A stretch of 64,000 nt of DNA from Nocardioides okcheonensis (GTDB lineage: Bacteria > Actinomycetota > Actinomycetes > Propionibacteriales > Nocardioidaceae): assembly GCF_020991065.1 (NCBI RefSeq), contig NZ_CP087710.1, positions 3,162,001 through 3,226,000 on the forward strand. Reading direction: 5' to 3'. This document shows, piece after piece, positions 1 to 64,000 of this stretch. A program made the translations under genes and the position numbers. Position 1 is the stretch's first letter. The number at the start of each line of letters is the position of its first letter. Below the pieces are notes generated by a model. It searched no databases and was not told the origin of the DNA. It saw only the letters and a program-made list of their open reading frames with translations.

Positions 1-350
1 AGCGCGTCGAGGCCGGCGGCCGTGTCCTCGCGGTCGCGGTGCAGCACCGCCCACCGTCCGTCACCGAAGGGGTGGCCCAGGACGGCCGGGGCGTGCTCCC
101 ACACCAGGCCGTGGTCCTCGAGGCGCAGGTCGGCGATCGCGCGCGACGCGACGGCCAGGGGGTAGAACGCGCTGAACGTGTCGTGCACGAAGTCGGGGTG
201 GACCTCGCGGTCGCTGCGGACGGCGCCTCCGGGCGTCGGCTGCGCCTCCAGCACCAGCACCGACCGACCGGCGTCCGCCAGCACGTTGGCGGCGACCAGC
301 CCGTTGGGCCCGGCCCCCACGACCACGGCGTCGTACGTCCGCCCGCTCAT
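1..350 (-). CDS. Phytoene-desaturase-like FAD-dependent oxidoreductase (partial)
   Basis: The 5-prime 116 codons of a gene that runs off the left edge. The N-terminus is a Rossmann FAD site: VVVGAGPNG at residues 9-17, then VLVLEAQ ending in the acidic residue that binds the ribose, then TPGGAVRS. This GG-x-x-R/S arrangement is typical of the COG1233 phytoene dehydrogenase/NAD(P)-FAD amine-oxidase-like family. Its ATG overlaps the stop of the glycosyltransferase before it (ATGA), so it is the last visible gene of a five-gene operon. The substrate cannot be read from this fragment; a carotenoid or other polyprenyl/lipid desaturation is possible but unproven. Confidence 0.8.
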   Translation of the reverse strand, partial: MSGRTYDAVVVGAGPNGLVAANVLADAGRSVLVLEAQPTPGGAVRSDREVHPDFVHDTFSAFYPLAVASRAIADLRLEDHGLVWEHAPAVLGHPFGDGRWAVLHRDREDTAAGLDA

Positions 351-1174
351 GCCGTCCGCTCCCAGTCGGGTCCGACCCGGTGCACCAGGCCGAGCCGCTC
401 CATCTGCTCGAGCCACCCGGCCATCGGCCAGGTCCCCCAGCGGTCGCGGAAGGTCCGTCCGTTGCGCAGGATGTCGTCGAGGTGCTCGACCGGCGGGCTG
501 CTCACCGGGTGGTGCTGGTGGTAGGCCCGCGCGCCGCCGAGCACGCCCAGCCCCACCCCGGCCGCGACCACGCTGCGGGCGAGGTCGGTGTCCTCGGCGC
601 CGTAGCCGGTGTAGTCCTCGCAGAACCCGCCGACCAGGCGCCAGGTCGGTGCGGCGACCGCGAACGACAGCGACCAGAACAGGTCGGGGTGCAGGTCCCG
701 CACCCGCTCGCCGGGAGCGGGCCGTGGCCGGGCAGGGTGCGGGTCGTCCCACTCCGCGAGGTCCGCCGGGTGCTCCGGGTAGCCGTCCGCCGGTCGAGGC
801 GGGAGGTAGGTGATCGGACCGGACCAGACGACGCCCGGCTCGGCCTCCACCGCGCCGGCGTAGGCCGCCACGAGGTCGGCTCCCGGGAGGCAGTCGACGT
901 CGAGCAGCACGACCACCCGCGCCCGGGCGTCGAGCGCGGCGCGGACGCCGAGGTTGCGGGCCGCGGCGAGGGGGAGCCGACCGTCGCGCGAGCGCGCGGT
1001 GTGGACCACCGTGCGGTGCAGGCCAGACTCGGTGCGGGCCCGGATCGCCCGGTCGTCCATCGCCACCACGACGTGGTGGTCGGGCCGGCGCGAGCCGAGC
1101 GCGAGCGCGCGGTGCTGCGCGGCGAGGTGGTCGTGCCGGCCGTGGGCGATCGTCACGACCGCGACCCCGCTCAC
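347..1174 (-). CDS. Family 2 glycosyltransferase
   Basis: 275 residues. It begins VAVVTIAHGRHDHL, the first strand of a GT-A fold, and has VVVLLDVDCLPG near residue 95, a DxD-type metal and nucleotide-sugar site. Near residue 205 is GYGAEDTDLARS, which resembles the C-terminal GYGxED motif of the galactosyltransferase/GT7-C domain. It probably transfers a sugar from a nucleotide donor on the cytoplasmic side. The GTG start is chosen because it overlaps the previous gene's stop (GTGA); its own stop overlaps the next ATG. Donor and acceptor are unknown. Confidence 0.8.
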   Translation of the reverse strand: MSGVAVVTIAHGRHDHLAAQHRALALGSRRPDHHVVVAMDDRAIRARTESGLHRTVVHTARSRDGRLPLAAARNLGVRAALDARARVVVLLDVDCLPGADLVAAYAGAVEAEPGVVWSGPITYLPPRPADGYPEHPADLAEWDDPHPARPRPAPGERVRDLHPDLFWSLSFAVAAPTWRLVGGFCEDYTGYGAEDTDLARSVVAAGVGLGVLGGARAYHQHHPVSSPPVEHLDDILRNGRTFRDRWGTWPMAGWLEQMERLGLVHRVGPDWERTA

Positions 1175-2193
1175 GCCGACACCTCCGCGCGGGTGCGGGC
1201 GCACGTGGCGAGGACGAGGTCGGCGAACCGGTCCGCGGCCTCCCCGTCGCACCAGCCCGCCCAGCCCGAGCCGTCCAGCGCGGCCGCCTCGGCGAGCAGC
1301 GCGGGCCAGCCGTCGGCCGGCCAGTTCTCGCGCACGACGGCGGGCCACCCGTCGGCGAGCACGCGCGCGGTGGCGAGCTGCTCGTCGTGCGGGCGGCGCT
1401 GCGGCAGGACCACGGCGGGACGACGCGCGGCGGCCGTCTCCGCCACGGCGTTCTGGCCGGCGTGGATGACCACGACGTCGCTCGCGGCGAGGTGTCTCGA
1501 CGGGTCGGGCACCCAGCTGGCGGGGTCGGCGCCCAGCACCTGCCAGCGCCAGCCCGGCGTCGCTGCGCGGGCGGCGTCGACCTGCGCGGCGGACACGTCG
1601 TGGCCACCCGTGCCGAGCATCAGGGTGACCGTCGGCCCTCCGCGCGACGGGGCGGGGGACGGACGGCTCGGGTGGCGCGACATCGCGCCGACCGCGACGA
1701 GCCGGTCCCGCAGGACCGGCGGGAGGCCCGGGGTCATGCCGGTGGCCCGCGCCGGCCAGAAGCCGACCAGCGCCTCGGCGGTGCCGAGCCCGAGCAGGTG
1801 GGCGGGGTCGTCGCGCCGCCCGGGCAGCACGACCGCGACGGTCGGCACGCCGTGCAGCCGGGCCAGCAGCAGCACCTCGACCGACACGTCGACCACGAGC
1901 ACGTCGGGGCGCACCGCCTCGATCCAGGCGGACAGCAGGGCCGCGCGGGTCCGGGCGCCGGCGTGCAGCAGCGGTGCCCAGTGCAGGTGGCCGCGCGCGG
2001 TGACGCCGGTGGTCGTCCCGTCGTCGTCGCGCGGCAGCCGGACCCACTCGCCCGCCCAGGACTCCGGGCGCGGCAGAGAGGACAGCCCCACGACCCGGAC
2101 CGACGGCGACGCGATCCGGTGCGCGAGCGCCGTGGCCCGGTGCAGGTGCCCGCTGCCGACGTGGTGGACGTAGAACCCGACGACCGTGCTCAT
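1171..2193 (-). CDS. GT-B glycosyltransferase, MurG/GT28-like
   Basis: 340 residues. The N-terminus has VHHVGSGHLHR, a glycine-rich loop of the kind seen in MurG and MGT-type enzymes at the start of the acceptor domain. The C-terminal half has VVIHAGQNAVAE followed by PQRRPHDEQ (about residues 250-275), the usual nucleotide-sugar-binding segment of GT28 enzymes (HxGxxxxxE, then a proline-rich loop with DEQ). No signal peptide or membrane segment is seen. It overlaps both neighbours by 4 bases (ATGA and GTGA), so it is translationally coupled with three other glycosyltransferases. The natural acceptor cannot be told. Confidence 0.78.
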   Translation of the reverse strand: MSTVVGFYVHHVGSGHLHRATALAHRIASPSVRVVGLSSLPRPESWAGEWVRLPRDDDGTTTGVTARGHLHWAPLLHAGARTRAALLSAWIEAVRPDVLVVDVSVEVLLLARLHGVPTVAVVLPGRRDDPAHLLGLGTAEALVGFWPARATGMTPGLPPVLRDRLVAVGAMSRHPSRPSPAPSRGGPTVTLMLGTGGHDVSAAQVDAARAATPGWRWQVLGADPASWVPDPSRHLAASDVVVIHAGQNAVAETAAARRPAVVLPQRRPHDEQLATARVLADGWPAVVRENWPADGWPALLAEAAALDGSGWAGWCDGEAADRFADLVLATCARTRAEVSA

Positions 2194-3257
2194 GCCGCGT
2201 CGACCCGGTGCTGGAGATCGGCGTAGTGGGCGAGGTAGCCCTCGACCATCGCGTCCTGGCCGCACGTGGCCTCGGCGTGGGCGCGGACGGCGCGCCGGTC
2301 GAGCCCGGCGGCGGTCACGACGGCGGCCGCGAGGGCGGCGACGTCGCCGGGCGGGACCAGCACCCCCGACCCGGCGGAGACCACCTGGGTCAGGCCGCCG
2401 CGGGCGAACGCCGCGACGGGCGTGCCGCAGGCCATCGCCTCGGCGGCGACCAGGCCGTACGGCTCGTCCCAGCTGGGGGTCACGACCGCGACCGAGGCGT
2501 CCCGCAGGAGCCGGGCCAGGGCGCTGCCGGTGAGGTGGCCGGCGTAGGTCACCTCGCCGCCGAGGCGCGGGGCGACCTCGCTCGCGAAGTAGGCGGGCTC
2601 CTGCACCGGACCGGCCAGCACCAGCGGCACGCCCGCCGCGCGGCAGGCGTCGATCGCGAGGTGCGGCGCCTTCTCCGAGACCAGCCGCCCCGACCACACC
2701 GCGGGCCCGCCGCCCGGTCCGGGCGACCAGGCGTCGAGGTCGAGGCCGTTGCGCACCACGTCGCTCTCGACCACGTGGCGCCAGGCGTCCGAGGTCCACT
2801 GGCTCACCGCCACGAAGCGCGGCGGGCTGGGGCACAGCGCGAGGGCGGACTCGAGCAGGGGCAGCGGCGGCGTGTGCAGCGTGGTGAGGACGGGCACGTC
2901 GAGCGCCGACGCCATCGACACGGGCAGGTGGTGGAGGCTGTTGTTGTGCACCACGTCGAAGTCCCGGGCGCCGGTGCGCGCCAGCGACAGCATCAGGCCG
3001 AGGTAGGCGTGGTGGTCGGCCAGCCACTCCGGGCCGGGGGCGAACCGGTCGGCCATCGCCGCGGCGCTGACCTGGACCGTCGCGAGGGGGGCGAGGCGGA
3101 CCGCCGGGTGCACCTCGGAGCCGGGCCCGGCGACGAGCGTCACCTCGTGCCCCCGCTCGGCGAGGCCGCGGGCCAGGGTGGCGGTCATCGACTCCAGGCC
3201 GCCGGCGAAGGGCTCGCGGACCGGGAACCGGTTGGACGCGACGAGGCAGATCCTCAC
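2190..3257 (-). CDS. Family 4 glycosyltransferase
   Basis: 355 residues. It starts at a GTG (VRICLVASNRFP) that overlaps the previous stop. The GT-B N-domain carries FAGGLESM, the Gly-Gly loop that holds the donor phosphate in GT4 enzymes. The C-domain has VWSGRLVSEKAPHLAI near residue 200 and PSWDEPYGLVAAEAMACG near residue 275. That E-x7-E-like signature and the EAMACGTPV stretch are diagnostic of GT4 retaining transferases. It sits in the middle of the overlapping glycosyltransferase operon. It probably acts on a cell-envelope glycan or glycolipid; nothing visible identifies which. Confidence 0.85.
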   Translation of the reverse strand: MRICLVASNRFPVREPFAGGLESMTATLARGLAERGHEVTLVAGPGSEVHPAVRLAPLATVQVSAAAMADRFAPGPEWLADHHAYLGLMLSLARTGARDFDVVHNNSLHHLPVSMASALDVPVLTTLHTPPLPLLESALALCPSPPRFVAVSQWTSDAWRHVVESDVVRNGLDLDAWSPGPGGGPAVWSGRLVSEKAPHLAIDACRAAGVPLVLAGPVQEPAYFASEVAPRLGGEVTYAGHLTGSALARLLRDASVAVVTPSWDEPYGLVAAEAMACGTPVAAFARGGLTQVVSAGSGVLVPPGDVAALAAAVVTAAGLDRRAVRAHAEATCGQDAMVEGYLAHYADLQHRVDAA

Positions 3258-4429
3258 CGCGCACCGCCCAGGAGCGAGCGGTAGAGCTCGTCGTGCGCGG
3301 CCGCGAGGAGCGCGCGCTGCTGCCTCCGATCCTCGACCGTCGGGCTCGGGGGGACGTGACCGGCGTACGCCGCCCGCACGGCGTCGGCGAGAGCGGTCGC
3401 GCCGAAGTGCTCCTCGTCGTGGGTGTAGGTCAGCACCGGCGCCTGGTCGGCGAAGTAGCCGCAGGTGGGCGCCACGACGGTGGTGCCCAGGTCGCGGCAC
3501 GCCTCGAGCCAGCCGCTGTGGGTCCCGAACCGGTAGGGCAGGACCGAGACGTCCAGCGAGGCGAGGTAGGACCACAGGGCGTCGTCGTCCAGGAAGTCGT
3601 GGACCCGCAGGTCGACCTCGCCCCGGGCCTCGTGCTCGCGCAGCGCGTCCGCCAGCGCCGCGTCGTGGCGGGCACCGTCCGGCTCGAGCACGTCGCGATG
3701 GCCGTTGACCTGCAGCACCGCACCCGGGAGGTCGCGCAGCGTGTCCACGAGCACCGGCAGCAGGGGGTGCGGGTGCATCCCGGCGCGCAGGCTCTTCACG
3801 TGCAGGCCGACCCGGAACTCGCGGTCGCGCACGCCCCGCCGACGCACCTCGCGCATCTTGGCGGTGCGCTGCATCACGTCGAACGGCACGACGTGGGGGT
3901 GCGGCAGCACCACGGCCTCGCGCCCCCACCGACGGCGGATCTCGGCGGCCGCTCCGGTCGTCAGGGTCACGAGCGCGTCGGCGGCCGGGACCAGCACGTC
4001 GAGCTGCGCGTCGTGCATCCGACGGTCGGCGTGGTGCGGGTTGCGCAGGTCGTGGACCGTGAACACCAGCGGCACGCCCCGGCGGCGCAGCGCGGCGACC
4101 AGCTCCTCGAGGTCGCCCACCGAGCGCGCGTCGAAGCCGAAGTGCAGGTGGAACACGTCCGCGTCGTGGGTCTCGACCCACCGCGGGTCGAGCATCACCG
4201 GCGGCCACCACTGCTGCGAGGCGGCGGGGACACCGGTCGGCCGGGGGTCGGGGAGGCGGCGGGGTCCGGAGCCGTCCTCGGGCGCGAGGTGGCGGACGTA
4301 GACGTGCCCGGACGGCACGGAGGCGACGACGACCCGGGACGCACGCGGACGGGGGACGGCGGGTGCCGTGGGCAGGCCGGCACCTGATGCGGAGAGGGTC
4401 ACGGCGCGCCGTACCCGCCGCCGCGCCAC
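3254..4429 (-). CDS. Glycosyltransferase, first gene of the cluster
   Basis: Up to 391 residues. It looks like a GT-B enzyme with a weak family signature: FHLHFGF near residue 93, VLPHPHVVPFD mid-protein, and SVLPYRFGTHSGWLEAC near residue 305, which resembles the donor-binding loop of GT1/GT4 proteins (normally G-x-H-S/F-x-x-x-x-E-A). The GTG at 4429 gives the longest frame. A second GTG at 4402 (VTLSASGAG) could also be the start, because the first residues are only an arginine-rich stretch. It leads the operon and diverges from the GAF-ANTAR gene; a shared palindrome lies between them. Confidence 0.68.
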   Translation of the reverse strand: MARRRVRRAVTLSASGAGLPTAPAVPRPRASRVVVASVPSGHVYVRHLAPEDGSGPRRLPDPRPTGVPAASQQWWPPVMLDPRWVETHDADVFHLHFGFDARSVGDLEELVAALRRRGVPLVFTVHDLRNPHHADRRMHDAQLDVLVPAADALVTLTTGAAAEIRRRWGREAVVLPHPHVVPFDVMQRTAKMREVRRRGVRDREFRVGLHVKSLRAGMHPHPLLPVLVDTLRDLPGAVLQVNGHRDVLEPDGARHDAALADALREHEARGEVDLRVHDFLDDDALWSYLASLDVSVLPYRFGTHSGWLEACRDLGTTVVAPTCGYFADQAPVLTYTHDEEHFGATALADAVRAAYAGHVPPSPTVEDRRQQRALLAAAHDELYRSLLGGAR

Positions 4430-4453
4430 TCATGCAGGAGCGGTCCCCGCACA

Positions 4454-4467
4454 CCTCCCTAGGGAGG
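4454..4467. promoter_or_regulatory. Perfect 14-bp palindrome CCTCCCTAGGGAGG, candidate operator
   Basis: CCTCCCT/AGGGAGG lies between the divergent glycosyltransferase operon and the GAF-ANTAR gene. The 12-base string ACCTCCCTAGGG recurs exactly at 6455-6466, in the gap between the ANTAR pair and the AraC-type gene. Two copies in the two divergent control regions of one regulatory block suggest a shared regulator site; this is inference. Confidence 0.45.
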
Positions 4468-4555
4468 GTCGCATGGACCCGGTCAGCACCCCTCGATAAA
4501 ATCGCCGACGACTCCAGAACACGGGTCTCAAGATGCTTGGCCCCAAGGATCTCCA

Positions 4556-5266
4556 TTGTCGCTCCACGATTCCCTCACCGTGTTCGCCGCGCTGGCCGCC
4601 GACCTGCAGCAGCAGGAGCCCGACGAGGCCGTGACGGCCCGGGCCATCGTCGGCCGGATGCGCGACCTGGTGCCGGAGGCCGGGCACGTCGGCCTCGTCC
4701 TGCGCTCGCCGCGCGGCGGGCTGACGAGCCTCGCCGGCACGGACCCGCTGGCCCAGGAGCTCGACGACCTGCAGTGCGACCTCGAGCAGGGACCCGCGGT
4801 CGTGGTCGTCGGCGACGGGTCCTGGGTGCGCAGCGGCGACGTCGGCGACGACGCCCGCTGGCCGGAGTGGGGCGCGGCTGCGGTCGAGCGGGGGGTCCGC
4901 TCGGCGCTCACCCTCGGCGTCCACGACCGCGACGAGCCGCTCGGGGCGATCACCCTCTACGCCGCCGAGCGCGGTGGCTTCGCCGACCGCGAGGTCGTCG
5001 ACCGGGCGCGGCTCTACGCGGTGCACGCCGCCACGGCCTTCGCCGCGACGCGGCGCGCCACCACGTTGCGCGCGGCCGTCGACTCCCGCCACGTGATCGG
5101 GATCGCCCAGGGGATCGCGATGGAGCGCTTCGGCATCGACCAGCAGCAGAGCTTCGAGCTGCTGCGCCGGTTGTCGTCGACCAGCAACACCAAGCTGCGC
5201 GACGTCGCGACGCAGGTCGCCGAGACCCGCGAGTTCCCGCACGAGCAGGTGCGCGCGGGCGACTGA
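4556..5266 (+). CDS. GAF and ANTAR domain protein
   Basis: 236 residues. A GAF sensor fold spans about residues 10-160 (DLEQGPAVVVV and LGAITLYAAERGGF are typical). An ANTAR RNA-binding domain spans about 165-225 (SRHVIGIAQGIAMERFGI, then FELLRRLSSTSNTKL). ANTAR proteins bind paired hexanucleotide-loop hairpins in nascent RNA and prevent termination; the GAF domain is presumed to gate this. The TTG start is chosen because AAGGAT sits 6 bases upstream and no ATG or GTG in frame precedes it; GTG at 4580 is an alternative. It faces a second GAF-ANTAR gene. Confidence 0.85.
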   Translation: MSLHDSLTVFAALAADLQQQEPDEAVTARAIVGRMRDLVPEAGHVGLVLRSPRGGLTSLAGTDPLAQELDDLQCDLEQGPAVVVVGDGSWVRSGDVGDDARWPEWGAAAVERGVRSALTLGVHDRDEPLGAITLYAAERGGFADREVVDRARLYAVHAATAFAATRRATTLRAAVDSRHVIGIAQGIAMERFGIDQQQSFELLRRLSSTSNTKLRDVATQVAETREFPHEQVRAGD

Positions 5267-5287
5267 CCGGGTCGGTCGCCCGCGCGC
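5251..5287. terminator. Bidirectional hairpin between convergent GAF-ANTAR genes
   Basis: An 18-base arm at 5251-5268 pairs with 5270-5287 with one mismatch (GCGCGCGGGCGACTGACC against its complement). It overlaps the stop of the upstream gene and ends 7 bases before the stop of the convergent one. There is no T tract, as is common for actinobacterial terminators. Confidence 0.6.
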
Positions 5288-5293
5288 AGTCGG

Positions 5294-6004
5294 TCAGTCG
5301 GGCAGGGCGCCGGTCGCCAGGACGTGCTCGGCCACCATGCCGATCTTGGTGCGGCGGCTGCGGGCCGCGGTGCGCAGGGAGTTGAACGCGGTGACGGCGT
5401 CGGCCGCGTGGCGCGCCATGAGGAAGCCGACGGCGCGCTCGATGACCACGCGGTAGTCGAGGGCGTACTGCAGCTGGCGGGCGAGCTCGCCGGCCGTGTG
5501 CGCCTGGAGGGCCGCGCCGAGGGTGGTCGTGATGACCTCCGCGAAGCGCGACAGCGCGGCGACCTCGCTGTCGTCCCAGTCGTGCGGCTCCTCGCAGTAG
5601 ACGTCGAGCGTCCCGATCGGGACACCGCCGAGGCGCACCGGGACGCCGAGCACGCCACGCACCGGGAGGTCGGCCATCGCCTTGGCGAGGATCGGCCAGC
5701 GGTCCTCCTCGGCCGTGACGTCGCGGGAGGTGACCACCTGCGCGGTCACGTACGCCTCCGTGCACGGGCCCTGCCCCGCGCTGGCCTCCGTCTCCTCCAG
5801 CACCCGGCCGGGGCCGTCGGACGCGGCGACGTAGCGCAGCATGTCCTGCTCGTCGGCCACGAGCAGACCGGCCCCGCCGAGGCCGAACAGGTCGACGCAC
5901 GCGTGGACCACCTGGTCGAGGGCGGCGACGACGGTGCCGCCGTCCTCGCGCGAGAGGTGCAGGCGGCGCAGGCTCTGGGCAAGGGCGAGGTCGTCGATGC
6001 TCAT
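5294..6004 (-). CDS. GAF and ANTAR domain protein
   Basis: 236 residues, the same length and architecture as the convergent GAF-ANTAR gene. The GAF segment includes GPCTEAYVTAQVV and GVPVRLGGVPIGTLDVY. The C-terminal ANTAR includes VVIERAVGFLMARHAADA and SLRTAARSRRTKI. It is probably a signal-gated antiterminator. Its ATG overlaps the stop of the small ANTAR gene upstream (ATGA), so the two are co-translated. Sequence similarity to the convergent protein is limited outside the motifs, so the pair are old paralogues rather than a recent duplication. Confidence 0.85.
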   Translation of the reverse strand: MSIDDLALAQSLRRLHLSREDGGTVVAALDQVVHACVDLFGLGGAGLLVADEQDMLRYVAASDGPGRVLEETEASAGQGPCTEAYVTAQVVTSRDVTAEEDRWPILAKAMADLPVRGVLGVPVRLGGVPIGTLDVYCEEPHDWDDSEVAALSRFAEVITTTLGAALQAHTAGELARQLQYALDYRVVIERAVGFLMARHAADAVTAFNSLRTAARSRRTKIGMVAEHVLATGALPD

Positions 6005-6345
6005 GGGGAGGGATCCTCGCCGGTCGAGGGCCCTGCTGGCCACCCGGACGCGGGGAGGTGGTCGAGGAACGAGGCGAGCACGCGCTGCTCGTCCGCGCTC
6101 GCGGTGCCGTCGTGGACGGCGACCAGCACCCGCGCCACGCTGCGCACCTTGGTGTTGCTGTCCTGCGAGACGCGCAGCATCGTGCGCCAGGCCTGCTCGG
6201 TGCTGCAGCGGTAGCGCGCCGAGACGAGTCCGATGGCCATGCCGATGTCGCGCTGCGACTTCATCGCCTCGTGGAGCTGGGCGACCTCGTCGCGGAGCTC
6301 GTCGGGGTGTCCGGGGTCGCCGGTGGGTAGGTCCGTTCCTGACAT
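6001..6345 (-). CDS. Small ANTAR domain protein
   Basis: 114 residues, essentially an ANTAR domain (about 20-85: SQRDIGMAIGLVSARYRC, AWRTMLRVSQDSNTKV) with short tails and no recognisable sensor domain. It is preceded by AAAGG at a good ribosome-binding distance from the ATG. It overlaps the downstream GAF-ANTAR start by 4 bases, which suggests that the two act as partners: one may supply a bare RNA-binding subunit and the other the sensor. That pairing is inference. Confidence 0.8.
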   Translation of the reverse strand: MSGTDLPTGDPGHPDELRDEVAQLHEAMKSQRDIGMAIGLVSARYRCSTEQAWRTMLRVSQDSNTKVRSVARVLVAVHDGTASADEQRVLASFLDHLPASGWPAGPSTGEDPSP

Positions 6346-6454
6346 CCGTCACCTTTCATGACGCAGGTCCGCGGACACAGGGCGGAGACTTTGACGTGCT
6401 GAGCGAGCCTACAAGAGGTCACCGACAACGGGGTGCCCCTCCGTCCGGCACCCA

Positions 6455-6466
6455 ACCTCCCTAGGG
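6455..6466. promoter_or_regulatory. Second copy of the ACCTCCCTAGGG motif
   Basis: Exact 12-base match to the motif at 4453-4464, here with an imperfect right half (GGGGTGG). Just before it, GGGTGCC and GGCACCC (6431-6453) can pair around CCTCCGTCC. The 200-base gap 6346-6545 otherwise holds only the divergent starts of the ANTAR pair and the AraC-type gene. Confidence 0.35.
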
Positions 6467-6545
6467 GTGGAGCGGGCCGCGGAGGAGTACCCTCGAGGTG
6501 GCTCGAGCACACGGGTCGCCCCACGCCTCCTGGAAAGGGGGACCC

Positions 6546-7523
6546 GTGGCCCACATGGACGCCCGGCGGCTCGCCCCCGCCGACTTCGACTTCGAGGGCA
6601 CCGGCGACGAGGCCCGCAACTGGCTCGACGTGGCCTACGGCTCGTCCCTCGGCCTGTCCGGCCGGATGGGCGCGGTGCGCCACCGACGGTCGGAGTCCGA
6701 CGGCGTCGCGGTCGACCGGCTGACCATCGACGCACCGATCACCTTCGACGCCGACCCGATGCCCGGGCTGGTCGTGGTCGACGTCCGGCGCGGCCAGATC
6801 GAGTACACCCGCAACGGGACCACCGACGGCGGGGTCGACGGCGACAGCCTGCTCGCCACCGGATGGGACATGGCCTTCAGCGGCCGGGGCAACGGCTACG
6901 AGGTCGACAACACCCGCATCTCGGCGTCGGTCCTCGCCGACGCGATCCGCGACATCGACCCCGACCGGCGCCCTGACGAGCTCGTCTTCGCCCGCTTCGT
7001 CCCCCGCTCCGCCGCCGCCGGCGCCCGGTGGCGGGTGACGGTCGAGGAGTACCGGTCGTCGATCGCGACGCACGACAGCGACGTGGCGCGCGGGTCGGCG
7101 ACCCGCCTGCTCGCGCACACGCTCCTGCACACCTTCCCCAACAACGTGGTGGGCGAGGCGAGCCGGCTCGACGTCGGGCGCGACCGCCGCGACGCCAGCC
7201 AGTCGGCCGTGCGGCGGGCCCAGGCCTTCATCGAGGGACGCGAGGGTGACGACCTGTCCATCGCGGTCATCGCCCAGGCCGCCGGCGTCTCGCCGCGTGC
7301 GCTCCAGTACGCGTTCCAGCAGCACCTCGGCTGCACCCCGCTGGCCTACCTGCGCCGGGTGCGGCTCGACCTCGTCCGCCGCTCGCTGCGCGACGGGTCG
7401 GTGGTGTCCGTGGCCGACGCCGCAGTGCGGCTCGGCTTCTTCAACCCGGGGCGTTTCGCCGCGGAGTACCGCCAGGTGTTCGGCGAGAACCCGCGCGAGA
7501 CCCTGCGTCGCGCGGCCGACTAG
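6546..7523 (+). CDS. AraC-family transcriptional regulator
   Basis: 325 residues. The N-terminal 200 residues resemble the AraC-binding-like sensor domain (no HTH). The C-terminal 100 residues carry two helix-turn-helix units: SIAVIAQAAGVSPRALQYAF, then VADAAVRLGFFNPGRFAAEY with the AraC signature ending in FGENPRETLRR. It binds DNA as a ligand-responsive activator or repressor. The start is GTG 6546 because GGAAAGGGGG lies just upstream; a longer frame from 6498 lacks such a site. It precedes the SigF-type sigma factor by about 100 bases and may control it. No ligand can be inferred. Confidence 0.85.
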   Translation: MAHMDARRLAPADFDFEGTGDEARNWLDVAYGSSLGLSGRMGAVRHRRSESDGVAVDRLTIDAPITFDADPMPGLVVVDVRRGQIEYTRNGTTDGGVDGDSLLATGWDMAFSGRGNGYEVDNTRISASVLADAIRDIDPDRRPDELVFARFVPRSAAAGARWRVTVEEYRSSIATHDSDVARGSATRLLAHTLLHTFPNNVVGEASRLDVGRDRRDASQSAVRRAQAFIEGREGDDLSIAVIAQAAGVSPRALQYAFQQHLGCTPLAYLRRVRLDLVRRSLRDGSVVSVADAAVRLGFFNPGRFAAEYRQVFGENPRETLRRAAD

Positions 7524-7630
7524 ACCACGCTTCGTTATCCGGCTGTTGCCGGTCCCGGCCGCCTGCGACGGTGGAGGTACGACTTGCTGGAGACCACGGT
7601 GAGTTCGCCCCCTTGCAGGAAGGAACTCTC

Positions 7631-8362
7631 GTGGTCCGCCTGTCGCTCGCACCCGAGCCCACCCGCCGTGACGCCACCGCGTCCGAGCAGCTGATCCACG
7701 CCCACATCGACGTCGCGCGGTCGATGGCCTCGCGCTACCGCAACCGCGGCATCGACCTCGACGACCTCGAGCAGGTCGCCCTGCTCGGCCTCACCAAGGC
7801 GGCGCGCCGCTTCGACCCCGACGCCGGCCACGACTTCATGTCCTTCGCCGTCCCCACCGTGCGCGGTGAGCTGCGCAAGCACTTCCGCGACCACGGCTGG
7901 ACGGTGCGCCCGCCGCGCCGCATCCAGGACCTGCAGGCCCGCATCGGCCGGGCCCAGGCCGAGCTGGAGGCGTCCCTGCGACGCTCCCCGCGCCCGACCG
8001 AGATCGCCTCCCACCTCGAGGTGTCGCGCGACGACGTGGTGGAGGCGTTGACCGCCGACGGCTGCTTCACCCCGACCTCGCTCGACAGCGCCGCCGGGGA
8101 GGGACCGGCCACCCTCGGTGACCTGATCGGGCACGTCGACCCCGCGATGGGCCGCGCGGAGGCGCGCATGATGCTGGCGCCGCTCGTGGGCGGCCTCGGC
8201 GGCCGCGACCGCCGGATCGTGCGGCTGCGGTTCGTCGAGGAGCTCACCCAGCAGGAGATCGCCACGGAGGTCGGGCTGACGCAGGCCCAGGTCTCGCGGA
8301 TCCTCACGCGGATCCTGGCCGACCTCCGCAAGGGTCTCGGCGCCCTGGCCCCGGCCGCCTGA
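7631..8362 (+). CDS. SigF/SigB-type RNA polymerase sigma factor
   Basis: 243 residues with region 2 (about 20-90: DLEQVALLGLTKAARRFDP, FMSFAVPTVRGELRKHFRD), region 3 (PRPTEIASHLEVSRDDVVEA) and region 4 (RIVRLRFVEELTQQEIA, LTQAQVSRILTRIL). This three-region layout is group 3, the SigB/SigF general-stress and sporulation-like class, not ECF. The GTG start has AGGAAGGA 7 bases upstream. The upstream ANTAR and AraC genes suggest a stress-response block. No anti-sigma or anti-anti-sigma gene is adjacent, which is unusual for this class. It converges with the FAD oxidoreductase with a 1-base gap. Confidence 0.9.
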   Translation: MVRLSLAPEPTRRDATASEQLIHAHIDVARSMASRYRNRGIDLDDLEQVALLGLTKAARRFDPDAGHDFMSFAVPTVRGELRKHFRDHGWTVRPPRRIQDLQARIGRAQAELEASLRRSPRPTEIASHLEVSRDDVVEALTADGCFTPTSLDSAAGEGPATLGDLIGHVDPAMGRAEARMMLAPLVGGLGGRDRRIVRLRFVEELTQQEIATEVGLTQAQVSRILTRILADLRKGLGALAPAA

Positions 8363-8363
8363 C

Positions 8364-9770
8364 TCAGGAGTCGAAGCCCAGACCGGCCCGGTCGAGCACC
8401 CGGAGGAAGGCGTTGCGCCGTCCGCCGCGGTGGTCGGCCCGGTCCAGTGACCAGCGGGTGAGGTTGATCCCGATGCCCGCCACCGGCTCGGGGGGGAAGG
8501 GGAGCGGGCGCTCGCGCACCATCCGGAGCGCGGTGCGCTCGTTCTCCTGCCCCGCGAGCAGGTCGAGCAGGACCTCGGCGGCGAACCGCGTCGCACCCAC
8601 CCCGAGCCCGGTGAACCCGGCGGCGTGGGCGACCCGCCCGCCGTGGCTGGTGCCGTAGAACGCGGTGAACTGCGTGCACGTGTCGATCGCACCCGCCCAG
8701 CGGTGGCTGAAGCGCACGTCCTCGAGCTGGGGGAAGGTCGCGAGGAAGTGCGCGGCCAGCCGGGCGTGGCTCGCGGGCCGGTCCTCGTGGCGCACGTGGA
8801 GCCGCCCGCCGCGTGGGTAGACCGCGTCGTACCCGCCCCACAGGACCCGGTCGTCGGACGTGAGCCGCGCGTAGTGGAACTGATTGGCGAGGTCGCCGAG
8901 CCCGCAGCGGCGCTCCCACCCGATCGCCGCGCGCTGCTCGGCGGTGAGCGGCTCGGTCACCAGGACGTAGTCGTAGACCGGGACGGTCATCAGCCGGTTG
9001 CGTCGCAGCAGCGACGGGAACACGTTGGTGGCCAGCACGACGTCGCCCGAGGTGACGGTGGCCCGGTCGGTCGCGACCTCCACGCCGCCCGCCACCCTCC
9101 GCAGCCCGCTGACGGCGGAGTGCTCGTGGACCTCGACGCCGAGGTCGCCCGCGACCCGCGCCAGCTCGCGGGCCAGCCGCGCGGGGTGGACCAGGGCGGT
9201 CCCGTCGGTGTCGAGGGCGCCGGCGAGGAACAGCGGGCTCGCGACCTCGGCCCGCACGCCGTCGCGGTCGAGGAAGCCCGGCTCGTCGGCCAGCCACCCG
9301 ACCTGGTGCTCCTCGACCGCGACCTCCAGGGTCCCGGTGCGCTCCCACTCGCAGTCCAGCCCGAGGTCGCGCACGTCCGCCTCGAACGCGTCGAGGTTCT
9401 GCGCGCCCAGCCGGACCAGGTCGTCGTGCTGCTCGGGCCACCGCGAGCGGCCGTTGTCCTCGCCGTGGGTGAGCGACGCCTCGCAGAAGCCGCCGTTGCG
9501 GCCCGACGCCGCCCAGCCGACGGTCTGCGCCTCGAGCAGGACCACGCGCCTGCCGGGGTCGCGCCGCTTCGCGTGGACGGCCGCCCACAGGCCGAGGTAG
9601 CCGCCGCCGACGACGGTGAGGTCGGCGGTGGTGCTCGCGGTCAGGGCGGGGTACGTCGGCCCCGCCCCGGCGTCCTCGAGCCAGAACACCGCCTGCCGGC
9701 TGCCCGCGAGGGAGCGCTCGACCAGCGCCGGGTCGGGGGCGTGCCGCTCGAAGGCGGTGCGATGGGCCAC
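8364..9770 (-). CDS. FAD-dependent amine oxidoreductase (DAO family)
   Basis: 468 residues. The dinucleotide-binding motif VVGGGYLGLWAAVHAK begins near residue 52 and is followed by VVLLEAQTVGWAASGRNGG, the pattern of the D-amino-acid-oxidase/PuuB-like family (FAD proteins acting on secondary amines or N-modified polyamines). The C-terminus has GFTGLGVGATRFAAEVLLDL, the second FAD contact. The GTG start is 5 bases after the stop of the class III aminotransferase, with which it forms an operon along with mmsA. In context it probably oxidises an amine to the aldehyde or imine that feeds the aminotransferase/dehydrogenase steps; the exact amine is unknown. Confidence 0.85.
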   Translation of the reverse strand: MAHRTAFERHAPDPALVERSLAGSRQAVFWLEDAGAGPTYPALTASTTADLTVVGGGYLGLWAAVHAKRRDPGRRVVLLEAQTVGWAASGRNGGFCEASLTHGEDNGRSRWPEQHDDLVRLGAQNLDAFEADVRDLGLDCEWERTGTLEVAVEEHQVGWLADEPGFLDRDGVRAEVASPLFLAGALDTDGTALVHPARLARELARVAGDLGVEVHEHSAVSGLRRVAGGVEVATDRATVTSGDVVLATNVFPSLLRRNRLMTVPVYDYVLVTEPLTAEQRAAIGWERRCGLGDLANQFHYARLTSDDRVLWGGYDAVYPRGGRLHVRHEDRPASHARLAAHFLATFPQLEDVRFSHRWAGAIDTCTQFTAFYGTSHGGRVAHAAGFTGLGVGATRFAAEVLLDLLAGQENERTALRMVRERPLPFPPEPVAGIGINLTRWSLDRADHRGGRRNAFLRVLDRAGLGFDS

Positions 9771-9774
9771 GGGG

Positions 9775-11130
9775 TCAGCGTGCCGCGGCGGTGAGCGCCT
9801 CGTCGAGGATCGCGAGGCCCTCACGGGCCTCCTCGGCGGTGGTGGTCAGCGGTGGCACGACGTGGATCCGGTTGTAGTTGGAGAACGGCAGCAGGCCGCG
9901 CTCCTGGCAGCCCTTCACGATCGCGCCCATCTCGGGGCTCGAGCCGCCGTACGGCGCCAGCGGCTCCCGCGTCGCGGGGTCGCGGACCAGCTCGACGGCC
10001 CAGAACGCGCCGGTGCCGCGCACCTCGCCGATCCACGGGTGCTTCCCGGCGAGCGCCCGGAGCCCGGGTCCGAGGACGTCGGTGCCGAGCCGCTCGGCGG
10101 CCCCCACGACGTCGTCGTCCTCCATGGCCCGGATGGTGGCGACGGCGGCGGCGCACGCGAGCGGGTGGCCGGAGTAGGTGAGGCCGCCGGGGTAGGCGCG
10201 GTGGGCGAAGGTGGCGTGGATCGCGTCGCTGATCGCGACGCCGCCGAGCGGGACGTAGCCGCTGTTGACGCCCTTGGCGAAGGTCAGCAGGTCCGGGGTC
10301 ACCCCGCCGTGCTCCACGGCGAACCACCGTCCGGAGCGGCCGAATCCCGACATCACCTCGTCGGCGACGAGCACGATGCCGTGCCGGTCGCAGATCTCGC
10401 GCACGCCGGCGAGGTAGCCCGGCGGAGGGACCATGATCCCGGCGGTGCCGGGGATCGCCTCGAGCACGATCGCGGCGACGGTGGCGGGGCCCTCCAGGGC
10501 GACGACCTGCTCGAGGTGCTCGAGCGCACGCTGGCACTCCTCGGCCTCGGTGGTGGCGTGGAAGGGCGAGCGGTAGGGGAACGGGCCGAAGAAGTGCACC
10601 GTGCCGGTCGAGCCGTGGTCGCTGGCCCAGCGGCGCGGGTCGCCGGTCATGTTGACCGCGAGGTGGGTGCCGCCGTGGTAGCTGCGGTAGGTGGTGAGCA
10701 CCTTGTGCCGGCCCGTGTGCAGGCGCGCCATCCGGACGGCGTGCTCGTTGGCGTCGGCGCCGCCGTTGGTGAAGAACACGTGGTCGAGGTCGCCGGGGGT
10801 GTGGCTCGCGATCAGGCGCGCGGCCTCCGAGCGGGTGCCGTTGGCGAACGCAGGCGCGACGGTGGCGAGGTGACCTGCCTGCTCCTGGATGGCCGCGACG
10901 ATCCGCGGGTGCTGGTGGCCGAGGTTGGTGAAGACCAGCTGGGAGCTGAAGTCGAGGTACCGCTTCCCCGCGCCGTCCCAGACGTGGCTGCCCTCGGCCC
11001 GGGAGATCACCATCGGCGAGATCTCGGCCTGCGCCGACCAGGAGTGGAAGACGTGGGCGCGGTCGAGCGCGTAGGCCCGCTCGGCGTCGTGGGTGTCGGT
11101 CAGGTCGCTCTTCGTCACGACGTCAGTCAT
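9775..11130 (-). CDS. Class III pyridoxal-phosphate aminotransferase
   Basis: 451 residues. Family features: FFTNGGADANEHAVRMAR (phosphate loop), ADEVMSGFGRSGRWFA (Asp that holds the pyridine ring) and LLTFAKGVNSGYVPLGG, where the lysine forms the Schiff base. Members act on omega-amino groups (GABA, beta-alanine, putrescine, taurine). Next to a CoA-acylating semialdehyde dehydrogenase, beta-alanine or a related omega-amino acid to pyruvate transamination is a good guess. The ATG overlaps the mmsA stop by 8 bases, so translation is coupled. The product would be a semialdehyde passed to MmsA. Confidence 0.88.
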   Translation of the reverse strand: MTDVVTKSDLTDTHDAERAYALDRAHVFHSWSAQAEISPMVISRAEGSHVWDGAGKRYLDFSSQLVFTNLGHQHPRIVAAIQEQAGHLATVAPAFANGTRSEAARLIASHTPGDLDHVFFTNGGADANEHAVRMARLHTGRHKVLTTYRSYHGGTHLAVNMTGDPRRWASDHGSTGTVHFFGPFPYRSPFHATTEAEECQRALEHLEQVVALEGPATVAAIVLEAIPGTAGIMVPPPGYLAGVREICDRHGIVLVADEVMSGFGRSGRWFAVEHGGVTPDLLTFAKGVNSGYVPLGGVAISDAIHATFAHRAYPGGLTYSGHPLACAAAVATIRAMEDDDVVGAAERLGTDVLGPGLRALAGKHPWIGEVRGTGAFWAVELVRDPATREPLAPYGGSSPEMGAIVKGCQERGLLPFSNYNRIHVVPPLTTTAEEAREGLAILDEALTAAAR

Positions 11131-12652
11131 TGCGCGGGAACCCCAGCTCGAGACCGCCCGCGGGCCGGTTGGCGGGGTCGATCCACCGGGTGGTGACGAC
11201 CTTGCCGCGGGTGAAGAAGTGCACGCCCTCGGTGCCGTGGGCGTGGGTGTCGCCGAACAGCGACCGCTTCCAGCCACCGAAGGAGTAGTAGGCGACCGGC
11301 ACCGGGACCGGCACGTTGACGCCGATCATGCCGACCTCGACGTCGGCCTCGAAGCGACGGGCGGCGCCGCCGTCGTTGGTGAACACGGCCGTGCCGTTGC
11401 CGTACTGGTTGGCGTTGACCAGCGCGACCGCCTCGTCGTAGGTCTTCACGCGGACCACGGACAGGACCGGGCCGAAGATCTCCTCGGTGTAGATCTCCAT
11501 GTCGGGGGTGACGTCGTCGAAGAGGGTGGGGCCGAGCCAGAAGCCGTCCTGCCCGCCCCGGGCCGCCACGTCGCGGCCGTCGACGACGACCTTCGCGCCG
11601 GCGGCCTCGCCGGAGTCGATGAACGAGCTGACCCGGTCGCGGTGGGCCTTCGTCACGAGCGGGCCCATGTCGGCCTCCTTCCCGTCCCCGGTCGCCGAGC
11701 GTCCGCCGTCGCCGATCAGCAGGGTGCGAGTGCGGTCGGCGATCCGGGCGACCAGCTCGTCGCCGACCGGGTCGACGGCGACCAGCACGCTGATCGCCAT
11801 GCAGCGCTCGCCGGCGCTGCCGTAGCCGGCGTTGACGGCCGAGTCGGCGGCGAGGTCGAGGTCGGCGTCGGGGAGGACGACCATGTGGTTCTTCGCGCCG
11901 CCGAGGGCCTGGACGCGCTTGCCGTGGCGGCTGGCGGTCTCGTAGACGTACTCCGCGATCGGCGTCGAGCCGACGAAGCTGATCGCCTGCACGTCGGGGC
12001 TGGTGAGCAGCGCGTCGACGGCGGTCTTGTCGCCGTGGAGCACGTTGAAGACGCCGTCGGGGAGACCGGCCTCCTTCCAGAGGGCGGCGAGCCAGGTGGC
12101 CGCGCTGGGGTCCTTCTCGCTGGGCTTGAGCACGACCGTGTTGCCGGCCGCGATCGCGACCGGGAAGAACCACATCGGCACCATGGCCGGGAAGTTGAAG
12201 GGGCTGATGATGCCCACCACGCCGAGCGGCACCCGCTTGGAGTGCACGTCGACGCCGGTCGAAGCCTCCTCGCTGTGCCCGCCCTTGAGCAGGTGGGACA
12301 TGCCGCAGGCGAACTCGACGACCTCGAGGCCGCGGGCGATCTCGCCCATCGCGTCGGAGTGCACCTTGCCGTGCTCGGCGGTGATGATCGCGGCGAGCTC
12401 GTCCTTGCGGGCGTTGAGCAGCTCGCGGAAGGCGAACATCACCTGCGTACGCCGCGCGAGCGAGGTGGTGCCCCAGCCGCGGGCGGCGCGGGCGGCGGCC
12501 GCGATCACCTCGGCCGCGTCGGCCTCGCTGGCCAGCGCGACCCGGCCGGTCACCTCGCCGGTGGCGGGGTTGGTCACGTCGGCCCAACCGGTGGGCGAGC
12601 CGGTCAGGGGCGCACCGTCGGCCCAGTGCACGATCTCAGCGGTGTCGGTCAT
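11123..12652 (-). CDS. mmsA: CoA-acylating methylmalonate-semialdehyde dehydrogenase
   Basis: 509 residues. It oxidises methylmalonate or malonate semialdehyde with NAD and CoA to propionyl-CoA or acetyl-CoA plus CO2. Motifs: IISPFNFPAMVP (oxyanion Asn), LGGAKNHMVVLPDADLD, and the catalytic Cys in GSAGERCMAISVLV. The family's LGGAKNH lacks the general-base Glu found in hydrolytic aldehyde dehydrogenases (LELGGK), as expected for the CoA-dependent class. An AGGA ribosome site precedes the ATG. It leads the minus-strand arm of the catabolic cluster and diverges from the pucR gene; TACGAT on the minus strand near 12704 could be its -10. Confidence 0.92.
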   Translation of the reverse strand: MTDTAEIVHWADGAPLTGSPTGWADVTNPATGEVTGRVALASEADAAEVIAAAARAARGWGTTSLARRTQVMFAFRELLNARKDELAAIITAEHGKVHSDAMGEIARGLEVVEFACGMSHLLKGGHSEEASTGVDVHSKRVPLGVVGIISPFNFPAMVPMWFFPVAIAAGNTVVLKPSEKDPSAATWLAALWKEAGLPDGVFNVLHGDKTAVDALLTSPDVQAISFVGSTPIAEYVYETASRHGKRVQALGGAKNHMVVLPDADLDLAADSAVNAGYGSAGERCMAISVLVAVDPVGDELVARIADRTRTLLIGDGGRSATGDGKEADMGPLVTKAHRDRVSSFIDSGEAAGAKVVVDGRDVAARGGQDGFWLGPTLFDDVTPDMEIYTEEIFGPVLSVVRVKTYDEAVALVNANQYGNGTAVFTNDGGAARRFEADVEVGMIGVNVPVPVPVAYYSFGGWKRSLFGDTHAHGTEGVHFFTRGKVVTTRWIDPANRPAGGLELGFPRND

Positions 12653-12745
12653 GCGGTCATCCTGCTCGTCGCGCGCGGCGGAAGCGGGTGTCGGATCGTA
12701 GGGTTTGGAGGCCCTGGTCGGACACTTCGTCACCCCGGGCGCGCG

Positions 12746-12751
12746 TAGGCT
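12746..12751 (+). promoter_or_regulatory. -10 box TAGGCT, 6 bases before pucR GTG
   Basis: TAGGCT then six bases then the GTG start, the spacing expected of a leaderless transcript. Confidence 0.6.
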
Positions 12752-12757
12752 CCACCC

Positions 12758-14386
12758 GTGGCCGAGACGACGCCGGGCGTGACGCTGACCGAGGCCCTCG
12801 CGCTGCCCACCTTCCGGCGGGCCGCCCCGCGGGTCGTGGCCGGCGCGGGTGCCGCCGACCGTCCGATCCGGTGGGTGCACGCCACCGAGCGCGCCGACGT
12901 GCGCGACCTGCTCCGGGCCGGTGACCTGCTGCTCACCATGGGCACCGGGCTGCCGGTCGACGACGACGCGGCCGGCTTCGCGGCGTTCGTCGACGAGCTG
13001 GTCGAGGTCGGCAGCGCGGGCGTGGTCGTCGAGCTCGGCCGCCGCTGGTCCGACGCGCTGCCGTCGGCGCTCGTCGAGTCGTGCGAGCAGCACGGGCTGC
13101 CACTGGTCGTGCTCGGCCAGGAGACCCGCTTCGCGGCGCTGGCGCAGGAGATCGGGGAGCGCGTGGTCGACCACCAGGTCGCCGAGCTGCGCGAGGCGCA
13201 GCGGGTGCACGAGACGTTCACCGAGCTGAGCTTCAGCCAGGCCGGTCCGGTGGAGATCCTCCAGGCCGTGCAGCGCCTCGCCGGCGGGCCGGTCGTGGTG
13301 GAGAACGCCCACCACCGGCCGCTCGACTACTTCCCGGGCCCGGACGACGAGGGCGGCTTCCTCGACGGCTGGCCGGCCCGGTCGCGCCGCGTCGAGGTCG
13401 CGGGGCGCACCGGCTGGGACGCCGGCAACGGCTGGCTGGTCACCCGGCTCGGCACGGCCGAGCAGGGGTGGGGCCGGCTGGTGATCGGCTCGGCCGCCGC
13501 GCCCTCCCAGCGGCTGGTCGCGGTCGCCGAGCGGGCCGCGGCGGCGCTCGCGCTGCACCGGCTGCACGACCGGGACCGCGGCACGCTGATGCGCCGCACG
13601 CACCTCGAGCTGCTCACCGGGCTGGTCGAGCAGCCGGGGTCGGAGGAGGTGCAGCGACGCTGCGAGCTCGCCGGCTTCGCGCTGCGGCGTCGGTGCTTCG
13701 CGGCGCTTGTGGTCCGACCGCGGATCGGCGCGTCCTCGCCGGCCGACCTCGACGAGGTCGCCGCGACCGTGGTCCGGGCCGCCCACGGGCTGCGCCTGCC
13801 GGCGCTGGTGTGCGAGGTGGAGCGCGACCTGCGGGTGCTGGTGTCCGCCCCCGCGACCGCGGACGCCGACGACCTGGTCGACCGGGTGGCCGCGCGGGTC
13901 CTCGCCCACCACGACGTGGTGCTCGCCGCCGGCCGCGCGGTCGCCGAGCGGTCCGCGATCGCGCGGACCGTCACCGAGGCGGGGCAGGTGGCCGACGCCG
14001 CCCCGCAGGTCCGCCGGGAGTCCGACCCCGACGTCCACCGGCTCGACGACCTGCACCTGCGCGGGCTGCTGGCGCTCCTCGGCGAGGACGACCGGCTGCG
14101 GCTCTACGTCGAGCGCGAGCTGGCGCCGTTGCGCCGCCACGACAGCGCCGACGGCTCGCGCACCGACCTGCTCGCCGCGCTGCGCGCGCTGCTGCTCCAC
14201 CCGGCGAGCAAGACCGAGGCCGCCGCGAGCCTCCACCTCTCCCGCGCCGCCTTCTACGACCGGCTCGCGCGGATCGAGGCGCTGCTCGACGCCGACCTCG
14301 ACGACCCCGACGTGCGGGTCTCGCTCCACGTCGCCCTCCTGGCCGACGAGCTGTTCAGCGATCCCCGGCCGGCCGGGGATCGCTGA
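12758..14386 (+). CDS. PucR-family transcriptional regulator
   Basis: 542 residues. The N-terminal PucR sensor domain (VTLTEALALPTFRRAAP; IRWVHATERADVRDLLRAGD) covers about 1-140, a GGDEF-like CdaR middle region follows, and the C-terminal PucR helix-turn-helix is near 480-530 (HPASKTEAAASLHLSRAAFY). PucR proteins commonly activate purine, GABA, putrescine or proline catabolism. Its position between a dehydrogenase/aminotransferase/oxidase operon and a plus-strand aldehyde dehydrogenase supports control of this cluster. The GTG start follows a leaderless-type -10. The stop codon lies inside a 34-base palindrome. Confidence 0.87.
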   Translation: MAETTPGVTLTEALALPTFRRAAPRVVAGAGAADRPIRWVHATERADVRDLLRAGDLLLTMGTGLPVDDDAAGFAAFVDELVEVGSAGVVVELGRRWSDALPSALVESCEQHGLPLVVLGQETRFAALAQEIGERVVDHQVAELREAQRVHETFTELSFSQAGPVEILQAVQRLAGGPVVVENAHHRPLDYFPGPDDEGGFLDGWPARSRRVEVAGRTGWDAGNGWLVTRLGTAEQGWGRLVIGSAAAPSQRLVAVAERAAAALALHRLHDRDRGTLMRRTHLELLTGLVEQPGSEEVQRRCELAGFALRRRCFAALVVRPRIGASSPADLDEVAATVVRAAHGLRLPALVCEVERDLRVLVSAPATADADDLVDRVAARVLAHHDVVLAAGRAVAERSAIARTVTEAGQVADAAPQVRRESDPDVHRLDDLHLRGLLALLGEDDRLRLYVERELAPLRRHDSADGSRTDLLAALRALLLHPASKTEAAASLHLSRAAFYDRLARIEALLDADLDDPDVRVSLHVALLADELFSDPRPAGDR

Positions 14387-14423
14387 ACTTGTCGGCCCGT
14401 GCACGGCCTGACAAGTTCAGCGA
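14354..14423 (+). repeat. Three-arm competing hairpin after pucR
   Basis: 14354-14370 and 14371-14387 form a perfect 17-bp palindrome (half TTCAGCGATCCCCGGCC). The right half also pairs with downstream sequence: 14380-14393 (TCGCTGAACTTGTC) is perfectly complementary to 14410-14423 around a 16-base loop that itself contains CCGTGCACGG. The motif TTCAGCGA thus occurs three times, and its middle copy can pair with either neighbour, giving mutually exclusive structures. It may be a terminator for pucR, an attenuator before the cupin/dehydrogenase genes, or a protein-binding array. Confidence 0.7.
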
Positions 14424-14529
14424 GAGCCTGACCGTTCCGTCCACGGACCGTCGGATCGTCCGACGAGCGACCGACATCCCGACAGATCGTCGGCAGCGGG
14501 TCCCACGCCCACCGGGGCACGATGGGCGG

Positions 14530-14852
14530 GTGTTCCGAGTGCTCGACGTCGAGGCGTCCGTCCCGATCGCCCCGCTCGACCCCGCCACGGTCCTGGCGGG
14601 GTCGCCGAGGCGGGCTCCCGCGCGCTTGCCGCCGTGTCCGGCGTCGAGGTCGGGGTCTGGGAGATGAGCCCCGGCACCGCCACCGACGTCGAGGTGGACG
14701 AGGTCTTCGTCGTCCTCTCGGGCTCGGCCACGGTGACCTTCGAGGACGGCGAGCGCGTCGACCTCGGCCCCGGCACCGTCGTCCGGCTGCGGGCCGGCGA
14801 GCACACCACGTGGGTCGTCCACGAGACCCTGCGCAAGATCTACGTCGCCTGA
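14530..14852 (+). pseudogene. Cupin domain protein with apparent 1-base frameshift
   Basis: Read from GTG 14530 the frame gives VFRVLDVEASVPIAPLD then ATVLAG and goes wrong after about 14600. The next frame resumes as VAEAGSRALAAVSGVEVGVW, then a classic small cupin (VDEVFVVLSGSATVTFEDG, LGPGTVVRLRAG) ending at 14852. Adding one G to the GGGG run at 14598-14601 would restore a single 108-residue frame. Either the gene is broken (a shorter 72-residue form could start at GTG 14634) or the base is a sequencing error. It lies 23 bases before the dehydrogenase and is probably co-transcribed. Cupins of this type in amine cluster neighbourhoods are of unknown role. Confidence 0.75.
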
Positions 14853-14875
14853 TCCCGAGAGCCGGAGGAACCCCC

Positions 14876-16303
14876 ATGACCGAGACGGTCCGCAACTTCG
14901 TCGACGGCGCCCTCGTCGAGTCGGAGGCCACCGACTTCATCGACCTCGTGGACCCCACGACCGGTGAGCTCGACGGTCGCTCGCCGGTGTCGACCGCGGC
15001 CGAGGTGGACCGGGCGTACGCAGCCGCGGCGGCGGCGTCGGAGTCGTGGAAGCGGCTCACCCCCGGTCGGCGGCAGGGCCACCTGCTCGACCTGGCCGCC
15101 GCCGTCGCCGAGCGGCGCGACGAGATCAGCGCGGTGCAGGCGCGCGACACCGGCCAGCCGGTGCGCCACATCGCGAGCGAGGAGGTCGACCAGGGCGTCG
15201 ACCAGCTGCGCTTCTTCGCCGGCGCGGCGCGGCTGCTGGAGGGCAAGTCGGCGGGGGAGTACCTCGAGGGCCACACCTCCTCGATCCGCCGCGAGCCGAT
15301 CGGCGTGGTCGGCCAGGTGACGCCGTGGAACTACCCCTTCGCGATGGCGATCTGGAAGGTCGCCCCGGCCCTCGCCGCCGGCAACACCGTCGTCCTCAAG
15401 CCCAGCGACACCACCCCGCGCTCGACGGTCCTGCTCGCCGAGATCGCCGGCGACGTCCTCCCGGCAGGGGTGCTCAACGTCGTCAACGGGGACGCCACCA
15501 CCGGTCGCCACCTCGTCGAGCACCCGACCCCCGGCCTGGTCGCGATCACCGGCTCCGTGAGGGCCGGCATCGAGGTCGCCACCTCGGCCGCCCGCAACCT
15601 CAAGCGCGCCCACCTCGAGCTCGGCGGCAAGGCGCCGGTCGTGGTGCTGCCCGACGCCGACCTGTCGCGGACCGCGGAGATGGTCGCGGCCGCGGCGTAC
15701 TTCAACGCCGGCCAGGACTGCACGGCCGCGACGCGCGTGATCGTCCACCGCAGCGTGCACGACGAGCTGGTCGCGCTGCTGGTGAAGGAGGCCGAGGGCA
15801 CCCGTCCCGGCCCGCCGTCCGACCCCGACGCCGACTACGGCCCGCTGAACAACGCCGCCCACCTGGCCAAGGTCGAGGCGTTCCTGACCGACCTGCCCGC
15901 GCACGCGGACGTACGCACCGGGGGCGCCCGGCACGGCGACACCGGCTTCTACTTCGCCCCCACCGTCGTGACCGGCGTGCGCCAGGACGACCGGATCGTG
16001 CAGCAGGAGGTCTTCGGGCCGGTGCTCACCGTGCAGCCCTTCGACACCGAGGCCGAGGCGGTCGCGATGGCCAACGGCGTGGACTACGGCCTGGCCGGCA
16101 GCGTGTGGACCCGCGACCACGGCACCGCCGACCGGCTCACCCGCGAGCTCGACTTCGGGTGCGTGTGGGTCAACACCCACATCCCGTTCGTCTCCGAGAT
16201 GCCGCACGGCGGGTTCGGGTCGTCGGGCTACGGCAAGGACCTCTCGGGCTACGGCTTCGACGACTACACGCGCATCAAGCACGTGATGAGCGCCCACTAC
16301 TGA
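14876..16303 (+). CDS. NAD(P)-dependent aldehyde dehydrogenase, aminobutyraldehyde type
   Basis: 475 residues and complete. Active-site elements: TPWNYPF (Asn of the oxyanion hole), LELGGKAPVVVLPDADL (general-base Glu) and AYFNAGQDCTAATRVIV (nucleophilic Cys). The GQDCTAATR variant and the C-terminal GSSGYGKDLSGYGFDDYT are common in gamma-aminobutyraldehyde dehydrogenases, which oxidise 4-aminobutanal from putrescine to GABA. GGAGGAA precedes the ATG. With the PucR regulator, amine oxidase and omega-aminotransferase it would complete a route from a diamine to a CoA ester. The specific substrate is inferred. Confidence 0.88.
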   Translation: MTETVRNFVDGALVESEATDFIDLVDPTTGELDGRSPVSTAAEVDRAYAAAAAASESWKRLTPGRRQGHLLDLAAAVAERRDEISAVQARDTGQPVRHIASEEVDQGVDQLRFFAGAARLLEGKSAGEYLEGHTSSIRREPIGVVGQVTPWNYPFAMAIWKVAPALAAGNTVVLKPSDTTPRSTVLLAEIAGDVLPAGVLNVVNGDATTGRHLVEHPTPGLVAITGSVRAGIEVATSAARNLKRAHLELGGKAPVVVLPDADLSRTAEMVAAAAYFNAGQDCTAATRVIVHRSVHDELVALLVKEAEGTRPGPPSDPDADYGPLNNAAHLAKVEAFLTDLPAHADVRTGGARHGDTGFYFAPTVVTGVRQDDRIVQQEVFGPVLTVQPFDTEAEAVAMANGVDYGLAGSVWTRDHGTADRLTRELDFGCVWVNTHIPFVSEMPHGGFGSSGYGKDLSGYGFDDYTRIKHVMSAHY

Positions 16304-16304
16304 C

Positions 16305-16811
16305 TCACGGCCCGCCGGCGCACCCCGGGTCGTCGTCGAGCGCCTCGGAGAGCCGCTCGGAGATGGCCGCCAGCTGGCGCAGCTGGGTCCGGGTCAGCCG
16401 GTCGACGACCAGCCGGCGGACCTCGCGCACGTGGCTGGGGGCGGCGTCGACGACCCGCGCCAGGCCCGCGTCGGTGAGGCTGGCCCGCGTCGCCCGCCCG
16501 TCGTCGGGGTCGGGCACGCGGGCGACGAGCCCCAGCCGTTCGAGCCGCGTGACCACCTGCGAGAGGCGGGAGAGGGAGCCGTCGGCGCCGTCGGCGAGCG
16601 CGCTCAGCCGCAGCGTGCGGTCCTCCTGCTCCGAGAGCAGGGCGAGCACGGCGTAGTCGAAGTGACGCAGGTCGTGGTCGCGGCGCAGCTGGGAGTCGAG
16701 GGCGGGCTCGAGGCGCGCCACGACGCTGCTGAAGGCGCGCCACGCCTGCTGCTCGTCGTCGTCGAGCCACGGCGTCGCCGCATCGTCCACCGCCTGCCCC
16801 GTGTCACCCAC
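16305..16811 (-). CDS. MarR-family transcriptional regulator
   Basis: 168 residues. A winged helix spans about 45-140 (LRLSALADGADGSLSRLSQVV as the recognition helix-turn-helix, DPDDGRATRASLTDAG as the wing). The GTG start follows a TAGGCT -10 box by 6 bases. It diverges from a DoxX-family gene, and two palindromes TTCAnGCGTGAA lie in the shared gap, so it very likely represses both itself and doxX. It converges with the aldehyde dehydrogenase with a 1-base gap. The inducer is unknown. Confidence 0.88.
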   Translation of the reverse strand: MGDTGQAVDDAATPWLDDDEQQAWRAFSSVVARLEPALDSQLRRDHDLRHFDYAVLALLSEQEDRTLRLSALADGADGSLSRLSQVVTRLERLGLVARVPDPDDGRATRASLTDAGLARVVDAAPSHVREVRRLVVDRLTRTQLRQLAAISERLSEALDDDPGCAGGP

Positions 16812-16817
16812 CCGGCC

Positions 16818-16823
16818 AGCCTA
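16818..16823 (-). promoter_or_regulatory. -10 box TAGGCT for marR
   Basis: TAGGCT on the minus strand, six bases before the GTG start of the MarR gene (leaderless spacing). Confidence 0.6.
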
Positions 16824-16837
16824 GGGGAGCGGGAATA

Positions 16838-16853
16838 ACTTCACGCGTGAAGT
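16838..16853. promoter_or_regulatory. MarR operator 1 (ACTTCACGCGTGAAGT)
   Basis: Perfect 16-bp palindrome in the marR-doxX divergent gap, centred 33 bases (about three helical turns) from operator 2. The size and symmetry are those of MarR-dimer sites. Confidence 0.75.
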
Positions 16854-16870
16854 GTTCTGCCCTCATCGAT

Positions 16871-16886
16871 GCTTCAAGCGTGAAGC
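16871..16886. promoter_or_regulatory. MarR operator 2 (GCTTCAAGCGTGAAGC)
   Basis: Same core as operator 1 with one mismatched pair. It lies 20 bases before the DoxX start, so a bound repressor would block doxX initiation. Confidence 0.7.
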
Positions 16887-16905
16887 AACAAGCGAGGAGG
16901 ACCTG

Positions 16906-17280
16906 ATGGACGTCGTGCTGTGGATCGTGGCGGGGGTGCTGGCGCTCGCCTTCGTGGCCGCCGGTGGCATGAAGCTGGCGCAGCCGAAGGAGAAGCTCTC
17001 CGCGTCGGGCATGGGATGGGTCGACGACTTCTCCGCCGGCGCGGTGAAGGGGATCGGCCTGCTGGAGGTGCTCGGTGCCGTCGGCCTGGTGCTGCCGGGG
17101 CTGACCGGGGTGGCGCCGGTGCTGGTGCCGCTGGCCGCGCTCGGCCTGGCGCTGACGATGGTCGGGGCGGCGGTCGTGCACCTGCGCCGGGGCGAGCAGC
17201 AGATGGTGGTCGTCAACGCGGTGCTGCTGGTGCTCGCGCTGGTGGTCGTGGTCGGTCGCTTCTGGGTCGAGCCCTTCTGA
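16906..17280 (+). CDS. DoxX-family membrane protein
   Basis: 124 residues with about four hydrophobic segments: VVLWIVAGVLALAFVAAGGM at the N-terminus, then GIGLLEVLGAVGLVLPGL, a segment around VLVPLAALGLALTMVGAAVV, and AVLLVLALVVVVGRFW. The FxxAGxxKL-type motif after the first helix (AAGGMKLAQP) is typical of DoxX/DoxD proteins, small inner-membrane proteins linked to thiol or oxidative stress. AGGAGG precedes the ATG 16906; an upstream in-frame ATG at 16852 lies between the operators and is less likely. Probably derepressed when the divergent MarR protein is inactivated. Confidence 0.82.
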   Translation: MDVVLWIVAGVLALAFVAAGGMKLAQPKEKLSASGMGWVDDFSAGAVKGIGLLEVLGAVGLVLPGLTGVAPVLVPLAALGLALTMVGAAVVHLRRGEQQMVVVNAVLLVLALVVVVGRFWVEPF

Positions 17281-17296
17281 TCCGGCCGACGCACGC

Positions 17297-17860
17297 TCAG
17301 CCCGGCACCCCGACGTTGAAGACGTCGAGGAGCTGGGCGAGCGTGCGGTAGTAGCCGACCAGCACGACGAGCTCGGTCGTGGTGGTCGCGCCGAGGTCCG
17401 CCGCGAGCGCGGCGTAGGCCTCGTCTGTGAGGCGCGCGTCGCCGGCGAGCAGCCGCCGGCACAGGTCGTACGCCGCCTGCTCGCGCGGGTCGGCGGAGGT
17501 GAAGGCCCCGGCCGCGAGGGCGGCGATCTCGTCGTCGGTGAGCCCGACGGCACGCCCGACCCGCTCGTGGGCGTACTGCTCGAAGTCGCTGCCCGTGGCG
17601 GCGGCGACGGCGAGGATCGCGATCTCGCGGGTGCGGTCGTCGAGGCCGGTGGCGTAGCGGATCGCGCTGCCGAGCTCCTGCAGCGGAGCCCCGAGGGCCG
17701 GCTCGTGGAGCATCACGCCGAAGGGCCCGGTGAGCGCACCGTCCGGCGTGGTGAGCGGGAAGTGCTGCGGACCGGAGCCGCGGGGGCCGCCGACGATCCG
17801 CTCGCGCAGCGCCCGCTGTGCCTCGTCGAGCCGCTCGGGTGTCAGGTCGGGCAGGCGCAC
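17297..17860 (-). CDS. Carboxymuconolactone decarboxylase family (AhpD-like) protein
   Basis: 187 residues with the helical CMD fold: REIAILAVAAATGSDFEQYAHERVG mid-protein and AAYDLCRRLLAG followed by LVVLVGYYRTLAQLLDVF. The redox CxxC of AhpD is absent (the position reads GSDFEQY), so a peroxidase-partner role is unlikely and decarboxylase-like or unknown chemistry is more plausible. It starts at GTG 17860. The next minus-strand gene upstream ends 31 bases away. No further functional clue is visible. Confidence 0.78.
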   Translation of the reverse strand: MRLPDLTPERLDEAQRALRERIVGGPRGSGPQHFPLTTPDGALTGPFGVMLHEPALGAPLQELGSAIRYATGLDDRTREIAILAVAAATGSDFEQYAHERVGRAVGLTDDEIAALAAGAFTSADPREQAAYDLCRRLLAGDARLTDEAYAALAADLGATTTTELVVLVGYYRTLAQLLDVFNVGVPG

Positions 17861-17891
17861 GCGGTCCTCCGGTGGTGCTCGGACGGGGGAC

Positions 17892-18035
17892 TCAGGCGGC
17901 GTTGCCGGCGTCCCGGGACGGGGACGATCCTCGCTCGGCGAGCTTGCGCTTGGCCACCGGGAGGCCCACCAGGGTCAGGACCTTCCAGAACAGCCAGCCG
18001 AGCAGGGCGAACAGGTTGCGCTTGGTGCGTGCCAT
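17892..18035 (-). CDS. Small basic protein with one hydrophobic helix (47 aa)
   Basis: 47 codons: a basic start MARTKRN, a hydrophobic stretch LFALLGWLFWKVLTLVGLPV long enough to cross or lie in a membrane, then a basic tail AKRKLAERG. The ribosome site is weak (GGAGCA about 8 bases upstream). Third positions follow the local GC-rich pattern, which supports real coding despite the short length. It follows the CsbD gene and its terminator, so it may have its own promoter. No function can be assigned. Confidence 0.6.
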   Translation of the reverse strand: MARTKRNLFALLGWLFWKVLTLVGLPVAKRKLAERGSSPSRDAGNAA

Positions 18036-18076
18036 CGGGTGCTCCTGACGTGGTGGTGGGACGTGGTGGTGGGAAG

Positions 18077-18113
18077 CCGTCCGGGGGCCGGCCCGCTGCC
18101 GGCCCCCGGACGG
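18077..18113 (-). terminator. Strong GC hairpin after csbD-like gene
   Basis: Perfect 16-bp stem (CCGTCCGGGGGCCGGC at 18077-18092 with 18098-18113), 5-base loop, starting 17 bases past the stop of the CsbD-family gene. Confidence 0.75.
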
Positions 18114-18130
18114 GGTTCACTGGGGGACGC

Positions 18131-18304
18131 TCACTTCTTGAAGGCGTCCTTGACGTTCTCGCCGGCCTGCTTGACGTCCGACGCCGTCTGGTCCTTCTTG
18201 CCCTCGGCCTTGAGCTTGTCGTCGTTGGTCACCTCACCGGCGACCTCCTTCGCCTTGCCGGCGAGGTCCTGCGCGACGTTCTTGGCCTTGTCAGCGATAC
18301 CCAT
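18131..18304 (-). CDS. CsbD-family stress protein
   Basis: 57 residues, highly charged and lysine-rich: MGIADKAKNVAQDLAGKAKE, VAGEVTNDDKLKAEGKKDQT, then ASDVKQAGENVKDAFKK. The repeated K-A-K-x-x-x-G-x-x pattern and the central LKAEGKKDQ are hallmarks of CsbD/YjbJ proteins, abundant general-stress proteins without known enzymatic activity. GAGAGGAGCC lies upstream of the ATG as ribosome site. In many bacteria this gene is driven by a SigB-type factor; the sigma gene at 7631 could serve, but I see no clear promoter consensus. Confidence 0.85.
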   Translation of the reverse strand: MGIADKAKNVAQDLAGKAKEVAGEVTNDDKLKAEGKKDQTASDVKQAGENVKDAFKK

Positions 18305-18423
18305 GGTGGGCTCCTCTCTCGTTGGTCTTCGTGGTGCTTCGAGGGTTGGTCGTGCGCAGCGGCCGGTTCGTCACGCCGATGTGAGCCACGTCTCGTCAGG
18401 TGCTCGTCGGGCATGCTGGCCCC

Positions 18424-18813
18424 ATGCGCTTCACCGAGCACGAGCTGACCGTCGCCGTGACCTCCGCCGCCAAGACCGTCGCCGGCGCCCGGTCCCTGCG
18501 GCGCGCGAAGGGCGAGGCGGCCTGGGAGGCCATGAGCCGGATCGACCGCTACCACCTGCTCGAGGCGGTCGGCGGACAGGTGCTCCCGGTGCTGCTCGCG
18601 CTGCCGGACGTCGACGTCGAGCCCGGCACCCGCCCGACGTTCACCGACCAGCAGGTGGCGGAGGCCGTCGAGGCGACCCTGGGCGAGACCGGTGTCGGCC
18701 GGATGCGGCAGAAGGTCGCCGTCGCCGCCCGCGTGACGCTCGTGCGGACGGCCCTCGCGCAGCTGCCGGTGCGCCAGGACCCGGACGCGCTGACCGTCCC
18801 CGACCACCTCTGA
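18424..18813 (+). CDS. Hypothetical protein (129 aa)
   Basis: 129 residues, soluble, mostly helical by composition, with no signal peptide, membrane helix or motif I recognise (MRFTEHELTVAVTSAAKTVA, then QVAEAVEATLGETGVGRMRQ). The ATG is preceded by CATGCT and six bases, similar to the leaderless pattern, and there is no ribosome site. Codon use is typical of the window. The next gene, a lipoprotein, has its own -10 box, so this is probably monocistronic. Confidence 0.7.
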   Translation: MRFTEHELTVAVTSAAKTVAGARSLRRAKGEAAWEAMSRIDRYHLLEAVGGQVLPVLLALPDVDVEPGTRPTFTDQQVAEAVEATLGETGVGRMRQKVAVAARVTLVRTALAQLPVRQDPDALTVPDHL

Positions 18814-18845
18814 GGCCCGTTCAGGAGGCACTCAGGTTGGACGCG

Positions 18846-18851
18846 TAGCGT
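18846..18851 (+). promoter_or_regulatory. -10 box TAGCGT before SurA-like lipoprotein
   Basis: TAGCGT lies eight bases before the ATG at 18860, consistent with a leaderless or near-leaderless transcript. Confidence 0.5.
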
Positions 18852-18859
18852 CGAGGACG

Positions 18860-19657
18860 ATGACTCACACGATGCGTACCCCCTCCCGCACCCGCTCCGT
18901 CCTCGGCTCCCTCGCGGTGGTCGCGGTCCTCACCCTGTCCGCCTGCGGCGGAGGGGACGGCGGGTCCGACGCCTCCGGCGCCTCCGACGACAAGGCATCG
19001 TCGAGCCCCTCCGAGAGCGGCTCGACGGACGCCTCAGCGGCTCCCGAGCCCGACCTCGACGGCATCCCCGACGTGGTGGCGGAGGTCAACGGCGAGGAGG
19101 TCACCAAGGAGGAGTTCGTCCCGATCTACACCGCGGCGTTCCAGCAGGCGGCGGCGACCTCGCAGATGAGCGGCCAGGCTCCCGACGAGGAGGCGCTGCG
19201 CAAGCAGACCGTCGACGACCTCGTCGACACCGAGCTGCTCACGCAGGAGGCCGAGTCGCGCGGCATCGAGGTCAGCGACCAGCAGGTCGACGACGAGCTC
19301 ACCGCGCTCGCGGAGCAGAACCAGATGGGCTCGGCCGACGAGCTGCTCGCCGCGGTCGAGCAGCAGGGCGTCACCGAGGAGCAGGCCCGCTCGCAGATCG
19401 AGACCCAGGTGATGGTCGAGCAGCTCGCCGCCGACGAGGACGGGTCCGTCGACCCGACCGAGAAGGAGCTGCGCGCCCTCTACGACCGGGTCAAGCAGCA
19501 GCAGGCGCAGTCGGGCCAGCAGGGCCAGGAGATCCCGCCGTTCGCGCAGGTCCACGACCAGCTCGAGGAGCAGGCGCGCAACCAGCAGGTCGGCAAGGTC
19601 GCCGGCGAGCTGGTCGAGCAGCTGCGCAAGGGTGCGGACATCACGATCAACCTGTGA
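18860..19657 (+). CDS. SurA N-terminal-domain lipoprotein
   Basis: 265 residues. A lipoprotein signal peptide ends at a lipobox TLSAC with Cys29, followed by a Ser/Gly/Asp-rich linker (about 30-65). The remainder begins DVVAEVNGEEVTKEEFVPIY, the opening of SurA/PrsA-type chaperone domains, and is a long charged helical region with KQQQAQSGQQGQEIPPF near the end. No parvulin PPIase domain is seen. It is probably exported, anchored to the outer face of the membrane, and a holdase for secreted proteins. It stands alone; the histidine kinase downstream has a separate promoter. Confidence 0.82.
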   Translation: MTHTMRTPSRTRSVLGSLAVVAVLTLSACGGGDGGSDASGASDDKASSSPSESGSTDASAAPEPDLDGIPDVVAEVNGEEVTKEEFVPIYTAAFQQAAATSQMSGQAPDEEALRKQTVDDLVDTELLTQEAESRGIEVSDQQVDDELTALAEQNQMGSADELLAAVEQQGVTEEQARSQIETQVMVEQLAADEDGSVDPTEKELRALYDRVKQQQAQSGQQGQEIPPFAQVHDQLEEQARNQQVGKVAGELVEQLRKGADITINL

Positions 19658-19677
19658 GGTGGGCCGCACCGACCCAC

Positions 19678-19683
19678 TAGGGT
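19678..19683 (+). promoter_or_regulatory. -10 box TAGGGT before histidine kinase
   Basis: TAGGGT, seven bases, then GTG 19691. This favours 19691 over the in-frame GTG at 19682, which overlaps the box. Confidence 0.6.
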
Positions 19684-19690
19684 GGGCGCC

Positions 19691-21718
19691 GTGTCCGAGG
19701 TCCTGGAGCTCGAGGACCCCGCCCCCACCGGCACGGGTCGCTCGGCGCTGCCCCTCTCCTGGGTGGTTGCTGCCGCCGTCGCGTACGCCCTCCTGGCCGT
19801 GCTCGGGCGGCTCACGGTCGTGCAGGGGCAGACCGTCAGCCTGGTGTGGCCGGGCGCCGGAGCAGCCGTCATCTGGCTGCTCGCCGAGGCACCGCGCCTG
19901 TGGTGGCGCGCGCTCGTCCCGCTCCTGCTGATCCACGGCGCCGTCTCGTGGGCGACCGGTGGCGCGTGGTCGCTCGTCGTGTTCGGGGCGGTGTCGCTCG
20001 CCGTGCAGACGGCCGTGGTGGTCTGGCTGGTGCGACGCTGGTGCCCCTCGCTGCTCGGCGCCGGCGGCACCCAGAGCTTCCGCTCCCCACGCGTGCTGGC
20101 CCAGGCCTCGGCGGCGATCGCCCTCGGCTGCCTGGTCGGCGCCGTGATCGGCACGGTCGGCGTCGCCGCGTCCGGCGCAGAGGTCGACGCCTGGACGCCG
20201 GCCGCGTGGTTCGCGCGGCACTTCACCGGGGTGCTCGTGTTCGGTGGGCTGGGGCACCTGGCGTGGGAGTGGCGTACGCAGTCGGTCCCGCCGCGCGCGC
20301 AGGGCGGCAGCCGGCTCGAGCTGGCGCTGCTGTGGGCGATCTCGCTGGCGGCGTCGAGCCTGGTCTTCCTCCAGCCGCTGCCGCTCGTGTTCCTCGTGGT
20401 GGCGCTGAGCGTGTGGTCGGCCGCGCGCTACCCGACGTTCCTCGCCGCGCTCCACGCCGCAGCGGTCGGTTCGGTGGGCTTCGTGCTCACGCTGGCCGGC
20501 CAGGGACCGTTCGCCGAGCTGGGCGACCCCGTCGAGCAGGCCCTGCTCATCCAGGTCTTCCTGGTCGCGGTGCTCCTCACCGGACTCGGCGTGGGCGCCC
20601 TCGGCGACCGCATCGACGAGCTCGTCTCCAGCCTGACCCGCTCGCGCGAGCACGCCGCCGAGCAGGCCGAGCTGCTGGCCGAGATGACCGAGAGCATGGG
20701 CGAGGGACTGGTGGTCCTCGACGACGCCGGGCGGGTCGTGCGCAGCAACGGCGCGAGCCGGCGGCTCGCCCACCGGGTCGCACCCGGCGCCGACGACGGG
20801 TCCGCGCTCAGCGACCTCGTCGCCCAGGTGCTCCACCCGGTCGTCGACCGCGCGGCCGCCCCGCGCCCGGAGCTCGGGGTGGGCGACGTGCCGATCCGGC
20901 TGGCCGACGGCGACGAGCTGGTGCTCGCGGTGTCCCGAGCGCCGCTGTCGGAGCAGCACGGCGACGGCCGCTCCGGCACCCTGCTGGTGCTGCGCGAGGT
21001 GACCGAGCACCGCAAGGGCCTGCGTCCGCTCGCGGGCTTCGCCTCGACGGCGGCCCACGACCTCCGGGGACCGCTCACCGCGATCCGGTCGTGGATCTCG
21101 CTCGCCGCCGAGACCCTGGACCCCGACGACGAGGCCCACGAGGGCCTCCAGCGCGCCGAGCGGGCGTCGCTCCAGATGGCCGACATGATCGACGACCTCC
21201 TCGCCCACGCGCTGGCGGAGGCCGGTGACCTGGTCCCGGTCGACGTGCCGCTCGCCGGCGCCGACGGGCTGCTCGCCCACGCCGGCGACCTCCTCGGCCC
21301 CGACGACGAGCTCGTCATCGGCAGCGACCTGCCGGCGGTGCACGCCGACCCGGTGGCCGTGCGCCAGCTGTTCGCCAACCTGATCGGCAACGGCGCGAAG
21401 TACACCCGCGAGGGCGTCCCGGCCCGCGTGGTGGTGACGGCCCGCCGCCAGGGTGCGCGGGTGGTCGTCGAGGTCGAGGACAACGGCGTCGGGGTGGAGG
21501 AGTCCGAGCGCACGTTGATCTTCCAGCGCTTCCACCGCAGCGGTGCCGTGCGCGCCCACTTCCGGGGCACCGGCATGGGCCTGAGCATCTGCCAGACCGT
21601 GGTGCAGCGCCACGGCGGCACCATCGAGTGCCTGGCCGCCGACCCCGGTCCCGGCTCGGTCTTCCGCTTCGACCTCCCCGCCGCCGTCAGCGAGACCGCC
21701 GACGTCCCGGTGGGCTGA
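19691..21718 (+). CDS. MASE1-type sensor histidine kinase
   Basis: 675 residues. A MASE1 membrane sensor of about eight helices covers residues 20-310 (LVWPGAGAAVIWLLAEAPR is the usual MASE1 opening). Then come a PAS-like segment (MGEGLVVLDDAGRVVRSNGA), a HisKA with H in FASTAAHDLRGPLTAIR near residue 455, and a HATPase_c with N box NLIGNGAKYT, G1 VEDNGVGV and G2 GTGMGLSI. It autophosphorylates on the His and passes phosphate to a response regulator, but no receiver gene is adjacent, so it is an orphan kinase here. MASE1 ligands are generally unknown. Confidence 0.9.
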   Translation: MSEVLELEDPAPTGTGRSALPLSWVVAAAVAYALLAVLGRLTVVQGQTVSLVWPGAGAAVIWLLAEAPRLWWRALVPLLLIHGAVSWATGGAWSLVVFGAVSLAVQTAVVVWLVRRWCPSLLGAGGTQSFRSPRVLAQASAAIALGCLVGAVIGTVGVAASGAEVDAWTPAAWFARHFTGVLVFGGLGHLAWEWRTQSVPPRAQGGSRLELALLWAISLAASSLVFLQPLPLVFLVVALSVWSAARYPTFLAALHAAAVGSVGFVLTLAGQGPFAELGDPVEQALLIQVFLVAVLLTGLGVGALGDRIDELVSSLTRSREHAAEQAELLAEMTESMGEGLVVLDDAGRVVRSNGASRRLAHRVAPGADDGSALSDLVAQVLHPVVDRAAAPRPELGVGDVPIRLADGDELVLAVSRAPLSEQHGDGRSGTLLVLREVTEHRKGLRPLAGFASTAAHDLRGPLTAIRSWISLAAETLDPDDEAHEGLQRAERASLQMADMIDDLLAHALAEAGDLVPVDVPLAGADGLLAHAGDLLGPDDELVIGSDLPAVHADPVAVRQLFANLIGNGAKYTREGVPARVVVTARRQGARVVVEVEDNGVGVEESERTLIFQRFHRSGAVRAHFRGTGMGLSICQTVVQRHGGTIECLAADPGPGSVFRFDLPAAVSETADVPVG

Positions 21719-21843
21719 GGCCGAGGCCGCAGGCACTGCCCGGGCGGTCGCGCTTGCTCCGGAGGCAGCCGGTGCGGCAGCGGCGTACACGTGTCCGAGC
21801 TCTCGCCCTCGAGCTGCTGGGCGTTGCGGGCCTCGGGCGCGGT
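21719..21843. other. Gene-free sequence after the histidine kinase
   Basis: No plausible gene, RNA or strong structure seen in this part of the 317-base gap; the rest of the gap is the repeat block described next. Confidence 0.5.
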
Positions 21844-21847
21844 GGCT

Positions 21848-21884
21848 GAGCCACATTCCGCGCGACCGGAATGTGGGTGGCTCA
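21848..21884. repeat. Imperfect palindrome with CCACATTCCG arms
   Basis: CCACATTCCG (21851-21860) pairs perfectly with CGGAATGTGG (21867-21876) over a 6-base loop; GAG before and GGCTC after extend the stem with a small bulge. It may terminate the kinase transcript. Confidence 0.5.
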
Positions 21885-21905
21885 CCGCTGGTCGAGGGCT
21901 CCTCC

Positions 21906-21944
21906 TCGCGTCGGCGTCCTCGCTCCGCTCGTCCGCCGGCTCAG
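21906..21944. repeat. 39-bp direct repeat, copy 1
   Basis: Exactly repeated at 22001-22039 (offset 95). It starts TCGCGTCGGCGTCCTCGCTC and ends CGCCGGCTCAG. It lies in non-coding sequence. Confidence 0.9.
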
Positions 21945-21997
21945 GTTTCGAGCCGCCCGTCGCAACCTCGTACCTCGGTCGCGGGGCTCCCTCAACC
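21944..21997. repeat. GGTTTCGA...CTCAACC intergenic element, copy 1
   Basis: 54 bases beginning GGTTTCGA and ending CTCGGTCGCGGGGCTCC then CTCAACC. A second element with the same ends and nearly the same length is at 50480-50532, also intergenic. Confidence 0.55.
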
Positions 21998-22000
21998 TCT

Positions 22001-22039
22001 TCGCGTCGGCGTCCTCGCTCCGCTCGTCCGCCGGCTCAG
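22001..22039. repeat. 39-bp direct repeat, copy 2, spanning the icmF stop
   Basis: Identical to 21906-21944. It includes the icmF stop codon (22036-22038), so the repeat reaches the end of that gene. Confidence 0.9.
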
Positions 22040-25000
22040 ACGTTGCGGCGGTACTGGCCCCCGACCTCGAAGAACGCCTCCGTCACCTGCTGCAGCGAGC
22101 ACACGCGCGCGGCGTCCATCAGCACGGCGAAGACGTTGTCGCCCGACACCGCGGCGTCCTTGAGCCGGGCGAGGGCCTCCTGCGCCTCCGCGCCGTGCGC
22201 GGCCTGGAAGGCGCGCACCCGGGCGAGCTGCGACTCCTTCTCGGCCTCGGTCGCGCGGGCCAGCTCGATCTCCTGGGGCTGGGCGTCGGCGGCCGACTCC
22301 TTGACGAAGGTGTTGACGCCGATGATCGGCAGCGACCCGTCGTGCTTGCGGTGCTCGTAGAGCATCGACTCGTCCTGGATCCGGCCGCGCTGGTAGCCGG
22401 TCTCCATCGCGCCGAGCACGCCGCCGCGCTCGTTGATCCGGTCGAACTCGGCCAGGACCGCGGCCTCGACGAGGTCGGTGAGCTCGTCGATGACGTACGA
22501 GCCCTGGAGCGGGTTCTCGTTCATCGCCAGGCCCCACTCGCGGTTGATGATGAGCTGGATCGCCAGCGCGCGGCGCACCGACTCCTCCGTCGGGGTCGTC
22601 ACGGCCTCGTCGTAGGCGTTGGTGTGCAGGCTGTTGGCGTTGTCGTAGATCGCGATCAGGGCCTGCAGCGTGGTGCGGATGTCGTTGAAGTCCATCTCCT
22701 GCGCGTGCAGCGAGCGGCCGCTCGTCTGGACGTGGTACTTCAGCTTCTGCGAGCGGTCGTTGGCGCCGTACTTCTCCTTCATGGCGACCGCCCAGACGCG
22801 GCGGGCGACGCGGCCGAGCACGCTGTACTCGGGGTCCATGCCGTTGGAGAAGAAGAACGACAGGTTCGGCGCGAAGTCGTCGACGTCCATGCCGCGCGCG
22901 AGGTAGGCCTCGACGTAGGTGAAGCCGTTGGCGAGGGTGAAGGCGAGCTGGCTGATGGGGTTCGCCCCGGCCTCGGCGATGTGGTAGCCGGAGATCGACA
23001 CCGAGTAGAAGTTGCGGACCTGCCGCTGGATGAACCACTCCTGGATGTCGGCCATCATCCGCAGGCTGAACTCGGTGGAGAACAGGCAGGTGTTCTGGCC
23101 CTGGTCCTCCTTGAGGATGTCGGCCTGCACCGTGCCGCGGACGTTCGCGAGGGCGTACGCCTCGAGGTCGGCGCGCTCCTGCTCGTCGGGCTCGCGGCCC
23201 TCCCGCTCGCGGAACGCGTCGACCTGCTGGTCGATGGCGGTGTTGAGGAAGAACGCCAGCACGGTGGGCGCCGGGCCGTTGATGGTCATGCTGACCGAGG
23301 TCGTCGGCGCGACCAGGTCGAAGCCGCCGTAGAGCACCTTCATGTCGTCGAGGGTCGCGACGCTCACCCCGGACGTGCCGACCTTGCCGTAGACGTCGGG
23401 GCGCGGGTCGGGGTCGCGGCCGTAGAGGGTGACGGAGTCGAACGCCGTCGACAGGCGGGTGGCGTCGTTGCCCTCGGAGAGGATCTTGAAGCGGCGGTTG
23501 GTGCGGGCCGGGTCGCCCTCGCCGGCGAACATCCGGGCGGGGTCCTCGTTGTCGCGCTTGAACGGGAAGACGCCCGCGGTGAAGGGGAAGTAGCCGGGGA
23601 GGTTCTCGCGGCGCCAGAACCGCACGAGCTGGCCGTGGTCGGTGAAGCGGGGCAGCGCGACCCGCGGGATCTTGTTGCCGCTGAGCGACTCGCGGGTCAG
23701 GCGGGTGTGGATCTCCTTGTCGCGCACCCGCACCACCTGCTCGTCGCCGGAGTAGGACTCCACGACGGCCGGCCACGCCGCGACCTGGTCGGCGACCTCG
23801 TGCGGGACGGCCTTGCGCGCCTGCTCCAGCAGCGCGGGGACGCCGCCGGCGTCCGCCTCGTCGAGCTCGGCCGCGACCGCCTCGATCCGCTGCAGCCGGG
23901 CCGCCGCCTCGGCGAGCTCCTCGGTGCGGGCGTGGTAGCCGCGGACGGTCTCGGTAATCTCGCTGAGGTAGCGCACCCGCTCCGGCGGCACGACCTGGCG
24001 GATGCCGGAGGAGTGGCGCACGTCGACGTGCGGCAGCGCGCCCTCGGCGACCTCGAGGCCGGCCCCGGCGAGCGCGTCGCGCAGGTGCTGGTAGAGCGCG
24101 GTGACGCCGTCGTCGTTGAAGGTCGCGGCGCTGGTGCCGAAGACCGGCATGTCGTCGGGCTGCTTGCCGAACGCCTCGCGGTTGCGGACCAGCTGTCGGC
24201 CCACGTCGCGCAGCGCGTCCTTGGCGCCGCGGCGCTCGAACTTGTTGATCGCGACGGTGTCGGCGAAGTCGAGCATGTCGATCTTCTCGAGCTGCGAGGC
24301 GGCGCCGAACTCGGGCGTCATGACGTAGAGCGAGTGGTCGACGAGCGGCACGATGCCGGCGTCGCCCTGGCCGATGCCGGGCGTCTCGACGATCACGAGG
24401 TCGTGGCCGGCGGCCTTGAGCACGTCGATCACGTCGCCGAGGTGCTCGGGCACCTCGTGCGCGCCGCGGGTGGCGAGCGAGCGGAAGAAGACCCGGTCGC
24501 CGTCGAGGGAGTTGGCGCGGATCCGGTCGCCGAGGAGCGCCCCGCCGCCCTTGCGGCGGGTCGGGTCGACGGCGATGACCGCGATCCGGAGCTTGTCCTG
24601 CTGGTCGGTGCGGAAGCGGCGCACCACCTCGTCGGTCAGCGACGACTTGCCGGAGCCGCCGGTGCCGGTGATGCCGAGCACCGGGACCACGCGGCGCTTC
24701 GCGGCGGCGCGCACCTCGGCCAGCGTGGCGTCGTCGAGGCGGCCGCCCTCGGCGCCGGTGATCGCCCGGGCCACGGCGAACCGGTCGCCCGACAGCACGT
24801 CCTCGACCGAGACCTGGCGGTCGGCCCACAGGTCGACGTCGCAGTCGCGCACGACGGAGTTGATCATGCCGACGAGGCCCATCTTCTGGCCGTCCTCGGG
24901 GGAGAAGATGGTGACGCCGGACTCGCGCAGCCGGGTGATCTCGGAGGGCACGATGACCCCGCCACCGCCGCCCACGACCCGGACGTGGCCGGCCCCGGCC

Positions 25001-25260
25001 GCGCGCAGCGACTCCACGAGGTACTCGAAGTACTCCACGTGGCCGCCCTGGTAGGACGACACCGCGACGCCCTGCACGTCCTCCTCGAGCGCCGCGTCGA
25101 CGACCTCCCGCACGGAGCGGTTGTGCCCGAGGTGGATCACCTCGCAGCCCTGGCTCATGAAGATCCGCCGCATGATGTTGATCGACGCGTCGTGGCCGTC
25201 GAACAGGGCGGACGAGGTGACGAGGCGGATCGGGTTCGACGGGGTGTGGAGGTCGGCCAT
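22036..25260 (-). CDS. icmF: Fused isobutyryl-CoA mutase (B12-dependent) with G-protein chaperone
   Basis: 1074 residues, full family length. Order: B12-binding domain (about 10-140, base-off His in FDGHDASINIMRR near residue 21), MeaB/ArgK-like GTPase chaperone (P-loop GITGTGGSGKSSL near 196, VIVETPGIGQGDAGIV), then the large TIM-barrel mutase half (VFPFKRDNEDPARMF, TVQADILKEDQGQNTCLFST, SISGYHIAEAGANPISQLAF). It interconverts isobutyryl- and n-butyryl-CoA using adenosylcobalamin, the fused GTPase loading and guarding the cofactor. TACTAT lies six bases before the ATG. A BtuF-like protein two genes upstream may be functionally linked through B12. Confidence 0.95.
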   Translation of the reverse strand: MADLHTPSNPIRLVTSSALFDGHDASINIMRRIFMSQGCEVIHLGHNRSVREVVDAALEEDVQGVAVSSYQGGHVEYFEYLVESLRAAGAGHVRVVGGGGGVIVPSEITRLRESGVTIFSPEDGQKMGLVGMINSVVRDCDVDLWADRQVSVEDVLSGDRFAVARAITGAEGGRLDDATLAEVRAAAKRRVVPVLGITGTGGSGKSSLTDEVVRRFRTDQQDKLRIAVIAVDPTRRKGGGALLGDRIRANSLDGDRVFFRSLATRGAHEVPEHLGDVIDVLKAAGHDLVIVETPGIGQGDAGIVPLVDHSLYVMTPEFGAASQLEKIDMLDFADTVAINKFERRGAKDALRDVGRQLVRNREAFGKQPDDMPVFGTSAATFNDDGVTALYQHLRDALAGAGLEVAEGALPHVDVRHSSGIRQVVPPERVRYLSEITETVRGYHARTEELAEAAARLQRIEAVAAELDEADAGGVPALLEQARKAVPHEVADQVAAWPAVVESYSGDEQVVRVRDKEIHTRLTRESLSGNKIPRVALPRFTDHGQLVRFWRRENLPGYFPFTAGVFPFKRDNEDPARMFAGEGDPARTNRRFKILSEGNDATRLSTAFDSVTLYGRDPDPRPDVYGKVGTSGVSVATLDDMKVLYGGFDLVAPTTSVSMTINGPAPTVLAFFLNTAIDQQVDAFREREGREPDEQERADLEAYALANVRGTVQADILKEDQGQNTCLFSTEFSLRMMADIQEWFIQRQVRNFYSVSISGYHIAEAGANPISQLAFTLANGFTYVEAYLARGMDVDDFAPNLSFFFSNGMDPEYSVLGRVARRVWAVAMKEKYGANDRSQKLKYHVQTSGRSLHAQEMDFNDIRTTLQALIAIYDNANSLHTNAYDEAVTTPTEESVRRALAIQLIINREWGLAMNENPLQGSYVIDELTDLVEAAVLAEFDRINERGGVLGAMETGYQRGRIQDESMLYEHRKHDGSLPIIGVNTFVKESAADAQPQEIELARATEAEKESQLARVRAFQAAHGAEAQEALARLKDAAVSGDNVFAVLMDAARVCSLQQVTEAFFEVGGQYRRNV

Positions 25261-25266
25261 GCCTCG

Positions 25267-25272
25267 ATAGTA
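25267..25272 (-). promoter_or_regulatory. -10 box TACTAT for icmF
   Basis: Minus-strand TACTAT six bases before the icmF ATG (leaderless spacing). Confidence 0.6.
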
Positions 25273-25304
25273 GGACGTCCAAGTACCTACCCGCGAGTCA
25301 CCTG

Positions 25305-25796
25305 CTACAGGCTCTCGCCGAGGCCCGTACGCAGCGCGGTCAGGCGGTCGGTCAGCTCGCGGACGTCGGGGCTCGGGATGCCCGGCTGCTCGAACACCTC
25401 GCCGTTGAGCGCGGCGGTCGCCTCCTCGACGGCCTCGCGGCCGGCCTCGGTGAGCACGGCGAGCACCACCCGTCGGTCGCCGTCGCCGCGCTCGCGCCGC
25501 ACGTAGTCCTGGGCGACCAGCCGGTCGACGGCGCTGGTGACGCTGGTGGGGTGCACCTGCAGCAGCGACCCGAGCCGCGACATCGGCATCGCGGCGCCGC
25601 GGGAGAAGGACAGCAGCCGCAGGACCTCGTAGCGGGCGAACGTCAGGCCGCGCGGGCGCAGCACGGCGTCGATGCGCTCCATCAGCAGCTGCTGGGCGCG
25701 CACCACCGACGTCACCATCGCCATCCCGTCGGCGGCGTCGGCCCAGCCGTGGGCCACCCACTGGCGGTGGGCCTCGCCGATCGGGTCGCGGGTCAT
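25305..25796 (-). CDS. MarR-family transcriptional regulator
   Basis: 163 residues with the MarR winged helix (SRLGSLLQVHPTSVTSAVDR as recognition helix-turn-helix, RERGDGDRRVVLAVLTEAG as wing). It has its own leaderless -10 (TAACCT) overlapping the stop of the BtuF-like gene and ends 44 bases before the icmF start. Position suggests possible control of icmF or of the BtuF-like gene, but no obvious operator palindrome is seen in either gap. Confidence 0.87.
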   Translation of the reverse strand: MTRDPIGEAHRQWVAHGWADAADGMAMVTSVVRAQQLLMERIDAVLRPRGLTFARYEVLRLLSFSRGAAMPMSRLGSLLQVHPTSVTSAVDRLVAQDYVRRERGDGDRRVVLAVLTEAGREAVEEATAALNGEVFEQPGIPSPDVRELTDRLTALRTGLGESL

Positions 25797-25802
25797 GGCT
25801 GG

Positions 25803-25808
25803 AGGTTA
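25803..25808 (-). promoter_or_regulatory. -10 box TAACCT for marR at 25796
   Basis: TAACCT six bases before the ATG; it overlaps the TAA stop of the gene upstream. Confidence 0.55.
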
Positions 25809-26549
25809 GCCAGTCAGGGTCGTCAGCTCGCCGTGCGCCTCCACCATCGCGGGGCCGTACCAGGTCAGCAGCCGCCCGGAGACGAGGCGCGACGGCGTCG
25901 CGAACGCCTCGGGCCCGTCGTCGGCGGTGAAGACGTACGGCTCGTCCGGCAGCAGCACGAGGTCGGGGCCGGCGGCGTCGACGTCGCCCGGCGTCACCGT
26001 CGGGTAGCGGCCCTCGCGGCCGGCGAGCACGTTGACCAGGCCGGCCCGGGCGAGCAGGTCGTCGGTGTAGGTCGGTGCGCCGACCACCATCCACGGGTCG
26101 CGCCAGATCGGGACGGCCACCCGGACCCTCGCCGGCGACGGCGAGCCCCACAGCCGCCGCGCCTCGACCAGCCACCCCGGCTCCGGCACCTGCAGCGCCT
26201 CCTCCAGCAGCCGCGCCATCGAGGCCAGCGACTCCTCGACCGTCTCGATGCGCGTCACCCACACCGCCACGCCCGCGTCGCGCAGCCGGCGGACGTCGAG
26301 CTCGCGGTTCTCCTCCTGGTTGGCGACCACCAGGTCCGGCTCGAGCGCGCGGACCGCCGCCAGGTCGGGGTTCTTGGTGCCCCGGACCCGGGCGACGTCG
26401 AGGTCGGCGGGGTGGGTGCACCAGTCGGTCGCGCCGACCAGCCGCTCGGGTGCGGTCGCGGCCAGCGCCTCGGTGAGCGACGGCACGAGGGACACCACGC
26501 GGGTCGCCGGACCGGTGAGGGGGACGGCGGCGCCGAGGTCGTCGAGCAT
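25806..26549 (-). CDS. BtuF-like helical-backbone metal/cobalamin-binding protein without signal peptide
   Basis: 247 residues. The periplasmic-binding-protein type III fold is recognisable from VVSLVPSLTEALAATAPERL and VGATDWCTHPADLD at the N-terminus and VRALEPDLVVANQEENRELD after it, the pattern of cobalamin-binding BtuF relatives. Unlike transport receptors it has no signal peptide or lipobox, so it should stay in the cytoplasm, and no ABC transporter genes are near. With the B12-dependent mutase two genes downstream, a cobalamin or corrinoid binding role is attractive but unproven. Confidence 0.75.
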   Translation of the reverse strand: MLDDLGAAVPLTGPATRVVSLVPSLTEALAATAPERLVGATDWCTHPADLDVARVRGTKNPDLAAVRALEPDLVVANQEENRELDVRRLRDAGVAVWVTRIETVEESLASMARLLEEALQVPEPGWLVEARRLWGSPSPARVRVAVPIWRDPWMVVGAPTYTDDLLARAGLVNVLAGREGRYPTVTPGDVDAAGPDLVLLPDEPYVFTADDGPEAFATPSRLVSGRLLTWYGPAMVEAHGELTTLTG

Positions 26550-26555
26550 GGTCCG

Positions 26556-26561
26556 AGGCTA
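26556..26561 (-). promoter_or_regulatory. -10 box TAGCCT for BtuF-like gene
   Basis: TAGCCT on the minus strand, six bases before the ATG at 26549. Confidence 0.6.
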
Positions 26562-26615
26562 GGCCAGCGGCGCCACGACGTGTCGCTGCTGGGTCGGACG
26601 TGGTGGAGTTGTCCC

Positions 26616-27749
26616 ATGAGCAAGCACGTCCCGGCGCCGGTGGGCCTGCCCGTCGACGGCCGCGAGCAGCCGACCGTGGAGGGTTGGACCTTCCCGGCGC
26701 GCAACCCGGCCACCGGCGAGGTGCTCTGGCAGGTGCCGGACGCCGGTCTCGCCGACGTCGACACCGCGCTGACCGCCGCCCGGCGGGCGTTCGACGCAAC
26801 CCCGTGGAGCACCGACTCGACGATGCGCGTCGCCGCCGTGCGCGCCTTCCGCGCCGCCCTCGAGGACGAGGCCGACAACCTCGCGCTGCTCCTCGCGGCC
26901 GAGACCGGCGTCCCGGTGGCCCTGCGCGAGGCCCACGTCGACCGCCCGATCGCGGACCTGCGGGCGGTGCCGCGGCGCCTCGAGGCGGGGGTCACCGTGG
27001 TCGTCACGCCGGCGACCTCGCCGCTCGCGGTGGCGCTGGAGGAGATCGGGCGGGTCCTGCTCGCCGGCGGCACCGTCGTCCTGAAGCCGGCCGTCGAGGC
27101 CGCGAGCGCCGCCCTGGAGATCGGCCGCCTCGCGCTCGCCCACCTGCCCCGCGGGGTGCTCAACGTCGTCACGACCCGCGACGTCGACGTCGCGATCGCG
27201 CTGACCCTCGACAAGCGCGTCGACGAGGTCGTGGTCGTCGGGTCGGCCTTCGTGGGCGAGCGGGTGCGGGCGTCCGCGCACCGACCCGGCACGCGGGTCC
27301 GGGTGACGACCGGCGGTCCGCGCCAGGTCCGGGCGGGCGGTGCCGACATGGCGGACGTGGTCGCGGGAGCGGCGCGGGCGGTGGCCGCCAACGCGGGCCA
27401 GGCGCCGTGGGTGCCGAGCAGCGTGGTGGTGCCGGCCCTCCGATACGCCGAGGCGGTGGCGGCGGCCGCCGAGGCGATGGGCTCGGTCGTGGTCGGAGAC
27501 CCGTTGTCCCCGCAGACGCTGTGCGGCCCGCTGCGCTCGCCCGTGGCCCGCGACCGGGTGCTGCGCTACGTCGCGCTCGCGGAGGCCGAGCGCGCCGACG
27601 TCGCGCTCGGTGGCCGGCGCCTCGACCGGCCGGGGTGGTGGGTCGAGCCCACCGTGATCGGTGGGGTGGCCGCCGACTCGCGCCTCGTGGTCGAGGAGGT
27701 GCTCGGCCCGGTGCTCATGCTGGTGCCCGACGCATCGGCACGTGCATGA
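26616..27749 (+). CDS. Aldehyde dehydrogenase-like protein lacking all catalytic residues
   Basis: 377 residues against about 480 for the family. The fold is clear (FPARNPATGEVLWQVPDAG, LLAGGTVVLKPAVEAASAAL, VVEEVLGPVLMLVPD). The catalytic points are changed: the usual PWNFP loop reads TPATSPLA, LELGGK reads VTTGGP, and GQxC reads ANAGQAPW, so the Asn, Glu and Cys are all missing. The C-terminal roughly 100 residues that complete the oligomerisation and catalytic domain are absent; the frame stops 35 bases inside the convergent GNAT gene. It may be a non-catalytic cofactor-binding or scaffold protein, or a decaying gene with an intact frame. Confidence 0.8.
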   Translation: MSKHVPAPVGLPVDGREQPTVEGWTFPARNPATGEVLWQVPDAGLADVDTALTAARRAFDATPWSTDSTMRVAAVRAFRAALEDEADNLALLLAAETGVPVALREAHVDRPIADLRAVPRRLEAGVTVVVTPATSPLAVALEEIGRVLLAGGTVVLKPAVEAASAALEIGRLALAHLPRGVLNVVTTRDVDVAIALTLDKRVDEVVVVGSAFVGERVRASAHRPGTRVRVTTGGPRQVRAGGADMADVVAGAARAVAANAGQAPWVPSSVVVPALRYAEAVAAAAEAMGSVVVGDPLSPQTLCGPLRSPVARDRVLRYVALAEAERADVALGGRRLDRPGWWVEPTVIGGVAADSRLVVEEVLGPVLMLVPDASARA

Positions 27750-28152
27750 TCCCGTCCTCGTCGAACTCCGGTCCCGCCACCTCGAAGCCGTAGCCGGCGT
27801 AGAAGCCGGTCAGCCCGGTCTGCGCGTCCAGGCGCACCTCGCGGTCTGCGACGAGCGCGATCGCCTCGTCCATCAGCAGCGCAGCGAGCCCGCGCCCGCG
27901 CGCCTCCGGGGCCACGACGACGCGGCCGATCCGGGCCCAGTCGCCGTCGTCGAGGATCCGCAGCGTCCCGACGACCCGGTCGTCGTCGAGCAGCACGAGG
28001 TGCCGGGTGGTGTCCTCGAGGTCGCGCCCGTCGAGGTCGGGGTAGGGGCAGTCCTGCTCGACGACGAACACCTGCTGGCGCAGCCGCCACACGGCGTACG
28101 CCGTGCGCGGGTCGAGGTCGTCGAAGGAGGCCACCTGCACCCGCGTCGTCAT
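27715..28152 (-). CDS. GNAT-family N-acetyltransferase (ElaA-like)
   Basis: 145 residues. The acetyl-CoA loop reads RVVVAPEARGRGLAALLMDE; the start VWRLRQQVFVVEQDCPYPDLDG is characteristic of ElaA-type GNATs. It transfers an acetyl group from acetyl-CoA to an unknown amine. The ATG at 28152 is chosen over GTG-rich upstream sequence because TATGCT lies seven bases before it. Its 3-prime end overlaps the end of the convergent aldehyde-dehydrogenase-like gene by 35 bases. Confidence 0.85.
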   Translation of the reverse strand: MTTRVQVASFDDLDPRTAYAVWRLRQQVFVVEQDCPYPDLDGRDLEDTTRHLVLLDDDRVVGTLRILDDGDWARIGRVVVAPEARGRGLAALLMDEAIALVADREVRLDAQTGLTGFYAGYGFEVAGPEFDEDGIMHVPMRRAPA

Positions 28153-28159
28153 GACCCGG

Positions 28160-28165
28160 AGCATA
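28160..28165 (-). promoter_or_regulatory. -10 box TATGCT for GNAT gene
   Basis: TATGCT seven bases before the ATG at 28152 on the minus strand. Confidence 0.55.
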
Positions 28166-28175
28166 CGAACAGCAG

Positions 28176-28213
28176 CGCGGGGCCGGACGGAGTCGTCTCC
28201 GTCCGGCCCCGCG
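28176..28213 (-). terminator. Hairpin after the secreted Ig-repeat gene
   Basis: Perfect 17-bp stem (CGCGGGGCCGGACGGAG, 28176-28192, with 28197-28213), 4-base loop, 25 bases past the stop of the NIDO/Ig gene. Confidence 0.75.
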
Positions 28214-28237
28214 CCGGGGTGCGTCGTCGCGCTGGCC

Positions 28238-30811
28238 TCAGGCGGCCCGGAAGGGCGCCTGCTTGCGGACCACGCGGACGTTGCCGGCCTTGTCGGTCGC
28301 GGTCACCTTCACCACGACGTAGGTCCGGCCGTCCTTGCGCTCGACCTTCGTGACCGAGACCTTGCAGTCGTCCAGGCCCGAGCGCGGGTCGGAGGCGCGG
28401 CAGGTCGGCTTCGGCATCGAGGCGTAGGCGCGCTTGCCGCTGAAGCCCTTGATCGCGGCCTGCGGCTTGCCCTTGTCGACGTGGAGCGTGGTGCTCACCG
28501 ACGCGGTGTCGCCGTCGGCAGTGCGGACCGTCGCGCGGAAGACGACCCGGCCCTGCTGGGCGCGAGGCACCACGCGGGGCGTGGGGCAGGCCACGACCGC
28601 GCTGCCGTTGCCGGCGCAGGTGTAGGTGATCGTCACCGTGTCGCGGTACCAGCCGAACTCGCTGATCGGCGTCGGGCTGGAGAGCGCGGCGGTGATGGTC
28701 GGGCGGCCGACGTTGACCTGCACCTTGGCGCCGGCGGGCGTCGCGTCGGTGTTGCCGGCGGCGTCCGTCGCCCGCACCTCGAAGGCGTGGCCGCCGTCGG
28801 CGAGGCCGGTGAAGGTGCGCGAGGTGCCGGGGCACGGCTCCCAGGCGGCGCTGCGTCCGTCGGCCACCAGGCGGCACTCGAACGTGGAGCCCTCGCTGTC
28901 GGACGCCCAGCCGAACGCCGCGGACGCGGTGTCGACGACGGCCGGGGGAGCCTGGGTCACGGTGGTCACGGGGGCCACGGTGTCGACGGTCAGCTCCTGC
29001 CGGGCGGGCTCGCTGACGTTGCCCGCGCCGTCGACGGCCACCACGACGAAGCGGTGGTCGCCGTCCTCGAGCGGGGCGGACGTCCAGCCGGACGTGCAGG
29101 TCTCCGGCGAGGCGAGCTGGGCGCCGACGGGCACGACGACGCACTCGTAGTGGTCGACGTCCGAGGCGGGCGTGCCGGCGAACGCGAACGACGGGGTGCT
29201 GTCGTTGCCCGGGGTCCGCACCCCGGACGTGATCGCGACGGCGGGCGCCACGGTGTCGACGGTGAACGCCCAGGCGGCGCTGTCCCCGACGTTGCCGGCG
29301 CGGTCGGTCGCCCGGACCTCGAAGGTCCAGTCGCCGTCGGTCAGGTCGGTCGCCTCGAAGGTCGACGCGTCGCACTCGGTCCAGGCGGTCGGCTCGGCAC
29401 CGGAGACCCGGCACTCGACTCCGGCCACGTCCTCGGACGGGTCGAAGGCGTAGGTGAACGCCGGGCTCGCGTCGTTGCCGAGTCGGGCCGGGCCGGTCTC
29501 GATGGTCGCGCCCGTGCCGACCGTGTCGACCGAGAAGTCGTACGACGCGGCGCCTCCGGTGTTGCCGAGGTCGTCGGTGCCGCGGACCGAGAACGTCCAG
29601 TCGCCGTCACCCAGCGGGCCGAGGTCCTCGGCGTCGGCGCAGTCCCACCAGGGGGACGGCTCGGCGCTGGGGACCCGGTCGAGGTGGCACTCGAAGGAGG
29701 CGGCGTCGGCGTCCTCGGAGCTCCACGCGAACGACGGGGTGGTGTCGTTGCCGAGCAGCGCCGGGACCGAGTCGAGGATCGCGGTGGGTCCGGTCGTGTC
29801 GACCTCGAAGGACTGCGACGCGGGCGTGCTGTCGGTGCTGTAGTACGCGTCGACCGCACGGACCTCGAACGTGTAGCCGCCGTCGGCGAGGCCCGGGTAG
29901 GAGGTGCCGTCGTCGGGGCAGGTGCTGAACCCGCCGGCGACCTGGTCGTCGGCGGTGAGCCGGCACTCGAAGCGGCGGTGCTCGGCGGCGGTCGTGGTGT
30001 AGGTGAAGGCCGGCGCAGCGTCGGTGGAGCGCGCCGCGGGGCCGGAGGCGATCGCCGTGTCGGGCGGGGTCACGCCGACCGGGAACCCGTCACGGAAGCG
30101 GAAGACGTAGCGCCCCTGCACGTCGGACTCGCGCGAGCCGTGGACCAGGCCCGCCGGGTTGGTGTCGAGGAACGCGCCGGGGACGTTGGAGCCCGGGAAG
30201 ACGTAGACGTGCTCGGGGTTCTGGTCCGCTGCGCTGAAGCCGATCTGGACCGAGCCGCTCTGGTCGCCGTCGACGCGGGCATAGTTGAGGACCACGTCGA
30301 AGTCGCCGGCCGCCACGTCGGACCGGTCGACCAGCAGCGCCTGGAAGTCGTTGGTCGGCGCCGTGCCGGAGCCGAAGAAGCCGATGTCGCGCCAGCTCAC
30401 GCACAACGCCGGACGGCCCTGCCACTCCACCGTGCCGTAGGTGACGGGCGTGCCGGTGTAGGTGGTCTCGAGGTCGGCGAAGAACGGCGCGAGCAGCGGC
30501 CGCGGCAGCGTCGAGATGTGGCCCGAGTAGTTGTACATCGAGCCGTCGAAGGTGATGTTGCCGTTGTTGTTGACGAACGCCTCGGTGACCGTGCGGTCGT
30601 AGAACGCCAGCGGCGACGACAGCGGGATCGATCCGGAGCTGTCGTCGTCGTTGAGCGGCAGGCTGTTGGCCGCGCAGCCGGCGTCGGTGATCACGGCGGA
30701 GTCCGGCGCCGCGGCGGCGCCCGGCGTGACCGCGAGCGTGCTGGCCGACGCCACGAGTGCGACGGTGCCGCTGAGGAGCGCACGCGGGACGCGTGCGGAG
30801 AGTATGGACAT
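28238..30811 (-). CDS. Secreted NIDO-domain protein with Ig-like repeats
   Basis: 857 residues. The signal peptide (ALLSGTVALVASASTLAVTP) ends near GAAAAPDSA. A NIDO (nidogen-like) domain follows at about 60-240: TVTEAFVNNNGNITFDG, PFFADLETTYTG and ALLVDRSDVAAGDFDVVL. Then come five Ig-like repeats of about 90 residues starting near 250, 340, 430, 520 and 610, each with a T/P-P-x-x-x-I strand, FECRL- or YECVV-type Cys, a second Cys about 15-25 residues on, and a DGDWTFEVRATDRAGN-like end. A final domain (about 700-857) has its own Cys pairs. No sorting signal or anchor is seen, so it is probably released or wall-associated. Function unknown; adhesion is a guess. Confidence 0.82.
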   Translation of the reverse strand: MSILSARVPRALLSGTVALVASASTLAVTPGAAAAPDSAVITDAGCAANSLPLNDDDSSGSIPLSSPLAFYDRTVTEAFVNNNGNITFDGSMYNYSGHISTLPRPLLAPFFADLETTYTGTPVTYGTVEWQGRPALCVSWRDIGFFGSGTAPTNDFQALLVDRSDVAAGDFDVVLNYARVDGDQSGSVQIGFSAADQNPEHVYVFPGSNVPGAFLDTNPAGLVHGSRESDVQGRYVFRFRDGFPVGVTPPDTAIASGPAARSTDAAPAFTYTTTAAEHRRFECRLTADDQVAGGFSTCPDDGTSYPGLADGGYTFEVRAVDAYYSTDSTPASQSFEVDTTGPTAILDSVPALLGNDTTPSFAWSSEDADAASFECHLDRVPSAEPSPWWDCADAEDLGPLGDGDWTFSVRGTDDLGNTGGAASYDFSVDTVGTGATIETGPARLGNDASPAFTYAFDPSEDVAGVECRVSGAEPTAWTECDASTFEATDLTDGDWTFEVRATDRAGNVGDSAAWAFTVDTVAPAVAITSGVRTPGNDSTPSFAFAGTPASDVDHYECVVVPVGAQLASPETCTSGWTSAPLEDGDHRFVVVAVDGAGNVSEPARQELTVDTVAPVTTVTQAPPAVVDTASAAFGWASDSEGSTFECRLVADGRSAAWEPCPGTSRTFTGLADGGHAFEVRATDAAGNTDATPAGAKVQVNVGRPTITAALSSPTPISEFGWYRDTVTITYTCAGNGSAVVACPTPRVVPRAQQGRVVFRATVRTADGDTASVSTTLHVDKGKPQAAIKGFSGKRAYASMPKPTCRASDPRSGLDDCKVSVTKVERKDGRTYVVVKVTATDKAGNVRVVRKQAPFRAA

Positions 30812-30944
30812 GTGCGCCCTTCGGTCGTGGGCGCGCCCCCACGGCCCACCCCCGTCGGCATCACACGCGCCTCGCCCGTCGGCCGGAGCCGAACGACCGT
30901 CTTGTGGATCTCCCGTGGTAGATCTGGTGACGTCCGTCCAGCCC

Positions 30945-31847
30945 TCAGGACACGAACGCCACGGCCTGGTCGAACGCGCGCCGCGCCTCCGGCACGCCCG
31001 GCAGCAGGCCGTAGACGTGGATCAGGTCCGGCTCCTCGACCGCGGTGAGGTCCCACCCGGCCTCGCGCGCCCGGCGGACCAGCAGCCGGCAGCCGGGGTG
31101 GAGCAGGTCGCGGGTGCCGTACAGCACGAGGCTCCGGGGCAGCCCGGTCAGGTCGGCGAGGGCGGGCGAGACCTCGGGTCGGCCGAGGTCGTCGGGCGTC
31201 CCGGCCCACCACCCGGCGTAGGCCCGGAGCTTGCCGATGAACAGCCACGGGTCGATCGCGTCGGCGGCCTCGGTCTCCTCGCGGGTGGAGGTGGTGAGGT
31301 CGACCCACGGCGCGTGCATCACCAGGTGGGTGGCCGGCGTCAGGCCGCGGTCGCGCACCGACACCGCGAGCGCGAGGGCGAGGCCGCCGCCGGCGGAGTC
31401 GCCCGCGAGCACCACCCCGCCCGGCTCGTCGGCCCACGTCGTCACGTCCGCGACCAGCGCGTCGTGGGAGTCGTGCCAGGTGTGCTCGGGCGCCAACGGG
31501 TAGTCGGGCATGACCACCCGGGCGCCGATGGCGTCGGCGAGGCGGGTGGCGTAGCGGACGTGGAAGGCGTCCATCGGCGCCATGTAGCCGCCGCCGTGGA
31601 CGTAGTAGAGGGTGCGGTGCACCCGCCGCTCGCGCGGGGTCAGGACGTAGGACGGGAAGCCGATGTCGGCCACCGATACGTCCCACCGCTGGGCGAAGCC
31701 GGGCACCGCGCGCGTGGGCAGCGACCGGTCGAGGGTGCGGTGCCACGCCGCCACACGCTCCCGCTCGGCCGGCTCGCTGTCGAGCTCGCGCGAGCGCCGG
31801 AGCCGCGGGACGAGGACGGCGAGCAGGTCGTGGCGGCGGCTGGGCAT
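30945..31847 (-). CDS. Alpha/beta hydrolase, HSL-type esterase
   Basis: 300 residues. The HSL-family oxyanion motif is YYVHGGGYMAP near residue 82; the nucleophile elbow GDSAGGG carries the Ser (GDSAG, about 149-155); Asp lies in YGTRDLLHPG and His in DLIHVYGLLPG. These residues complete an ester-hydrolysing triad. No signal peptide is seen. It starts at ATG 31847, six bases after TAGGCT, and is divergent from the thiamine transporter riboswitch. The 133-base gap downstream of it (30812-30944) holds only a GTGGGCGCGCCCCCAC-type palindrome and the presumed promoter of the next gene. Confidence 0.86.
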   Translation of the reverse strand: MPSRRHDLLAVLVPRLRRSRELDSEPAERERVAAWHRTLDRSLPTRAVPGFAQRWDVSVADIGFPSYVLTPRERRVHRTLYYVHGGGYMAPMDAFHVRYATRLADAIGARVVMPDYPLAPEHTWHDSHDALVADVTTWADEPGGVVLAGDSAGGGLALALAVSVRDRGLTPATHLVMHAPWVDLTTSTREETEAADAIDPWLFIGKLRAYAGWWAGTPDDLGRPEVSPALADLTGLPRSLVLYGTRDLLHPGCRLLVRRAREAGWDLTAVEEPDLIHVYGLLPGVPEARRAFDQAVAFVS

Positions 31848-31853
31848 GCGCGC

Positions 31854-31859
31854 AGCCTA
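31854..31859 (-). promoter_or_regulatory. -10 box TAGGCT for esterase
   Basis: TAGGCT on the minus strand, six bases before the ATG at 31847. Confidence 0.6.
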
Positions 31860-31872
31860 GGGCGGCCGCGGG

Positions 31873-31878
31873 TAGGCT
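31873..31878 (+). promoter_or_regulatory. -10 box TAGGCT for thiBPQ
   Basis: TAGGCT whose predicted start point (about 31885) matches the 5-prime edge of the TPP aptamer. Confidence 0.6.
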
Positions 31879-31885
31879 GGCGGCG

Positions 31886-31977
31886 AAGACAGGGGAGCAC
31901 GTGCCGACGTGCTGAGAGTGCGGACCAGCCGCAGACCCTCCGAACCTGATCCGGCTAGCACCGGCGATAGGGAGTCA
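31886..31977 (+). ncRNA. TPP riboswitch (THI element)
   Basis: All conserved pieces are present in order: GGGGAGC, GCTGAGAGTGCGG, ACCCTCCGAACCTGATCCGG, CTAGCACCGGCGATAGGGAG. The last helix contains AGGGAG (31969-31974), the ribosome site of the first gene, 5 bases before its ATG. Thiamine pyrophosphate binding would therefore hide the ribosome site and shut off the importer at translation. Confidence 0.95.
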
Positions 31978-31979
31978 CG

Positions 31980-33062
31980 ATGAACCGCGCACCCGTCCGT
32001 GCCCTCGCCCGCCCCCTGGGCACGGCCACCGCCGCCGTCCTGCTGCTCACCAGCTGCAGCCTCACCGGCGGCGACACGGCGTCCGAGCCCTCCACCTCCG
32101 CGACCGGGGGCGAGGGCGGCGGCACCGTCGTGCTCGCCACCCACGAGTCGTTCCAGCTGCCCAAGCGGCTGGTGCGGCAGTTCGAGGAGGAGTCGGGCTA
32201 CGACCTCGAGGTCCGGGCCGCCGGCGACGCCGGCACGCTGGCGACCAAGCTCAGCCTCACCGCCGACAACCCGATCGCGGACGCCGCGTTCGGGATCGAC
32301 AACACCTTCGCCTCTCGCCCGCTGGGCGAGGGCGCCTTCGCGCCGTTCGCGCCGACCACCGAGCCTCCCGCCGAGTACGCGCTGCCCGAGGGCGGCGACC
32401 GGCTGGTGCCGGTCGACTCCGCGAGCGTGTGCGTCAACGTCGACACCGACTGGTTCGACGCCGAGGGCCTCGCCCCGCCGAAGACCCTCGACGACCTCAC
32501 CGACCCGGCCTACGCCGACCTGGTGGTCACGCCGGGTGCCTCGACCAGCAGCCCCGGCATGGCCTTCTTCCTCGCGACGGTCGCCGAGTTCGGCGACGAC
32601 TGGCCCGACTACTGGACCGACCTCCTCGCCAACGGGGCCAAGGTCGTCGACGGCTGGGAGGACGCCTACTACGGCGACTTCACCGCCGGCTCGAAGACCG
32701 GCACCCGCCCGATCGTGGTGTCCTACGACTCCTCGCCCGCCTTCACGGTGGAGGACGGCCGCACCACGACCGCGGCGCTGCTCGACACCTGCTTCCGGCA
32801 GGTCGAGTACGCCGGCGTGCTCGAGGGGGCCGCCAACCCCGAGGGCGCGGCGGCGCTGGTCGACTGGATGCTCTCCGACGAGGTGCAGGCCGCGCTGCCG
32901 GAGTCGATGTACGTCTTCCCGGTGATGCCGGGCGCGACGGTCCCCGACGACTGGGCACGGTTCGCGCAGCAGCCGACCGACCCCTACGAGGTCGACCCCG
33001 CCGAGATCGCGGCGAACCGCGAGGACTGGCTGACCGAGTGGACCGACGTCATCTCCCGGTGA
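31980..33062 (+). CDS. thiB: Thiamine ABC transporter substrate-binding lipoprotein
   Basis: 360 residues. A lipoprotein signal ends in LLTSC (Cys26), followed by a Ser/Gly linker and a type II binding-protein fold (GTVVLATHESFQLPKRLVRQ, FGIDNTFASRPLGEGAFAPF, VVTPGASTSSPGMAFFLATV). The last two are typical of ThiB-family thiamine/TPP receptors. It delivers thiamine to the permease. Direct control by the TPP riboswitch confirms the substrate. Its stop overlaps the permease GTG. Confidence 0.93.
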   Translation: MNRAPVRALARPLGTATAAVLLLTSCSLTGGDTASEPSTSATGGEGGGTVVLATHESFQLPKRLVRQFEEESGYDLEVRAAGDAGTLATKLSLTADNPIADAAFGIDNTFASRPLGEGAFAPFAPTTEPPAEYALPEGGDRLVPVDSASVCVNVDTDWFDAEGLAPPKTLDDLTDPAYADLVVTPGASTSSPGMAFFLATVAEFGDDWPDYWTDLLANGAKVVDGWEDAYYGDFTAGSKTGTRPIVVSYDSSPAFTVEDGRTTTAALLDTCFRQVEYAGVLEGAANPEGAAALVDWMLSDEVQAALPESMYVFPVMPGATVPDDWARFAQQPTDPYEVDPAEIAANREDWLTEWTDVISR

Positions 33063-34720
33063 CCGCGCCCGGCACGAGGCCCCAGGCGCGGCGACTGCTC
33101 GCGCTGCTGGCGCTCGCCGCGGGCCCCGTCCTGGTCCTCGGCGTGCTCTTCGTGCTGCCCGTGGGCGGCATGCTGGCCGAGGGGTTCGTCGTCGACGGCC
33201 GGTTCGCCCCCGGCGCCGTGCTGGACGTGCTCGCCCGGCCCCGCGTGCACCGCGTCGCGTGGTTCACGCTGTGGTCCTCCGCCGTCGCGACGGCGCTCGC
33301 GGTCGCCCTCGGCCTGCCGGCGGCGTACGCCCTGCACCGGCTCCGCCTCCCGGGTCGGCACGCGGTGCGCGCCGCGATGCTGGTGCCGTTCGTGCTGCCC
33401 ACCGTCGTCGTCGGGGTGGCGTTCCGCCAGCTGCTGGGGGAGGGCGGCCCGCTCGGCTTCCTCGGCCTCGACGGCACCCCGGTCGCGATCATCGCCGGGC
33501 TGGTCTTCTTCAACGTCGCCGTCGTGGTCCGCACGGTCGGCGTGGCCTGGGAGTCGCTGGACCCGCGACCCGGCCAGGCCGCCGCCGCGCTCGGCGCCTC
33601 GCCGTGGCAGGTCCTGCGCACCGTCACGCTGCCGGCGCTGCGGCCCGCGGTCGTCGGCGCCGCCAGCGTGGTCTTCCTGTTCTGCGCCACCGCGTTCGGC
33701 ATCGTGCTGACCCTCGGCGGGGTGCGGTACGCCACGGTCGAGACCGAGATCTACCTGCTCACCACGACCGTCTTCGACCTGCAGGCCGCCGCCGCGCTCT
33801 CGGTCCTGCAGATCGTCGTGGTGGTGGCCCTGCTGGCGCTGTCGGCCCGGCTGCGCGCGGTCCCCGACCCGACCGCCCAGCGGACCGTGGTGGCCGCGCG
33901 GCCGCTGCGGCGCGGCGACGTCCCCGTGGTGCTGGCGACGCTCGTCGTGCTGGGGGCGATGCTGGCGCCGATCGCCGCGCTCGTCGCCGGCTCGCTGAGC
34001 GTCGGCGACGGCTGGGGGCTCGCCAACTACCGCGCGCTGTCCTCCGCCGGCGACGGCCAGGCGCTGCTCGTGCCGGTCAGCGCCGCGCTCCTCACCAGCC
34101 TGCGGACCGCGGTCGACGCGACCTGGATGGCCCTGCTGCTCGGCGGCCTCGTCGCGTTCGTCGTGACCCGGCGCTCCCGCTCGCGCGCCGAGCGCCGGGT
34201 CCGGTCCGCTCTCGACGGGTTCTTCATGCTGCCGCTCGGGGTGAGCGCGGTGACCCTGGGCTTCGGCTTCCTCATCACCCTCGACCGGCCGCCGCTCGAC
34301 CTGCGCGACTCGCCGCTGCTGGTGCCGCTCGCCCAGGCGCTGGTCGCGCTGCCGCTGGTGGTGCGCACCCTCACCCCGGTCCTCGCCGGCGTCGACGACC
34401 GGCAGCGGCAGGCGGCCGCGTCGCTCGGCGCGTCGCCCGGGCGCACGCTGCTCACCGTCGACCTCCCGGTGGTGTGGAAGCCGGCGCTGGCCGCGAGCGG
34501 CTTCGCGTTCGCCGCCTCCCTCGGCGAGTTCGGCGCCACGTCCTTCCTCGCCCGCGACGAGAGCCCGACCCTGCCCGTGGTGATCTTCCGGCTGATCGGG
34601 CACCCGGGCGAGATGAACTACGGCATGGCGCTGGCCGCGTCCGTCGTGCTGGCGGCGACCACCGCGGTCGTCATGCTGGCCGTCGAGCGGCTCCGGGTGC
34701 CGGGTGTGGGAGCGTTCTGA
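33059..34720 (+). CDS. thiP: Thiamine ABC transporter permease (fused two-domain)
   Basis: 553 residues with about twelve hydrophobic segments in two homologous halves. Each half has an EAA loop: AAALGASPWQVLRTVTLPAL in the first and AASLGASPGRTLLTVDLPVV in the second; these contact the ATPase. Fused permeases of this type are usual for ThiP. GTG 33059 overlaps the thiB stop (GTGA). It forms the membrane channel for thiamine, working with the ATPase two bases downstream. Confidence 0.92.
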   Translation: MTAPGTRPQARRLLALLALAAGPVLVLGVLFVLPVGGMLAEGFVVDGRFAPGAVLDVLARPRVHRVAWFTLWSSAVATALAVALGLPAAYALHRLRLPGRHAVRAAMLVPFVLPTVVVGVAFRQLLGEGGPLGFLGLDGTPVAIIAGLVFFNVAVVVRTVGVAWESLDPRPGQAAAALGASPWQVLRTVTLPALRPAVVGAASVVFLFCATAFGIVLTLGGVRYATVETEIYLLTTTVFDLQAAAALSVLQIVVVVALLALSARLRAVPDPTAQRTVVAARPLRRGDVPVVLATLVVLGAMLAPIAALVAGSLSVGDGWGLANYRALSSAGDGQALLVPVSAALLTSLRTAVDATWMALLLGGLVAFVVTRRSRSRAERRVRSALDGFFMLPLGVSAVTLGFGFLITLDRPPLDLRDSPLLVPLAQALVALPLVVRTLTPVLAGVDDRQRQAAASLGASPGRTLLTVDLPVVWKPALAASGFAFAASLGEFGATSFLARDESPTLPVVIFRLIGHPGEMNYGMALAASVVLAATTAVVMLAVERLRVPGVGAF

Positions 34721-34722
34721 CG

Positions 34723-35724
34723 ATGCTCTCCCTGTCCGACGTCACCGTCCGCTACGGCGAGACGACCGCGGTCGACGGCGTCTCGCTCGACCTGCCCGAC
34801 GGCGATGTCCTCGCCGTGCTCGGCCCGTCCGGGTGCGGCAAGTCGACGCTGCTGCGCGCCGTCGCCGGCCTGGAGCCGCTGACCTCCGGGTCGGTGTCCC
34901 ACGACGGCACCGACCTGCGCGGCACGCCGACCCACCGGCGCGGGTTCGCGCTGATGTTCCAGGACGGCCAGCTGTTCTCCCACCTGAGTGTCGCGCGCAA
35001 CGTGGCGTACGCCCTGCGGCTGCGGCGCACGCCGGCGGCGCGGACCGCCGCCCGGGTGCGCGAGCTTCTCGACCTGGTCGGCCTCGCCGGCTACGAGCAG
35101 CGGCTGCCCGGCACCCTCTCCGGCGGCGAGCGGCAGCGGGTCGCCCTGGCCCGGGCGCTCGCCGTCGACCCGCGACTGATCCTGCTGGACGAGCCGCTGT
35201 CGTCCCTCGACGCCACGCTGCGCGAGCGGCTCGCCGGCGACCTGCGCCAGATCCTGCGCGCGGCCGGCACGACGGCGCTGCTGGTGACCCACGACCACGA
35301 GGAGGCGTTCGCGCTCGCCGACCGGCTCGCCGTGATGCGCGCGGGCCGGGTGGTCCAGCAGGGTGCGATCGACGAGGTGTGGCGCGCTCCCGTCGACGAG
35401 GAGACCGCCCTGTTCCTCGGCTACGCCCGGGTGGCGCGCGACGACGCCGCGGCGCGGCTGCTCGCCGCGGGCGGCCTGCCGGCGGCGCCCGCCGTCGCGC
35501 TGCGGCGCTCCGCCCTCGTGGTCGACGCCGAGGGGCCGGTCACGGCGCGCGTGTCGTCGGCGCGCGCGACGCCCGAGCAGGTCCGGCTGCTCGTCGAGGT
35601 CGACGGCCTCGGCACCCTCGACGCGGTCGCCCCGCTGGGCAGCCGGGTCGCCCCGGGCGAGGAGGTGCGGCTGCGGGTCGACGTGACCCGCCTCGCGGTC
35701 CTGCCGATCGTGCCGGCATCGTGA
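34723..35724 (+). CDS. thiQ: Thiamine ABC transporter ATP-binding protein
   Basis: 333 residues. Walker A GPSGCGKST, signature LSGGERQRVALARAL, Walker B LILLDEPLSS and switch TTALLVTHDHEEAFALADRL. It is longer than E. coli ThiQ (232) by a C-terminal regulatory-type domain of about 90 residues (SALVVDAEGPVTARVSSA onward) resembling the TOBE domains of iron/thiamine-type importers. It powers the ThiBP system and is the last gene of the riboswitch operon. Confidence 0.92.
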   Translation: MLSLSDVTVRYGETTAVDGVSLDLPDGDVLAVLGPSGCGKSTLLRAVAGLEPLTSGSVSHDGTDLRGTPTHRRGFALMFQDGQLFSHLSVARNVAYALRLRRTPAARTAARVRELLDLVGLAGYEQRLPGTLSGGERQRVALARALAVDPRLILLDEPLSSLDATLRERLAGDLRQILRAAGTTALLVTHDHEEAFALADRLAVMRAGRVVQQGAIDEVWRAPVDEETALFLGYARVARDDAAARLLAAGGLPAAPAVALRRSALVVDAEGPVTARVSSARATPEQVRLLVEVDGLGTLDAVAPLGSRVAPGEEVRLRVDVTRLAVLPIVPAS

Positions 35725-35732
35725 CCCGTCCC

Positions 35733-35738
35733 TACACT
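35733..35738 (+). promoter_or_regulatory. -10 box TACACT before PAP2 gene
   Basis: TACACT, seven bases, then GTG 35746. Confidence 0.55.
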
Positions 35739-35745
35739 GACGTGC

Positions 35746-36792
35746 GTGTATCGATCGGCCTACGCCCTCCTCATCGGAGTCGCCGCCCTCATGGGCGCCC
35801 TCGCCGTGACCGCGTCGATCACGCTCGACCGCCCGCTGGTCGACCCCGAGGGCTTCCTCGGGCCGTCGTGGCTGCGGCTGCCGCTGCTCGTGCTCGGGGC
35901 GTTCCTGCTCGACATGCTGCCGCGCACGCTGTGGAAGTCGCGCTTCAAGCCCGCCGCGATGCCGGCCGTCGCCCGCGACCGGGTGCGCACGCACTGGAAC
36001 CGTGAGCGGATCACCCTGGTCGTCCTCGGCCTGGTCTGCTTCTACATCACCTACGTCTGCTACCGGAACCTCAAGTCGTTCCTGCCCTTCATCATGGGCG
36101 AGGACAAGTACGACCGCGAGCTGCACCTCATCGACCGCACGCTGATGTTCGGCCACGAGCCGGCCACCATCTTGCACACCGTCCTCGGCACCGGGATCCA
36201 GGCGCACTTCTTCTCCACGATCTACCTGTGGTTCCTGCCGCTGGTGCCGCTGGCGCTGGCCGCCTGGCTGGTGTGGTCGCGCAACATCACCTTCGGCTAC
36301 TGGTTCGCCACCTCGCAGTGCCTCGCGTGGACGCTCGGGACCGCCTCGTACTACGCGCTGCCCACGCTCGGCCCCGGCTTCCAGTACAGCTACCTCTACA
36401 CCGACCTCCCCGACACCGGGTCGAGCGCGCTGATGGAGGCGCTGTCCTACGGGCGGTCCACGGTGCTGCGCGAGGGGGTCGAGGGCGCCGTCCAGTCGGT
36501 CGCCGGCTTCGCGTCGCTGCACACCGCGATCACCCTGCTGGTCGCGCTGATGGTGCAGTACACGCTGCGCAACCGCATCCTGCACATCGTCTTCTGGGCC
36601 AACTTCGCGATCACCGTCGTCGCGACCCTCTACTTCGGCTGGCACTACATCGCCGACGACCTCGCCGGTGTGGTGATCGCCCTCTTCTCCTTCTGGCTCG
36701 GCGGCCTCGCCAGCGGCCAGAAGTTCGACCGGCACGGCCTGGCCTCGCACCCGACGTCGACGACGTCGCAGGTGCCCGTCGACGTCGACTGA
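35746..36792 (+). CDS. PAP2-superfamily membrane phosphatase/phosphotransferase
   Basis: 348 residues with about six to seven membrane segments. Phosphatase motifs are GFASLHTAITLL (the SxxH part, near residue 257) and FGWHYIADDLAG (H-x3-D, near 304), with a first motif K-x6-RP not clearly visible. This combination is like PAP2_3 (inositolphosphotransferase/AUR1-like) proteins, which move phospho-head groups between lipids. The active site would face the outside. It ends just before a palindrome pair and converges with the DUF559 gene. Confidence 0.8.
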   Translation: MYRSAYALLIGVAALMGALAVTASITLDRPLVDPEGFLGPSWLRLPLLVLGAFLLDMLPRTLWKSRFKPAAMPAVARDRVRTHWNRERITLVVLGLVCFYITYVCYRNLKSFLPFIMGEDKYDRELHLIDRTLMFGHEPATILHTVLGTGIQAHFFSTIYLWFLPLVPLALAAWLVWSRNITFGYWFATSQCLAWTLGTASYYALPTLGPGFQYSYLYTDLPDTGSSALMEALSYGRSTVLREGVEGAVQSVAGFASLHTAITLLVALMVQYTLRNRILHIVFWANFAITVVATLYFGWHYIADDLAGVVIALFSFWLGGLASGQKFDRHGLASHPTSTTSQVPVDVD

Positions 36793-36809
36793 CCCCGGTC
36801 CTGCGCCTG

Positions 36810-36833
36810 GAGTCCCCGGATATCCGGGGACTC
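36810..36833. repeat. P1 palindrome, left copy (perfect 24 bp)
   Basis: GAGTCCCCGGAT followed by its exact reverse complement; centre GATATC. It begins 17 bases after the PAP2 stop and abuts P2. The same P1 with one mismatch is at 37991-38014. Confidence 0.95.
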
Positions 36834-36871
36834 TCGTGGTTGGCACCCGAGATCCCGGGTGCGAACCACGA
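36834..36871. repeat. P2 palindrome, left copy (38 bp, 17/19 pairs)
   Basis: Left half TCGTGGTTGGCACCCGAGA, right half complementary except at two positions. Core GCACCCGAGATC/CCGGGTGC is shared with the perfect palindrome at 37951-37992. It ends 16 bases from the DUF559 stop. Confidence 0.95.
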
Positions 36872-36887
36872 GCTCCGGGTACGAAGA

Positions 36888-37853
36888 TCACGCGCCAAGG
36901 CGTCGCCCCTCGCGCCGACGCGACTCGAACACAGCGCGGATCCGCGCGGCGAGGCGCTCGGGACGGGCCAGATCGGCCCACGTCACGCGGACGCAGGTCC
37001 AGCCGGTGAGCTGGCACACGAGCTCCTCGCGCCTCTTCTCGCGCATGAGGAACTCCTCCAGCGTCTCGCCGTCGCGCCGGTGGCGCTCGTACTTGACGCG
37101 CCCGTCGAACTCGACGAACACCCCGTGGTCCGGCCACGCGAAGTCGAGCCTCGCCACCACCGTGCCGCTCTCGTCGCACACCGTCCACTGCGGCTCCGGT
37201 CGCGGTAGTCCCTGGGTGTAGGTCACGTAGCTGAACCGGTCCTCGCCGACGGACTCCAGCCGCGCGTCGGCCAACCGCAGCACGATCGTCGCGGTCAGGC
37301 TCCCGGGCCAGTCGGCGTGCGCCTCGACCTGGTGCTCGAGGTCCTGCAGCGTCATCGCGCGGGCGTGCAGCAGGCGGTTGACCACGACCAGTGCGGGTTC
37401 GACACCCGTGACCGTCGTGACCTCGAAGGCGGAGCGGGGCGCGGTGCTCACCACGACGCCGTGGAGCTCCTCGACGTCGTCGTCGCCGAGCACGCCGCGG
37501 TGCGGGGTCCAGCCCGCGAGCTTGCGGCCGGCACGGTCGGCGCCGAGCCGGGTGGTGTGGACGACGCTGAGGTCGAACCCCCACACAGGGACGCACCGCT
37601 CGACCACGGACGAGACGTGGGTGAGCGCGGTCATCGGGTCGGCGCGGGCGACGACGGCGCGGCAGAGCAGGCGATGGCGTTCCTCCTCCGAGGCCTGCAC
37701 CCACACGGGAGTCGGCACGTACGCGCCGTAGCGGACCCTCGTCAGCGCCCTCGCGCGGACGAGGCGTGCGATCTGGTCGTCGGTCATGCCCTCGGCGATC
37801 AGGTCGCGGCGAAGTCGTACGACGCCGGCGAGGGCAAGCGGTGGCTTCATCAT
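36888..37853 (-). CDS. DUF559 (Vsr-like nuclease fold) protein with AbiEi-like N-terminal helix-turn-helix
   Basis: 321 residues. The N-terminus (LRRDLIAEGMTDDQIARLVR, then RVRYGAYVPTPV) resembles the winged helix of type IV toxin-antitoxin AbiEi antitoxins. The C-terminal 110 residues are DUF559: VARLDFAWPDHGVFVEFDGR then VKYERH, with the D...E-x-D acidic pair of a PD-(D/E)xK-like site, and REELVCQLTGWTCVRVTWADL. A DNA-binding plus nuclease-fold combination suggests action on DNA, but no toxin partner (AbiEii-type nucleotidyltransferase) is adjacent. It is framed on both sides by P1 and P2 palindromes in mirror order. Real function unknown. Confidence 0.82.
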   Translation of the reverse strand: MMKPPLALAGVVRLRRDLIAEGMTDDQIARLVRARALTRVRYGAYVPTPVWVQASEEERHRLLCRAVVARADPMTALTHVSSVVERCVPVWGFDLSVVHTTRLGADRAGRKLAGWTPHRGVLGDDDVEELHGVVVSTAPRSAFEVTTVTGVEPALVVVNRLLHARAMTLQDLEHQVEAHADWPGSLTATIVLRLADARLESVGEDRFSYVTYTQGLPRPEPQWTVCDESGTVVARLDFAWPDHGVFVEFDGRVKYERHRRDGETLEEFLMREKRREELVCQLTGWTCVRVTWADLARPERLAARIRAVFESRRREGRRLGA

Positions 37854-37950
37854 GCGAGTCGGGGTGCCCGTGCTCGAGCCCTCTCAATCCCGTGGGATGC
37901 GGCCTGTGGACAGTGCGTCCGGGAGCGTTCGCGCGTGCTGAGCGCCCAGA

Positions 37951-37992
37951 TCTCCCGCTTTGCACCCGAGATCTCGGGTGCAAAGCGGGAGA
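37951..37992. repeat. P2 palindrome, right copy (perfect 42 bp)
   Basis: TCTCCCGCTTTGCACCCGAG plus A, followed by the exact reverse complement; no unpaired base. Same GCACCCGAGATC core as 36834-36871 but different outer arms. It is about 100 bases upstream of the DUF559 start, between divergent genes. Confidence 0.95.
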
Positions 37993-38014
37993 GTCCCCGG
38001 ATATCCGGGGATTC
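37991..38014. repeat. P1 palindrome, right copy (24 bp, one mismatch)
   Basis: GAGTCCCCGGAT then ATCCGGGGATTC; differs from the left copy by one base (T for C, still a G-T wobble in RNA). It overlaps the last two bases of P2. Confidence 0.95.
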
Positions 38015-38177
38015 GTGGTGGAATTACACAGATGTAGTTCGTCAAGGCGACGCGCCGACTGAAGGTGAAAAAGTTGAGGAAACTGTTCCCCGTGTGACGA
38101 AAGTTGATTAGCGTGCCTCGAGTTGCCCGTGCGATGGGGAAGTCGCACGGGCCTCCGAGACCTCAAGGGGAACCCCC
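38015..38177 (+). promoter_or_regulatory. NlpC/P60 leader region with hairpin
   Basis: This 163-base stretch is AT-richer than anything nearby (AATTACACAGATGTAG, GTGAAAAAGTTGAGGAAACT), as expected for a promoter. GTGTGACGAAAGTTGATTAG is a possible core promoter. A perfect 10-bp hairpin (GCCCGTGCGA at 38125-38134 with 38143-38152, loop TGGGGAAG) precedes AAGGGGAA, the ribosome site. It may be a leader attenuator or mRNA stabiliser; it matches no riboswitch class I know. Confidence 0.5.
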
Positions 38178-39506
38178 GTGCCCGACGAGACACCCGCACC
38201 ACGGCGTACGCCGGCGCGCTGGGCCACCGCTGCCCTCCTCGTCGCCGGACTGGCGCTCGGCGGTGGCCGCGGCGCCGCCTTCGCCGACGACGAGCCGGTG
38301 CCGACCGAGTCCGACGTCACCGCCGCCCGCGAGCGGGCCGATGCCGCCGAGCGCGACGTCGCCGCGGTCCGGGCCGACCTGATCCGCGCGAACCTCGCCC
38401 TCGAGGCGGCCGGTGACCGCGCGGCGCAGGCGGCCGAGGCGTTCAACGGAGCGCGCTGGCGCGCCGAGCAGGCCCGCGCCGACGCCGCCGACGCACGGGC
38501 CGCGGCCGACCGCGCGAGCGCGGACCTGGCCGAGCAGCGTGAGCTCTACGCCGACACCGTCGTCGCCTCCTACGAGGACGCCTCCCAGGTGCAGGGCCTC
38601 GCGGCCGTCGTCGAGGCCGACGGGATCGAGTCGCTGGTCGACCAGTCGGTGACGATGGGCAACACGTCCGACGCCCTGGACAGCCGCTACGACGCCTACA
38701 CCGCCGCCTCCGCGGTCGCCGAGGTCACCGCCACGACCGCCGCGGACGCCGCCTCCCGCGCGGACCGCGCCGCGGCCGAGGCCGAGACGGCCCGCGACGC
38801 TGCCGCGGACGCCGAGGCCGAGGCCGGGGCGCAGGCCGAGGACGTCGCCGCCCGGAAGTCCGACCTGCTCGCCGAGCTCGCCGACCTGCAGGGCATCAGC
38901 GTCCGGCTCGCCGAGCGGCGCCAGCGCGCCCTCGAGCGCGAGGCCGCCGAGGCAGCCGCTGCGGCCGCGCAGGCCCAGGCCGAGCAGGAGGCGCAGGAGG
39001 AAGAGGAGGAGGCCGCCGCGACCCCGACGCCCACCCCCGCGCCCACCCCGACCCCCACGGCCACCCCCACTGCGACTCCCACGCCGACGCCCACCCCCAC
39101 GACCCCCACGCCGACACCTACGCCCACCCCCACGCCCACCGTCGGCGACGCGGCGGCGGCCGTCGCGTTCGCCCGCGGCCAGATCGGGGAGCCGTACGCC
39201 TACGGCGCCGCCGGACCCGACGCGTGGGACTGCTCGGGGCTCACCGCGGCCGCGTGGGCCACCGGCGGGAAGACGCTCCCGCACTACTCGGTGGCGCAGT
39301 ACACGCAGTCGACGCCGATCTCCGCGAGCCAGCTCCAGCCCGGTGACCTCGTCTTCTGGGGGGCGTCCAGCAGCGCCGACTCGATCTACCACGTCGCGAT
39401 GTACGTCGGCGACGGCCGGATCGTCCACGCGCCGCGCACCGGTCGCGACGTCACCGAGGAGTCGATGTACTACTGGCGGGCGCCGAACTTCTTCGCCCGC
39501 CCCTGA
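38178..39506 (+). CDS. Secreted NlpC/P60 peptidoglycan endopeptidase
   Basis: 442 residues. Signal peptide (ARWATAALLVAGLALGGG, cleavage near AFA-DDE), a long Ala/Glu/Arg-rich coiled coil (about 40-275), a threonine-proline linker (about 285-330, alternating TP and AT), then an NlpC/P60 domain with Cys in DAWDCSGLTAAAW near residue 351 and His in YHVAMYVGDGRIVHAP. The layout matches RipA-type hydrolases that cut the D-Glu-mDAP bond during cell separation; the coiled coil usually keeps the enzyme inactive or docks it to the divisome. GTG start follows AAGGGGAA. Confidence 0.9.
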   Translation: MPDETPAPRRTPARWATAALLVAGLALGGGRGAAFADDEPVPTESDVTAARERADAAERDVAAVRADLIRANLALEAAGDRAAQAAEAFNGARWRAEQARADAADARAAADRASADLAEQRELYADTVVASYEDASQVQGLAAVVEADGIESLVDQSVTMGNTSDALDSRYDAYTAASAVAEVTATTAADAASRADRAAAEAETARDAAADAEAEAGAQAEDVAARKSDLLAELADLQGISVRLAERRQRALEREAAEAAAAAAQAQAEQEAQEEEEEAAATPTPTPAPTPTPTATPTATPTPTPTPTTPTPTPTPTPTPTVGDAAAAVAFARGQIGEPYAYGAAGPDAWDCSGLTAAAWATGGKTLPHYSVAQYTQSTPISASQLQPGDLVFWGASSSADSIYHVAMYVGDGRIVHAPRTGRDVTEESMYYWRAPNFFARP

Positions 39507-39518
39507 CCGACGACCGCC

Positions 39519-40385
39519 TCAGCGCACCTTGCGCGCGAAGCGCGCAGCGAGCTCCCCGGGAGCCAGGTCGCCGTCGAGGACCAGGCGGGTCGGCCAGGCA
39601 GACGTGTCGATGCCGGAGAGCTCCTCGAACAGCGCGAGGTCCTTGGCGTAGAGCGCTGCGAGCCGCGCGACGTCGTCCGCGGTCGGCGCCGTGCCCGGGA
39701 CCTGCTCGGCGCCGGCGTGCCAGTTGCGCAGCGGCGGCACCCGCTCGAAGCGCGGCAGGTCGAGGAAGTCGGTCGTGCGGTGGATGGTCGCCTCGAAGTC
39801 GGCGAGCATCGCGCGCAGCTCGAGCAGCAGCCACTGGCGGCGGTCGAAGAGCTCGAAGCCGCGCTGCAGCTGCTCGCCGTAGAACCCGCGCGCCAGCCCG
39901 GTCATGTGCCGCCACCGCATCGGTCGCACGCCGTCGGGCACCTCGTCGGGCAGCGAGGTGTGCGGCCACTCGGTGAGGAAGTCCGGCCAGTCCGGCCAGG
40001 CCAGGTTGCGCGAGCGCAGCATCACCCAGTGGGAGAACAACCGCTCGAGCGGGTCGCGGAACACCGCGACCAGCGGCATCCGCGGGTCGTAGGCGCGCAT
40101 CCGCTCCATCGCGTGCGGCCAGTACAGGTAGGTCGGCGAGGCGTCACCGACGCGGCGGTGGATCGCGGCCCGGCGGGGCGCGACGTAGTCGCGGGCGTGG
40201 TCCGGGGCGGACCAGTCGACGCTCTCGTCGTCGAAGTAGTGCCGCTCCTTGTCCGGGGGCTGGCACACCAGCGGGTGCTGGTTGAGGGTGACCGCGAGGG
40301 TCGACGTGCCGCCCTTCTGGACGCCGACGATCGCGAAGTCGTAGGCCATCACGCCCAGGGGGGTGGAGGGGGCGGGCTCGTTCAT
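39519..40385 (-). CDS. Sulfotransferase-family protein
   Basis: 288 residues. The 5-prime-PSB loop (PAPS-binding) is FAIVGVQKGGTSTLA near residue 18; the 3-phosphate motif is MPLVAVFRDPLERLFSHWVM near residue 105 (R-D-P-x-x-R-x-x-S). It would transfer sulfate from PAPS to a carbohydrate or lipid acceptor. It has a leaderless -10 (TAGGTT) and diverges from the acyl-CoA oxidase. A later ATG (MAYDFAIVG) is an alternative start; the one chosen agrees with the -10 spacing. Acceptor unknown. Confidence 0.85.
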   Translation of the reverse strand: MNEPAPSTPLGVMAYDFAIVGVQKGGTSTLAVTLNQHPLVCQPPDKERHYFDDESVDWSAPDHARDYVAPRRAAIHRRVGDASPTYLYWPHAMERMRAYDPRMPLVAVFRDPLERLFSHWVMLRSRNLAWPDWPDFLTEWPHTSLPDEVPDGVRPMRWRHMTGLARGFYGEQLQRGFELFDRRQWLLLELRAMLADFEATIHRTTDFLDLPRFERVPPLRNWHAGAEQVPGTAPTADDVARLAALYAKDLALFEELSGIDTSAWPTRLVLDGDLAPGELAARFARKVR

Positions 40386-40392
40386 CGCCGCG

Positions 40393-40398
40393 AACCTA
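40393..40398 (-). promoter_or_regulatory. -10 box TAGGTT for sulfotransferase
   Basis: Minus-strand TAGGTT seven bases before ATG 40385; the divergent -10 at 40409 is only 10 bases away. Confidence 0.55.
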
Positions 40399-40408
40399 CC
40401 GGCCCGGC

Positions 40409-40414
40409 TAGTTT
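40409..40414 (+). promoter_or_regulatory. -10 box TAGTTT for acyl-CoA oxidase
   Basis: TAGTTT six bases before ATG 40421 (leaderless spacing). Confidence 0.55.
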
Positions 40415-40420
40415 GGGGCC

Positions 40421-42424
40421 ATGACCACCCACGAGGTGCCGCCCGTCTCCGACCTGCCGAGCCTCGACCCGGACGTCGACGTCGCCGCGCTGCGCACCCT
40501 GCTCGACGGTCGCCACCGCGAGGTCCGCGACCTCGTGCGCTCCAACCTCGCCGAGCACGCGGGGATCCTCGAGGACGCCGAGGTGCTGGACCGCGCCGCC
40601 TACCGCGAGCGGGTCAGGGACGTCGTGGTCACGATGGCCGGCACCGGCCAGACCGGCATGGGCTTCCCCGCGGCCTACGGCGGCGGCGGTGACCTCGGTG
40701 CCTCGATCGCCGCGTTCGAGACCCTGGCCTACGGCGACCTGTCGGTCCTGGTGAAGGTGGGCGTCCAGTTCGGCCTGTTCGGCGGCGCGATCCTGCAGCT
40801 CGGCACGAAGCACCACCACGACGCGTACCTCGCCGACCTCGTCGCCGGGCGCACGATGGGCTGCTTCGCGATGACCGAGTCCGGCCACGGCTCCAACGTC
40901 CAGGCCCTCGGCACCGTCGCGTCGTACGACGTCGAGGCGCAGGAGTTCGTCATCACGACGCCCGACGACGCCAGCCGCAAGGACTACATCGGCAACGCCG
41001 CGGCCCACGCCGAGCTCGCGGTGGTGTTCGCCCAGCTCGAGGTCGGCGGCGAGCGGCACGGCGTGCACGCCTTCGTCGTCCCGGTCCGCGACGGCGACCG
41101 GGTGCTCGACGGCGTCCGGGTCGAGGACGACGGACCCAAGATGGGCCTCAACGGCGTCGACAACGGACGGCTCTGGTTCGACGGCGTGCGGGTGCCGCGC
41201 ACCGCGCTGCTCAACCAGTTCGCCGAGGTGACCCCCGAGGGCCGCTACCTCTCGCCGATCGACAACCCCAATCGGCGCTTCTTCACCATGCTCGGCACCC
41301 TCGTGCAGGGTCGCGTGTGCGTCGGCGGCGCCGGCATCAACGCCGCCAAGGTCGCCCTCACCATCGCGGTGCGCTACGCCGATCGGCGCCGGCAGTTCGA
41401 GGCGAGCGCGACGGGGGAGGAGCAGGTCCTCCTCGACTACGGCATGCACCAGCGCCGCCTGCTGCCGCTGCTGGCCCGGACCTACGCGCTCCACGCCGCG
41501 CAGGAGGTCGTCGCCGGCCAGCTCCACGACGTCTTCTCCGGCCCGGGTCCCGTCGAGGACGGGGCCGACGAGCACGCGCGCCGGATGCTGGAGTCGCGGG
41601 CCGCCGGGACCAAGGCGCTCGGGACCTGGCACGCGACCCGCACCATCCAGGAGTGCCGCGAGGCGTGCGGCGGTGCGGGCTACCTCAGCGAGAACCGGTT
41701 CGCCGCGCTCAAGGCCGACACCGACGTCTTCACCACCTTCGAGGGCGACAACCACGTGCTGCTCCAGCTCGTCGCCAAGGGCCTGCTCACCGACTACGCC
41801 GGCGCGTTCGAGGACATGGACCAGCTCGGGATGGCCCGCTTCGTGGCCGGCGTCGCCGTCGACACCGTCGTCGAGCGCACCTCGGGCCACAAGCTGGTGC
41901 AGTCGGTGCGCGACCTGCTCCCCGGCGGCGACTCCTGGGACCAGGAGGCCGGGCTGCTCGACCCGAACTACCAGCTCGCCATGCTGCGTTTCCGCGAGGA
42001 GCACATGATCGCCGGCGTCGCGCGCCGCCTCAAGCGCGGGATCGACCAGGGCGACGACCCCGGCGTCGTCTTCTCGCGGGTGCAGGACCACGTCATCGCC
42101 GCGGCCCGCGCCCACACCGAGCGGCTGGTGCTGGAGGCGTTCGTCGCGCAGGTCCGGGCCGTCACCGACGACGACCTCAAGGCGACCCTCGGACTGCTCT
42201 GCGACCTGCACGCCCTGTCCACCATCGAGGCCGACCGGGCTTGGTTCATGGAGCACGGCCGGCTCTCCAGCGCCCGCTCCAAGGCGATCAGCCGCGAGGT
42301 CGGGGCGCTGTGCCGGCGGGTCCGACCGCTCGCGGTCGACCTCGTCGACGCCTTCGGGGTGCCCGACGAGGTGCTGCGCAGCCCCGACCTGCTGGGCTGG
42401 ACCGACGCGGGGCCGGTCCGATGA
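40421..42424 (+). CDS. Acyl-CoA oxidase/dehydrogenase family flavoprotein
   Basis: 667 residues, the length of acyl-CoA oxidases rather than the usual 390-residue dehydrogenases. The FAD/substrate region is GCFAMTESGHGSNVQALGT. The likely catalytic Glu is in VFTTFEGDNHVLLQLVAKG near residue 440, the ACOX position. It probably performs the first oxidation of fatty-acyl-CoA, passing electrons to oxygen or an electron carrier. Its stop overlaps the ATG of a small alpha/beta hydrolase (ATGA), and a methyltransferase follows 3 bases later, so three genes form an operon. Confidence 0.88.
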   Translation: MTTHEVPPVSDLPSLDPDVDVAALRTLLDGRHREVRDLVRSNLAEHAGILEDAEVLDRAAYRERVRDVVVTMAGTGQTGMGFPAAYGGGGDLGASIAAFETLAYGDLSVLVKVGVQFGLFGGAILQLGTKHHHDAYLADLVAGRTMGCFAMTESGHGSNVQALGTVASYDVEAQEFVITTPDDASRKDYIGNAAAHAELAVVFAQLEVGGERHGVHAFVVPVRDGDRVLDGVRVEDDGPKMGLNGVDNGRLWFDGVRVPRTALLNQFAEVTPEGRYLSPIDNPNRRFFTMLGTLVQGRVCVGGAGINAAKVALTIAVRYADRRRQFEASATGEEQVLLDYGMHQRRLLPLLARTYALHAAQEVVAGQLHDVFSGPGPVEDGADEHARRMLESRAAGTKALGTWHATRTIQECREACGGAGYLSENRFAALKADTDVFTTFEGDNHVLLQLVAKGLLTDYAGAFEDMDQLGMARFVAGVAVDTVVERTSGHKLVQSVRDLLPGGDSWDQEAGLLDPNYQLAMLRFREEHMIAGVARRLKRGIDQGDDPGVVFSRVQDHVIAAARAHTERLVLEAFVAQVRAVTDDDLKATLGLLCDLHALSTIEADRAWFMEHGRLSSARSKAISREVGALCRRVRPLAVDLVDAFGVPDEVLRSPDLLGWTDAGPVR

Positions 42425-43005
42425 CGTTCGGGGGGCTGCCGACCCGATGGGAGCCGGCCGGCGCGAGCCGCGGGGTGGCGCTGGTCGCCCCCGGCCGGTC
42501 CTACCCGCCCACCGCGCCGCTGCTCGACTTCGCGAAGGTCGCGCTGCTGCAGCACGGCTTCACCGTCCAGCAGATCTGGTGGGACAGCCTGACGCGGGGC
42601 GAGGAGGAGTCCGAGCCGTGGGTACGCCGCCACGTCGCGGCCGCCCACGCACAGGAGGACGCCGACCACGTGCTCGTCGTCGGCAAGTCGCTCGGCACCC
42701 TCGCCGCGTCGTACGCCGCCGAGCGCGGGCTCGACGCGATCTGGCTCACCCCGCTGCTCACCACCCCGGCGGTGGTCGAGGCGCTCGGCGCCAACGCCGG
42801 CCGCCAGCTCGTCGTCGGCGGCCTGGCCGACGAGCTGTGGGACCCCGCCGTCGCGCGCGAGCTCGAGGAGGGCGGCTGCCAGGTGCTCGCAGTGCCGGAC
42901 GCCGACCACGGCATGGGCACCCGCGACGCGGTCCGCACCGCCGAGATCCACCTCGAGGTGGCCCGGGCCGTCGAGACGTACCTGTCCGGCCTGGACGGGG
43001 CCTGA
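42421..43005 (+). CDS. Small alpha/beta-hydrolase-fold protein
   Basis: 194 residues. GVALVAPGRSYPPTAPLLDF opens the fold; VLVVGKSLGTLAASYAA carries the nucleophile elbow with Ser in GKSLG near residue 90; His lies in PDADHGMGTRDAV near 165. An acidic partner could be LVVGGLADELWDP. This is a minimal hydrolase without lid insert, like the KANL3/Tex30-type dienelactone-hydrolase relatives. Coupled by ATGA overlap to the acyl-CoA oxidase; the substrate may be an acyl ester or thioester. Confidence 0.78.
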   Translation: MTFGGLPTRWEPAGASRGVALVAPGRSYPPTAPLLDFAKVALLQHGFTVQQIWWDSLTRGEEESEPWVRRHVAAAHAQEDADHVLVVGKSLGTLAASYAAERGLDAIWLTPLLTTPAVVEALGANAGRQLVVGGLADELWDPAVARELEEGGCQVLAVPDADHGMGTRDAVRTAEIHLEVARAVETYLSGLDGA

Positions 43006-43008
43006 CGC

Positions 43009-43692
43009 GTGCGGCTCCGGGCGATCGGCGAGTGGAGCGAGGACCCGCTCTGGGCCCGGATCTACCCGCACCTCGTCGAGCACCCGGTCCTCGGGGCGCC
43101 CCTGTGGCGGCTCGGCCTCGGCACCGACCTGTCCCGGCTGGAGGCCGCGGCCGCCGAGATCGGTGACCTCCCCGACGGTGCCCGCGTGCTCGACGTGCCG
43201 GCCGGCGGCGGGATCGCGCTGCGCGGGCTGCGGCCGGGCGCCCACGTCGACCTGGTCGCCGCCGACATCTCGCCGCGGATGCTCGAGCGCACCGCCGCGG
43301 CGGCCGTCCGGCTCGGCGTGCGCGACCAGGTCACCACGTCCCTCGCCGACGTCGGCCGGCTGCCGTTCCCCGACGACACCTTCGACCTCGTCGTCTCCTT
43401 CACCGGCCTCCACGTCTTCCCCGACCCGCACCGCGCGATCGACGAGATGGTCCGGGTGCTGCGGCCGGGCGCGACGATCAGCGGCAGCGCGCTCTTCGCC
43501 GACGACTTCCGCGGCCTCGAGCGCCGCTACCGGCTGGTCCACGCGGCCGGTCGCGCCGGGCGGGTGCTCGGCCCGATGTGCAGCTCGGCGGACGCGGCCG
43601 CCTGGCTCGCTGCGGCCGGCGCGCGCGACGTACGCGTCGAGATGAGCGGCGGGATCGGCTGGTTCCGGGCGGTCAAGGGACTCCCGGCCTAG
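43009..43692 (+). CDS. Class I SAM-dependent methyltransferase
   Basis: 227 residues. Motif I VLDVPAGGGIALRG (SAM loop) near residue 62, acidic residue DLVAADISPRMLERT, motif II/III DDTFDLVVSFTGLHVFPDPH and GATISGSALF are the Methyltransf_11 pattern. Acceptor unknown. It starts at GTG three bases after the hydrolase stop, so it is translated from the same mRNA as the acyl-CoA oxidase. Confidence 0.85.
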   Translation: MRLRAIGEWSEDPLWARIYPHLVEHPVLGAPLWRLGLGTDLSRLEAAAAEIGDLPDGARVLDVPAGGGIALRGLRPGAHVDLVAADISPRMLERTAAAAVRLGVRDQVTTSLADVGRLPFPDDTFDLVVSFTGLHVFPDPHRAIDEMVRVLRPGATISGSALFADDFRGLERRYRLVHAAGRAGRVLGPMCSSADAAAWLAAAGARDVRVEMSGGIGWFRAVKGLPA

Positions 43693-43695
43693 GGT
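43690..43695 (+). promoter_or_regulatory. -10 box TAGGGT before hypothetical gene
   Basis: TAGGGT overlaps the methyltransferase stop and lies six bases before ATG 43702. Confidence 0.55.
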
Positions 43696-43701
43696 GCGGC
43701 C

Positions 43702-44226
43702 ATGAGCTACGCACTGGTGTCCACCACCTTGGTCGACGCGCTGATCACGGCCGCCCGCCGGTGGTCGGCCTCCCCGCTCGCCCTCGAGCTACCGCCCGCG
43801 GTGGCCCACCGGCTCGACCTGACCGACGACGAGGCCGACCGGCTCGGCCTCCTGCTGCTGCTCACCAACTGGAACACCGTGGTCACGGGCAACGATCCCG
43901 GCCTGAGCCCCGAAGAGGTCGCCGAGCTCGAGCAGGAGTGGATCGACGACGGCGACCTCAAGCCCGTGGCGTACTCCTTCGAGGAGCTGCCGGGCGACCC
44001 CGCCCCGGGATCCGTGCTCGCCCTGACCCGTTGCTACCGCTACCAGACGGACTGGGAGGGGGAGGGCATCGGGAGGACGGCACCGTTCGTCGAGGCGCTG
44101 GAGGCCGCCGCGCACCATCAGGTCGGCGACTCGTCCGCCGACCCCCGGTCGATCCCGGGCTACGCGGAGACGCCCTGGCAGCCCGGGGCGGACGACCGCG
44201 ACCTGTTCCTGCGCACCGCGACCTGA
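43702..44226 (+). CDS. Hypothetical protein (174 aa)
   Basis: 174 residues, soluble and acidic, no signal peptide, membrane segment or motif known to me (LVDALITAARRWSASPLALE at the start, WEGEGIGRTAPFVEALEAAA near the end). It has its own leaderless -10 overlapping the end of the methyltransferase gene. Codon use is normal for the window, so it looks like a genuine gene. Nothing in the neighbours gives a function. Confidence 0.7.
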   Translation: MSYALVSTTLVDALITAARRWSASPLALELPPAVAHRLDLTDDEADRLGLLLLLTNWNTVVTGNDPGLSPEEVAELEQEWIDDGDLKPVAYSFEELPGDPAPGSVLALTRCYRYQTDWEGEGIGRTAPFVEALEAAAHHQVGDSSADPRSIPGYAETPWQPGADDRDLFLRTAT

Positions 44227-44242
44227 CGCGCACCGGGCGGTC

Positions 44243-44269
44243 CGTCACAGATCGGTCCCGGGCGGTGTC
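44243..44269 (+). promoter_or_regulatory. Candidate ECF41 promoter CGTCACA-N16-TGTC
   Basis: Resembles the ECF41 consensus TGTCACA-N16-CGTC with one mismatch in each half and the exact spacing. It ends 32 bases before the start of the gene that is translationally coupled to the ECF41 sigma factor, which fits autoregulation. The consensus is from published ECF41 work; the match is my reading. Confidence 0.55.
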
Positions 44270-44301
44270 TCCATGTCGACCACCCACCACGAGGAGACGA
44301 C

Positions 44302-44883
44302 ATGCCCAGCCAGTTCCGCATCCCGAAGGCCACCATCGACGGGGCCTACGGCGCCCTCATGACGCGCTTCGCGCGCCGCACCTGGGGCCAGGTGCCCGAC
44401 AACGCCCACGTCCTGTGGCACCACAAGCCGCTCATGCGCGCCGTTCTCGGCTTCGAGCAGAAGGTCGCGAGGTGGCACGCGCTCGACCCGCACCTCAAGG
44501 CGTACGCCGAGATGGCGAGCGCCGGCGCGATCGGGTGCTCGTGGTGCCTCGACTTCGGCTACTTCATGGCCCACACGAAGGGCCTCGACGAGGCCAAGGT
44601 CCGCGAGGTGCCGCGCTGGCGCGAGTCCGACGCGTTCACCGACCTCGAGCGCGAGGTGATGGCCTACGCCGAGGCGATGACCGCCACGCCACCGGAGGTC
44701 ACCGACGAGATGGTGGCCCGCCTCGACGAACGGCTCGGCCACGCCGCCGTCGTCGAGCTGACCATGATGGTGGCCGTGGAGAACCAGCGCTCGCGCTTCA
44801 ACTCGGCGATGGGCCTGGCGTCGCAGGGCTTCAGCGACGTGTGCGAGCTGCCCCTGGCGCCGGCCGGGACGGCCCGCGCGTGA
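44302..44883 (+). CDS. Carboxymuconolactone decarboxylase/AhpD-like protein (ECF41 partner)
   Basis: 193 residues. The redox motif SAGAIGCSWCLDFGYFMAH gives C-x-x-C near residues 77-81, as in AhpD alkylhydroperoxidase proteins. GAGGAGACGAC is the ribosome site. Its stop overlaps the sigma factor GTG (GTGA). Carboxymuconolactone decarboxylases are one of the three gene types (with oxidoreductases and epimerases) that accompany ECF41 sigma factors and are their main targets. It probably works on a peroxide or small aromatic/lactone; the physiological substrate is not known for the group. Confidence 0.87.
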   Translation: MPSQFRIPKATIDGAYGALMTRFARRTWGQVPDNAHVLWHHKPLMRAVLGFEQKVARWHALDPHLKAYAEMASAGAIGCSWCLDFGYFMAHTKGLDEAKVREVPRWRESDAFTDLEREVMAYAEAMTATPPEVTDEMVARLDERLGHAAVVELTMMVAVENQRSRFNSAMGLASQGFSDVCELPLAPAGTARA

Positions 44884-45749
44884 GCGACCCGACCGCGGCG
44901 TTCACCGCCCACCGCCGCCTCCTCTTCACGGTCGCCTACGAGATGCTCGGCTCGGCGGCCGACGCCGAGGACGTCCTGCAGGAGGTCTGGCTGCGGTGGG
45001 CCGACGTGCCGGTCGAGGAGGTGCGCGACCCGCGGGCGTACCTCGTCCGGGTCACCGCCCGGCTCAGCCTCAACCGGATGCGCACGCTGGAGCGGCGCCG
45101 CGAGGACTACGTCGGCACCTGGCTCCCGGAGCCGGTGCTCACCGCCCCCGACGTCGCCCAGGACGTCGAGCTCGCCGACAGCGTCTCGACCGCCATGCTG
45201 CTCGTGCTCGAGACCCTGCCGCCCACCGAGCGGGCCGTCTTCGTGCTGCGCGAGGTCTTCGACGTGCCCTACGCCGAGATCGCGGAGGCGGTCGGGAAGT
45301 CCGAGCCGGCGGTGCGGCAGGTGGCCAGCCGTGCGCGTACCCACGTCGCCGCGCGGCGTCCGCGGTCCTCGGTGAGCACCGCCGAGCGCGACGCGGTGAT
45401 CGAGCGGTTCCGGGCCGCCACCGCCGGCGGCGACCTCCAGGCGCTGATGGACGTCCTGGCCCCCGACGTCGTGCTGATGACCGACGGCGGCGGCAAGGTG
45501 AAGGCCGCGCTCAACCCGATCTTCGGCCGCGACAAGGTCCTGCGCTTCCTCACCGCCGTCGCCCCCGACGCGCTCGAGCTCGAGCCGGTCTGGCTCAACG
45601 GCTCGCCGGCGATCCAGTTCGTGGTCGCCGGGCAGCGCGACGGCGTTGGCACCATGCTCGTCGAGGACGGCGTCGTGACCCGGCTGTTCCTCGTCCGCAA
45701 CCCCGACAAGCTCGGCGCCGTCGCGACGGAGGTCGGCCTCGCGCGCTGA
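44880..45749 (+). CDS. ECF41-type sigma factor (SigJ-like) with SnoaL-like C-terminal domain
   Basis: 289 residues. Region 2 (FTVAYEMLGSAADAEDVLQE then VWLRW) and region 4 (LETLPPTERAVFVLREVFDV, PYAEIAEAVGKSEPAVRQVA) are followed by a roughly 130-residue SnoaL/NTF2-like extension. The extension contains DGGGK near residue 202, the hallmark of ECF41, where the extension replaces a separate anti-sigma factor and tunes activity. The GTG overlaps the stop of the partner AhpD-like gene. It probably drives the promoter at 44243. Confidence 0.93.
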   Translation: MSDPTAAFTAHRRLLFTVAYEMLGSAADAEDVLQEVWLRWADVPVEEVRDPRAYLVRVTARLSLNRMRTLERRREDYVGTWLPEPVLTAPDVAQDVELADSVSTAMLLVLETLPPTERAVFVLREVFDVPYAEIAEAVGKSEPAVRQVASRARTHVAARRPRSSVSTAERDAVIERFRAATAGGDLQALMDVLAPDVVLMTDGGGKVKAALNPIFGRDKVLRFLTAVAPDALELEPVWLNGSPAIQFVVAGQRDGVGTMLVEDGVVTRLFLVRNPDKLGAVATEVGLAR

Positions 45750-45827
45750 CGTGCGGCCAGCTCGGCGTTCGCGGTGGGCGAAACCCGATCCGGCACCGAT
45801 CGGGCCGGGCCGGGCGTTGGACCGGGC

Positions 45828-48209
45828 ATGACGCAGAACCAGTCCCTCCCGGCCCAGCTGCCGGTGGTGTTCCTCCACGACACGGTCGTGCTGCCCGGCA
45901 TGGTCGTGCCCATCGAGCTCGACGACTCCTCCCGCGCGGCGATCGACGCCGCCCGGCTCGCGCACGACGCCGCCCGCGACGGCGCCGGCGACGCCGAGCC
46001 CACCCGCGTCCTGGTCGCCCCGCGGCTCGAGGACCGCTACGCCACCCACGGCGTCGTCGCCGTGGTCGACCGCGTCGGTCGGTTCGCCGGCGGCAAGCCC
46101 GCGGCCGTGCTGCGCGCCGAGCGCCGGGTCGCGATCGGTGCCGGGGTGACCGGTCCCGGTGCCGCGCTCTGGGTCGAGGCCGAGCCCGTCCCCGCGTCGC
46201 CGCCCACCGACGAGGTCCGGGAGCTGGCCGAGCACTACCGCGCCCTGGTCGTGTCGATCCTGGAGCGCCGCGAGGCGTGGCAGGTGATCGACACCGTCCG
46301 GCGCATCGCCGACCCCGACGCGCTCGCCGACACCTCCGGTTGGGCGCCGTACCTCTCGGCCGACCAGAAGCGGCAGGTGCTCGAGACGCCGGACGTCGGG
46401 GAGCGGCTGCGGCTGCTGGTCGACTGGACCCGGGCCTACGACACCGAGGACGAGGTCACCTCCACGATCAGCCAGGACGTGCGCGAGGAGCTGGAGAAGA
46501 CCCAGCGCGAGTTCGTGCTGCGCCAGCAGCTCGCCGCGATCCGCAAGGAGCTCGGCGAGGGCGAGCCCGACGGCTCGGACGACTACCGTGCCCGCGTCGA
46601 GGGCGCCGACCTGCCCGAGGCGGTCCGCGAGGCCGCGCTGCGCGAGGTCGACAAGCTGGAGCGCTCGAGCGACCAGAACCCGGAGGCCGGCTGGATCCGC
46701 ACCTGGCTCGACACCGTCCTCGAGCTGCCGTGGAACGAGCGCACCGAGGACTCCCACGACGTCGCCGCCGCCCGCGCGGTGCTCGACGCCGACCACCACG
46801 GCCTCGACGAGGTCAAGGACCGGATCACCGAGCACCTCGCCGTGCGCGCGCGCCGGGCCGAGCGCGGGCTGCAGGTCGTCGGCGGCCGCGGCTCCGGCGC
46901 GGTCGTGCTGCTCGCCGGTCCGCCCGGCGTCGGCAAGACGTCGCTCGGGGAGTCCGTCGCCCGGGCGATGGGCCGGAGGTTCGTCCGCGTCGCGCTCGGC
47001 GGCGTCCGGGACGAGGCGGAGGTCCGCGGCCACCGGCGGACGTACGTCGGCGCCCTCCCGGGCCGCATCGTGCGCGCGATCAAGGAGGCCGGCTCGATGA
47101 ATCCGGTCGTCCTGCTCGACGAGGTCGACAAGGTCGGCGCGGACCACCGCGGCGACCCCGCGGCCGCCCTGCTCGAGGTCCTCGACCCGGCGCAGAACCA
47201 CACCTTCCGCGACCACTACCTCGAGCTCGACCTCGATCTCTCCGACGTGCTCTTCATCGCGACCGCCAACGTCGTCGAGCAGATCCCCTCGGCGCTGCTC
47301 GACCGGATGGAGCTGGTCACCGTCGACGGCTACACCGAGGACGACAAGGTCGCCATCGCGCGCGACTTCCTCGTCCCGCGGCAGCTCGAGCGGGCGGCCC
47401 TGACGCCCGACGAGGTCACCGTGTCGGACGCGGCGCTCGGCGCGCTCGCGGCCAGCTACACCCGCGAGGCCGGCGTGCGCCAGCTCGAGCGGCTGCTGGC
47501 GAAGGCGTTCCGCAAGGCGGCCACGCGGCTCGCGACCGGCGAGGTCGACCGGCTCGACATCGACGAGCCCGACCTGGTGGACCTCGTCGGCCGGCCGCGC
47601 TTCACGCCGGACAGCCACGAGCGCACCGACGTGCCCGGCGTCGCCACCGGCCTGGCCGTGACCGGCCTCGGCGGCGACGTGCTCTACGTCGAGACGTCCG
47701 TGGCCGACGGCACCGCCGGGCTCACCGTCACCGGTCAGCTCGGCGACGTGATGAAGGAGTCCGCCTCGATCGCACTGTCCTGGGTGCGGGCCCACGCCAC
47801 CGAGCTCGGGATCGGGCCGTCGGCGTTCGACCGGTCGATCCACGTGCACTTCCCGGCCGGCGCCGTCCCCAAGGACGGCCCGTCGGCGGGCGTCACGATG
47901 GTGACCGCGCTGGTCTCGCTGCTCACCGGGCGACCGGTGCGCTCGGAGGTCGGGATGACCGGCGAGGTGTCGCTGTCCGGGAGGGTGCTGCCGATCGGCG
48001 GGCTCAAGCAGAAGCTGCTGGCCGCCCAGCGTGCGGGGCTGACCACGGTCTACGTGCCCGAGCGCAACCGCCCCGACCTCGACGACGTGCCGGCCGAGCT
48101 GCTCGCCGAGCTGGACGTACGCCCCGTGGGCCGGGTCACCGACATCCTGGCCGAGGCGCTCGAGCCGGCCGCGTCGGACGGGGCGGCTCCGGAGGTCAGC
48201 GCCGCCTGA
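45828..48209 (+). CDS. lon: ATP-dependent Lon protease
   Basis: 793 residues. N-terminal substrate-binding LON domain (LPVVFLHDTVVLPGMVVPI), long coiled coil (DVREELEKTQREFVLRQQLA), AAA+ module with Walker A AGPPGVGKTSLG near 364 and Walker B PVVLLDEVDKVG, then the protease domain with Ser in PKDGPSAGVTMVTALV (about 686) and Lys in LPIGGLKQKLL (about 729). It degrades misfolded and regulatory proteins in the cytoplasm. A CCCGATC...GATCGGG inverted repeat lies just before the ATG; no HspR-type (HAIR) site is obvious. Confidence 0.96.
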   Translation: MTQNQSLPAQLPVVFLHDTVVLPGMVVPIELDDSSRAAIDAARLAHDAARDGAGDAEPTRVLVAPRLEDRYATHGVVAVVDRVGRFAGGKPAAVLRAERRVAIGAGVTGPGAALWVEAEPVPASPPTDEVRELAEHYRALVVSILERREAWQVIDTVRRIADPDALADTSGWAPYLSADQKRQVLETPDVGERLRLLVDWTRAYDTEDEVTSTISQDVREELEKTQREFVLRQQLAAIRKELGEGEPDGSDDYRARVEGADLPEAVREAALREVDKLERSSDQNPEAGWIRTWLDTVLELPWNERTEDSHDVAAARAVLDADHHGLDEVKDRITEHLAVRARRAERGLQVVGGRGSGAVVLLAGPPGVGKTSLGESVARAMGRRFVRVALGGVRDEAEVRGHRRTYVGALPGRIVRAIKEAGSMNPVVLLDEVDKVGADHRGDPAAALLEVLDPAQNHTFRDHYLELDLDLSDVLFIATANVVEQIPSALLDRMELVTVDGYTEDDKVAIARDFLVPRQLERAALTPDEVTVSDAALGALAASYTREAGVRQLERLLAKAFRKAATRLATGEVDRLDIDEPDLVDLVGRPRFTPDSHERTDVPGVATGLAVTGLGGDVLYVETSVADGTAGLTVTGQLGDVMKESASIALSWVRAHATELGIGPSAFDRSIHVHFPAGAVPKDGPSAGVTMVTALVSLLTGRPVRSEVGMTGEVSLSGRVLPIGGLKQKLLAAQRAGLTTVYVPERNRPDLDDVPAELLAELDVRPVGRVTDILAEALEPAASDGAAPEVSAA

Positions 48210-48226
48210 CGCCCCCGGAAACGGCG

Positions 48227-48258
48227 CGACTCGAGCGGACCATTGTCCGCTCGAGTCG
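48227..48258. terminator. Hairpin between convergent lon and ppa
   Basis: Perfect 14-bp stem CGACTCGAGCGGAC with a 4-base CATT loop, extendable by wobble pairs. A second, 8-bp stem (GTCGAGCG at 48292 with CGCTCGAC at 48310) follows and reuses the sequence TCCGCTCGA. Likely bidirectional termination. Confidence 0.7.
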
Positions 48259-48340
48259 TGTCATGCCGTGCGACCAGCGACCACGGCGTACGTCGAGCGT
48301 CCACAGGTCCGCTCGACCCACGGTGTGGGCGTCCGGAGCC

Positions 48341-48880
48341 TCAGGCGTCCTCGCCCAGGCTGTCGTCGGCGAGGTTCTCGAGGTCGTCGCCGTGGCCCTC
48401 GGTCTTGAAGCGCTCGAAGGAGGCGTGGACCTCGGCCTCGGCCTCGCTGCGGCCGACCCAGTCGGCGCCCTCGACGGACTTGCCCGGCTCGAGGTCCTTG
48501 TAGACCTCGAAGAAGTGCTGGATCTCGAGGCGGTCGTACTTCGAGACGTGGTTGATGTCGCGCAGGTGCTCCAGGCGCGGGTCGTGGCTCGGCACGCACA
48601 GGACCTTGTCGTCGCCGCCGGCCTCGTCGGTCATGCGGAACATGCCGATCGCGCGGCACTCGATGATGCAGCCCGGGAAGGTCGGCTGCTGCAGGATCAC
48701 CAGCGCGTCCAGCGGGTCGCCGTCCTGGCCGAGGGTGTTCTCGATGAAGCCGTAGTCGGCCGGGTACGCGGTGGAGGTGAAGAGCATCCGGTCCAGGCGG
48801 ATCCGCCCGGTCTCGTGGTCGACCTCGTACTTGTTGCGCTCACCCTTGGGGATCTCCACCACCACGTCGAACGTCAGCAC
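48341..48880 (-). CDS. ppa: Inorganic pyrophosphatase (family I)
   Basis: 179 residues. [20 protein letters not shown] at the start and the metal-binding [12 protein letters not shown] (family I signature DGDPxD) are diagnostic, along with [14 protein letters not shown]. It hydrolyses pyrophosphate to phosphate in the cytoplasm. GTG 48880 is chosen because GGAGGAAGAC lies immediately upstream and the family normally begins here; a longer frame to 48973 would swallow the ribosome site. Confidence 0.95.
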
Positions 48881-48981
48881 GTCTTCCTCCACACTTCTCC
48901 GGAGCCCCTCCGGCCTCATCGCACGTCCGGCAACGGGCCCGACGCGTTGGTCTCGGGGCAGTGTCGCGCACAATGGCCCCG

Positions 48982-50460
48982 ATGCGCGAAGCGAGAGGGT
49001 CCGAACGGCGGCGACGTGACGTACGCCACTCCCGTCGGCGGTGGGTCCGCACCGGGCTCCCGGTGGTGCTCGTGCTCGGCCTCCTGGGCGCCGGGGTCGG
49101 CGCCTACCGCTACGACTGGGGGCCGCGCTACCTCCCCGGCCTTGCCGCCGACCCGGTCACCGAGCCCGAGCAGGTGCTGCCCCCCGCCGGGCTCGACCTG
49201 CCGGAGTGGAGCGAGCCGGCCCCCGTCGCCGCGCCCGTCGACACCGCGGGCACGGTCGACCCGTCCCGGGTGGCGGCCGCGCTGCGCGCCGACCTCGCCG
49301 ACCCCGACCTCGGGCCGCACGTCGTCGGAGCGGTGTCGTCGCTGACCCCGGGCTCCGCGACCTGGACCTCGCCGGACGGCACGTACGTCCCCGCCTCCAC
49401 CACCAAGCTCCTCACCCTCGGCGCCGCGCTCGCCACCCTCGGCCCCGACCACCGCTTCACCACCACGGTCGTCCGCGGCGACCGGCCCCGCGAGGTCGTG
49501 CTGGTCGGCGGCGGCGACCCGCTGCTCGCCAGCCAGCCGCTGACCGTCGCCGAGCAGGGGACCGCCTACCCCGAGCGCGCCGACGTCTCGACCCTCGCCG
49601 TCGCGACCGCCGAGGCGCTGGGCGGCAGCGGCCGGGTGCGGGTGCGCTACGACGACACCCTCTTCACCGGCCCCTCCGACAACCCCGCCTGGCGGCGCGA
49701 CTACGTCCCCGACGACGTGGTCAGCCCGATCACCGCGCTGATGGTCGACGGCGGCCGCGAGGACGACGGCGACACCCGGGCGGACGACCCGTCGCTGGCG
49801 GCCGCACGGGCCTTCGCCGACGCGCTCGCGGCCGCCGGGTTGACCGTGGCGGGGACGCCCGAGCCGGCGACCGCGGCGCCCGGCGCCGAGGAGCTGGCGT
49901 CGGTCCAGGGCGCCCCGCTGGCCGACGTCGTCGAGCGGGTCCTCGACGTCAGCGACAACGAGGCGGCCGAGGTCCTCGGCCACCAGGTCGGCCTGGCCGT
50001 GTCCGGCACCGGGTCCTTCGAGGCCGGCGCCGCGGGGGTGGTCTCGACGCTGCAGGACCTCGGCATCGACCTGTCCGGCGACACCGTCCTCGACGGCTCC
50101 GGGCTCTCGCGCCGCAACCGGGTCACGACCTCGTCGATGCTCGCGCTGCTGCAGCTCGCGGCCGGGCCCGGCCACGACGACCTGCGCAGCCTGGTCACCG
50201 GGATGCCGGTGGCCGGCTGGTCGGGCTCGCTGACCTACCGCTTCGACGACGGCCCCGCCGTCGCCCGCGGGCTGGTCCGCGCCAAGACCGGCACGCTCAC
50301 CGGCGTCCACGCGCTCGCCGGCGTCGTCGTGGGCCGCGACGGGCTGCCGATGGTCTTCGTCCTCGGCGCCGACCGGGTCGCGGCGGAGGACGGCTACCTC
50401 GCCCAGGACGCGCTCGACCGGGCCGCCGGCCGGCTCGCGACCTGCCGCTGCTCGGCCTGA
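48982..50460 (+). CDS. dacB: D-alanyl-D-alanine carboxypeptidase/endopeptidase (PBP4 family)
   Basis: 492 residues. One N-terminal membrane helix ([19 protein letters not shown]) anchors it to the outer face of the membrane. Penicillin-binding motifs are SxxK in [15 protein letters not shown] near 139, SDN in [14 protein letters not shown] near 324 and KTG in [16 protein letters not shown] near 436, in S13 (PBP4/DacB) order with a large insert between the first two. It removes terminal D-Ala from, or cleaves cross-links in, peptidoglycan. GTG 48961 and ATG 48973 are alternative starts. It diverges from ppa. Confidence 0.92.
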
Positions 50461-50479
50461 CCGACCCCCGCCACTCGCG

Positions 50480-50532
50480 GGTTTCGACGCGCGGTCGCGC
50501 CCTCGCAGGCTCGGTCGCGCGCTTGCTCAACC
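50480..50532. repeat. GGTTTCGA...CTCAACC intergenic element, copy 2
   Basis: 53 bases with the same ends as 21944-21997 and a shared interior CTCGGTCGCG followed by GCTC. It occupies most of the 122-base gap after dacB. Confidence 0.55.
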
Positions 50533-50570
50533 TCCCGCCACACGCCGGGCACTCGTTCCTCGTACCCGGC

Positions 50571-50576
50571 TAGTGT
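50571..50576 (+). promoter_or_regulatory. -10 box TAGTGT before DUF2342 gene
   Basis: TAGTGT six bases before ATG 50583. Confidence 0.55.
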
Positions 50577-50582
50577 CGTGAC

Positions 50583-51596
50583 ATGAACCTCGTGGACTGG
50601 GACCTCGCCGTCACCGTCGGCTCACGGCTCACCGGTCCGGGGCCGCAGGTCGAGCCCGACGAGGCACACGCCGTGGTCGCCGAGCTGCGCGACGCGGCCG
50701 ACCGCTCGACGCCCCTGGTCCGCGAGTTCACCGGGCTGCACACCCAGGGCGGCACGGCACCGGTCCTGGTCGTCGACCGGCCCGGGTGGGTGCAGGCCAA
50801 CGCCGACGGCTTCGCGCGGATCATGGCGCCGGTCGCGCGCAAGGTGGTCGAGCGCAAGGGCGAGCCCTCGGCGATGGCCGAGGCGATCGGCTCCCGGGTG
50901 ACGGGGACGGAGGTCGGCCTGATGCTGGGGTTCCTCAGCAGCAAGGTGCTCGGCCAGTTCGACCCGTTCGCCGAGCCCCACGGCCGGCTGCTGCTGGTGG
51001 CGCCCAACGTCGTCCAGGTCGAGCGCGAGCTCGGGGCCGAGCCCCACGACTTCCGGCTGTGGGTGTGCCTGCACGAGGAGACCCACCGCGTGCAGTTCAC
51101 CGCCAACCCCTGGCTGGCCCAGCACCTGCTCGCCCAGATGGAGGCGCTCGCCGACTCGGTCGAGCCCGCCGCCGTGCTCGAGGGCCTGCGCCGCGGCGCG
51201 GAGGTCGTCCGCGGCGGCGGCAGCATCATCGACCTGGTCTCGACGCCCGCGCAGCGCGAGGTCCTCGACCGCGTCACCGGCGTGATGTCGCTGCTCGAGG
51301 GCCACGCCGACGTCGTCATGGACGGGGTCGGCCCGACCGTCGTGACCTCGGTGAAGGACATCCGCCGCAAGTTCGACCAGCGCCGCAAGGGTGTCGGTGG
51401 CCTCGACCGGGTGCTGCGCCGCCTGCTCGGCCTCGACGTGAAGATGGCGCAGTACCGCGACGGCGCGGGCTTCGTGCGCCACGTCTTCGACAAGGTCGGC
51501 ATGGACGAGTTCAACGCGGTCTGGACGGGGCCCGAGACGTTGCCGTCCAAGGCCGAGATCGCCGACCCGGACGCCTGGGTCGCCCGCGTGCTGTGA
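50583..51596 (+). CDS. Zinc-dependent metalloprotease of DUF2342 family
   Basis: 337 residues. HEETHRVQFTANPWLAQHLL near residue 164 is an HExxH zincin motif; GVMSLLEGHADVVMDGVGPT about 70 residues on supplies the further metal-binding region. DUF2342 proteins, sometimes labelled coenzyme F420 biosynthesis associated, are actinobacterial and typically sit just before tilS-hpt-ftsH as here. No signal peptide, so cytoplasmic or membrane-peripheral. Stop overlaps the tilS GTG. The protease activity of the family is inferred from motif. Confidence 0.88.
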   Translation: MNLVDWDLAVTVGSRLTGPGPQVEPDEAHAVVAELRDAADRSTPLVREFTGLHTQGGTAPVLVVDRPGWVQANADGFARIMAPVARKVVERKGEPSAMAEAIGSRVTGTEVGLMLGFLSSKVLGQFDPFAEPHGRLLLVAPNVVQVERELGAEPHDFRLWVCLHEETHRVQFTANPWLAQHLLAQMEALADSVEPAAVLEGLRRGAEVVRGGGSIIDLVSTPAQREVLDRVTGVMSLLEGHADVVMDGVGPTVVTSVKDIRRKFDQRRKGVGGLDRVLRRLLGLDVKMAQYRDGAGFVRHVFDKVGMDEFNAVWTGPETLPSKAEIADPDAWVARVL

Positions 51597-52579
51597 GCCT
51601 GCACCCGTCGGTCGCCGCGGTGCGGGTCCCGGTCCGCACCCTGCTCGGCGGGCTGCCGCCCGGGTCCGTCGCGGCCGTGGCGTGCAGCGGTGGCGCCGAC
51701 TCGCTGGCGCTGGCGTCCGCGGCGGTCTTCGAGGGCCACAAGCTGGGCCTGCGGGTCGTCGGCGTGACGGTCGACCACGGCCTCCAGCCCGGGTCCGCCG
51801 ACCAGGCCGACCGGGTGGTCGCCCAGCTCGCGGCGCTGGGCGTCGACGAGACCCTCACCGCGCGGGTCGCGGTCGACGGCGGGTCGGGGCTCGGCCCCGA
51901 GGCGGCCGCCCGCGAGGCGCGGTACGCCGTCCTCGAGCAGGTCGCCGCCCACCTCGGCGCCGCGGTGGTGCTGCTCGGCCACACGCTCGACGACCAGGCC
52001 GAGACCGTCCTGCTCGGCCTCACCCGCGGGTCGGGCGCCCGGTCCCTGCGCGGCATGCGCCCGGCGTTCGGTCCGTTCGCGCGCCCGCTCCTCGGCGTAC
52101 GCCGCGACGACACCGTCACCGCCTGCCAGGTCGAGGGCCTCGAGGCCTGGGACGACCCGCACAACCACGACCCCGGCTTCACCCGGGTACGGGTGCGGAC
52201 GCGGGTGCTGCCGGTGCTGGAGGACGAGCTCGGCCCGGGCGTGGCCACGGCGCTCGCGCGCACGGCCGACCAGCTCCGCGACGACACCGCGCTGCTCGAG
52301 CGGCTCGCCGACGACCTGGCGGGGGAGGCGCGCCGCGCCGACGGGTCCGGGGCCGGCCTCGACGTCGCGGTGCTGGCCGACGCACCGCCGGCGCTGCGCC
52401 ACCGCGTGCTGCACGGCGCGGTCGTCGCGGCCGGGTCGCCCCCGTCCGAGCTCACCCGCGACCACGTGCTCGCCGTCGACGGCCTCGTCACCGCCTGGCG
52501 CGGCCAGAAGTGGATCGACCTCCCCGGGCCGCTGCGCGCGATGCGTCGCGACGGCCTGCTGGTGTTCGCCCGGCCCTGA
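51593..52579 (+). CDS. tilS: tRNA(Ile)-lysidine synthase
   Basis: 328 residues. The PP-loop ATP site is AVACSGGADSLALASAA (residues about 32-37 are SGGADS); GVTVDHGLQPGSADQADRV and LLGHTLDDQAETVLLGLTRG are family features. It converts the wobble cytidine of tRNA-Ile(CAU) to lysidine so the tRNA reads AUA. Shorter than E. coli TilS because the C-terminal domains are reduced, as usual in actinobacteria. GTG overlaps the preceding stop. Interestingly an ATA codon, rare here, occurs in folB nearby. Confidence 0.94.
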   Translation: MSLHPSVAAVRVPVRTLLGGLPPGSVAAVACSGGADSLALASAAVFEGHKLGLRVVGVTVDHGLQPGSADQADRVVAQLAALGVDETLTARVAVDGGSGLGPEAAAREARYAVLEQVAAHLGAAVVLLGHTLDDQAETVLLGLTRGSGARSLRGMRPAFGPFARPLLGVRRDDTVTACQVEGLEAWDDPHNHDPGFTRVRVRTRVLPVLEDELGPGVATALARTADQLRDDTALLERLADDLAGEARRADGSGAGLDVAVLADAPPALRHRVLHGAVVAAGSPPSELTRDHVLAVDGLVTAWRGQKWIDLPGPLRAMRRDGLLVFARP

Positions 52580-52584
52580 GACCC

Positions 52585-52590
52585 TAGGCT
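52585..52590 (+). promoter_or_regulatory. -10 box TAGGCT before hpt
   Basis: TAGGCT seven bases before ATG 52598; it starts six bases after the tilS stop, so hpt may have its own start point. Confidence 0.55.
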
Positions 52591-52597
52591 GCAGCCC

Positions 52598-53149
52598 ATG
52601 GACTCGTCCCACGTGGAGCACGAGCTGGTCAACGTCCTCTTCACCGAGGAGCAGATCCAGCAGCGACTGGCCGAGATGGCCCTGCAGATCACCGCCGACT
52701 ACGAGGGACGCGACCTGCTGGTCGTCGGCGTCCTGCGCGGCGCCGTGATGGTCATGGCCGACCTCGCCCGGTCGATGCCGCGCCACCTCGAGATGGACTG
52801 GATGGCGGTCAGCTCCTACGGCTCCGGCACCAAGTCGAGCGGCGTGGTCCGGATCCTCAAGGACCTCGACACCGACATCAGCGGTCGCGACGTGCTGATC
52901 GTCGACGAGATCATCGACACCGGCCTGACCCTCAGCTGGCTGGTCAACAACCTGTCGAGCCGCAACCCCGCGAGCGTCGAGATCGCCACCTTGCTGCGCA
53001 AGCCCGAGGCGCTGTCGATGCCGGTGGAGCCGAAGTACGTCGGCTGGGACATCCCCAACGAGTTCGTCGTCGGCTACGGCCTCGACTACCGCGAGAAGTA
53101 CCGCAACCTCCGCGACATCGGCACCCTCGCCCCCCACGTCTACTCCTGA
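52598..53149 (+). CDS. hpt: Hypoxanthine phosphoribosyltransferase
   Basis: 183 residues. The PRPP motif is DVLIVDEIIDTGLTLSWLV near 103-109, LLVVGVLRGAVMVMADLARS is the flexible-loop start and VVGYGLDYREKYRNL the purine site. It makes IMP or GMP from hypoxanthine or guanine and PRPP (purine salvage). Adjacent to tilS and ftsH, the usual bacterial order. Confidence 0.95.
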   Translation: MDSSHVEHELVNVLFTEEQIQQRLAEMALQITADYEGRDLLVVGVLRGAVMVMADLARSMPRHLEMDWMAVSSYGSGTKSSGVVRILKDLDTDISGRDVLIVDEIIDTGLTLSWLVNNLSSRNPASVEIATLLRKPEALSMPVEPKYVGWDIPNEFVVGYGLDYREKYRNLRDIGTLAPHVYS

Positions 53150-53223
53150 TGCCCAGCCGGCCGTGGTGCGAACGGGTCGTCCCGCTTCACCCCGGCTGGA
53201 AGAATGTGGGTCCGGGCGGCGTG

Positions 53224-53229
53224 TAGCGT
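53224..53229 (+). promoter_or_regulatory. -10 box TAGCGT before ftsH
   Basis: TAGCGT about 35 bases before the ftsH start; unlike most in the window this would give a short leader. Confidence 0.4.
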
Positions 53230-53263
53230 CGCCTCCTCAACCCCGAACCGGTGAAAGTTGCCT

Positions 53264-55317
<2,054 letters not shown>

Positions 55318-55321
<4 letters not shown>

Positions 55322-55938
55322 CCGACCCGATCACGATGCCCGAGCGGTCCCCCGAGGACGTCCCCCAGTTCGACCACGCCCGCGCGGAGGCGGCGATCCG
55401 TGAGCTGCTGGCGGCCATGGGCGAGGACCCGGAGCGCGAGGGGCTGCTGGACACCCCGGCGCGCGTCGCCCGGGCCTACGCCGAGATGACGCAGGGCCTG
55501 CGGCAGACCGCCCGCGACGTCCTGACCACCACGTTCGACCTCGGCCACGAGGAGATCGTGCTGGTGCGCGACATCGAGCTGTGGTCGATGTGCGAGCACC
55601 ACCTGGTGCCGTTCACCGGTGTCGCCCACGTCGGCTACATCCCCGCGGAGACCGGCAAGATCACCGGCCTGTCCAAGCTGGCCCGCCTCGTCGACGTCTA
55701 CTCCAAGCGGCCCCAGGTCCAGGAGCGGCTGACCACCCAGGTCGCCGACTCCCTCGTGGAGATCCTGGACGCGCGCGGCGTGATCGTCGTGATCGAGGCC
55801 GAGCACCTCTGCATGACCATGCGGGGCGTCCGCAAGGCCGGCGCCCGCACGATCACGTCCGCGGTGCGCGGGACGTTCCTGAGCAACCAGGCCACCCGCG
55901 CCGAGGCGATGGCGCTGATCCGCTCAGGCACCAGGTGA
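55318..55938 (+). CDS. folE: GTP cyclohydrolase I
   Basis: 206 residues. The zinc/active site is [20 protein letters not shown] (CEHH at about 92-95) with the third ligand in [15 protein letters not shown] near 165. Converts GTP to dihydroneopterin triphosphate, the first step of folate synthesis. GTG overlaps the ftsH stop (GTGA) and starts a run of five overlapping folate-pathway genes, so expression is tied to ftsH. Confidence 0.96.
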
Positions 55939-56855
55939 CCGGGCGGGCCCAGCCGCGCCCGCCCGGTCAGCCCCGGGTCATGGGGATCGTCAACGTCACC
56001 CCCGACTCCTTCTCCGACGGCGGACGGTGGGACACCACCGAGGCCGCCGTCGCCCACGGCCGCCTGCTGCGCGCGCAGGGCGCCGACGTCCTCGACATCG
56101 GGGGCGAGTCGACCCGACCGGGCGCGACCCGGCCGCTGGTCGCCGAGGAGCTCGACCGGGTCGTCCCGGTCATCCGCGAGCTGGCCGCCGAGGGCGCCGT
56201 CGTCTCGGTCGACACGATGCGCTCCGAGGTGGCCGCGGCGGCGGTCGCGGCCGGCGCGCGCGTCGTCAACGACGTCTCGGGCGGCCTCGCCGACCCGCGG
56301 GTCCTCGACGTGGTCGCCGACACCGGCGCCACCTACGTCGCGATGCACTGGCGCGCCCACGCCGACCGGATGCGCGACTTCACCGACTACGGCCCCGACG
56401 GCGTGGTGGCCTCCGTGCGCCGCGAGCTCGAGGCGCGGCTCGAGGCGATCACGGCGGCCGGGGTGGCCGCCGAGCGGGTCGTGCTCGACCCGGGTCTCGG
56501 GTTCGCCAAGGAGCCCCGCCACAACTGGGAGCTGCTCGCCTCGCTCGACGCGCTGCTCGGCCTCGGCCGCCCGCTGCTGGTCGGCGCGAGCCGCAAGTCG
56601 TTCCTGGGCCAGCTGCTCGCCGACGACGACGGCCCCCGAGCGGTGGACGGGCGCGAGCACGCCCACGCCGGCCTGGTCGCGCTGCTCGCCGGCCGCGGGG
56701 TCGCCTGCCTGCGCGTCCACGACGTACGCGCGACGTGCGACGCGCTCGCGGTCGCCGCCGCGCTGGGCACCACGGAACCGGCCACCCCCGGCTGGCCGTC
56801 GCATGACCGGGAGACCCACCCGGACCACCCGAGGACCCCCGAGGAGGGGCAGTGA
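55935..56855 (+). CDS. folP: Dihydropteroate synthase
   Basis: 306 residues. [17 protein letters not shown] (motif 1), [13 protein letters not shown] (motif 2), [20 protein letters not shown] and [15 protein letters not shown] are all present. Joins the pterin pyrophosphate to p-aminobenzoate; the sulfonamide target. GTG start overlaps the folE stop, giving a 14-residue N-terminal extension before RVMGIVNV. A short Asp/His/Pro-rich tail ([17 protein letters not shown]) is unusual but probably dispensable. Confidence 0.96.
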
Positions 56856-57220
56856 CCGACGAGCTCGCCGTGAGCGGCATCGAGTGCTTCGCGCACCACG
56901 GTGTCTTCGACTTCGAGAAGCGCGAGGGACAGGTCTTCGTGGTCGACCTCGTGCTCGGGATGGACACCCGCGCCGCGGCCGCGTCGGACGACCTCGCCGA
57001 CACCGTCAACTACGGCAGCCTCACCACCGACGTGAAGGCCGCCGTCGAGCGGGATCCGGTCGACCTGATAGAAACCGTCGCTCAACGCATCGCGGACGTG
57101 TGCCTGTTGGACAGTCGTGTTGAATGGGCCCGGGTCACGCTGCACAAACCTGATGCGCCCATCGACGCGACGTACTCGGACGTCGCGCTGACGATCACCA
57201 GAACGCGAGGTAGCTCATGA
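56852..57220 (+). CDS. folB: Dihydroneopterin aldolase
   Basis: 122 residues. The start IECFAHHGVFDFEKREGQVF and Lys in VTLHKPDAPI, where the family has KP, are FolB features; Tyr in TVNYGSL binds substrate. Splits dihydroneopterin to hydroxymethyl-dihydropterin and glycolaldehyde. GTG overlaps the folP stop. Codons from about 57068 to 57160 are strikingly unlike the rest of the window (ATA, GAA, CAA, TTG, AGT, CGT, GTT, AAA, CCT, GAT), though the protein reads normally. Confidence 0.94.
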   Translation: MTDELAVSGIECFAHHGVFDFEKREGQVFVVDLVLGMDTRAAAASDDLADTVNYGSLTTDVKAAVERDPVDLIETVAQRIADVCLLDSRVEWARVTLHKPDAPIDATYSDVALTITRTRGSS

Positions 57221-57786
57221 CTGAGACCCCCAACCCGCACATCGTGGACACCGACTCCCTCACCGGGGAGATGCACCCGATCCGCCGGGTCGTCGTCGCG
57301 CTCGGGTCCAACCTGGGGGAGCGGCTCTCCTCGCTGCAGGGCGCGGTCGACGCGCTCGCCGACACCCCCGACTTCTTCGTCACCGGCGTCTCGCCGGTCT
57401 ACGAGACCGAGCCGGTCGACTCGCCCGAGGACGCCGGCCCGTACCTCAACGCGGTCGTGCTCGCCGACACCACGCTCCCGGCCGCCCGGCTGATGGAGCG
57501 GGCCCTGGCCATCGAGGACGCCTACGAGCGCGAGCGCAGCGACATCCGCAACGCGCCCCGCACCCTCGACGTCGACCTGATCGTGGTGGGCGACCGCCGG
57601 TCCAACGAGGACTTCCTGCGCCTGCCGCACCCGCGGGCGCACGAGCGTGCCTTCGTGCTCCAGCCCTGGCACGACCTCGAGCCCGACGCGGTGTTCCCCG
57701 AGCGCGGACCGATCTCCGACCTGCTCGACGGCGTCGACGGCTCGGGCGTGAAGCGACGCGAGGACCTCTCTCTCGACTTCCAGTGA
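57217..57786 (+). CDS. folK: 2-amino-4-hydroxy-6-hydroxymethyldihydropteridine pyrophosphokinase
   Basis: 189 residues. VVVALGSNLGERLSSLQGAV (GSNLG), YETEPVDSPEDAGPYLNAVV and the signature RNAPRTLDVDLIVVGDRR with LRLPHPRAHERAFVL are diagnostic. Transfers pyrophosphate from ATP to hydroxymethyl-dihydropterin, making the FolP substrate. ATG overlaps the folB stop. An extra 25-residue N-terminus precedes the fold. Confidence 0.96.
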   Translation: MTETPNPHIVDTDSLTGEMHPIRRVVVALGSNLGERLSSLQGAVDALADTPDFFVTGVSPVYETEPVDSPEDAGPYLNAVVLADTTLPAARLMERALAIEDAYERERSDIRNAPRTLDVDLIVVGDRRSNEDFLRLPHPRAHERAFVLQPWHDLEPDAVFPERGPISDLLDGVDGSGVKRREDLSLDFQ

Positions 57787-58277
57787 CTCCTCCGGACGAC
57801 GACGACCCGGACGAGGGTCCGCGCGGCTCCCTCCGGCCCACGTCGGCCCGCGCCCTCGGCGTGTGCGCCGTGGTCGGGCTCGTCGGGGGCTGGGCGGTCC
57901 ACCCGGTGTCGGTCAGGCTGGTCGGCCACGCGCCGCCGCTGTCGTGGGTGCCGGGGCTGGCCCTGGTGCTGGTCGCCGGGATCATGGCGTTCCTGGCCTG
58001 GCAGACCTGGCAGACGGTGCAGGTCCGCCGGGCGCGGCTCGAGGTGCACCAGGCCGTCAACCGGCTGGTGCTCGCCCGCGCGTGCGCGCTGATCGGCACC
58101 CTGGTGGCGGCGGCCTACGTCGGCTACGCGGTGAGCTGGCTCGGTGACGGGTCGGCGGTCGCCGACCGCTGGATCGCCCGGGCGCTGGTGGCGGCGGCCG
58201 GCGCGGCGGGGGTGACGCTCGCCTCCCTCGCGCTGGAGCGAGCGTGTCGCACCGACGGGGGACGTCCGCAGCCCTAG
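57783..58277 (+). CDS. DUF3180 membrane protein
   Basis: 164 residues. An acidic N-terminus (DDDDPDEGPRGSLRPTSARA) precedes four hydrophobic segments (ALGVCAVVGLVGGWAV, LSWVPGLALVLVAGIMAFLA, LVLARACALIGTLVAAAYVG, ALVAAAGAAGVTLASLALE). DUF3180 proteins follow folK in many actinobacteria; their function is unknown. GTG overlaps the folK stop, so it belongs to the ftsH-fol operon. Confidence 0.88.
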   Translation: MTPPDDDDPDEGPRGSLRPTSARALGVCAVVGLVGGWAVHPVSVRLVGHAPPLSWVPGLALVLVAGIMAFLAWQTWQTVQVRRARLEVHQAVNRLVLARACALIGTLVAAAYVGYAVSWLGDGSAVADRWIARALVAAAGAAGVTLASLALERACRTDGGRPQP

Positions 58278-58280
58278 GGT
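58275..58280 (+). promoter_or_regulatory. -10 box TAGGGT before coiled-coil gene
   Basis: TAGGGT begins in the DUF3180 stop codon and lies six bases before ATG 58287. Confidence 0.6.
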
Positions 58281-58286
58281 GGCCCC

Positions 58287-58904
58287 ATGCCTTCCCAGCA
58301 GCCCCAGCAGTCACAGGCGTCGCGCACGCCCGCTCGCCGCCGCCAGCGCAGCACGCGCCTGGCCGTGGCCGTCGCCCTCCTCGTGGCCGGCGCTGCCCTC
58401 GTCGTCGCCGCCCTCGCGTCCGCCTCCGGCGTGCTGACCGCGGTCGCGGCCGTCGTCGCCGTCGTGATCGGTGCCGCGGCGACCAAGATCACCCACTCCG
58501 AGCTCGTCCAGACGCGCCACGAGGCGGCCCGCGACCGGGCCGCGCAGGCGCAGGAGTACCGCGTCCTCACCGAGCGCCGCACGGCCGAGTCGATCGCGTT
58601 CGCCGATGACATGAAGCGCAAGATCGCCGACCGCGAGCACGCCATCGACGTGCTCGAGCAGGCGCTGTCGTCGGCGCAGAAGAACGCCGCCGAGCAGACC
58701 CTCAAGCGCGGCCAGGAGGCCCGCCGCGCCGACCAGGCCGAGCGCCAGCGCGACGACGCCCAGCGCTTCCGCGACGACGCCGACGAGCGCGCCGCCGAGG
58801 CGATCGTCCGCGTCGCCGAGCTCGAGGCCGAGCTCGACGTGCTGCGCGCCGAGGTCGACTCGCTGCGCGCCGCCGCGGCGCGCCGCGCGCACCGCAGCGC
58901 CTGA
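58287..58904 (+). CDS. Hypothetical membrane-anchored coiled-coil protein
   Basis: 205 residues. A Gln/Arg-rich start, two closely packed hydrophobic stretches (LAVAVALLVAGAALVVAALA and GVLTAVAAVVAVVIGAAATK) that could form a membrane hairpin, then a heptad-rich region from about 75 to 200 (DDMKRKIADREHAIDVLEQA; VAELEAELDVLRAEVDSLRA). Probably anchored in the inner membrane with the coiled coil in the cytoplasm. I do not recognise the family. Own leaderless promoter; located after the fol operon. Confidence 0.78.
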   Translation: MPSQQPQQSQASRTPARRRQRSTRLAVAVALLVAGAALVVAALASASGVLTAVAAVVAVVIGAAATKITHSELVQTRHEAARDRAAQAQEYRVLTERRTAESIAFADDMKRKIADREHAIDVLEQALSSAQKNAAEQTLKRGQEARRADQAERQRDDAQRFRDDADERAAEAIVRVAELEAELDVLRAEVDSLRAAAARRAHRSA

Positions 58905-58925
58905 CGCCTGCCACCCGCGCACCCT

Positions 58926-58977
58926 GAGCGGTGCGTGAGGAGGCTTTCGCGCCGCTCACATCCCCCTCACCCACCGC
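58926..58977. repeat. Tandem hairpin unit 1 (GCGGTG...CACCGC)
   Basis: Left arm GCGGTGCGTGAGGAGGCT, right arm ATCCCCCTCACCCACCGC; 15 of 18 pairs, with TTTCGCG in the loop. Repeated at 59000-59051. Confidence 0.7.
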
Positions 58978-58999
58978 CCCGGTCGTACGCCGCCGGCCA

Positions 59000-59051
59000 G
59001 CGGTGAGTGAGGGGGATTTCGCGTCTCGGGAATCCCCCTCACGCACCGCTC
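59000..59051. repeat. Tandem hairpin unit 2
   Basis: Left arm GCGGTGAGTGAGGGGGATT, right arm AATCCCCCTCACGCACCGC; 18 of 19 pairs, with TTTCGCG again at the loop side. It lies directly upstream of the GNAT start. Confidence 0.75.
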
Positions 59052-59087
59052 GGGCGGCGGGCCGGGGCGATGCGGAAGGATGGGGGC

Positions 59088-60176
59088 GTGATCCCCGAGG
59101 ACAACAGGTTCGAGAGCGACCCCACCGACGCCCTCCCGGAGGATCCCGGACTGCCGGGAGGCTGGAGCGCCGAGGCCCCCGACGGGACCGACGCCGCCAC
59201 CGTCGAGCGGCTCACCGCGCTGCTGCGCGGGCACGAGCGCGCCGGCCGCGGATGGGCCGGCTCGGGCGAGGAGGAGGTCCTCGTCGAGGTCTCCGAGCAC
59301 GGCCTGGCGATGCGCGAGAACCTGGTCGTCCGCGACCCCGACGGCGTGATCCGGGCCTGGGGGAGCGTGCACGACCGCGCCGAGGGGCGGATGCTCTTCG
59401 TCCACATCGTCGACCGCGAGGTCGACGAGCGGCTGGCCGACCGGTGCAGCGACGTGCTGTTCGAGTGGGCCGAGGCCCAGGCCCGGTCCGTCGGCGCGGC
59501 CCGCGGCCTGGCCGTGCAGCAGATCGACACGGGCGCCTTCGCCGACGACGAGCGGCAGCACGCCTGGCTGGCCGACGCCGGCTTCGACCGGGTCCGCACC
59601 TGGTGGCAGATGAGCCGCTCGGTGGAGGCCGCCGAGGCCGAGCTGGTGCCCGACCCGGCGCGCTGGGAGCGGCAGGGCGTGGTGTTCCGGCTGGTCGGAC
59701 GCTCCGAGGACGGGATGCCCGACGTCGCCGACCTGCGCGCGGTGCACGAGGTGCTCGAGGGTGCCTTCACCGACCACTTCAACTCCGCGGAGGAGACCTT
59801 CCAGGAGTTCATCCACCGCCTCCGCGAGGACCCCGGCCACCGCTGGGACCACTGGTGGCTCGCCGAGATCGTCGACGGCGACGGCGACCCCGAGCCGGCC
59901 GGCGCGCTCGTCGGCACGGTCAGCGAGTCCGCCACCGGCCCCGACGGGTCGTACGTCTCCTACCTCGGCGTCCTCGCGTCCGCGCGCGGGCGCGGCGTGG
60001 CGACGGGACTGCTGCGCACCATCGTCGCCGACGCCGCCGCGCGCGGCCGCGACCGCGTGGGCCTCGAGGTGGACGCCGACTCACCGACCGGCGCCGACGG
60101 GCTCTACACCTCGATGGGCTGGGGCACCAAGTACGTCACGGAGTCCTGGCACCGCGACGTGACCGTGGCCCCATGA
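59088..60176 (+). CDS. Two-domain GNAT acetyltransferase (mycothiol-synthase-like layout)
   Basis: 362 residues with two GNAT halves. The second has a full acetyl-CoA loop (YLGVLASARGRGVATGLLRT). The first (about 20-170: VVRDPDGVIRAWGSVHD) is degenerate. This layout is like mycothiol synthase MshD, but the length is 50-60 residues greater and the C-terminus ends SMGWGTKYVTESWHRD rather than the usual MshD pattern, so I leave it as GNAT. GTG 59088 is chosen because GGAAGGATGGGGGC precedes it; ATG 59070 is an alternative. Confidence 0.78.
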   Translation: MIPEDNRFESDPTDALPEDPGLPGGWSAEAPDGTDAATVERLTALLRGHERAGRGWAGSGEEEVLVEVSEHGLAMRENLVVRDPDGVIRAWGSVHDRAEGRMLFVHIVDREVDERLADRCSDVLFEWAEAQARSVGAARGLAVQQIDTGAFADDERQHAWLADAGFDRVRTWWQMSRSVEAAEAELVPDPARWERQGVVFRLVGRSEDGMPDVADLRAVHEVLEGAFTDHFNSAEETFQEFIHRLREDPGHRWDHWWLAEIVDGDGDPEPAGALVGTVSESATGPDGSYVSYLGVLASARGRGVATGLLRTIVADAAARGRDRVGLEVDADSPTGADGLYTSMGWGTKYVTESWHRDVTVAP

Positions 60177-60189
60177 GCGGGCGTCGCCG

Positions 60190-61173
60190 CTAGCGCAGGG
60201 ACTCCCGCAGCGCGCGGTGCACGCCGCCGGGGGTGAGGACGCCGACGAACTGCGCCCCGCGGCGCACGCCGATCATCGGCCGGTCGTCGCGCAGCATCGC
60301 CGTCAGCGCCTCCTCGAGGGAGGAGTCGAGGTCGATGGCGGCCCCCAGGTCACCGGTCGCGACGCCGTCGAGCGGCTCGAGGTGCTCCTCGCGCAGGCGG
60401 GTGACGGTGAGCGTGCGCAGCCCGCCGGCGCCGACGAAGTCGGCCACCTGCTCGTCGGCGGGATGGGCCAGCAGCTCGGCGGGCGTGGCGTACTGCAGGA
60501 GCCGGCCGCCGGTGGCGAAGACCGCGACGCGGTCGCCCATCCGGATCGCCTCGTCGATGTCGTGGGTCACGAGCACCACGGTCTTGTCGAGCTCGTCCTG
60601 GAGCCGGCGGAACTCGTCCTGCAGGCGCCCGCGCACGATCGGGTCGACGGCGCCGAACGGCTCGTCCATCAGCAGCACGGGCGGGTTCGCGGCGAGCGCG
60701 CGGGCGACGCCGACGCGCTGGCGCTGGCCGCCGGAGAGCTCGTGGGGGTACTTGCGGGAGTACTGCGCGGGCTCGAGGCCGACGGTCGCGAGCAGCTCGT
60801 GGGCGCGCTCGCGGGCGGTCCGCCGTGACTCGCCGTAGAGCAGCGGCACCGTCATGACGTTCTGCTCGATGCGCTGGTGGGGGAACAGGCCGATCTGCTG
60901 GATGACGTAGCCGATGCCGCGGCGCAGCTCCACCGGGTCGGCGTCGGTGACGTCCTGGCCGTCGAGCCAGATCCGGCCGGCGGTCGGCTCGATCAGCCGG
61001 TTGATCATCTTCAACGTCGTCGACTTGCCACAGCCCGACGGACCGACGAGGCAGACCATCTCGCCCCGACCGACGTCGAGGTCGAGCTCGTGGACGGCCA
61101 CGGTCCCGTCCGGATAGGTCTTGCCCACGCCCTCGAGCCGGATCATCGGTTCGCCGCTCCGTGTAGCGTCCAT
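60190..61173 (-). CDS. Glycine-betaine/osmolyte ABC transporter ATP-binding protein with CBS domain
   Basis: 327 residues. Walker A LVGPSGCGKSTTLKMINRL, GYVIQQIGLFPHQRIEQNV (a typical OpuCA/ProV stretch), signature LSGGQRQRVGVARAL, Walker B PVLLMDEPFGAVD, switch VLVTHDIDEAIRMGDRV, then a CBS-like regulatory tail (LDSSLEEALTAMLRDDRPMI, GVRRGAQFVGVLTPGG). It energises import by the two permeases on the opposite strand. ATG 61173 is supported by TAAGGT six bases upstream; MIRLEG at 61146 is an alternative. Ionic strength sensing by CBS domains is known in OpuA-type importers. Confidence 0.9.
   Translation of the reverse strand: MDATRSGEPMIRLEGVGKTYPDGTVAVHELDLDVGRGEMVCLVGPSGCGKSTTLKMINRLIEPTAGRIWLDGQDVTDADPVELRRGIGYVIQQIGLFPHQRIEQNVMTVPLLYGESRRTARERAHELLATVGLEPAQYSRKYPHELSGGQRQRVGVARALAANPPVLLMDEPFGAVDPIVRGRLQDEFRRLQDELDKTVVLVTHDIDEAIRMGDRVAVFATGGRLLQYATPAELLAHPADEQVADFVGAGGLRTLTVTRLREEHLEPLDGVATGDLGAAIDLDSSLEEALTAMLRDDRPMIGVRRGAQFVGVLTPGGVHRALRESLR
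61164..61169 (+). promoter_or_regulatory. -10 box TAGCGT for permease operon, inside the ATPase gene
   Basis: TAGCGT, seven bases, then GTG 61177. The box lies in codons 2-4 of the divergent ATPase gene. Confidence 0.6.
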
Positions 61174-61176
61174 GCG

Positions 61177-61875
61177 GTGACCTTACTGGGGGTGGCCGAC
61201 GACCCGAGCTGCTACAGCCGCCTCGTCAACGACTGGATCTGCGCGGACTACGTCGCCGACCGGCGCTCCGAGATCGTCGACGCGACCCTCCAGCACCTCG
61301 GGATCACGGTCGTGTCGGTGCTCCTCGGGCTGGTCATCGCCTTCCCCCTCGCGCTGCTCGCGCGGCGGCTGCCGCGCCTGGAGTCGACCGTCCTGGCGAT
61401 CACGACCGGCATCTACACCGTCCCCTCGCTCGCGCTGTTCCCGCTGCTGGTGCCGTTCACCGGGCTGACCGCCACGACGGTCGTCATCGGGCTGGCGCTC
61501 TACGCCCTCACGATCCTGGTCCGCAGCCTGCTGGAGGGCCTGCGCGCGGTGCCCGCCGACGTGCGGGAGTCGGCCACCGGCCTCGGCTACGGCCGCGGCG
61601 GCCTGCTGCTCAAGGTCGAGCTGCCGCTCGCGCTGCCCGTCGTGATGGCCGGGCTCCGGGTCGCGACGGTGTCGACGGTCGCGCTGACGACGGTCGGCTC
61701 GCTGGTGGCCTACGGCGGGCTCGGCAACCTGATCAAGGACGGCGTGCTCACCAACTTCCGCGCCGAGCTGTTCACCGCCTCGGTGCTGTGCGTGGTCCTG
61801 GCGGTGCTCCTCGACGTGGTCCTGGTGCTGGCGCAGCGAGCGCTGACGCCGTGGACGAGGGGAGCGCGCGCATGA
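61177..61875 (+). CDS. Glycine-betaine/osmolyte ABC transporter permease 1
   Basis: 232 residues with about five or six membrane helices (TVVSVLLGLVIAFPLALLAR, SLALFPLLVPFTGLTATTVV). The EAA loop is ADVRESATGLGYGRGGLLLK followed by VELPLALPVVMAG. Binding-protein-dependent permease of the OpuCB/ProW type. GTG 61177 is three bases from the divergent ATPase start. It overlaps permease 2 by ATGA. Confidence 0.88.
   Translation: MTLLGVADDPSCYSRLVNDWICADYVADRRSEIVDATLQHLGITVVSVLLGLVIAFPLALLARRLPRLESTVLAITTGIYTVPSLALFPLLVPFTGLTATTVVIGLALYALTILVRSLLEGLRAVPADVRESATGLGYGRGGLLLKVELPLALPVVMAGLRVATVSTVALTTVGSLVAYGGLGNLIKDGVLTNFRAELFTASVLCVVLAVLLDVVLVLAQRALTPWTRGARA
61180..61185 (-). promoter_or_regulatory. 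-10 box TAAGGT for ATPase gene, inside the permease gene
   Basis: Minus-strand TAAGGT, six bases, then ATG 61173. The box lies in codons 2-3 of the divergent permease gene. Confidence 0.6.
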
Positions 61876-62636
61876 GGGTCTTCAGCGACATGTGGGCATA
61901 CCTCTCCGACGGCGCGAGCTGGTCGGGGAGCGACGGGATCGCCGCGCTGCTCGGCCAGCAGCTGCTGCTGACCGTGACCGCCCTGCTGATGGCGATGGTC
62001 GTCGGGCTGCCGCTCGCGCTGTGGCTCGGTCACCTCGGGCGGGGCGGGTTCCTCGCCATCAACATCTCCAACGTGGGCCGGGCGATCCCGACCTTCGCGC
62101 TCCTCGGTCTCCTGGTCGTGGCGCCGTGGCCGGGCACCGACGGCCTGGGCCCGTACGGCCGCGCCGGGCTCGCCACCCTGATCGCGCTCACGCTCTTCGC
62201 CCTGCCGCCGATCATCACCAACGCCTACGTCGCCATGCGCGAGGTCCCGGCCGAGGTGCGCGAGGCCGCCCGGGGGATGGGCATGACGGGGACCCAGCGG
62301 TTCTGGCGCGTCGAGCTGCCGCTCGGCCTGCCGCTGGTCGTGTCCGGCCTTCGGCTGGCGCTGGTGCAGGTGTGGGCGACCGCGACCATCGCCGCGCTCG
62401 TCGCCGGCCCGGGGCTGGGCCAGGTGATCACCGACGGGTTCTTCCGCTCCAACTACGGCAAGGGCATCGCCGGCGCCCTCGTGGTGGCCGTGGTCGCATT
62501 GGTGCTCGAGCTGCTCGCCGCGCTCGTCCAGCGCGCCGCGGACCCCACCCGCAGGGGTGCGCCGCCCCGTGGTCGGAAGGACGCGCTGTCGGTGAACCCG
62601 GCTACCGTGGACCAGCCCGCCGAATCCGTCGGCTGA
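61872..62636 (+). CDS. Glycine-betaine/osmolyte ABC transporter permease 2
   Basis: 254 residues, about five or six helices (LLGQQLLLTVTALLMAMVVG, IPTFALLGLLVVAPWPG). EAA loop AEVREAARGMGMTGTQRFWR then VELPLGLPLVVSG. The counterpart of OpuCD. Translationally coupled to permease 1; the receptor gene follows 52 bases later. Confidence 0.88.
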   Translation: MRVFSDMWAYLSDGASWSGSDGIAALLGQQLLLTVTALLMAMVVGLPLALWLGHLGRGGFLAINISNVGRAIPTFALLGLLVVAPWPGTDGLGPYGRAGLATLIALTLFALPPIITNAYVAMREVPAEVREAARGMGMTGTQRFWRVELPLGLPLVVSGLRLALVQVWATATIAALVAGPGLGQVITDGFFRSNYGKGIAGALVVAVVALVLELLAALVQRAADPTRRGAPPRGRKDALSVNPATVDQPAESVG

Positions 62637-62688
62637 CGACCCACCTCCGGACACGCGCAGCGACGCTGCGGGACACAGAAGGATCACC

Positions 62689-63642
62689 ATGCACCTGGTT
62701 CGTTCGCTCGCCGCGGTCCTCGCGGCCAGCGCCCTCACGCTCACCGGCTGTGCCGGCGACGACCTGTCCAGCGACACCGACTCCGGCTCCGACGCGACCT
62801 CCGGCTCCGCCGACAAGGGCTCGCTGACCATCGCCGGTCAGAACTTCCCCGAGGCCACCCTCGTCGCGTCGATGTACGAGCAGCTGCTCGAGGACGCCGG
62901 CTACACCGTCGAGACCAAGCTCGTCGACTCGCGCGACGCCTACATGCCGACCTTCCCCGGCGACGTCGACATCGTCCCGGAGTACGTCGGCGGCATCGTC
63001 AACTTCCTCAACACCCAGGCCAACGGCGACCAGGCCGAGCCGTTCGAGGCCGGTGACGGCCAGCAGCTCGCCGACGACGGAGCCAGCCTCCTCGAGGACG
63101 CCGGGATCGAGCTCCTCGACATCTCGCCGGCCACCGACACCAATGCCTTCTTCGTCACCCAGGAGTACTCCGAGTCCGAGGGCGTCACCACGCTCTCCGA
63201 CCTCGAGGGCACGAGCGTCGTGCTCGCCGCGGCGCCCGACTGCGAGGGTCGCCTCGACTGCGAGGGCGGCCTGTCCGACCAGTACGGCATCGACGTCACC
63301 AAGGTGCTGGAGCTCGGCTACGCCTCCGACCAGACCTACCAGTCGGTGCTCAGCGGCGAGTCCCAGCTCGGTGAGACCTCCACCACCGACGGCACCCTGG
63401 AGTCGCAGGGCCTCGTCGTCCTCGAGGACGACAAGGAGATCCAGCCCGCCCAGAACCTGGTGCCGGCCGTCTCCGCCGAGTTCCTCGCCGACCACCCCGA
63501 CGTGGCCGACATCCTCAACCCGCTGATGGCCGCGCTCACCACCGAGAACCTCACCGAGATGAACGGCCAGATGGCCGTCGACCGTGCCAAGCCCGAGGAC
63601 GTCGCCAACGACTTCCTCACCTCGGAGGGCCTGCTCGGCTGA
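62689..63642 (+). CDS. Glycine-betaine/osmolyte-binding lipoprotein
   Basis: 317 residues. A lipoprotein signal ends in LTLTGC (Cys21), then a Ser/Asp/Gly-rich linker, then an OpuAC fold (GSLTIAGQNFPEATLVASMY, DIVPEYVGGIVNFL, VVLAAAPDCEGRLDCEGGLS). It captures a compatible solute (betaine, choline, carnitine or proline) outside the membrane and hands it to the permeases. Paired Cys near 187-192 may form a disulfide. AGAAGGA precedes the ATG. Converges with the edge gene 3 bases away. Confidence 0.9.
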   Translation: MHLVRSLAAVLAASALTLTGCAGDDLSSDTDSGSDATSGSADKGSLTIAGQNFPEATLVASMYEQLLEDAGYTVETKLVDSRDAYMPTFPGDVDIVPEYVGGIVNFLNTQANGDQAEPFEAGDGQQLADDGASLLEDAGIELLDISPATDTNAFFVTQEYSESEGVTTLSDLEGTSVVLAAAPDCEGRLDCEGGLSDQYGIDVTKVLELGYASDQTYQSVLSGESQLGETSTTDGTLESQGLVVLEDDKEIQPAQNLVPAVSAEFLADHPDVADILNPLMAALTTENLTEMNGQMAVDRAKPEDVANDFLTSEGLLG

Positions 63643-63645
63643 TCG

Positions 63646-64000
63646 TCAGACCTCGTGGTCCCGGAGTGCCAAGGCCTCCGGGGCCACGGTCGTCTCGTCG
63701 AGGACCGACGGCGGGATCGAGAGCCGCCAGGCGCCGGTCGCGATGTCCTGGGCCCGGGGGGCCGGCCCGTCGAGCGTCGCGACCCACCCCATCAGCGCCG
63801 TGACGTCGGCGCGGCGGTCCTGCTCGACCAGCCAGCCGGCGAGGCGGTGCACCGGCGGCAGCCCGCTGTGCACGAGCGAGCGGCGGCCCCACAGCTCCAG
63901 CACGCCGGAGCGCAGCAGCCGCCACCAGTCGGGCGTGCACCCGGGCACGAGCAGGAAGTAGCGCCACAGGTCGCCGGCCAGCACCCGGTCGCGGAAGACC
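63646..64000 (-). CDS. Unknown protein, C-terminal part (partial)
   Basis: The frame is open to the right edge (VFRDRVLAGDLWRYFLLVPG) so only the last 117 residues are visible. The sequence is rich in Trp and Leu (GCTPDWWRLLRSGVLELWGR; LAGWLVEQDRRADVTALMGW) with no motif I recognise. An internal GTG at 63984 could begin a shorter frame but the upstream residues look coding. Function cannot be stated. Confidence 0.55.
   Translation of the reverse strand, partial: VFRDRVLAGDLWRYFLLVPGCTPDWWRLLRSGVLELWGRRSLVHSGLPPVHRLAGWLVEQDRRADVTALMGWVATLDGPAPRAQDIATGAWRLSIPPSVLDETTVAPEALALRDHEV

Follow-up and report, generated by a model that had tools for sequence, protein, structure and literature searches.

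A nuclease-fold protein gene between composite palindromic repeats in Nocardioides: a suggested counterpart of REP/RAYT systems

In a soil bacterium, a single predicted gene lies between two composite palindromic repeats, each made of an outer palindrome (A) and an inner palindrome (B). We consider it probable (roughly 0.7) that this is a REP/RAYT-like unit with a different enzyme, in which the protein acts on its cognate palindromes. A REP/RAYT-like link between such palindromes and a nuclease-fold protein had been put forward in the original prediction, and it has held up in three respects: the two flanks of the gene match each other across relatives, sister genes within one genome do not share their repeats, and gene-free sites exist. 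The defence role that was suggested alongside it found no support in the present analysis.

The unit and its protein

The window, that is, the whole 64,000-nt stretch analysed, corresponds to bases 3,162,001-3,226,000 of a genome (labelled G000) that consists of one contig with 4,471,533 bases. Its features are listed in Table 1, where A denotes P1-type palindromes, which are outer, short and G/C-rich with a 4-nt centre, and B denotes P2-type palindromes, which are inner and about 40 bp long. The mirror order first read from the window, P1-P2, gene, P2-P1, is confirmed by the coordinates and by an 85-nt inverted repeat at the unit ends, which is 78% complementary with a spacing of 1,035 nt. 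The two P1 copies are 96% identical; the right P2 is the perfect palindrome it was said to be, and it tops the palindrome scores within the window. When the P1 and P2 cores were searched, they were present in the window at the two unit ends only. There is room inside the unit for one gene only, whose neighbours are a PAP2-family gene on one side and an NlpC/P60 gene on the other.

Table 1. Palindromes, partial repeats and gene of the unit, with a solo repeat elsewhere in the window
Feature	Position in window	Strand	Basis or remark
Left A palindrome (P1), outer end of unit	36810..36833	.	palindrome search
Left B palindrome (P2), 20-nt arms, 90% complementary	36833..36872	.	palindrome search, covariation
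Left P3, partial repeat of B right arm	36873..36886	+	by inspection
Gene, 321-aa protein	36888..37853	-	AbiEi-like N-terminal half and Vsr/homing-endonuclease-type domain
Right P3, degenerate	37936..37950	-	by inspection
Right B palindrome (P2), perfect 42 bp, 21-nt arms, 100% complementary	37951..37992	.	palindrome search
Right A palindrome (P1), outer end of unit	37991..38014	.	palindrome search
Solo family-2 A palindrome, perfect 36 bp	14353..14388	.	belongs to the family of the second gene

Two other structures in the window deserve mention. A hairpin, GCCCGTGCGA...TCGCACGGGC, lies before the NlpC/P60 gene at 38125-38152; it recurs at several orthologous loci, is also found in two loci without the nuclease gene, had no match in Rfam up to an E value of 1 and is possibly a regulatory RNA. 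A palindrome at 48227-48258, CGACTCGAGCGGACC...GTCCGCTCGAGTCG, has a similar counterpart at the L286 site in another genome, G029.

The protein has an AbiEi-like part (residues about 9-196) followed by a Vsr/homing-endonuclease-type domain (about 200-314). The initial label, DUF559/AbiEi-like, stands in its second half only. Pfam DUF559 (PF04480) matched 0 of 30 family members at E 0.1 and nothing in Pfam, NCBIfam or PHROG supported DUF559 for the window protein, and a DUF559 identity by sequence was rejected; Pfam AbiEi_4 matches 24 of the 30 members, the window protein itself not being among the matches. PADLOC returned weak AbiEi and ZorE matches only, and a sequence search of solved structures gave the window protein no convincing relative, with one match at chance level (E 1.2). 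The nuclease-like fold that had been attributed to the protein is likewise not apparent from sequence matches, but it does appear in the predicted structure, which aligns with AbiEi chains and with Vsr-type chains; RAP-domain chains match the same fold as the Vsr-type domain. According to this model, the C-terminal domain has a Vsr-type nuclease fold and the protein is a putative nuclease. Nine residues are invariant in all 30 members, and E204, D237, E248 and D250 are invariant in 30/30. The Pfam scan of the 30 members revealed no transposase families, and phage and plasmid records contained no match to the protein at 1e-10. The dN/dS of the gene is 0.20, and it is probably purifying selection that maintains the protein on the chromosome, rather than movement as a high-copy transposon. 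One report (PMC12907096) describes a DNA-damage response of Caulobacter for which a Vsr-like protein carrying a DUF559 domain is required; this indicates no more than that folds of this kind are able to influence the chromosome.

A dispersed repeat for each gene

The P1 core occurs in G000 at 12 exact places and at 18 places with at most two mismatches (reversed-pattern control, 1), and the P2 core at 12 places with at most three mismatches (control, 0). P2 adjoins P1 directly at 12/12 places, some P1-like places are without P2, and in most dispersed copies B is followed, by eye, by a partial copy of its right arm (P3). P1 and P2 belong together in a single dispersed composite element. They had been described as two palindromes flanking the gene, and both are present there, not as separate repeats but as one scattered composite. 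Scatter of P1 and P2 without association with the gene had been named as an observation that would speak against the proposed link; the repeats are indeed scattered, but the link to the gene family holds, and scatter is what a REP-like system predicts and so does not undo it. The chance that 2 of 12 elements bound one gene is estimated at about 0.03, which by itself is only weakly improbable; the case rests on relatives.

As the first reading of the two unit ends had proposed, the arms of P2 vary yet remain self-complementary. Among the G000 copies, 94.6% of 312 cells in the B arms are paired and 14 cells carry double-sided changes, as against at most 53.8% paired and 2 double-sided when the arms are slid by one to three columns. 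Selection on the palindromes is supported by this covariation. Separately, two P1-like sites of G000 without P2 (L012, L013) lie beside sequence resembling a CACCAGGTGG-like core palindrome family, of which four copies were seen in a sample of genome G022 (L398-L417).

The genome holds a second gene of this type. A single-sequence search of G000 found, apart from a weak partial match, one other clear homologue with 49% identity, and a profile search gave four matches at 1e-12, two of which were located: the window gene and a gene at G000:C1:437951-438853. The latter is bounded by A and B palindromes unlike those of the window unit. Its A palindrome (family 2) occurs at 35 places in G000 when up to three mismatches are allowed (control, 0); both ends of the second gene are among these places, as is one site in the window, at 14356-14385. 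The same pattern has 36 places in G021. A-B-A doublets with a fixed 62-bp period are found in both G000 families and in G021, at a minority of the places listed. A crude frame test places 19 of 30 family-2 solo copies where genes converge; one solo is within a coding region. Family-2 A has an asymmetric 4-nt centre, which has the same direction in 8/8 copies between 0.28 and 1.03 Mb of G000:C1, and the copy of the second gene in G021 (L271) has one in-frame TGA, with the repeat family still at its 36 places.

It might be supposed that the protein is a regulator that binds the palindromes as operators and represses its own promoter from the upstream copy, its scattered sites drifting along with its specificity. 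AbiEi antitoxins are known autorepressors, the N-terminal half of the protein is AbiEi-like and one A-B copy lies upstream of the gene start. We think this unlikely, because a second copy of the same 85-nt composite stands behind the gene, most family-2 solos are at converging genes with one inside a coding region, the B arms change while remaining self-complementary, and the conserved nuclease-type domain would be left without an explanation.

The relatives in the genome collection are listed as Nocardioides and Marmoricola. Homologues at E 1e-20 or better were found in 44 of the 58 genomes searched, the own genome included, and homologues by profile at 1e-12 in 140 genomes of a class-level sample of 197. 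Flanks were surveyed at the best 80 of 186 encoding loci from one scan. At these 80 loci, strong palindromes per locus and 100-bp bin number 0.66 in the bin 100-200 bp upstream of the gene and 0.61 in the first 100 bp downstream of it, as against 0.02 in farther bins, and a palindrome is present upstream in 68, downstream in 62 and on both sides in 55. Because some upstream counts at the own locus stem from the other hairpin, that of the NlpC/P60 gene, a matching test is the better measure. A stands outside B in 11/11 flanks in which both exceed the threshold, by a hand count that excludes the ambiguous L091 and L124 and the NlpC/P60 hairpins.

The matching test takes the best ungapped match between left and right flank in either orientation, with a score of at least 17, and covers 78 of the 80 loci, two with short flanks having been dropped. 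The flanks match in 74/78 loci, compared with 7.6% of mismatched pairs and 1/215 control windows from the same loci, and in 61/78 no other right flank pairs better with the left flank than the own one. For PAP2 as a control gene, the flanks match in 0/28 (two short loci of 30 dropped). Farther afield, they match in 15 of 19 order-level homologues, which are 32-39% identical (one truncated locus of 20 dropped), and in 25 of 28 class-level loci, 10 of these 28 being Nocardioides (30 loci minus one own-genome duplicate and one truncated locus); the class-level loci without a match are L243, L248 and L251. The loci with matched flanks come from eight family-level groups within Actinomycetes (f1, f2, f3, f4, f12, f23, f31 and f43). 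The mirror symmetry first described for the unit is valid for the window and for the class-level loci, where all 25 matches are inverted, but not for some relatives with direct repeats: the direct score exceeds the inverted in 10 of 15 matched order-level loci, and among the 35 matched loci in multi-gene genomes, 8 have a direct orientation. Palindrome abundance was also tried as a genome-wide marker of the gene, and failed.

These counts bear on the idea that the palindromes are ordinary bidirectional terminators or RNA hairpins that stand at both gene ends by chance. Any strong hairpin can end transcription, and many solos are found behind or between converging genes. This idea would, however, leave unexplained the family-specific matching to one gene, its absence at the PAP2 control and the in-frame copies described below; there is no Rfam family at gathering score here; and the right P1/P2 pair sits between divergent genes, a point of the original prediction with which the gene layout agrees. 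We regard this explanation as very improbable.

Genomes with more than one gene are particularly informative. In 15 such genomes (37 loci), the own left and right flanks match in 35/37, and the threshold was reached in 0/64 comparisons when a gene's left flank was set against the right flank of its sister within one genome. In G008, each of five genes has a different repeat. A third palindrome, typical of the gene ends of three genomes, was counted in 58 genomes at up to two mismatches: it has 12, 27 and 18 places in the genomes whose gene it flanks (G001, G011 and G025), 16 in G007, 9 each in G008 and G014, and 0 to 3 in the rest. In G007 the pattern takes the form of a variant, which lies, among the matches listed, at one end of that genome's second gene. 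In 400-kb samples, the A palindrome of the gene of G002 was found at two exact places and one with three mismatches in G002, and at none in G022, a genome in which no homologue was found. In 700 kb of G029, the A palindromes of its own two genes have 9 places (first gene) and 1 place (second gene), and the A of the second gene of G000 has 4; hence, not every dispersed family there has its gene, nor every gene a large family. As judged from these sequence comparisons, gene lineages own a private repeat; wherever its copies were counted, it is dispersed as well, in the form of A-B or A-B-A solos.

Occupied sites, empty sites and concerted change

The gene is located between PAP2 and NlpC/P60 in G000, G021, G018 and G029. 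The search for empty sites that had been proposed was successful: in G007, whose PAP2 is 90% identical, and in G016, NlpC/P60 follows PAP2 and the nuclease gene is absent. The empty site of G007 has a solo A-B of that genome's own type.

Solo copies were compared in the same manner. The family-2 loci of G000 number 31, one of them the gene's own, and 21 are found in G021 with both flanks. For 16 sites compared between G000 and G029, of which 10 could be scored, five are occupied in G029, one of them by the other family and one by A alone, and five are without an A-B element, two of these holding another palindrome. Alignments indicate that whole elements and the 62-bp unit are gained or lost between genomes; in five G000/G029 comparisons, a target-site duplication is not obvious. 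Solo copies, by these alignments, differ in presence between species. At the L170 site, A alone is found in G021, a family-1 element in G029 and family 2 in G000, the flanks being apart in the other six genomes. At the L006 site, no such element exists in any of eight relatives, and two of the eight have another long palindrome.

Some other repeats were encountered at these places. In G007 and G029, the L006 site carries a long palindrome, cgctgtaacgccgggtt...TGTACCCACC (L327, L329), a type with three copies in 700 kb of G029. A further dispersed repeat, GAGGCTCG...CGCACCTC, is found at L302 and L326 (G021) and L328 (G018), which are sites of G000 A-B elements, and once in frame in a chorismate-binding enzyme gene. 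Two loci of G000, L161 and L162, are 3.3 kb apart; a single locus of G021 (L272) shares the outer flanks of the pair, and the segment between the two seems to be missing in G021.

The gene itself is mostly inherited in place, since 70 loci fall into only 21 neighbourhoods, with orthologous groups of 18, 10, 7 and 7. The left and right ends pair clearly at 39 of the 42 loci that make up these groups; the own pair outscores every orthologous locus in 25 of the 39, and the median orthologous score is below the own pair in 39/39. By this comparison, the gene stays while both of its ends change together.

A second kind of fixed place is provided by the chorismate-binding enzyme gene of G000 (Pfam Chorismate_bind, E 1.4e-82 in a scan of the G007 orthologue), within which a family-2 copy lies in frame. 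Six species carry an in-frame A-B element here, identically placed and oriented; the in-frame stretch of G021 is unrelated. The elements differ among species, those of G000 and G007 being similar to each other (41). The best gene-flank match of each lies in its own genome in 5/5 scored (65, 39, 28, 26 and 44), the five species being those covered by the scoring, as G016 was missed by the pattern; for the G000 element, the next best are the sister family in G021 (59) and G029 (34). The solo at this one fixed place thus follows the family of its genome. Repeated insertion at a favoured spot could also account for the enzyme-gene site. In view of the outcomes at L170 and L006, in-place replacement is clear only at the enzyme-gene site (L289) and at the gene ends.

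One could also view the repeats as passive relics, left by a transposon whose ends were copied long ago, with the protein now otherwise employed, e.g., in defence or mismatch repair. Inheritance in place, both of the 21 of 31 family-2 loci and of the gene in its 21 neighbourhoods, would be in keeping with this. Passive decay, however, is not expected to yield ends of a fixed-locus gene that differ between species yet match each other, and empty and occupied sites vary between related species, and so this scenario seems to us improbable.

For the preferred reading, a REP/RAYT-like unit with a different enzyme, there is a plausible sequence of events. We infer that the protein binds or cuts the palindromes: its AbiEi-like half and nuclease-type domain would recognize the cognate palindrome, either as duplex or as extruded hairpin, and the protein would then cut or nick it. 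With other copies as the source for repair or copying, the repeat would then spread to new sites and overwrite old copies, such that the repeat family stays uniform. A more specific version, which we offer tentatively and hold to be possible but rather doubtful, is palindrome homing without a transposase. Here, the Vsr-fold nuclease would break non-identical or extruded copies of its own family and so bring about gene conversion; positions would be inherited, and the sequence would be overwritten genome-wide, including the ends of its own gene and in-frame copies within host proteins, with several such pairs operating in one genome without cross-talk.

Relation to known systems

In REP/RAYT systems, as described in two reports, the gene is bounded by two inverted palindromic repeats with scattered copies between genes, and the palindromes are maintained by complementary changes (PMC2817692, PMC3116915). 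The likeness of the present unit to REP/RAYT, REPINs and REPtrons thus consists in gene-bounding inverted palindromes, in dispersal, which in G000 is of REP type for both families (12 and 35 places), and in complementary arm changes. The enzymes are different, being HUH/Y1 for REP/RAYT (TnpA_REP, IS200/IS605-like) and AbiEi-like plus Vsr-type here, with no HUH/Y1 relation. Also unlike REP/RAYT are the composite A-B end and the presence of up to five private families per genome, and inspection of aligned copies of both G000 families revealed no GTAG (GTRG) head at a constant place. The RAYT-like TIRYT genes of TIRtrons have long terminal inverted repeats and sometimes a repeated family, according to another report (PMC3733652). 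Long inverted repeats at both gene ends are common to TIRtrons and the present unit; the enzyme is another one, and here a two-hairpin composite is found at most homologues tested.

Other systems share single features. Compared with Vsr and the EDxHD homing endonucleases (I-Bth0305I), the gene was not seen in an intron or intein, and an AbiEi-like half and palindromic ends are added. Type IV toxin-antitoxin systems (AbiEi/AbiEii) have the AbiEi-like N-terminal half in common, the window protein being weak in this respect by sequence, but here there is no adjacent nucleotidyltransferase toxin gene and there is an extra nuclease-type domain. Rickettsia palindromic elements are palindromic repeats that lie in frame inside coding genes. 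Such placement is shared; what sets the present repeat apart is its cognate gene, which it also bounds. An IS transposon would be expected in several near-identical full copies, whereas the next best match of the single-sequence search in the own genome is 49% identical. The unit works like REP/RAYT and yet is no member; because its anatomy and behaviour are REP-like but its enzyme is unrelated, we file it as an analogue.

Finally, we note that the REP literature examined links REP-type palindromes with a single class of enzyme, the RAYT/HUH transposases, and that one large REP class (CGTC) is stated to have no dedicated transposase (PMC3733652). No report of palindromes linked to the present protein type was found in the open-licence PMC literature. 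The sequence evidence suggests a second, unrelated counterpart of the partnership between REP repeats and their transposase. If this is true, then partnerships between a nuclease and a palindrome arose more than once. These units also provide a clean system for testing how scattered repeats stay identical, given a 4.47 Mb genome with two families, a further genome with five genes, and sites known to be empty or occupied.
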